Of a stretch of DNA of 22,407 nt, positions 1 to 22,407 are shown one piece after another. The translations under genes and the position numbers were made by a program. How positions within the stretch are numbered: the stretch's first letter is position 1; every line of letters begins with the position of its first letter. The stretch is from a virus: IMG/VR virus record IMGVR_UViG_3300027782_000393, positions 1-22,407 of that record. One strand, given 5' to 3'. Under the pieces are notes generated by a model, which was given only the letters and a program-made list of their open reading frames with translations, did no database searches and had not been told where the DNA came from.

Positions 1-1
1 C

Positions 2-21
2 ATGATAGGGCGACCTATCAT
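2..21 (+). promoter_or_regulatory. Perfect 8-bp hairpin with GCGA tetraloop over a candidate start codon
   Basis: Bases 2-9 (ATGATAGG) pair exactly with 14-21 (CCTATCAT), leaving the GNRA-type tetraloop GCGA at 10-13. The candidate ATG of the first frame is the first three bases of the stem. In RNA this would sequester the start codon. If the gene starts further upstream, it is only an in-gene hairpin. Confidence 0.4.
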
Positions 22-235
22 AGAGGCACATCCAGACCGCTGGCTAGAGCCAGAGGAGTATCACCTCGCAGACTCATGGTTTGTCAAGATGGCTGTCGGC
101 GACGGCGCCCTCAAGTGGTTCATCACCCGGATGCCGTGGCACCTGCCGAAGGTGATCTGGCAGCGCGGGTTTAAGGGCGACGAAAAGATGCGCGTCTTCG
201 ACACCGACAAACTTATCAAGAAAATTTTACAGTAA
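2..235 (+). CDS. Small phage protein of unknown function, possibly 5'-truncated
   Basis: This 77-residue reading frame begins with an ATG one base inside the window, so the true start may lie upstream. I do not recognise a family. It is rich in Trp, Lys and charged residues (WLEPEEYHLADSWF near residue 14, then a basic WQRGFKGDEK stretch near residue 53). It ends in a Lys-rich helix-like tail and looks like a compact soluble protein with no signal peptide or membrane segment. It lies 18 bases upstream of the first large virion-type gene on the same strand, so it probably belongs to the end of the structural operon. The ATG sits in a perfect hairpin, described separately. I am fairly sure it is coding, because its composition is unlike low-complexity noise and it closes just before the next gene. 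Its function is unknown. Confidence 0.6.
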   Translation: MIGRPIIEAHPDRWLEPEEYHLADSWFVKMAVGDGALKWFITRMPWHLPKVIWQRGFKGDEKMRVFDTDKLIKKILQ

Positions 236-253
236 CACTTAACGCTAAATAAC

Positions 254-2035
254 ATGGGATCTACAAACGTCCAAGCAGCACCAGCACGCGACTACGCGCA
301 AGAAACATCGCAGACGCTGCAAAACCAGATCAATCTGGCGCCACAGCTCTACCAGTCCGAGGCGCAGTACCAGCCGCTGTACAACCAGCTCCAGCTCCAG
401 AACACCCAGCAGGCTCTGCTTGGCGTTCCCGGCGGCCAGATGGGTATGCTTGATATCTACCGTCAGGCTCTGCCGCAGTACGGTCAGATTAGCGCGGCAG
501 CTAACACCCAGCAACGCGCCGCTGATATTGCGGACGTGCAGGGCCTTGGCCTACAGGCTTCGCAGGCGTTCATGGCAGCAAATCCTGAGCTGGCTGCATC
601 GCTGCAACAGGCTCAGGGCTTCGCCGGTCCACAGCAGAATCAGTTTACTAACACACTCAGCCAGCAACTCGCCCAACAGCAGCCGCGTGAGAATGTTTAT
701 GCGCAGCAGGTTGGCGCAGCTCAAATGGGCGGACCACAGCAGGTAGGTGCAGCCCAGATCGGTGGACCGCAGCAGGTCTACACCCAGAACATTCGCGCTG
801 GAAATATTGGCCAAGGCGCCCTCGGTAGCAGTCTCTACAATCAGGCACTCAACGCCGGCCCGTCGCGGATCTCAAGCGCACTTGAGAGTGCCGTGCTGAA
901 CCAGATGTCGCCAGATGGCAGTCTGACGCCGGCTGAGATGCGTCAGGCCGAGCAGCAGGTCCGCGCATCCTACGCCGCACGCGGCATGGCAATGTCGCCC
1001 CAGGCTATTAGCGCAGAGGTTCAGAATCGTTTGGTTAACCAACGCCAACGCCAAGTTGAGAACCTTGGGATGGCGCAGAATGTTAACGCGCAGTTGCAGC
1101 AGGAGCAGGCCGCAAACCGTAACTTTGCCGGCAACATCTATGGTCAGGACATTAACCTACAGGGTCAAAATGTGTCTAACCGGATGCAGGCTCAACAGCT
1201 CAACCAGCAGTATGGACTGCAGGCTCAGTTAGCCAACCAGTCTGCTGGAATGACTCAGGCACAGGCCAACCAACAGGCTCTAATGCAGTCGCAACTTGCG
1301 AACCAGCAGGCTGGATTGACGGTTGGTCAAGCCAATCAGCAGGCATTTATGCAGTCGCAACTTGCGAATCAACAGGCCAACTTGCAGGCCGATCAAGCTA
1401 ACCGCGCAAGCAACCAACAGCAGTATCAGAACTACATTCAGAACCTTGGTCAGGGTTCGCAGCTTGCTAACCAAGAGCTGGCCGCGAATCGTGGCTACGC
1501 TGCGCAGATGGTTGGCTTGCGTCAGGCAACGTCTAGCGATCCATTCCAAGCGATCCTTGGCCGTCCCAGCACCGCATTCCAAGCGAGCCAAGGTCTCGGT
1601 GCGCAGGGTATGCAGAACACGCAGATTGCCGGTCCTGCGCTGTTTAATCCGGAGTCTAGCTACGCCAACAATATCTACGGTGGCAACCAGCAATCCACAA
1701 ATGCTGCAAACATCGCGCAGGCTCAGGCTAATGCTTCTATGATCAGCGGAATTGCTGGTGGATTGGGCGCCGTTGCTGCCGCTCCTATGACTGGCGGAGG
1801 ATCAGTAATTGGATCACTGTTTGGAAAATGTTGGGTGGCTCGCGAAGTCTACGGTGAAAACAATCCTCGCTGGATTGAGTTCCGCACATGGCTGCTGACT
1901 CGTTCACCAAACTGGTTCCACGATCTATACACAAAGTATGGCTCTCGCTTTGCTAAATTTATTAGCAACAAGCCAAAAATAAAACGCGCCATCCGCCTCT
2001 GGATGGACAGCCGCATCGCAACTCTTAGCGCCTAA
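254..2035 (+). CDS. Gln/Asn/Ala-rich internal virion or ejection-type protein with C-terminal CFIATA-like box
   Basis: The 593-residue protein is dominated by Gln, Asn and Ala, with heptad-like QLANQQA repeats (residues ~320-400) that suggest long coiled-coil helices. Two 11-residue GGPQQ-type repeats lie at residues ~153-174. Near residues 497-525 is a Gly/Ala-rich hydrophobic stretch that could insert into a membrane. From Cys526 the composition changes sharply to a compact box, CWVAREVYG, followed by a Trp- and Arg-rich tail to the end. This resembles the CFIATAxYG box found at the ends of some bacterial and phage proteins. It lies directly before two other large late genes, which recalls the internal-core proteins of T7-like phages. 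An ejection or tail role is inferred from composition and place, not from a recognised full-length family. No Shine-Dalgarno precedes the ATG. Confidence 0.8.
   Translation: MGSTNVQAAPARDYAQETSQTLQNQINLAPQLYQSEAQYQPLYNQLQLQNTQQALLGVPGGQMGMLDIYRQALPQYGQISAAANTQQRAADIADVQGLGLQASQAFMAANPELAASLQQAQGFAGPQQNQFTNTLSQQLAQQQPRENVYAQQVGAAQMGGPQQVGAAQIGGPQQVYTQNIRAGNIGQGALGSSLYNQALNAGPSRISSALESAVLNQMSPDGSLTPAEMRQAEQQVRASYAARGMAMSPQAISAEVQNRLVNQRQRQVENLGMAQNVNAQLQQEQAANRNFAGNIYGQDINLQGQNVSNRMQAQQLNQQYGLQAQLANQSAGMTQAQANQQALMQSQLANQQAGLTVGQANQQAFMQSQLANQQANLQADQANRASNQQQYQNYIQNLGQGSQLANQELAANRGYAAQMVGLRQATSSDPFQAILGRPSTAFQASQGLGAQGMQNTQIAGPALFNPESSYANNIYGGNQQSTNAANIAQAQANASMISGIAGGLGAVAAAPMTGGGSVIGSLFGKCWVAREVYGENNPRWIEFRTWLLTRSPNWFHDLYTKYGSRFAKFISNKPKIKRAIRLWMDSRIATLSA
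710..775 (+). repeat. Tandem 33-bp repeat, two copies (11-residue units)
   Basis: Two adjacent in-frame 33-base units encode VGAAQMGGPQQ and VGAAQIGGPQQ within the Gln-rich virion protein. They differ mostly at third codon positions, so the duplication is not recent or is held by selection on the protein. Confidence 0.75.
1262..1393 (+). repeat. Tandem 66-bp repeat, two copies (22-residue coiled-coil units)
   Basis: Two adjacent 66-base units (1262-1327 and 1328-1393) encode 22-residue segments starting QANQQA and containing MQSQLANQQA. Part of the DNA (atgcagtcgcaacttgcgaa) is identical in both, which suggests fairly recent unequal duplication. Degenerate relatives flank them (QAQLANQSAGMTQA before, QANRASNQQ after). 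Confidence 0.8.
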
Positions 2036-2040
2036 CATTT

Positions 2041-3771
2041 ATGCAAAAGGGACCATATTTTAATCCTGTCCAGTACATCAGCCCATTGCCCGAGGGTTAC
2101 CTGCAGGCGTCTTCAAACATCGCCAACACGCTGGGAAAGGCAGTGCAAGGATTTGGAGAGAACATTGCCTCTGGCATCGAGAAATATACTAAGAACAAGG
2201 AAGAGTCCGCTTTGCTTGATTCGCAGGCGCCGATTCTTTTGGCAGATTTAAAAAAACGAGCGGAAGCATCAAAAAACACAGAGGACATAGCCCGTTTTCA
2301 AAAAATGGGTGACCAACTTTCAAAAATGCCAGGACAATCAGTTGCGCAAAAGAGGGCAACTGTTTCTGGGCTATCAACCGAATTATCTTTGTACGATAAG
2401 CGTCAGCAATTTGAAATTAATCAAAATCAAATTAATGCTTATAATCAGAATGTTGCGAACCAACAGGCATACACCCAGTCTCTTGGCGGTCCAACGACTC
2501 GCGACGTGCAAAGCCAACTAGCCCAGCGTCTGCGCGATCAGAGTCAGTATTTATACGATCAGAACCAGCAAGCTCCGCAGCAGCAAGCTCAACCTGAGTT
2601 TATGAATAGCCTGGCGGCAATTCAAGCGAATAGACCGCAGCCATCCGCTGCGCCGATTGCGCAACCGCAGGCCGCTCCAATTAATCCCGCAGCATTTGCG
2701 CAATCAACACCGCAACCCGCAGCATTTGATCCGTCTACAATATTGCCAAATATTTCTCGGGCATTTACACAGACAAAAGATAATCCTTACGGAACTGATT
2801 ATTTTAGTAATGCAAAACAATCTATTTCTGGGCCTCCACAGGCTCAGGTTGCACAACAGGCTCCTATTGCAGCTCCAACACCAGCGGCACAAGTTAGTTC
2901 TCCTGTATCTGCTCAACAGCCGGTTGCTGCTCAACGTAATCTGCCTAGCGCGTCTCAGTTTGATCAATCGTTCAATCAAAACATTGATCGGATTGGCCAA
3001 ACATCCAAGAGAACGGTCACCGATAAGGTAGACCTAACACCGAATGAGCTTTATACTAATCAGCTCGCCAGTTATATTGCTAAAGGTGGTCAGGTTACCC
3101 CAGAGCTTAATGCTCAATTTAAGAAAGATGCAGGAGTTCATGCTGCTGTCGACGTTAAGGTGAAGAACATTGATGGTGTCACGGTAATAACTCAAAACGG
3201 AGAGATTAAACACGTTTTCCCTCCAGCACTTCCGAAAAGCGCAACCCCTGGCGATATTCTTACCGCTCAGAGAGATTTTGAATCAAGATTTGTTAAAGTA
3301 GGTAACCGTTCATTTCAAGCTCCCACACCGCAAGAGGGGATTAAGATGAGATCGACCATAAAAGATCACGATGTTATTAGCAGTGGCATCAATCAATTAA
3401 TTTCACTTGCAGATGACCCATCTGTTAAAATTAAATTTCCACCAAGCGATGCATACAACAGTGCCAAGACTATTTCTACAATGTTGCAGGGGGCGCTCAG
3501 AACGACTATTACAGGCCCAGGCGCAGTAAACGAGTCTGAGTATAAAATGCTTCGTGATGTTATTGCAGATCCATCTAGCTTCTTCAGTCTTAGTTCTAGC
3601 AATAAGAAAGTACTTCAGACGTTGCTTTCTAGGGTTGACGACAATTTAAACGCAGAAATCAAATCGCTTGGAGGAGTTGACATTACTGGAGCAAATATTG
3701 GATCAGTAAATAATTCTGGTTCTGATCAAGGAACAATTAGTTATTCAACAACTGGTAAACGGAATAAATAA
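2041..3771 (+). CDS. Gln/Pro/Ala-rich putative virion protein
   Basis: The 576-residue product starts five bases after the previous stop. Residues 1-60 look helical. Residues ~60-330 are Gln/Asn/Ala/Pro-rich low complexity with many QAP, AQPQ and QQAP runs, probably a disordered or extended linker. From about residue 330 the composition becomes normal, with Val/Ile/Lys/Asp-rich text giving a probable folded C-terminal domain of about 240 residues. Its short Ser/Gly/Asn-rich tail ends TGKRNK. No enzymatic motif or signal peptide is visible. The gene is visibly more AT-rich than its left neighbour. Its place between the CFIATA-box protein and the giant polyvalent protein suggests a structural or internal-virion partner of both. 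I do not recognise a named family. It lacks a Shine-Dalgarno upstream. Confidence 0.8.
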   Translation: MQKGPYFNPVQYISPLPEGYLQASSNIANTLGKAVQGFGENIASGIEKYTKNKEESALLDSQAPILLADLKKRAEASKNTEDIARFQKMGDQLSKMPGQSVAQKRATVSGLSTELSLYDKRQQFEINQNQINAYNQNVANQQAYTQSLGGPTTRDVQSQLAQRLRDQSQYLYDQNQQAPQQQAQPEFMNSLAAIQANRPQPSAAPIAQPQAAPINPAAFAQSTPQPAAFDPSTILPNISRAFTQTKDNPYGTDYFSNAKQSISGPPQAQVAQQAPIAAPTPAAQVSSPVSAQQPVAAQRNLPSASQFDQSFNQNIDRIGQTSKRTVTDKVDLTPNELYTNQLASYIAKGGQVTPELNAQFKKDAGVHAAVDVKVKNIDGVTVITQNGEIKHVFPPALPKSATPGDILTAQRDFESRFVKVGNRSFQAPTPQEGIKMRSTIKDHDVISSGINQLISLADDPSVKIKFPPSDAYNSAKTISTMLQGALRTTITGPGAVNESEYKMLRDVIADPSSFFSLSSSNKKVLQTLLSRVDDNLNAEIKSLGGVDITGANIGSVNNSGSDQGTISYSTTGKRNK

Positions 3772-3774
3772 TTC

Positions 3775-6700
3775 ATGCCAACTATCCGCGTTAATATTCC
3801 ATCTAGAAATCAAACGATTGAATTTGATGAAGGAACTCCTGAGAGCGTAATTCAAGAGGTGATTAAACGCGACTTCCCAAGGAATGGGAGCGACGTTGCT
3901 TATGAAGTAAACGCTGATCCTGCGTTTTCTAAATCAATCTCAAACGAAGACTTTGGTCTGTATGAGGGATTCTTAGATAACAAGAAAACAGACTTGGTTA
4001 ACACCGCAGCAAGTGCTGTCGGCTACCTTGCGTCCACCGTTGGTGCTGGCATCAAGGGTCTGTTTGAGGCGCGGAACTTAAATCCAGAGGTTGCCGCTGC
4101 TACCGCCATTGAGTCGGGCGCACAAGGCACGCGGGATCTCTATGGAATGCTGGCACAGTCAGAAGATCCGAGCAGCATATTCTTTAAGTTTAAGGACTTT
4201 ATAAACGGGACCGGAACCGTAGAGGATCGCAAGAAGCAGTGGCTTGAGGCCAGAGACTTTTCTGAGAACACGCGCAAGATGGAGGCCGGCCAGCAGACCG
4301 TGTCTGGCATTGATCCATCACTGATTAATAACGACGTAAAGAATGCGCTAAAGTTAATTGCTGATCCTACACTATTTATTCCTGGCATCGGAGAGGCAAT
4401 GGGCGCGGGTAAGCTCGGTGCGCGTGTAACGGGTGCCGCTATGGAGGTCGCTGGACGCACCGCGCAAGCTATCACAAGGCCTTTGGTTGACATTGTAGAC
4501 GCATCTACCCGCATTGCCGGCGAAGCCTTTGGAGCTAACGCAAACGCCGTTAAGGGGCTTGCGGCTGGATCTGGTGCCACCGGCGTTGTAATGGGCGTCC
4601 CGGGCGTCCGCGAGGCCGCGATAGCTTACGGTACAGTCGAAGGTGTCAACAAGGCCGGCCAGGTGCTTGAAACCGCCGGGCAGGCTCTTGGACGCACGCC
4701 GACACGCATTGGTGCGCTTGAGTCACTTGCGCTCAATCCTAATGCAAGCGCAGTCGACCGCGCACTGGCGAAGGTTGGCCGTTACGGTGGCGACGACCTA
4801 ATTGACATTGGTGCGCGATCCATTGCCGGTGCAGTCGAGGGTGCCGCTATTGGCACAACGCTGGGCTACCTATCTGGTGGCGAGGAAGGTGCCGCGGGTG
4901 GATTTGGCACAGGCGGATTACTAGGCGGCGCAGGCGCAGGCGCGGCACGTCTATACGGCAAAGCCAGCGGTGCAGCGGCCATCGAGAATCGTCACGGTGA
5001 CTTTAATCGTTTCTATGAGACGCTAGATCCTGAGACTCAGGCCAAGTTTGACACGATTGTTAAGAAATCTGGTCTAGACGGCGCAAGTCAGGTCATGGAC
5101 ATCGCAGGCTTAGTTCGTGGCAAATTTAATGATGCCGACGTAAGATTTTCTACCGGTGAAGAATTTGCTAAGAATCACGGTGTTGATGCAAGGGGCATAC
5201 ACTTTCCAGAAGGAGACCGACCCGTCATTGATATCAACGTAGACAAGTTCAGCAGTCAGCTAACGGCTGGCCATGAGTTGTTCCACGCATTTAAGGCAAT
5301 CGACCAACTCCGCCCAATGGCCGAGAAGGTTGAGAGCATGATCGTTGGTAACTACATCATAGATGGCAACGGTCAGTCTGTAAAAACATCACCAGGCATT
5401 CTTAGTGAGGCGGATGTCTTAAAGCGGTTTGATGAGTATCTCAGCAAATTTAACGATAAGGACGGCAATACAACTCTTCCAGAAAACGATAAGTTTATAA
5501 AAGCAAATACCTTGCTTGAGAAAACAAAGTTAGTGGGGGAGGAACTTGGCGCCGAGTACATGAATCGAATGATTGCTGGAAGCAACACCGACTCCATGCT
5601 GCGCGGGTTTGATGATCTTACTCGCACGCTTTTAGATAACGCCCTTCTGTCGGACACCGAAGGATTTTTACGTCGCACCGCACAAAGCATCGGACTTGGC
5701 AGTAAGCCAATTGAGTCATTGATTTTTGCTAAATTAGAGAATGCATCGCCGGCACTCAATGCTGCGCTTCGTGACATGGTTCGCGCCCGGCGCAACATGA
5801 GCAAAAGAGTGGAAATGACAGAAGGCAGCGGTTATTTAATTTCAAGAAAAGATTTGTCGAACCCAATTGCCGCCAAGATGGCCATTGATATGGGCATCGC
5901 AGAAACGTCACCCGATGGCGTTGTGCGCATGAGATCCAATGACATTATTGCAAAAGAAGATACTGCCAGTTTAGCCGCACTTGTTAATGCCATCAAATCA
6001 GCACCAGTTATCGACGCTTCCGAGCCTCGTTTGCGTGAGGTTGACGGAAAGATTGTTGGGAACGGAATCAGCAATGCTCAACTAGCCGCAATTCAAACAT
6101 CACCGATCATTAATGATAAAGTAAAGCAAGGCATCTCAATTGTTAAGGATGCTATGGAAAATGGTAATGTAATTTTTATTCGCAATGGAAAGGCAACCAA
6201 AGAAATTAAAAGCCCTTTAACAGGGAAGAAATTAAAACGATACGAAAATGGTTTTCGCATGACCGAGCGCGACATTGCGCCTTTTGCGTTAAACACTAGT
6301 GAAACTGGAAATATATACATTGCGACATTTGATATTTCTAAGGCACGCAATGAAGCCATAAAATTAGCCGGCCGCGACAATCTTGGCCCATATGGAGCAG
6401 ATTTTCAGACGTTCTACGGTGACCTGACACGCTACCTAAACAATCTTTCTGATCGCGAGAACAGGGTTCCAACCAAGGAACTGCTTGGCGATGCTGCTAA
6501 GGCTGCATACTTAACTGAATTTTTTGGTGGCAAGGACGGCACATCCGCCAAGTACATCCGCAACTTTACGTTGGATCGTATGGTAGATATGCGCTTAACC
6601 GGCGAGAAGGTTAGTATGTCTCAGACGGCGTATGATCTTAATAAAATCGGCTTCATGCCTGCCGAGAATATAGGTGACGGCAAGGTGTTCAACTCACCTG

Positions 6701-8712
6701 ACAGCGGCTTTACAATTATATCTAAGAACGCCGGCAAGCACAGCCTGTACGCTCCCACCGGAGAACGTGTCGGCATCTACGACACGCAGGCCAAGGCCGA
6801 GGCTGTAGCAAATAAAAAGGCTAATCCCCGTGTTTCAGATGCCGACATTATTGAACCAGTAATCAATCCAGATCATACGGTTTCACCAGGAGCACCAGCT
6901 CCCGATTCTCCTATTCGTGATATTCCAACAAGCGGTCCAGAAATTAGCTGGATGGATTCTGAAATAAATTATCAGCCAAATGTGTTGCCTGAAGTTTTTC
7001 CAGATATGACGCCAGAGTTACTTTCTGAACTTGAGCGAATTTCGCCTACAATAGCAGCAATTCATATCGACCGTATGCGCGTTGGATCATACAAGGGAAT
7101 TGATCTTCAAGGCGGTTTCTTTTATCCAGCAATTGTAGATAATTTAAAAAAAGGAATTGTATGGGCATTTAATAGTGCTGGCACAGCACGAGGTGTTTCA
7201 AAGCGAGCTTCAGCCAATGGTGGACTAGTAAAATTAGTGCTTATGCAAGAAGGTAATGTTATTGGAAATAAAACATTTGCTCGTATTTGGTTTCACGATC
7301 TTCAAGAAAACATTGCCTCTGGTAAAATAAGCAAAAGCGATGCATTAGTTGAATTGAACGCAATTCGCAAACGTCACGCCGAACTTACTGGTGATGAAAT
7401 TGCTTCTATTAAAGCAGCCAAAATTGAAGGGAAAAATAAAAAACCACGCAAGGTAACGGGACACACTAAAGAGTGGACTAGCCTTAATGAAGCAGAACGA
7501 GCCATCACTGATATTGCACAGCAAACACGGGGAAGCACTTATTTCCAAAAAAATGCTGATAAAGAAATAATTTCATATCAGTCGCTCCTTTCTCAAAAGA
7601 TGACAAAAATGGGTTTTCCAGATGCCGTCCAGATCGTGCGCGACATTGAAGAACCTGCATTTAAAAATGTACCAAGAGGTGCCGTGGTTGGTATTTTAAA
7701 ATTTGATTCAGTGGCACAAGGTGAAAAAATTAAAACTGCGAAAGAAGCGGGGGTTCCAGAGCATTACAGCTACGGTTATGTGTTACATGGAAAACCAATA
7801 GCAAAAATAAGGAATTTTAAAATTATAGACGAAGCGTTCCCAGCTACACGCAATAGAATGCTTACTCAACAAAACGTAAATTTCCCAGTTCGTGAGTCCA
7901 TTCCTTCAAGAATTTCCGAATCGCATGGAACGGTTAATTTCATGCCAGAAACTCGCGTCAGTGGCCAACAGGGTTCGGACACAACCCAAATTGCAACAAC
8001 CGTCAAAACATACGGAAAAGCAGCCGGGCTGTTTCCAAAGAATACTCGCATCCTAGACGTTGGAGCGGGACTTGGTTTGGGCGCAGACGAGATGCGCAAA
8101 AGTGGTCACTCGGTTGACACGGTCGAGCCACTGTCTGCAAGGTGGTCCAGCTCTACTCCGCGCACATTTGAGACAATAGATCAGGCCACAGAAAAGTATC
8201 CAGGCATCGTAAACTTCTCGGTACTCAATGTAGTCGAACCAAAGTTGCGTGATCAAATTGTTGATGGAATTGGTCAGCGTATGGCAGATGGCGGCACAGC
8301 ATACATCACCGCTCGCACACGCTCTGATGTGGAGGGCGCAAAGAACAAGCGTCCAGCTAACGAGGCCGGTGGCTACTGGATCAAGAAGAGCGGCGGAGAT
8401 GTGTACCAGAAGGGATTCTCTACTCCCGAGCTTGTTGGATACGTCCAGACACGTCTTGGAGATCAATTCAAAGTGAAGCCTGCGTCTGGTCTTAGCGGCG
8501 CGGCCATCGAGATTAAAAAGTTTATGCCGGCGATCAAGTTCTCCGCTCCAGAAAACCTACCGAACGGAAAGGTATGGCGTGGCGAGAATGGGTATGCTAT
8601 CATGCAAAAAGAAGGCGGGAAATTCCGCGTACATTCACCCATCGGCTTAATCGGAATCGCCGCCTCTTATGAGGCCGCGGAGAAGATGGCCAGCAAACGT
8701 AACAATAAATGA
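3775..8712 (+). CDS. Giant polyvalent protein: HExxH metallopeptidase motif, glycine-rich membrane-like segments, C-terminal SAM methyltransferase
   Basis: This 1645-residue protein has the hallmarks of phage polyvalent proteins, which are carried in the virion and ejected into the host. Residues 1-60 form a small domain with an FDEGTPESVIQEV segment. Residues ~240-400 hold Gly/Ala-rich hydrophobic stretches that could form a channel. The zinc-metallopeptidase motif H500-E-L-F-H504 follows (GHELFHAF). A central region of unrecognised domains runs from ~640 to ~1380. Residues 1426-1432 (ILDVGAG) are motif I of a class I SAM methyltransferase, with an acidic residue after the second strand (VDTVEPLSARW). 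A domain at residues ~960-1016 recurs at the C terminus, 1583-1645. It follows two other probable ejection proteins and overlaps the holin-like gene by ATGA. Peptidase and methyltransferase folds are well supported by motif; substrates are unknown. Confidence 0.85.
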   Translation: MPTIRVNIPSRNQTIEFDEGTPESVIQEVIKRDFPRNGSDVAYEVNADPAFSKSISNEDFGLYEGFLDNKKTDLVNTAASAVGYLASTVGAGIKGLFEARNLNPEVAAATAIESGAQGTRDLYGMLAQSEDPSSIFFKFKDFINGTGTVEDRKKQWLEARDFSENTRKMEAGQQTVSGIDPSLINNDVKNALKLIADPTLFIPGIGEAMGAGKLGARVTGAAMEVAGRTAQAITRPLVDIVDASTRIAGEAFGANANAVKGLAAGSGATGVVMGVPGVREAAIAYGTVEGVNKAGQVLETAGQALGRTPTRIGALESLALNPNASAVDRALAKVGRYGGDDLIDIGARSIAGAVEGAAIGTTLGYLSGGEEGAAGGFGTGGLLGGAGAGAARLYGKASGAAAIENRHGDFNRFYETLDPETQAKFDTIVKKSGLDGASQVMDIAGLVRGKFNDADVRFSTGEEFAKNHGVDARGIHFPEGDRPVIDINVDKFSSQLTAGHELFHAFKAIDQLRPMAEKVESMIVGNYIIDGNGQSVKTSPGILSEADVLKRFDEYLSKFNDKDGNTTLPENDKFIKANTLLEKTKLVGEELGAEYMNRMIAGSNTDSMLRGFDDLTRTLLDNALLSDTEGFLRRTAQSIGLGSKPIESLIFAKLENASPALNAALRDMVRARRNMSKRVEMTEGSGYLISRKDLSNPIAAKMAIDMGIAETSPDGVVRMRSNDIIAKEDTASLAALVNAIKSAPVIDASEPRLREVDGKIVGNGISNAQLAAIQTSPIINDKVKQGISIVKDAMENGNVIFIRNGKATKEIKSPLTGKKLKRYENGFRMTERDIAPFALNTSETGNIYIATFDISKARNEAIKLAGRDNLGPYGADFQTFYGDLTRYLNNLSDRENRVPTKELLGDAAKAAYLTEFFGGKDGTSAKYIRNFTLDRMVDMRLTGEKVSMSQTAYDLNKIGFMPAENIGDGKVFNSPDSGFTIISKNAGKHSLYAPTGERVGIYDTQAKAEAVANKKANPRVSDADIIEPVINPDHTVSPGAPAPDSPIRDIPTSGPEISWMDSEINYQPNVLPEVFPDMTPELLSELERISPTIAAIHIDRMRVGSYKGIDLQGGFFYPAIVDNLKKGIVWAFNSAGTARGVSKRASANGGLVKLVLMQEGNVIGNKTFARIWFHDLQENIASGKISKSDALVELNAIRKRHAELTGDEIASIKAAKIEGKNKKPRKVTGHTKEWTSLNEAERAITDIAQQTRGSTYFQKNADKEIISYQSLLSQKMTKMGFPDAVQIVRDIEEPAFKNVPRGAVVGILKFDSVAQGEKIKTAKEAGVPEHYSYGYVLHGKPIAKIRNFKIIDEAFPATRNRMLTQQNVNFPVRESIPSRISESHGTVNFMPETRVSGQQGSDTTQIATTVKTYGKAAGLFPKNTRILDVGAGLGLGADEMRKSGHSVDTVEPLSARWSSSTPRTFETIDQATEKYPGIVNFSVLNVVEPKLRDQIVDGIGQRMADGGTAYITARTRSDVEGAKNKRPANEAGGYWIKKSGGDVYQKGFSTPELVGYVQTRLGDQFKVKPASGLSGAAIEIKKFMPAIKFSAPENLPNGKVWRGENGYAIMQKEGGKFRVHSPIGLIGIAASYEAAEKMASKRNNK
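6652..6822 (+). repeat. First copy of duplicated FMP-led domain in the giant protein
   Basis: Residues 960-1016 of the giant protein begin FMPAEN and contain GKVFNSPDSGFTIISK, a segment around SLYAPTGERVGIYDT, and a helix AKAEAVANKKA. The C-terminal 63 residues (8521-8709) follow the same order: FMP, GKVWRGENGYAIMQK, FRVHSPIGLIGIAA, then the helix YEAAEKMASKR. The identity is at protein level only, so this is an old internal duplication of a small beta-beta-alpha-like module. Confidence 0.65.
8521..8709 (+). repeat. Second copy of the FMP-led domain at the C terminus of the giant protein
   Basis: Residues 1583-1645 repeat the FMP start, the GKVW/GKVF strand, the HSPIGLIGI/APTGERVGI strand and the closing Ala/Lys helix of the copy at 6652-6822. 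It comes directly after the methyltransferase domain. Confidence 0.6.
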
Positions 8713-9122
8713 ACCTCGTAGACGCCCTATTCAATGCCGCTGGCGGCGGGATCTTCGGATCTGCCCTCCACTGTTTTACTGACTGGCTAGGCACGAAGAA
8801 CAAGATCGCTTTGATGAATGCGCAGGTCAACGCGGCAGAGAAGACTGAGGCTTGGCGTTCCTTTACGGAGTCGCAGAAGGATGCCCCCGCGCTGCAAATC
8901 CCAGCATCTGCCCCCGGCTGGATCGCTGGCGCCTACCTTCTTGTCGATGGCATCAAGCAGCTCACTAGGCCACTCCTGACATGGGCAGCTGTTGCGATGA
9001 TCGTAACGGTTTATCTAAATTCTACGGTTGAGAAGCAGGGTGAGATATCATCCGAGATTTTATTCGGCTCATTTACGGCAGTCTTCTGGTACTTCGGAGC
9101 GCGTTATAATAAGTCCAAGTGA
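8709..9122 (+). CDS. Holin-like small membrane protein
   Basis: The 137-residue protein has an N-terminal Gly/Ala-rich helix (residues ~5-20). A soluble charged region with Gln/Lys/Glu follows (~28-60). Then come hydrophobic segments at about 68-80 (WIAGAYLLVDGI), 85-103 (PLLTWAAVAMIVTVYL) and 114-131 (ILFGSFTAVFWYFGARY), and a basic tail. The RPLLTW turn and the FGAR end resemble the three-transmembrane holins of phages and gene-transfer agents. It starts in an ATGA overlap with the giant protein and ends in a GTGA overlap with the phosphoesterase, so it is translated with late genes. A lysozyme gene lies about 1.6 kb downstream. A holin is the best guess; a membrane anchor for virion assembly is possible. 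Confidence 0.6.
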   Translation: MNLVDALFNAAGGGIFGSALHCFTDWLGTKNKIALMNAQVNAAEKTEAWRSFTESQKDAPALQIPASAPGWIAGAYLLVDGIKQLTRPLLTWAAVAMIVTVYLNSTVEKQGEISSEILFGSFTAVFWYFGARYNKSK

Positions 9123-9988
9123 AGACCACTGGACTTTTCACGACGCACCGCGTTGAGATCGTCGCCAAGCTAGGCGAACCAATTAAATTTATTCCGTTCG
9201 GTGACATCCACCGAGACAGTGATATGTTTGCGCACGATCACTGGGAAAGGTTTCTGGTCCACGCAAAAAAACAGAAGAAGGCAATTTTCTTGGGTATGGG
9301 AGACTACACCGACGGCGTCTCAACCAGCGAGCGCATCGTATTAAGCAACTCTGGTATGCACGACACCACCACGAACACGCTCAAGGACGTCTACAAGGGC
9401 GTGGCCCGCACGCTGCACAACGAACTGTCATTCATGAAGGGCAAGCTGATCGGTATGCTTGGCGGCAACCACTACTTTGACTTTGGGAATGGAGACACGA
9501 CAGACCACGTTTTAGCTGCATCGCTAGGCTGTAAATTTCTAGGCGTGTGTTCGTTCATCCGACTTTCTTTTCGGTTTGAGAACAAGGAAGGATCACGCGC
9601 ATCATTGGACATATTCGCGCATCACGGCAAGGGCGGAGGGTCCACACCTGGGGGCCAATTTAACACTATTGAAAAGATGTCTACCACCGCGGATGCGGAC
9701 TTTTACCTCATGGGCCACACCCACGGCAAGGGCTGCCTGCCCAGCACGCCGCGCCTGACCCTGTCATCTACCGGAAAGTCCGCCGAGCTATGCGTCAAAG
9801 AGCGCACTCCTTGGCTAGGCAGAACAGGCTCATTTCTAAAGGCTTACGAGAATAACAAGGTCAGCTACAATGTGGATGCTGGCCGTTCGCCGGCGTCGTT
9901 AGGGTGGATCGAGTTTGAGATCACTCCGGTGCGTAACCGTAAAGATGGTCAGGACGTGATTGAGTTCGAGATCAGAGGTACAGCATAA
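9119..9988 (+). CDS. Calcineurin-like metallophosphoesterase
   Basis: All signature blocks of the calcineurin-like metallophosphoesterase fold are present in order: D29-x-H31 (GDIH), G61-D62 (GMGD), G116-N117-H118 (GGNH), H168-H169 (AHHG) and G199-H200-T-H202 (GHTH). These coordinate a two-metal centre that cleaves phosphomono- or phosphodiesters. The start is GTG, set by the GTGA overlap with the holin-like gene's stop. At 289 residues it is about the size of single-domain phage phosphoesterases. The substrate is unknown. DNA or nucleotide phosphoesters, or a cyclic-nucleotide signal, are possible, as phage enzymes of this fold vary. It ends the left operon, and the next 92 bases hold a putative promoter and hairpin. 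Confidence 0.9.
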   Translation: MKTTGLFTTHRVEIVAKLGEPIKFIPFGDIHRDSDMFAHDHWERFLVHAKKQKKAIFLGMGDYTDGVSTSERIVLSNSGMHDTTTNTLKDVYKGVARTLHNELSFMKGKLIGMLGGNHYFDFGNGDTTDHVLAASLGCKFLGVCSFIRLSFRFENKEGSRASLDIFAHHGKGGGSTPGGQFNTIEKMSTTADADFYLMGHTHGKGCLPSTPRLTLSSTGKSAELCVKERTPWLGRTGSFLKAYENNKVSYNVDAGRSPASLGWIEFEITPVRNRKDGQDVIEFEIRGTA

Positions 9989-10007
9989 CCCAGCGTTAAG
10001 ATAGTTG

Positions 10008-10059
10008 TTGACATAGTTTTTGGGCGGAGCCATGTTTGCGTCCTCGGAGGCAATCCGCC
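10008..10059 (+). promoter_or_regulatory. Candidate promoter and nested hairpin leader before the small-gene/lysozyme operon
   Basis: A perfect TTGACA lies at 10008-10013, with only a poor -10 (catgtt, 10031-10036) at 17-base spacing. Overlapping it is a stem: GGCGGA (10023-10028) pairs with TCCGCC (10054-10059), and inside it GCC (10029-10031) pairs with GGC (10049-10051). No T run follows. This may be a promoter, a structured 5' leader or an imperfect terminator of the upstream operon. Confidence 0.35.
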
Positions 10060-10080
10060 ACCGAGAGAACCCCAAATCAA

Positions 10081-10221
10081 ATGAAAACTCGTGAGCATTT
10101 ACTATCGGAGATTAAATTGATCTGCCTAAATTCATGGTCTCTATGTACAGATGGAAGCCAAGGCGAGATGACTGCCTATGATTTAGAAATTGTCCTCTGC
10201 TTCCTCAAAGATGAAAACTAA
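10081..10221 (+). CDS. Small unknown phage protein (46 residues)
   Basis: This is a short acidic protein beginning MKTREHLLSEIKLI. Two predicted helices flank a Cys/Ser/Gly turn (CTDGSQGEM), and it ends FLKDEN. No family is recognised. I place the start at the ATG at 10081, because an upstream TTG at 10036 would run through the hairpin leader. No Shine-Dalgarno is present; the ATG follows an A-rich CAAATCAA. The end overlaps the next gene's first ATG. Its place at the head of the operon after the candidate promoter suggests a small early gene. Evidence is limited to position and a plausible composition. Confidence 0.5.
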   Translation: MKTREHLLSEIKLICLNSWSLCTDGSQGEMTAYDLEIVLCFLKDEN

Positions 10222-10444
10222 TTCCATGAAAAACGTATCAACTCCATCTCTTGAGGAAATTGAAATAATGCTATCGGCTGCAATATATTGGCTTAACGCC
10301 GAACCGGATGAAGATCATCATAATCCAAAACGAGATTCTAAAGAATGTTTGAATGATGCTTATGCCGCCATTGTAAGCATGATCGAAAAGCAGAAAGGTA
10401 AATTTAAAACCAATAAAGTCTCACATTCAAAATTTGCATTATGA
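10211..10444 (+). CDS. Small acidic unknown phage protein
   Basis: About 77 residues from the ATG at 10211, or 72 from the ATG at 10226. I prefer 10211 because it overlaps the preceding stop, the usual arrangement here, but both are plausible. The core is helical (LEEIEIMLSAAIYWLNAE). An acidic/His stretch (DEDHH) follows, then a second helix with DAYAAIVSMIEKQKGK, and a basic tail. The helix-acidic loop-helix pattern resembles small phage regulatory or inhibitor proteins, but no family can be named. It ends in an ATGA-less junction, with the next ATG starting at 10441 inside the last codons. Confidence 0.5.
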   Translation: MKTNSMKNVSTPSLEEIEIMLSAAIYWLNAEPDEDHHNPKRDSKECLNDAYAAIVSMIEKQKGKFKTNKVSHSKFAL

Positions 10445-10707
10445 AAATAACACCAACATTTAGTCTAGGTCAGTCCGTATGTTCCGCACCTAATTCTGGT
10501 GACGTTGAATTAATGCGTATGAAGTGGCACGCGGTGGTGACTGAAGTTAGAGAGTGCAAAACAACCACACCAGATGGTTACTGTTATGTCACCGTTGGTT
10601 TTTGGGATACAGAGAAGCGCAGCAAGCGTGCTACGCTTCGGCAATTGTGGAGCAACCACCTTGTACTTGATACTTCGGATAAAGCAATGCCTGCACTTCA
10701 ATCATGA
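10441..10707 (+). CDS. Small unknown protein, probably beta-rich
   Basis: The 88-residue protein starts MKITPTFSLGQSVCSAP. It alternates hydrophobic and polar residues (WHAVVTEVRECK, YCYVTVGFW) as in a small beta-barrel, and then has basic RSKRATLRQLW. The GQSV-x(n)-WHAVVTEV layout recalls small SH3-like domains, but this is a guess. It overlaps the preceding gene and couples to the lysozyme gene by an ATGA overlap at 10704, so all three belong to one transcript. No function is assigned. Confidence 0.55.
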   Translation: MKITPTFSLGQSVCSAPNSGDVELMRMKWHAVVTEVRECKTTTPDGYCYVTVGFWDTEKRSKRATLRQLWSNHLVLDTSDKAMPALQS

Positions 10708-11117
10708 AATCTTTATTTTTATCTTTAGCAATCGCGGTGACCGCGCACGCCGCTCCGCCAGAAAAGTTCTGGGGTGCGCTTCATCAAATTGAAACTGGCG
10801 GCGCACTCGGCGCCATCAAGGGCGATTACGTCAATTCCCAGCCACGGGCCTTGGGGCCGTACCAAATTCATCGTTTGTACTGGATTGATAGTGCTGTGCT
10901 TGGACGGTTTGAAGACTGCCAAGACTTAAGTTATAGTCGCAAGGTGGTCACCGCGTATCTGCAACGCTACGCACCCAAGGCTTGGTCTGCCGGTGAGTCT
11001 GGGTGCGAGGTGCTATTTAGGACGCATAATGGCGGACCCGCCGCCATGCGTGCAACTGGCACGACAAAGAAAAATCTCGACCGCTACTCCAAAAAGGCAT
11101 TGGGTCTGATGAAATGA
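10704..11117 (+). CDS. Secreted lysozyme/endolysin resembling invertebrate-type (i-type) lysozymes
   Basis: The 137-residue protein begins with a classic signal peptide: MK, then a hydrophobic LFLSLAIAV core, then AHA with cleavage expected near residue 16. The mature part has a probable catalytic Glu30 (HQIETGG), with Asp41 eleven residues on. A LGPYQIHRLYWID block, FEDC, a VVTAYLQRYAP helix and RTHNGGP follow. The order E-S/T-G-G, D, GPFQI-xx-YWxD, EDC, Y-xx-RY, HNGGP matches that of i-type (destabilase) lysozymes, which cut peptidoglycan between MurNAc and GlcNAc. Only two cysteines (FEDC, GCEV) remain, against many in animal homologues. It overlaps neighbours by ATGA on both sides. With the holin-like protein it should form the lysis pair. 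It could instead be called a transglycosylase-like endolysin. Confidence 0.75.
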   Translation: MKSLFLSLAIAVTAHAAPPEKFWGALHQIETGGALGAIKGDYVNSQPRALGPYQIHRLYWIDSAVLGRFEDCQDLSYSRKVVTAYLQRYAPKAWSAGESGCEVLFRTHNGGPAAMRATGTTKKNLDRYSKKALGLMK

Positions 11118-11584
11118 AGATAACGATTGCCATCGACCCCGGCGTATCGGGCGGAATCGCGTGGAACAAGGACGGCCAGATTGGGACCTGTCCCATGCCA
11201 GAAGCGCAGCCAGAGCTAGTAGAATTCTTTGGCCTACTCATTGCCGGTACGGTCAACCCAGTTGCGTGGATCGAGGACGTGCCAAAGTTTGTCGGCAAGA
11301 TGATTCCAAGCAGCACCACGGCAGTTTTGTTTTTCAACGTCGGCTACGTCGAGGGCGTGCTGGCGGCCAAGGGTGTTCGCATCGTCCGCGTCAGACCTCA
11401 CGACTGGCAGAAGCATTTCCGTTTAGGCACAAAGAAAGATTGCAGCGGCACCACCGAGTGGAAAAACAAATTAAAGAGCGAGGCTATCCGTCGCTACCCA
11501 TCGCAGAAGGTCACGCTGGCAACAGCCGACGCACTACTCATTTTAGATTACGCACAAGAGAAGGGGCTGGCACCCAGTAACTGA
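11114..11584 (+). CDS. RuvC-like Holliday-junction resolvase
   Basis: This is an RNase H-fold nuclease of 156 residues, close to the size of RuvC. Visible are the first-strand Asp8 (IAIDPGVSGGIA), the second acidic residue Glu54 at the end of a strand (WIEDVP), and the C-terminal helix with Asp139 (TADALLIL). RuvC enzymes usually carry two acidic residues in that last helix, spaced D-x-x-D. Here the first position appears to be Ala136, and Asp145 lies further on. This is a feature to check rather than proof of inactivity. It should cut branched phage DNA before packaging or during recombination, next to the RecT/RecE-like genes that follow. Start set by ATGA overlap with the lysozyme stop. 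Confidence 0.8.
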   Translation: MKITIAIDPGVSGGIAWNKDGQIGTCPMPEAQPELVEFFGLLIAGTVNPVAWIEDVPKFVGKMIPSSTTAVLFFNVGYVEGVLAAKGVRIVRVRPHDWQKHFRLGTKKDCSGTTEWKNKLKSEAIRRYPSQKVTLATADALLILDYAQEKGLAPSN

Positions 11585-11596
11585 GCCGCCAGCCCC
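11563..11596 (+). terminator. Strong 9-bp hairpin at the resolvase stop, abutting the RecT start
   Basis: GGGGCTGGC (11563-11571) pairs perfectly with GCCAGCCCC (11588-11596) across a 16-base loop that holds the resolvase stop codon. There is no T run, and the next gene's ATG begins two bases later. It may be a partial terminator, an mRNA stability element or a start-site blocker rather than an intrinsic terminator. Confidence 0.4.
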
Positions 11597-11597
11597 A

Positions 11598-12428
11598 ATG
11601 AACCCCATGAAACAGGGGTCTTATACACCAGAAAATTTCCCCATGCAACAAACATATACAACTGGCAGCAATGCCTTACTTACCGTCGCCTCGCAAGATG
11701 CTGACGTTTATAGCAGAATGAATGATCCTCTCGCCGCTGTTAAACAGCTCGGCGAGATGATCGCAACCAGCGGCTTATTTGGCTGCACGAAAGTGGAACA
11801 AGGTCAGGTGCTGGCTCTCCAGTGCTTGGCAGAGCGCAAGCCACCGCTTGAGCTGGCTAAGACCTACCACCTGATCGAGGGCAAGCTCTCGATGCGCTCC
11901 GACGCCATGCTGGCCAAGTTCCAGATGTCAGGTGGACGTGTCGAGTGGCAGGTCCGCACCGACAAGGAGGTCACGGCAGTGTTCTCGCACAACGGAAACA
12001 AGTTGCCGTTCACCGTACTACAGGCGGACTTCGTGGCCAATGGCGTGGCAACCAGCCGCGACGGAAAGCTCAAGGACAACTGGCGCAAGTTTCCGCGTCA
12101 AATGCTCACGGCTCGCGTGATTAGTGAGGCGGTGCGCCTGCTCGCTCCCGAAATTGTTTTTGGGGTCTACACACCGGAGGAGGTGCAGGACTTCTCGTCC
12201 GCTCCAGAGACTAAGACCGTCAAACCAGAAATGGTTAATTTCGAGCCTGCAAAGCTCGACAGCGTCATCACGCCAGAATTAGAGGCTGATGCGAATGCGT
12301 TCCTGATCGCTCGCACCTACATCCAAGTGGGCCAGACCTACCGTGACGTTGCGCCAGACATGGCAGAACGGATTCTTGCAGCTCCACGCGCCTTCATTGA
12401 GGCAGTACAAGCGAGGGCATCAGCATGA
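11598..12428 (+). CDS. recT: RecT-like single-strand annealing recombinase
   Basis: The 276-residue protein carries the RecT core pattern. A helix VEQGQVLALQCLAERKPP precedes LAKTYHLIEGKLSMRSDAML, the part common to RecT/Bet annealases of this branch. Beta segments follow (VEWQVRTDKEVTAVFSH), then the conserved WRKFPRQMLTARVISEAVR and a GVYTPEEV end. The C-terminal 70 residues are variable and helical. It should anneal complementary single strands made by the exonuclease encoded next (ATGA overlap), giving a RecE/RecT-type recombination pair. Two in-frame ATGs (11598 and 11607) are possible starts. The second lies in the loop of a small ACCCC/GGGGT hairpin at 11602-11619. No Shine-Dalgarno is present; the site is filled by the hairpin. 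Confidence 0.8.
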   Translation: MNPMKQGSYTPENFPMQQTYTTGSNALLTVASQDADVYSRMNDPLAAVKQLGEMIATSGLFGCTKVEQGQVLALQCLAERKPPLELAKTYHLIEGKLSMRSDAMLAKFQMSGGRVEWQVRTDKEVTAVFSHNGNKLPFTVLQADFVANGVATSRDGKLKDNWRKFPRQMLTARVISEAVRLLAPEIVFGVYTPEEVQDFSSAPETKTVKPEMVNFEPAKLDSVITPELEADANAFLIARTYIQVGQTYRDVAPDMAERILAAPRAFIEAVQARASA

Positions 12429-13234
12429 GTCCATCAGATCAAATCATTCCTAATATGCCTAGCTGGGAGTACCACCGCGACCCGTCGATCAGCAAGAGCG
12501 GTCTCGACCAGTTCCGCAAGTCACCCGCGCACTTCCAAGCGTGGCTAAAAGAAGATCGGCAGCAGACGCCGGCGATGCGGATCGGTACGCTCACGCACTT
12601 GGCTGTGCTTGAACCCGGAGCGTTTGACGAGAAGACGGTGATTGCGCCGCTGGTCGACAAGCGGACCAAGGAAGGCAAGTCAATCTGGGAGCAGTTCAAG
12701 GGTGAGCATGAGGGAAAGGAAATTATCACGCTGGACGAGCATGACCAGATCGTGGCCATGCGTGACTCGGTGAGGAAGCACCAGGCCGCCGGGAAACTCT
12801 TGGCCAAGGGTGGCTCGGAGATCTCGGTCTTCGCGGTCTGTCCAAAAACTAAGGTGATGTGCAAGGGCCGGTTTGACTGGCTCGACGGCAACACAATAGT
12901 GGACCTTAAAACCACCGAGGACGCATCGCCAGATGGCTTTGCCAAGTCAGTCGCCAACTACCGATACCACATACAGGCCGCGCACTACATCGCGCTGGCT
13001 GGTCTGGTTGGCATCAAGGACGCGACGTTCAAGATGATCGCCGTGGAAAAGTCTGCACCATACGCCGTGGCGGTGTACGAGCTAGACGCCGCGGATTTGA
13101 TCTTGGCGGAGTCCGACCGCATTACGTTGCTGGAGATGTTCTCTTCATGCACTCAGTTCCAATCGTGGCCTGCCTACTCGCAGAACATTACAACAATTTC
13201 GTTGCCCCGTTGGGCGACAAAATCAAACCCATAA
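12425..13234 (+). CDS. RecE-like PD-(D/E)XK exonuclease
   Basis: The 269-residue protein matches the pattern of the PDDEXK-like RecE/exodeoxyribonuclease VIII family. It has an N-terminal SKSGLDQFRKSPAHFQAWL helix, MRIGTLTHLAVLEP, then the core FDWLDG with Asp151, VDLKT with Asp160 and Lys162 (the D-x-K motif), and the helix YRYHIQAAHYIAL with the Q-x-x-x-Y element. This nuclease resects double-stranded ends to feed the RecT-like annealase upstream. The start is set by ATGA overlap with that gene. It ends five bases before the DUF669-like gene. Length is normal for phage RecE cores. Family assignment is confident from motif order. Confidence 0.85.
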   Translation: MSPSDQIIPNMPSWEYHRDPSISKSGLDQFRKSPAHFQAWLKEDRQQTPAMRIGTLTHLAVLEPGAFDEKTVIAPLVDKRTKEGKSIWEQFKGEHEGKEIITLDEHDQIVAMRDSVRKHQAAGKLLAKGGSEISVFAVCPKTKVMCKGRFDWLDGNTIVDLKTTEDASPDGFAKSVANYRYHIQAAHYIALAGLVGIKDATFKMIAVEKSAPYAVAVYELDAADLILAESDRITLLEMFSSCTQFQSWPAYSQNITTISLPRWATKSNP

Positions 13235-13239
13235 AACAA

Positions 13240-13647
13240 ATGTTTATTGTAGACAGAAAATCAGCCGAGTCGAAATCGTTCGCCTTTGCAGGTCAATATT
13301 CCGTGGAAATCACATCCGTGGAACCTTCGCTCACCCCAAAGGGTGACTCAATCGTCAAGCTCGTCTTCCGCGCCGCGGATGGCAGCGTGGCATCCGACAA
13401 TATTCTGAACCGTGACACCACATGGTGGCGCGTGAATCAGTTGCTGGCGGCCTGCCCCAACGTCCAGATCGCTGACGGTCAGCAACTGGATTTCAGCCAG
13501 CGCGAGGTCTTCAATGACTTCCTCGCAAAGTTCAAGGGTGCCACACTCGACATCAAACTTGAGGAGGAGACCTACATGAAGGACGGCGAATCAAAGAAGA
13601 CTCTCCGGGTGCGTCGTTATATTAAGTCTCCAGTCGCACCGTTCTAA
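13240..13647 (+). CDS. DUF669-like, probable ssDNA-binding protein of the recombination module
   Basis: From ATG 13240 the product is about 135 residues. An ATG at 13147 is in frame but overlaps the exonuclease by 88 bases, so I reject it. The text runs from a GQYSVEITSVEPSLTPKGDS strand pair, through VKLVFRAADG, to a WWRVNQLLAACPN helix. It ends in an acidic/basic beta segment, LDIKLEEETYMKDG and KKTLRVRRYIKSP. This is the shape of DUF669-type phage proteins that accompany exonuclease/annealase pairs and are thought to act as single-strand DNA-binding proteins. It comes directly after RecT- and RecE-like genes and fits that role. Function is inferred from family resemblance and neighbours. 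Confidence 0.65.
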   Translation: MFIVDRKSAESKSFAFAGQYSVEITSVEPSLTPKGDSIVKLVFRAADGSVASDNILNRDTTWWRVNQLLAACPNVQIADGQQLDFSQREVFNDFLAKFKGATLDIKLEEETYMKDGESKKTLRVRRYIKSPVAPF

Positions 13648-13666
13648 ACTTGTTGGCCATACAGGG

Positions 13667-13698
13667 GCGCGACTGTTCAACGCGCACTAATTTTAAAA
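13667..13698 (+). terminator. Hairpin with following T/A stretch between recombination and methylase genes
   Basis: GCGCG (13667-13671) pairs with CGCGC (13681-13685) across a nine-base loop, and ACTAATTTTAAAA follows. A further GGGG (13664-13667) and CCCC (13699-13702) could close a larger stem ending exactly at the first methylase-locus ATG. It may terminate the recombination transcript or control the overlapping starts at 13703/13708. Confidence 0.4.
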
Positions 13699-13702
13699 CC
13701 CC

Positions 13703-15082
13703 ATGACATGGATACTCCCCAAACAATTACACACGTTAGTCTCTGCGCTGGATACGGAGGCATTGATCTCGGACTTAAACGAGCAATCCCAGATCTGCGC
13801 ACAATCGCTTTTAGCGAGATCGAAGGTTACGCCTGCGCGAACTTGGTCGCTAAAATGGAAGCGGGACTCTTGGATGCAGCACCTATCTGGACGAATCTTA
13901 AGACCTTCCCTTGGTCAGAGTTTCGTGGAAAGGTGGACATCCTCTCTGGCGGATATCCTTGTCAGCCATTCTCAGCAGCCGGCAAGCGACTCGGAACAGA
14001 AGACCCCAGACACTTGTGGCCCTTCATCGCAGATGGAATTAGAGTCATGCAGCCCAGACTTTGCTTCTTTGAGAACGTCGAAGGACACATCAGTCTTGGA
14101 CTGCGAGCAGTCATTGAAGAACTGGGAAGCCTCGGTTATGAAACGACGTGGGGAATATTCTCAGCGCGTGAAGTTGGCGCACCTCACCAACGAAAGCGGG
14201 CGTTCATCCTGGCCCACCGCAAATGCGCGAGACTGGAAGGATGGATCAGCGGAATGCAATCAGAGAGCAATGGATGCGGGACACCAAGTAACATTAGCGA
14301 GAGCAGCAACTTGTTGGTCAACTCCATCTACAATGATGGGAGCGATGTATGCGGAGTCGAACATGGAAAAACGAAACAGTCCATCACTAGCATCTCAAGT
14401 GGTAATGTGGCCGACTCCAACAACAGCGGAAGCGGGCAAGATCAGTTGTTGTCCGAATTACGGACAATTGGGATTGAGCAATCATCCAGATGTTCACGGT
14501 TACCAAGTCAATCGACCAAAACTAGAGAAATCACGGTCTGGTCAAGCCGCCCCGGCGAACCCCAGCACGCATGGGAACCGCCAAGAGTCGTGGGAAACCC
14601 CAACGGTATCAACTGGAGCGCATCAGCAAGCAGACGGATCAATGACGCCGAAGCTCGATCAGCAAGTGAAGCAGTGGGCAACGCCAAACACGATGGATCA
14701 CATGGAGCCGAGACCAGTAGAAGCAATGAAGCGAATGCTGGATCATGGTCAAAGGAAGAATCGCAAGTGGTCGAGCAATGTAAGGGAGCAAGTGGTCTGG
14801 GATCAGAAATACGCAGCATCCTGGGCAACGCCGAAAGCCAGCGATCCTCAACACAGCGGCCCAAATATGAGGGACTCAGCGGGGAATTATGCTTTGCCAG
14901 CGCAAGCAGTGAGGGCATCGTTAGCGACAGGCAAGCTGAACCCTCGCTGGGTCGAGACGCTGATGGGTCTGCCAGTGGGCTGGACTATGCCAAGCTGTGC
15001 GTCTCCAGTGACAATCGCACCGACGAACTGCGACTACTCGGAAACGGAGTCGTCCCAGCTACCGCAACCAGAGCTTTTTTAA
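13703..15082 (+). CDS. Overlapping frame B: W-x-T-P repeat protein inside the methyltransferase gene
   Basis: This 459-residue frame starts at an ATG five bases before the methylase ATG (ATGACATG) and stays open throughout. Its N-terminal half is Ser/Gln/Lys-rich with no motif. From residue 170 it has six W-x-T-P repeats (Trp170, 205, 236, 297, 325, 374), the first being SWPTANARDWKDG. It ends with LNPRWVETLMGLPVGWT at 412-428. I recall W-P-T-P-x-A-x-D and LNPxWVExxMGxPxGWT blocks from phage proteins near or within cytosine methyltransferases, sometimes in the same frame as motif X; this needs a search. The frame could be a real overlapping gene, a source of target-recognition segments reached by frameshift, or a passenger of the other frame. 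Low GC-independent chance of staying open argues against pure accident. Confidence 0.5.
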   Translation: MTWILPKQLHTLVSALDTEALISDLNEQSQICAQSLLARSKVTPARTWSLKWKRDSWMQHLSGRILRPSLGQSFVERWTSSLADILVSHSQQPASDSEQKTPDTCGPSSQMELESCSPDFASLRTSKDTSVLDCEQSLKNWEASVMKRRGEYSQRVKLAHLTNESGRSSWPTANARDWKDGSAECNQRAMDAGHQVTLARAATCWSTPSTMMGAMYAESNMEKRNSPSLASQVVMWPTPTTAEAGKISCCPNYGQLGLSNHPDVHGYQVNRPKLEKSRSGQAAPANPSTHGNRQESWETPTVSTGAHQQADGSMTPKLDQQVKQWATPNTMDHMEPRPVEAMKRMLDHGQRKNRKWSSNVREQVVWDQKYAASWATPKASDPQHSGPNMRDSAGNYALPAQAVRASLATGKLNPRWVETLMGLPVGWTMPSCASPVTIAPTNCDYSETESSQLPQPELF

Positions 15083-15114
15083 CTTTGCTCCACGAACTTA
15101 TGGAGTCGAAATGA
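13708..15114 (+). CDS. C5-cytosine DNA methyltransferase (frame A of a dual-frame locus)
   Basis: The 468-residue protein carries the catalytic motifs of Dcm-type enzymes in order. Motif I is SLCAGYGGIDLGL (residues 11-23). Motif IV is PCQPFS with catalytic Cys85. Motif VI is ENV at 122-124. Motif VIII is QRKR at 161-164. Motif X is GNGVVPATATRAF starting at Gly445. The stretch between VIII and X, where target recognition lies, is a Ser/Gly/Asn-rich text with repeats such as VADSNNSG, VGNPNG, VGNAKHDG and LGNAES. It would methylate cytosine in phage or host DNA, probably to evade restriction. A second long frame covers 13703-15082 over the same DNA. The stop overlaps the next gene by ATGA. 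Enzyme identity is confident; activity of the recognition region is less so. Confidence 0.85.
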   Translation: MDTPQTITHVSLCAGYGGIDLGLKRAIPDLRTIAFSEIEGYACANLVAKMEAGLLDAAPIWTNLKTFPWSEFRGKVDILSGGYPCQPFSAAGKRLGTEDPRHLWPFIADGIRVMQPRLCFFENVEGHISLGLRAVIEELGSLGYETTWGIFSAREVGAPHQRKRAFILAHRKCARLEGWISGMQSESNGCGTPSNISESSNLLVNSIYNDGSDVCGVEHGKTKQSITSISSGNVADSNNSGSGQDQLLSELRTIGIEQSSRCSRLPSQSTKTREITVWSSRPGEPQHAWEPPRVVGNPNGINWSASASRRINDAEARSASEAVGNAKHDGSHGAETSRSNEANAGSWSKEESQVVEQCKGASGLGSEIRSILGNAESQRSSTQRPKYEGLSGELCFASASSEGIVSDRQAEPSLGRDADGSASGLDYAKLCVSSDNRTDELRLLGNGVVPATATRAFLTLLHELMESK

Positions 15115-15575
15115 TAATCACACTCAACGAAGCGGAGCAACGGCTCGCTAAGTTTTTGGCTAAGGGTCGCAGCGATGCTAATCGCGCCAGCAACACCCAG
15201 GACCGCAAAATGGGCAACCAGTCTGGCGAACTAACCGATCTTAATGGCATCGCAGCAGAGATCGCATTCTGCAAGATTCACAATGTCTATCCCGACCTTG
15301 AAATTAATGTTCACCCCGCCGCCGATTGCGTGCTGCACAGTGGTGAGGAGGTTGACGTTAAGACAACGCGGTACGCATCTGGCCGGCTGCTGGCGGTGCG
15401 CTGGAAGAAACCAAATGTGGATCTGTTCGCCCTTATGATTGGAGAGTTCCCGAGCTACCGCTACGCCGGGAGCATGACCGCGGCTGAATTATTAAAAGAC
15501 GAAAGATTGCGCGACTTTGGGCATGGCCTGGGGTATGCGGCAGACCAATCTGAATTGAACTATAAACAACCATGA
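15111..15575 (+). CDS. PD-(D/E)XK-type nuclease-like protein
   Basis: The 154-residue protein contains a helix GIAAEIAFCKIHNVY with Glu50 and then VDVKTT with Asp82-x-Lys84, the D-x-K core of the PD-(D/E)XK fold. Later text RLLAVRWKKPNVDLFALMIG and a Tyr-rich YRYAGSMTAAELL helix complete a small alpha/beta domain. Length is short but usual for single-domain phage nucleases of this fold. The start is set by an ATGA overlap with the methyltransferase stop, so methylase and nuclease-like protein are translated together. That pairing recalls a restriction-modification arrangement, but there is no recognisable restriction family and phages use such nucleases for replication or degradation of host DNA. 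Catalytic fold is likely; role uncertain. Confidence 0.6.
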   Translation: MIITLNEAEQRLAKFLAKGRSDANRASNTQDRKMGNQSGELTDLNGIAAEIAFCKIHNVYPDLEINVHPAADCVLHSGEEVDVKTTRYASGRLLAVRWKKPNVDLFALMIGEFPSYRYAGSMTAAELLKDERLRDFGHGLGYAADQSELNYKQP

Positions 15576-16192
15576 ATAAATCCATACCTCAACACACCTA
15601 CGGTCTCGTCGATCAAGGCATCTTGCGCGGTGTAACCGAAGACACGCGCTGGTACGAGCGGTGCGTAATATTTGGCGTCACCTCGATTCCAAGTCGCGCT
15701 CTGCACTTCTCGATTCTCTGCGAGTCTGGCGCACAGTGGGCCAGGATACCGCTGCACAAACTACGCCATGAGCGGCCCACCACAGATCGTATCCACGATC
15801 TGCCACAGCTACAAAGTTGGGACTGTCACGGCTGGGACTTTTGTGTCACGCAGTACGAATACTTGCGCGAGATGGGGTGCCAGTACAAAAACCGCAACGG
15901 TGAGATGGTCCCAGCATCGTACTGGTTTACTTTGGATCATACGGACAACGGCTACAGTCAGTATCCCCCTGAACATAAGTGCTATCACCTACTTTTGCTG
16001 GAGGACGGATCGGGTCAGATTGCAGCGCAACCTAACAATAGAATCCTGTGGCGGGACGACAGCTTTGTGCGGCCAAACCCAACCCAGATTGCGGAGTACC
16101 AGGTGATGCCAGAGAAGACGTGGCACGCGGAGTTGGGACTAAATGCGGACTTTACTAAGATAATTAACGAGCCAACGGATGCCAGCAAATGA
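15572..16192 (+). CDS. Conserved-looking phage protein of unknown function
   Basis: The 206-residue soluble protein is rich in Trp, Tyr, His and Cys. Recognisable runs are QSWDCHGWDF, YEYLREMGC, YWFTLDHTDNGY, YPPEHKCYHLLLL and QPNNRILWRDDSF. I recall similar blocks in uncharacterised phage proteins but no function. The Pro/Glu/His-rich centre with a His-Lys-x-x-H element could bind metal, which is speculative. It starts in an ATGA overlap with the nuclease-like gene, so it shares the methylase operon. It ends before a 158-base intergenic region with dyads. The His, Cys and Tyr distribution does not match an enzyme signature I can name. Confidence 0.7.
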   Translation: MNKSIPQHTYGLVDQGILRGVTEDTRWYERCVIFGVTSIPSRALHFSILCESGAQWARIPLHKLRHERPTTDRIHDLPQLQSWDCHGWDFCVTQYEYLREMGCQYKNRNGEMVPASYWFTLDHTDNGYSQYPPEHKCYHLLLLEDGSGQIAAQPNNRILWRDDSFVRPNPTQIAEYQVMPEKTWHAELGLNADFTKIINEPTDASK

Positions 16193-16277
16193 TCGCCACA
16201 CCATTTTCGTGCCGTCACGAAATTGATAGCATTTTAATTCCATCGAATTCGACGGGTTTAGAAATAATTCATCACGC

Positions 16278-16347
16278 TGAGTAAATTGACTCATAGTACT
16301 ATAGTACTCCTCCTAAGGTATACAGTTAAAAAACTCCCCCTAAGTAG
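16278..16347 (+). promoter_or_regulatory. Intergenic control region: 14-bp palindrome, small stem and direct repeats before the helicase
   Basis: The 16193-16350 gap holds no gene on +. It contains a stem TGAGT (16278-16282) with ACTCA (16289-16293) and a perfect 14-base palindrome AGTACTATAGTACT (16295-16308). Two 12-base direct repeats lie at 16306-16317 (ACTCCTCCTAAG) and 16333-16344 (ACTCCCCCTAAG), with one mismatch. A TTGACT lies at 16286-16291, but no well-spaced -10 was found. It looks like an operator/leader for the helicase operon. Confidence 0.45.
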
Positions 16348-16350
16348 TAA

Positions 16351-17451
16351 ATGAATCTTAGACCATACCAAGTCCGCGCAGTAGATTTCTGTGTTGGCCG
16401 CGCCAGAGCGTTCGTTGTCGCTCCAGCGGGATCAGGCAAGACCATCATCGCCGCGGCTGCCATCAAGAGCGGAATGCAGTCAGACTCACCGGCAGCGTTC
16501 ACCGATCAGGCTCGCATCGTCTGGCTGGCCAATACCCGTGAGCAGGTCCAGCAGGCTCTGGACGCGGCAGACAAGTTTGGGATTAAGATCGAGGCGCACT
16601 GCGTAGCGGCGCAACCCGACTGCTCATCGGCGCACGTTATTATCGTTGACGAGTGTCACCACCTCCCGGCGGCCACTTGGTTACAGATTGTCACCGACTC
16701 AAACGCGGTCATCTGGGGCTTCTCCGCCACTCCCTTCGGTGACGACCCAGAGCGCAATGCCACACTCAAGAAATTCTTTGGCGAGAATAATTTTGTTACC
16801 ATCCCGCGTCAGGAGGTTCTCGACGGTGGATCGATCACTGCCGGCGAGGTCTACGTTCACGACCTAGATGAGCCTGGTCAGTTTGATTACTCAATTAACG
16901 ATCAGACCGTGATCGAGACGATGCGTCGATGCCGGCGTTACCCAATGATACCAATCGACACGCACCAAAGCCGCGCTCGGTGGCAGTTCACGGCTGAAGC
17001 GATCCGCAACAATCACAAGCGCAACTACACGATAGCAAAGTTGGCCAACGATTCCCCGCAATCTGTGCTGGTCTTGGTCTCCACCGTAGAGCACGGCGAA
17101 TTCCTCCAGCTCGCAATCCACGACTCCACGCTCGTCCATGCCAAGATACCCAAGAAGAAGCGCAAGGCCACCATCGAGGCATTCCGGGACGGCACGCTCC
17201 GCTGCATGATTGCAACCTCACTAGCTGACGAAGGTCTTGACGTACCACGCGCTGCTGTGCTCATACTCGCATCAGGTGGAAGGTCAGCAGGAAAAATTGA
17301 GCAGCGTACAGGGCGCGTCATGAGGCCACACGCTGACAAAGATTTCGGCACCGTCCACGATTTCAAGGACCGCGGCGCATCGCTCGCACATTTTCAATTT
17401 CTATCTCGCATAAAAACCTATAAAAAACTTGGCTACAAAATTCATCCATGA
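16351..17451 (+). CDS. Superfamily 2 DEAD/DEAH-type helicase
   Basis: The 366-residue protein has motif I APAGSGKT (Lys30), motif II D100-E-C-H103 with another His, motif III S125-A-T127, a Val/Ile-rich VLVLVS segment opening domain 2, CMIATSLADEGLDVP as motif V, and motif VI Q318-RTGR-V-M-R. This is the phage-type SF2 helicase resembling the RecG/UvsW/DEAD group, compact enough to lack accessory domains. It should unwind or remodel DNA during replication or recombination, using ATP. It starts after the dyad-rich gap and ends in an ATGA overlap with the next small gene. No Shine-Dalgarno is seen. Enzyme class is secure; the exact substrate is not. Confidence 0.9.
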   Translation: MNLRPYQVRAVDFCVGRARAFVVAPAGSGKTIIAAAAIKSGMQSDSPAAFTDQARIVWLANTREQVQQALDAADKFGIKIEAHCVAAQPDCSSAHVIIVDECHHLPAATWLQIVTDSNAVIWGFSATPFGDDPERNATLKKFFGENNFVTIPRQEVLDGGSITAGEVYVHDLDEPGQFDYSINDQTVIETMRRCRRYPMIPIDTHQSRARWQFTAEAIRNNHKRNYTIAKLANDSPQSVLVLVSTVEHGEFLQLAIHDSTLVHAKIPKKKRKATIEAFRDGTLRCMIATSLADEGLDVPRAAVLILASGGRSAGKIEQRTGRVMRPHADKDFGTVHDFKDRGASLAHFQFLSRIKTYKKLGYKIHP

Positions 17452-17585
17452 TCTTACGCTGCCCCCACTGCTCAGAAGTTATGATCGTCAACCCGGCGGC
17501 CATGCTCGGGGCGATCAAAACTAAGAAGAAAGCCCGTCAGTCGCGCATCAACGGCGCAAAGGGCGGGAGGCCCAAAAAGAAATGA
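17448..17585 (+). CDS. 45-residue protein with CxxC and basic AT-hook-like tail
   Basis: A short frame beginning MILRCPHCSEVMIV has a single C-x-x-C (Cys5, Cys8), as in half a zinc ribbon, and so probably dimerises or is incomplete. From residue 24 it is strongly basic (KTKKKARQSR), ending GAKGGRPKKK, which resembles an AT-hook or nucleic-acid-binding tail. It is bounded by ATGA overlaps on both sides (helicase stop 17451, next start 17582), strong evidence that it is translated. It is probably a DNA- or RNA-binding accessory of the helicase operon. No named family. Confidence 0.7.
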   Translation: MILRCPHCSEVMIVNPAAMLGAIKTKKKARQSRINGAKGGRPKKK

Positions 17586-17839
17586 GCGACTCACCGGAAT
17601 CGAATTGCATGAGAACCTTCGAGTTCCTCATGAAAAAGTACAAGGACGAGATTGACCTCGACCTTAAAGTGCAGGGGAGCCACCCAGACCAGAAAGAGCA
17701 CGACGCAATTTACAAGCTGTACTACGATAAAAAATTAACCATCCAGCAGATCAGCATCCGCTACCACCGCTCAAAGGCTTTCGTATCCAAGATAGTTAAC
17801 CGCAAACACAAATTATATAAACATGAAACCGGACAATAA
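17582..17839 (+). CDS. Small helix-turn-helix protein
   Basis: The 85-residue protein has an acidic N-terminal half and, from about residue 44, a HTH-like sequence: IYKLYYDKKLTIQQISIRY followed by a recognition-type helix RSKAFVSKIVNRK. The pattern fits sigma-region-4 or homeodomain-like HTH proteins of small size. It could act as a transcriptional regulator of the replication genes or recognise an origin. It starts in an ATGA overlap and overlaps the next gene by 17 bases. DNA-binding is inferred from the helix pattern alone. Confidence 0.6.
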   Translation: MSDSPESNCMRTFEFLMKKYKDEIDLDLKVQGSHPDQKEHDAIYKLYYDKKLTIQQISIRYHRSKAFVSKIVNRKHKLYKHETGQ

Positions 17840-18374
17840 TTACTTCATCGTCTCAGATTTATTTCTGAAAGAATACTCCGACCTCGTTGTCTCGCCACCG
17901 AACCCCGCAGACTACGACGACATCTTTAAGGTCAGCGGATCGAGCAACATCACGGTGCGCGACTGCACTATCAACCCGAATGGCGGCAACCGCGAGGACG
18001 GCGTGGATATTATGCGTTACTCAAAGTACGTTGAATTCAACTGGTGCAAGGTTGGCGCCGGCAAAAAGTACGGCTTCACAATCAAGGGCGGATCAAACAA
18101 CGTAACACTGCGCGACTGCACCATCACCCGCGGCGGCGGTAACTGGGAGCGCGTCGACATCGACATTGGCAACTGGTCCACCACCACGCCGGCCAAGACT
18201 GGCACAGTGACCATTGACCACGTCACGCGCACCGACGGCAAACCTGTCCGCGTCCGCGTAGGCTGGGCAGAGCAGCCGGTCATCATCGGACCCAAGGTCC
18301 ACATTCTTTTCTGGCAGAGCCTCGGACTGAAGGTCTACTGCCTCTTCCGCCGCGCACTCCTCAAGTTATCATGA
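17823..18374 (+). CDS. Right-handed beta-helix (pectate-lyase-like) repeat protein in the replication operon
   Basis: The 183-residue protein has a series of beta-helix rungs: VSGSSNITVRDCTINPN, VDIMRYSKYVEFNWCKV, FTIKGGSNNVTLRDCTI, VDIDIGNW, TGTVTIDHV. Repeated asparagine/serine turns and CTI ends mark parallel beta-helix proteins. Such folds are typical of tailspikes, polysaccharide lyases and other carbohydrate-binding proteins, yet this gene sits between an HTH protein and a small phage protein in a replication region. It has no signal peptide. A hydrophobic ILFWQSLGLKVYCLFRRALL tail could anchor or oligomerise it. It overlaps its neighbour at the 5' end by 17 bases and the next gene by ATGA. 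The fold is likely; the substrate is unknown. Confidence 0.65.
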   Translation: MKPDNNYFIVSDLFLKEYSDLVVSPPNPADYDDIFKVSGSSNITVRDCTINPNGGNREDGVDIMRYSKYVEFNWCKVGAGKKYGFTIKGGSNNVTLRDCTITRGGGNWERVDIDIGNWSTTTPAKTGTVTIDHVTRTDGKPVRVRVGWAEQPVIIGPKVHILFWQSLGLKVYCLFRRALLKLS

Positions 18375-18583
18375 ACGGAAAGGGCGACTCACCACGCAAC
18401 TGCTTCTCGGAAGCGTACCGCAACAACCACGACCACATCTTTAAATGCAAAAGTCAGAAGACAAAAAAGACCAACTCATCGGACGCGCAGCCATCGCGCT
18501 TGTGCTGTCACACGAAAACTCATGCGGACGCGCCCTCACCATCGACGAGGCAATGTTCGTTAGCCAAACCATCGTTGACCTAA
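18371..18583 (+). CDS. GKGDSPR-type small phage protein running on over the next gene
   Basis: This frame begins MNGKGDSPRNCFSEAY and continues NNHDHIF, a short phage motif that I recall as a free-standing protein of about 25-45 residues ending near DxIF plus a basic tail. Here the frame continues past that point for about 45 residues of Ser/Lys/Thr-rich text to 18583, overlapping the next gene for 139 bases. The ATGA overlap with the beta-helix stop supports the start. The extension is probably the result of a lost stop. The N-terminal 25 residues are the supported part; the tail is doubtful. Confidence 0.55.
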   Translation: MNGKGDSPRNCFSEAYRNNHDHIFKCKSQKTKKTNSSDAQPSRLCCHTKTHADAPSPSTRQCSLAKPSLT

Positions 18584-18630
18584 TCGAACACGGCCACCCA
18601 GAACTCAAAGAAGATATCACGCGGAACTGA
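18445..18630 (+). CDS. Small acidic-helical unknown protein
   Basis: The 61-residue protein has a balanced, helical composition: MQKSEDKKDQLIG, RAAIALVLSHENSC, a LTIDEAMFVSQTIVDLIEH helix and an acidic/Lys tail. It looks like a genuine soluble alpha-helical protein, more natural than the overlapping tail of the GKGDSPR-type frame. Its start lies within the preceding gene, and it ends 16 bases before the primase-helicase start, so it belongs to the same transcript. No family is recognised. Confidence 0.6.
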   Translation: MQKSEDKKDQLIGRAAIALVLSHENSCGRALTIDEAMFVSQTIVDLIEHGHPELKEDITRN

Positions 18631-18646
18631 ACCCTCCGCTCACTCC

Positions 18647-20437
18647 ATGACAACAATCGAACGCGCCAGACTCTATCTGGCATCCTGTCCGCCTGCCATC
18701 TCTGGCTCCAGCGGTCACAACGCAACCTTCACCGTGGCAACCGCGCTGGTCCACGGCTTCTCTCTGTCCCGTGCAGACGCACTCACGCTGATTAATGAGT
18801 TCAACCTACGCTGCACACCACCGTGGAGCGAGCGCGAACTCATCCACAAGGTCGACCAGGCCGAGAAGACTGCGCACGATAAGCCCCGCGGTCACCTAAT
18901 GGCGTCCAACTTTACGCCGGCGTCTAGCGTCAAGAGTTGCGTGTCGCCCAGCGGCAAGTTCGTGGCCAACCGGTGTCAGAATGTAACCATTTCGACGGCC
19001 AAGGAGAGCGGCTTCGACGCGACCAAGAAGTTCCTCACCACAATTTTCTCACCCGACGACTGGATCTGCATCACGAACGACGCGACCTACGACCTTGAGC
19101 ACGACAAGTACAACCCCGCCAGCAACGGCACGTTCATGCCACTGTCAAAGTGGTTGGATTTCTTTCCCGACTCCATGTGGAAGAATACGAACCAAGGCGC
19201 ATGGATACGCATCAATCCCACCAAGCCCGACCTGTTTACCGGCAGCGACAAGAACGTCTCAGCCTACCGTCACGTCCTAATTGAATTTGATTCCAGACCC
19301 AAGGCCGAGCAGATCGACATCATCACACGCTGCCAGCTTCCGGTGGCGGCGGTCATCGACTCCGGTGGCAAAAGTGTACACGCCTGGGTGCGCGTTGACG
19401 CCACTGACGCCAGTGAGTGGGAACAGCGACGTGACAAAGTGTACGACTACCTAGCTGACGTTGCACCTGATCCTAAAAATAAGAATCCATCACGTTTCTC
19501 GCGCCTTCCCGGCATCATGCGTGGAGCTTCAGAGCAGAGCCTGATCGCACTGAACATTGGCCAGCCTACATGGCAGCAGTGGATAGACTGGCGTGACCAG
19601 AATGAATTAGAGGAACCCACCAAGCCTAGCGACCTCATCGCCTACGACACCGACAACGACCCGAACAATGTGCTGGGCAATCGCTGGCTCTGTCGCGGCG
19701 GGTCGATGACAATCGTCGGACAGTCCGGTGTGGGCAAGTCATCGTTTGCGATGCAGCTAGGTCTTACCATCGCGCTAGGCAAACCATTCTTTGGCATCGC
19801 GCCGATCAGACCTTTGCGCGTTGCAATGGTGCAGGCAGAGAACGACACCGGAGATATGGCAGAGGCACTCAAGGGCGTCATCGCCGGGATGCGTCTGGGC
19901 GGCGCAGATATAGTCACGTTGGACGAGAATGTGCGTTTCTATGATGAGACCGTGAAGACCGGCTCGGAGTTCATCAAGCTGGCTCGATCAATCATAACCA
20001 AGCACAGGGCAGACGTGATCATCGTGGACCCGCTGTTGAGTTACGCCGGCGACGACATCTCCGAGCAGAGTTTCATGAGCAGCTTCCTCCGCAACCAGCT
20101 CAATCCTGTGCTACAGGAGACGGGCTGCTGCTGGGTCTGGCTGCACCACATGCCGAAGCCGCACAAGGGTGAGCAGGCCAAGGGGACCACCTCGGATCTG
20201 GCCTACGCCGGCGCAGGTTCAGCGGACCTGACTAACTGGTCGCGTGAGGTTGCGGTGCTACAGCGCGAGTCAGACGAGCAGGTCTACTCATTCACGCTCA
20301 CCAAACGCGGCAAGCGCAGCGGCATGATCGACGCGATGGGCAACCCGACCAGCGTGGCCCGGCTTAGGCACTCAAGCACCGGCATCTGCTGGGAGTACGC
20401 CCCACCTGCAATGTTCACCGCGAGGCCAATCAAATGA
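18647..20437 (+). CDS. PrimPol-type primase fused to RecA-like replicative helicase
   Basis: The 596-residue protein has three parts. Residues 1-85 form a helical domain with PPAISGSSGHNATF and PPWSERELIHKV, a block often linked to primase-helicases. Residues ~190-310 resemble an archaeo-eukaryotic primase-polymerase: IEFD with Glu213 and Asp215, an SVH motif with His245 (SGGKSVHAW), and SRFSRLPGI. Residues ~340-596 are a RecA/RepA-like ATPase: Walker A GQSGVGKSS with Lys364, Walker B IIVDP with Asp461, and WLHHMP as a sensor-like segment. It should prime and unwind phage DNA in replication. It overlaps the next gene by ATGA. No DNA polymerase gene is visible here, so it may rely on the host's or one outside the window. 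Confidence 0.85.
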   Translation: MTTIERARLYLASCPPAISGSSGHNATFTVATALVHGFSLSRADALTLINEFNLRCTPPWSERELIHKVDQAEKTAHDKPRGHLMASNFTPASSVKSCVSPSGKFVANRCQNVTISTAKESGFDATKKFLTTIFSPDDWICITNDATYDLEHDKYNPASNGTFMPLSKWLDFFPDSMWKNTNQGAWIRINPTKPDLFTGSDKNVSAYRHVLIEFDSRPKAEQIDIITRCQLPVAAVIDSGGKSVHAWVRVDATDASEWEQRRDKVYDYLADVAPDPKNKNPSRFSRLPGIMRGASEQSLIALNIGQPTWQQWIDWRDQNELEEPTKPSDLIAYDTDNDPNNVLGNRWLCRGGSMTIVGQSGVGKSSFAMQLGLTIALGKPFFGIAPIRPLRVAMVQAENDTGDMAEALKGVIAGMRLGGADIVTLDENVRFYDETVKTGSEFIKLARSIITKHRADVIIVDPLLSYAGDDISEQSFMSSFLRNQLNPVLQETGCCWVWLHHMPKPHKGEQAKGTTSDLAYAGAGSADLTNWSREVAVLQRESDEQVYSFTLTKRGKRSGMIDAMGNPTSVARLRHSSTGICWEYAPPAMFTARPIK

Positions 20438-20802
20438 AGTCCGACAAATTTAGGTTTATGCCACCGCTCGGACACGACCGCGTGTTCATTCGATCCGAGG
20501 TGCTGGCGCACATAGCGGAGATCACCGGCCAGTCCATTGAGCAGACCGCACGCACCTTTCACTACCTCAGAAACAAGGGCCACCTGGTGTTCAACAGCCG
20601 CACCCGGAAGTGGTCCGGTGCCGAGTACATTCCAACCGAAGATGACGGCCAATTTAGGGCTAGGGTGGCTTCCGAGATCGCGGAACTGCGCAAGATCTGC
20701 AAGGAAAACTTAGCGAAGTGCAGGGGTCTGCAAGCCGCTAATGATATTATAGTTGAGAACTTCAATGCCTTGGTAAGTCACGTTAACCAGAAAAAAGGAT
20801 GA
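20434..20802 (+). CDS. Winged-helix-like protein with C-terminal coiled coil
   Basis: The 122-residue protein starts in an ATGA overlap with the primase-helicase. Residues ~18-60 look like a winged-helix/HTH unit: VFIRSEVLAHIAEITGQ, TARTFHYLRNKGHLVF, then a short beta wing. Residues ~70-115 form a helical region with Glu/Lys/Leu repeats (EIAELRKICKENLAKC) suited to dimerisation. It is the last gene of the right-hand + operon and could regulate or load the helicase. It ends at a tandem 11-bp repeat. DNA binding is inferred, not shown. Confidence 0.6.
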   Translation: MKSDKFRFMPPLGHDRVFIRSEVLAHIAEITGQSIEQTARTFHYLRNKGHLVFNSRTRKWSGAEYIPTEDDGQFRARVASEIAELRKICKENLAKCRGLQAANDIIVENFNALVSHVNQKKG

Positions 20803-20818
20803 CGATAGGATGACGATA
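20797..20818 (+). repeat. Tandem 11-bp repeat across the last + gene's stop
   Basis: GGATGACGATA occurs twice in tandem (20797-20807 and 20808-20818) and is followed by GGGTGA. The stop codon of the winged-helix-like gene lies inside the first unit. It may be a slippage duplication or a binding site. Confidence 0.6.
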
Positions 20819-20849
20819 GGGTGATTTAGGGGGCTATGTGTGGGGGCTG

Positions 20850-20890
20850 CCTCTCCTAAAGGAGAGGGTAAGGTTCCCCCTCTCGCTTTT
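20850..20890 (+). terminator. Two mutually exclusive hairpins, the second followed by GCTTTT
   Basis: CCTCTCC (20850-20856) pairs with GGAGAGG (20861-20867) around TAAA. Alternatively GAGAGGG (20862-20868) pairs with CCCTCTC (20878-20884), followed by GCTTTT. The two stems share the middle strand, as in an attenuator. Located after the last + gene, this is most simply an imperfect + terminator. Confidence 0.45.
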
Positions 20891-20943
20891 AGGCGACGGG
20901 GTCACCATCAAACAAATAAAAAGGCACGGAAGTTTGGGTGCAT

Positions 20944-20972
20944 AAAAAAGCCCAACCATTGAAGATTGGGCT
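20944..20972 (-). terminator. Rho-independent terminator of the minus-strand cassette
   Basis: Read on the minus strand, AGCCCAA (20972-20966) pairs with TTGGGCT (20955-20949) around a ten-base loop and is followed by a T run ending at 20944. It lies about 50 bases downstream of the minus-strand gene ending at 21023, as expected for its terminator. A second small hairpin, GCGGG/CCCGC, sits at 20983-21002 between them. Confidence 0.75.
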
Positions 20973-21022
20973 GGTGGTACTCGCGGGAGGTTAAAACCCC
21001 GCAAATCGCTTAGAATGGCGTT

Positions 21023-21145
21023 CTAGGGGCTATCTGAGTTGATGTCGTCATCGATCTGTTTACCGTACCAGATGACGGTCAGCGCAGCCCACGCTACGCC
21101 AACGATGATGGCACCAGCTAAGATTATAGATGCGAGCGCGATCAT
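21023..21145 (-). CDS. 40-residue single-pass membrane protein
   Basis: A minus-strand frame begins with an ATG in ATGA overlap with the preceding gene's stop and encodes a hydrophobic segment (IALASIILAGAIIVGVAW, then LTVIW), followed by a polar KQIDDDINSDSP tail. One membrane span with an acidic C terminus outside or in the cytoplasm is expected. It is the third member of a three-gene cassette that ends at the hairpin terminator at 20944-20972. A role as a spanin, antiholin or superinfection protein can only be guessed. Confidence 0.7.
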   Translation of the reverse strand: MIALASIILAGAIIVGVAWAALTVIWYGKQIDDDINSDSP

Positions 21146-21369
21146 TTGGCGGCCTTCCTGTTGCGTTCCACAATCATTGCGTCTGCTATTTCATAAGCCG
21201 CGTATCCTATCCAAGTACTTGCTCCGATAGGGTCTTTTGGAGCAATTCCAATTATGGCCTGCCCAGCAAAATAGTCGCGCAGGGTCATGCCCTTGTAACC
21301 CGATCCGTATTTTGGTTCAATAAGAAGAGTTGGAAAAGCTGGTCCGCCGCCGTCGATGATAGTACTCAT
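21142..21369 (-). CDS. Phage protein of the GGPAFP/GMTLRDYFAGQ type
   Basis: The 75-residue product starts MSTIIDGGGPAFP at the ATG in ATGA overlap with the upstream gene; an upstream in-frame ATG at 21384 is less likely. The middle block GMTLRDYFAGQAI and the end AAYEIADAMIVERNRKAAK match a small phage family that I recall with GGxAFP near the N terminus and a ADAMxxER tail. Its function is unknown, and it is common in phage accessory regions. It overlaps the 40-residue membrane gene downstream by four bases, so the cassette is translationally coupled. Confidence 0.8.
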   Translation of the reverse strand: MSTIIDGGGPAFPTLLIEPKYGSGYKGMTLRDYFAGQAIIGIAPKDPIGASTWIGYAAYEIADAMIVERNRKAAK

Positions 21370-21542
21370 GGCTTCGCCCCCCATACAAATTGCACGCGCA
21401 GATTCTCGGTCAGAACCCAGTGAGCGTGGCCTACCTTAACTGCCTCGTTCTGCATATTTCTAATCCCAAATAAAAAACCAACAGCGACGGCACAGGCCAC
21501 CGCGATACCCAACACTATCAACTCTCGAATCATGTGTTTCAT
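21366..21542 (-). CDS. Small membrane-anchored protein, first gene of the minus cassette
   Basis: Starts are possible at ATG 21542 (58 residues) and ATG 21533 (55). A GTG at 21551 overlaps the predicted -10 box and is rejected. An N-terminal hydrophobic segment (ELIVLGIAVACAVAVGFLFGI) looks like an uncleaved signal anchor and is followed by a polar periplasmic-type part ending VQFVWGAKP. The predicted promoter at 21550-21578 would start transcription close to the ATG. It could be a spanin-like or host-envelope protein, but no cysteine lipobox is seen. Function unknown. Confidence 0.65.
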   Translation of the reverse strand: MKHMIRELIVLGIAVACAVAVGFLFGIRNMQNEAVKVGHAHWVLTENLRVQFVWGAKP

Positions 21543-21549
21543 CGCAGAC

Positions 21550-21578
21550 ACTAAATTGCGTCTGACACCTCACGTCAA
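21550..21578 (-). promoter_or_regulatory. Candidate sigma-70-type promoter of the minus cassette
   Basis: On the minus strand TTGACG (21578-21573, five of six matches) lies 17 bases from TTTAGT (21555-21550, four of six). Transcription would start near 21543, at or next to the ATG at 21542, so the mRNA would be leaderless or nearly so. Confidence 0.5.
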
Positions 21579-21589
21579 TATCAAACCAC

Positions 21590-21618
21590 TTGCGCCAAAA
21601 ACTACGCTCTGGTATAAG
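21590..21618 (+). promoter_or_regulatory. Candidate promoter of the terminase-type gene
   Basis: TATAAG (21613-21618, five of six) is 17 bases from a weak -35 TTGCGC (21590-21595). Transcription would start near 21625, at the putative TTG start 21626. It lies back to back with the minus promoter in a compact divergent control region. Confidence 0.4.
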
Positions 21619-21625
21619 CAGACCA

Positions 21626-22159
21626 TTGGAGATCACGGCACAAGTTACCACAACCTCCCCTGAGCTGACCACCGTCACCCAGAAGCTGGCGCGTGGATCA
21701 GACCTCGGCAACTTTACCGCTAGACAGATCAGTACGGAAAAGCGTACGCTTATCGAGGAAATGATCCGCAAGCAGGTGCCAATTGCTCGCATCGCTTTTG
21801 ATACTAGCTCAAGCAAATCTACCGTGCAGATCGTCCGGGATCAGCTCATCGAACGCGAGCCAACACTGTTCCGCGGCCACATGGCTGCCAACCTCCAGCG
21901 CATCGCAAACAAGGCCGCCTCAACCATTGAGCAAGGTCTTGATGCCCTCGAAGGACAAGATGTTAAACCAAGTTTACTAGCGGGAATTTCCGTCGCGCTA
22001 GGGATTATACTTGATAAACAGTCTGCGATGCTCGGTGAAACCACGGTCCAGGTGGTTGAACACCGGCTCCGGGTCGATGCGGACGCCATTTCCCGCATGA
22101 TATCCGTCAAACCATTACAAGTTGTTACAGAGCAGGAGGATATCATCGATGTTGCGTAG
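21626..22159 (+). CDS. HTH protein, candidate small terminase subunit
   Basis: About 178 residues from TTG 21626. An upstream TTG at 21590 overlaps the putative -35 box, and the first ATG (21762) would remove a well-formed N terminus. A helix KRTLIEEMIRKQ and an HTH-like IARIAFDTSSSKSTVQIVRDQL follow, then long helices (NLQRIANKAASTIEQGLDAL, LAGISVALGIILDKQSAML) and an acidic C terminus. HTH-plus-helical architecture, with a place before presumed packaging genes and next to a GC-rich island, fits a small terminase subunit. That subunit binds the packaging site and stimulates the large subunit. I recall IALGILxDKxxxLxGE-type text in such proteins. A transcription regulator is the alternative. 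Confidence 0.5.
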   Translation: MEITAQVTTTSPELTTVTQKLARGSDLGNFTARQISTEKRTLIEEMIRKQVPIARIAFDTSSSKSTVQIVRDQLIEREPTLFRGHMAANLQRIANKAASTIEQGLDALEGQDVKPSLLAGISVALGIILDKQSAMLGETTVQVVEHRLRVDADAISRMISVKPLQVVTEQEDIIDVA

Positions 22160-22243
22160 AACATTAGACATAATAGGTATTGTGCGAAGTCAGATATTTC
22201 CTGATCATTCATTAGTTTTGCTGAAATTTCAAGCTGGTCAGGC

Positions 22244-22272
22244 GGGGGGGGGGAGTCCCAGCCGCCGGCGGC
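22244..22272 (+). other. GC-rich island: ten-G run and 12-bp palindrome
   Basis: Ten consecutive G (22244-22253) are followed by a perfect palindrome GCCGCCGGCGGC (22261-22272) and more GC-rich repeats to about 22292. The flanks are AT-rich. Placed between the HTH/small-terminase-like gene and the tRNA, this could be a cos/pac-type packaging site or a strong RNA structure. The gap 22160-22319 otherwise holds no gene I can support. Confidence 0.4.
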
Positions 22273-22319
22273 GAGCGCGACGCGACGCATTCACTCAACC
22301 GAAATTTTTTCATAAAAGC

Positions 22320-22395
22320 GCCTTCTTAGCTCAGTTGGTAGAGCACCTGTTTTGTAAACAGGCGGTCACAGGTTCGAGTCCTGTCGAAGGCTCCA
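22320..22395 (+). tRNA. tRNA-Thr (anticodon UGU), CCA encoded
   Basis: A full cloverleaf is visible. The D arm is GCTCAGTTGGTAGAGC. The anticodon stem is CCTGT/ACAGG around TTTGTAA, giving anticodon UGU for Thr codon ACA. The variable loop is CGGTC, the T arm ACAGG-TTCGAGT-CCTGT. The acceptor stem GCCTTC/GAAGGC has one mismatch at its last pair (T/C), then discriminator T and CCA. Total 76 bases. It sits just after the GC-rich island at the window end. It may be a phage-borne tRNA serving codon usage, or mark an integration-type site. Confidence 0.93.
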
Positions 22396-22407
22396 TCTAA
22401 AAACCAC

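Follow-up and report, generated by a model that had tools for sequence, protein, structure and literature searches.

The i-type lysozymes, Pfam family Destabilase (PF05497), are usually described as animal enzymes. The 2023 structure paper on leech destabilase reports 14 cysteines, all of them in disulphides, and a muramidase dyad formed by Glu34 and Asp46; the same work used PF05497 and left out one branch in which bacterial and viral metagenomic sequences fall together with several others (PMC10126035). In PhaLP 2.0, 'destabilase' is found among the miscellaneous domains of predicted lysins with the statement that such domains destabilise the cell wall (PMC13237592), which is an annotation misreading of a lysozyme family. 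The word destabilase is absent from the main text of two large viral lysin surveys (PMC12596118, PMC5968864).

The closest described phage proteins are Calle_1 gene 55, annotated 'lysozyme (Destabilise-like protein)', and phi40:1 gp032, both from Cellulophaga phages whose host is a flavobacterium. They resemble the proteins described here in being phage-encoded, in having a signal-like N-terminus and in the order E-D-QI-HNGG, and differ in that GILQI replaces GPYQI, YW is missing and Pfam yields only a sub-threshold SLT match. In the paper on phage Calle, the potential endolysin named by the authors is an amidase (PMC8776804); the Calle genome carries the Destabilase-like gene in addition to this separate amidase. 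With a phage 'Destabilase' in UniProt, the Calle_1 annotation and the branch set aside in 2023, the family is not wholly new. Among the matches listed from the open-licence literature we found no study dedicated to phage members of the i-type/Destabilase family, and among those listed for Planctomycetes with phage, endolysin or lysozyme no title on such phages. Likewise, our literature search found no earlier description of how large the family is, of its host pattern or of the mosaic alleles seen here.

The lysozyme gene and its predicted fold

We analysed a window of 22,407 nucleotides, a 22.4-kb virus record (IMG/VR IMGVR_UViG_3300027782_000393) with most genes on the plus strand. The open reading frame at 10704-11117 shares an ATGA overlap with both neighbouring genes and had been predicted to encode a phage endolysin with the motif order of animal i-type lysozymes. 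Its features are:

10704..11117, plus strand: i-type (Destabilase-family) lysozyme gene, ATG to TGA, 137 aa
10704..10754, plus strand: predicted signal-peptide-like N-terminus, aa 1-17, MKSLFLSLAIAVTAHAA; 12-aa hydrophobicity 2.17, low pLDDT
10791..10793, plus strand: Glu30, catalytic acid by alignment (equivalent to leech Glu34); E in 55/55 aligned viral sequences
10824..10826, plus strand: Asp41, second catalytic carboxylate by alignment (equivalent to leech Asp46); D in 50/55 aligned viral sequences
10854..10868, plus strand: GPYQI core motif, from sequence and alignments
10878-10889, plus strand: YWID, after GPYQI with HRL in between
11025..11039, plus strand: HNGGP motif, His108 aligned with the His of leech HNGGP; H in 55/55 of alignment A2, partly by selection

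Every motif named in the original prediction is found, and in the order given: ETGG, Asp41, GPYQI, YWID, EDC (Cys72), YLQRY and HNGGP. The predicted spacing of GPYQI and YWID needs one correction, as HRL, a spacer of three residues instead of two, separates them. Cysteine occurs just twice, at Cys72 and Cys101, as predicted.

The window protein is a member of the Destabilase/i-type lysozyme family. The Pfam Destabilase model matches it with an E-value of 7.3e-8 (33.1 bits, curated cut-off 26.2) over aa 49-125, a span that leaves Glu30 and Asp41 outside; these two residues are aligned via structure comparison and via the profile of 55 viral sequences that we call A2. A phmmer search of solved structures returned leech destabilase at E 1.3e-8 and clam i-type lysozymes at 7.1e-7 and 1.9e-6, the sole other match up to E 10 being a ribosomal protein at 1.4. 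The A2 profile matches solved i-type lysozymes over the whole domain (E 6e-27 to 7e-21); its match to leech destabilase (E 6e-27) covers the whole domain including Glu and Asp and takes in the C-terminal T-x2-YW-x-KV stretch. All 55 A2 sequences match Pfam Destabilase at E <= 0.01. Judged by these sequence comparisons the match of 10704-11117 to the i-type family is far above chance, and the proposed relationship is supported by Pfam, phmmer, the A2 profile and the fold comparison alike. Searches with the window lysozyme gave no match in PHROGs and nothing meaningful in NCBIfam. A weak match of the A2 profile to c-type lysozymes (best E 0.002) was set aside, designed armadillo proteins reaching 0.005.

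The AlphaFold2 model of the window lysozyme has a mean pLDDT of 90.4 and a pTM of 0.83 and is poor only in about the first 20 residues (pLDDT 53 for residues 1-10 and 76 for 11-20). With this model Foldseek gives i-type structures the first six places in the PDB (E 2.3e-4 to 9.3e-4), and the next match is the mannanase RmMan134A at 0.037. A second structure comparison (VIA) likewise places five i-type structures at the top, with Z of 13.6-14.6 and rmsd of 2.4-2.6 over 108-111 residues; leech and clam i-type lysozymes rank best. The closest named viral model is UniProt A0A6J5P067, 'Destabilase' of an uncultured Caudovirales phage, at rank 3 behind two unnamed entries. It is a phage protein like ours, with a TM-score of 0.71 to the model, and differs in sequence (33 % identity); the entry is known by name, without a stated function.

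One alternative is that the protein is an ordinary SLT-type lytic transglycosylase resembling i-type lysozymes by chance. SLT enzymes (PF01464; Cj0843, MltC, MltE, Slt70) have a lysozyme-like fold in common with the window protein at Z of about 9-11, the best SLT structure reaching Z 11.2 with rmsd 3.0 over 112 residues. In addition, 7 of the 55 A2 sequences also match Pfam SLT at E <= 0.01, and the Cellulophaga and Microcystis phage relatives match only SLT in Pfam, the former below threshold and the latter above the cut-off. Nevertheless, i-type structures lead the best SLT structure by 2.4-3.4 Z units and have a higher identity to the window protein (22-27 % versus 8-20 % for the other rows shown), the window protein has no SLT match in a Pfam scan up to E 1, and Asp is kept at the second catalytic position of i-type lysozymes. 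To our knowledge, SLT transglycosylases have neither HNGGP nor the second carboxylate. In these model-based comparisons the gap between the two groups is modest, the fold being common to both, but the ranking is clear: the best structural match is i-type, not a plain SLT enzyme devoid of i-type similarity. We consider an SLT identity very improbable.

Viral and bacterial members of the family

Four close relatives in IMG/VR (L001-L004), 74-83 % identical to the window lysozyme and 78-84 % when measured in the alignment, keep the reading frame. Glu30, Asp41, GPYQI and HNGGP show no variation across all five sequences, and YWID is replaced by YFKD in three of the four relatives. The five phages are 95-98 % identical in the flanking genes (9119-9988 and 11114-11584). 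Within the lysozyme gene, L001 is the near match in columns 200-300 of the DNA alignment (95 % identity, against 56-69 % for the other three relatives), and L002 is the near match in columns 300-400 (91 %, against 45-53 % for the others). This mosaic pattern suggests recombination within the lysozyme gene.

To extend this set, IMG/VR was searched with a DNA pattern for GP[YF]QI-x3-YW, giving at least 120 stretches. Among the matches listed, 111 of 120 are family members by the motif test; the other nine comprise one repeat of the L002 contig (L033) and eight stretches that are chance, incomplete or not accepted by the motif test. Together with L001-L004 the viral set amounts to at least 115 members in 51 clusters at 65 % identity. 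Alignment A2 consists of the window sequence, L001-L004 and 50 other cluster representatives. The selection on GPYQI-x3-YW and an HN-like motif means that conservation of those motifs in A2 is partly built in; the catalytic Glu (55/55) and Asp (50/55) had no part in the selection. A genome scan with the five-sequence alignment A1, whose patterns are narrow, returned 63 stretches and no relatives among them.

The viral branch is large and diverse and has few disulphides or none, which makes it a natural comparison for how far the i-type fold and activity need them. It is also a candidate source of animal i-type genes and a bridge to SLT transglycosylases, and it points to a lysis enzyme of Planctomycetota and Verrucomicrobiota phages.

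Among isolated phages, tblastn returned nothing below E 4 for the window protein and nothing below 0.1 for member L047; member L024 retrieved relatives in seven Cellulophaga phage records and in one Microcystis phage. The phi40:1 protein matches A2 with 99.2 % probability in a profile comparison, and its phmmer matches to leech and clam lysozymes lie at 0.008-0.07. The Cellulophaga phage forms look like intermediates between SLT and i-type enzymes.

The pattern GP[YF]QI-x3-YW-x-D was also searched in bacteria, taking one genome per species (84,980 species), and found 40 stretches, all 40 family members as read. The titles name Planctomycetota or Verrucomicrobiota for 36 of them and just 'bacterium' for the remaining four. 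HNGG is present in 37/40; L151 reads HTGG, L155 has a broken C-terminal part and L145 ends with the fetched DNA. Pfam Destabilase was confirmed in 14/14 bacterial genomes tried. Sampling around G002 (L141, Planctomycetota) and G001 (L133, titled Akkermansia) with the Pfam model gave matches in 3/294 and 3/288 genomes of the respective phyla, centre genomes counted, and in 0/14 control genomes; the lysozyme gene is therefore rare in bacteria.

Many Planctomycetota loci (L132-L169) have a chromosomal form with, frequently, a hydrophobic N-terminus and a DGDGGxAIGPYQIH motif. Common neighbours occur there at steady distances, for example a thioredoxin/peroxiredoxin-like ORF (as read) in 12 loci, in a count that takes ORFs from stop to stop, so that some common 'neighbours' are shadow frames. 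Part of the bacterial set looks resident in the chromosome, to judge from these loci.

In a tree with cysteines masked, the window lysozyme falls in a set of 15 rows (support 97/90) comprising the window, L001-L004, L119, four other viral rows, four Planctomycetota-titled rows and one untitled bacterium. We infer the host of the window phage from these kin of its lysozyme. A host assignment via the complete tRNA-Thr at the right end of the window was uninformative: its best match in the Verrucomicrobiota sample is 88 % identical, and in the Planctomycetota sample the best matches, covering all or part of the tRNA, reach 86-89 %. The position of this tRNA is:

22320-22395, right end of the window: tRNA-Thr (TGT), complete

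It is preceded by an ORF at 21590-22159 that by guess might encode a small terminase, without family support.

Relation to the animal enzymes

The animal i-type lysozymes of Hirudo medicinalis (8BBU), Tapes japonica (2DQA) and Meretrix lusoria (3AB6) match the window lysozyme in fold (Z 13.6-14.6) and have in common with it the catalytic Glu and Asp, G[PY][YF]QI-x3-YWID and HNGGP. The two differ in sequence (22-27 % identity), in the length of the loop after the Asp and in cysteine content, with two cysteines in the window lysozyme compared with 14 reported for leech destabilase in PMC10126035. By our reading of the alignment, the position of leech Ser51 is Ala in the window lysozyme, and A (29) or S (20) in the 55 A2 sequences.

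With its two cysteines the window lysozyme falls outside the disulphide-rich animal subgroup, which is marked by high cysteine content. Both Cys72 and Cys101 align with animal cysteines; they are conserved in 40/55 and 5/55 of the A2 sequences, respectively. Viral domains contain 0-5 cysteines (115 members, among the matches listed). In 6 of 155 viral and bacterial members the catalytic Glu is flanked by cysteines in the arrangement C-x2-E[STC]-x-C, which animals also have.

A pattern with Cys before G retrieved two viral stretches, of which L170 appears to be a chance match. The other is a 459-aa ORF on a viral contig (L171:12605-13984, minus strand), very rich in cysteine and with CLRC, SCGPYQIQKRYW and ARIHNGG. 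Pfam does not recognise this ORF; the stretch resembles the disulphide-rich animal i-type lysozymes.

In a 97-row tree with cysteines counted (L155 dropped), leech and clam stand beside the viral members L046, L076 and L092 with support 87/77, on a branch of 2.3 changes per column and with the animal composition flagged. Once cysteines are masked this grouping is lost: the animals stand apart from all microbial rows in a 74-row tree (100/99; bootstrap unsettled, 26/39 bacterial rows dropped) and in a 38-row tree of hand-chosen rows (99/97). We therefore dropped the nesting of animals in the viral clade, which is seen only while cysteines are counted. In the masked 38-row set, a constraint that joins the animals to the viral cysteine clade of six members is neither favoured nor rejected (p-AU 0.188). 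These trees include three animal sequences, all leech or clam; 4PJ2, from the same clam as 3AB6, was left out.

The shared sequence spans the whole domain, which argues against a convergent origin. With the animal-viral grouping lost under masking and the constraint at a p-AU of 0.188, the trees favour neither direction of transfer. It is conceivable, if rather doubtful, that animal i-type lysozymes descend from a cysteine-poor enzyme of the phage/Planctomycetota type that was passed to an early animal lineage and then gained disulphides. The viral C-x2-ES-x-C subgroup would in that case be the nearest surviving kin.

Genome context, predicted export and probable role in lysis

The genes of the window run in the order large unnamed ORFs, candidate holin, nuclease, small ORFs, lysozyme, resolvase, RecT, exonuclease VIII, SSB, methyltransferase, helicase and primase. 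The lysozyme gene adjoins the resolvase and RecT and does not lie within a compact lysis cassette. The genes that bear on its context are:

8709..9122, plus strand: candidate holin, 137 aa, one clear hydrophobic segment (aa 89-107); PHROG 6637 (unknown function) E 1.8e-7
10441..10707, plus strand: upstream neighbour, 88 aa, without assigned function; no Pfam or PHROG match
11114..11584, plus strand: downstream neighbour, Holliday junction resolvase; phrog_1770 E 1.3e-17

Among the four relatives the upstream neighbour is present in L004 only (97 %). In the 31-kb L002 record a terminase scores 29.5 bits in Pfam (cut-off 22) and has a PHROG match at 1e-15. The portal of that record falls just short in Pfam (SU10_portal, 29.6 bits, cut-off 30) and matches a PHROG portal at 1.2e-6. 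The window phage is therefore likely tailed and perhaps podovirus-like. No second peptidoglycan hydrolase was found among 20 window proteins scanned with Pfam, 19 scanned with PHROGs and 10 proteins of the L002 relative.

The ORF at 8709-9122, without a significant Pfam match, is the sole holin candidate and lies about 1.6 kb upstream of the lysozyme. It is 97 % identical in L004 and only 39 % in L002 and L003, where the genes on either side exceed 94 %, which marks it as a second exchanged gene near the lysozyme. Across the family, 50 loci were tried and the lysozyme was called in 34 and uncalled in 16. Small membrane ORFs, 16 in total and several on the opposite strand, lie within three ORFs of the lysozyme in just 14 of the 34 callable loci, leaving a holin cassette unsupported as a family trait.

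The claim of a signal peptide holds to the extent that a signal-peptide-like N-terminus is seen on a simple hydrophobicity scale, with cleavage inferred near AHA/HAA. By the same rule, with every start codon tried and six-frame ORFs taken rather than called genes, 89/113 viral members among the matches listed have such an N-terminus, compared with 32/704 control ORFs (other ORFs of at least 200 residues in viral loci). A clear signal stretch is lacking in 24/113 viral members and two further members have no start; among bacterial members, 29/40 have a hydrophobic N-terminus.

Taken together, we think it probable that the window protein is a Sec-exported i-type muramidase acting as the endolysin of this phage. 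Of this model, the analysis shows the protein's family, its predicted fold and conserved catalytic residues, the phage setting and the hydrophobic N-terminus. The lysozyme would be produced during late infection, cross the inner membrane through the host Sec system and be released by signal peptidase. It would then cut the peptidoglycan beta-1,4 bond, with Glu30 as the acid and Asp41 as the second carboxylate, and the phage would burst its host via this exported endolysin. Depolarisation or a holin could trigger lysis, and a holin may serve only as the trigger, as originally proposed. Points that speak against this reading are the candidate status of the holin and the irregular presence of small membrane ORFs near the lysozyme, the position of the gene next to the resolvase and RecT, the amidase named as the potential endolysin of phage Calle, and the 24 viral members that lack a clear signal stretch.

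Alternatively, the protein may be a SAR-type endolysin, in which the N-terminal segment stays uncleaved and tethers an inactive enzyme to the membrane until depolarisation sets it free. The short Ala/Ser-containing hydrophobic segment, ending about 13 residues before the catalytic Glu, would suit this mode; we regard it as unlikely, the segment ending in an AHA/HAA context that resembles a signal peptidase site. A lysozyme with a role other than lysis, such as action against competing phage or bacteria, by killing or exclusion, or help with DNA entry as a part of the virion, would be in keeping with a gene placed between structural-type and recombination genes, with the family-like gene beside a separate amidase in Cellulophaga phage Calle, and with relatives that lie in long open frames (L086 with 704 and L013 with 456 codons, stop to stop). 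An export signal would however be unexpected in a virion protein that assembles in the cytoplasm, and no other lysin is found among the scanned proteins of the window phage or its L002 relative, so that such a role appears distinctly unlikely.

Elsewhere in the window, at 13703-15114, two ORFs of 459 and 468 aa occupy nearly the same stretch in different frames, the second being a C5 cytosine methyltransferase; this segment is absent at the corresponding place in all four relatives. A 1645-aa ORF at 3775-8712 might, by guess, be a large virion protein or a polyprotein; close to its C-terminus, aa 1417-1523 form a methyltransferase-like domain that scores just below the Pfam cut-off.
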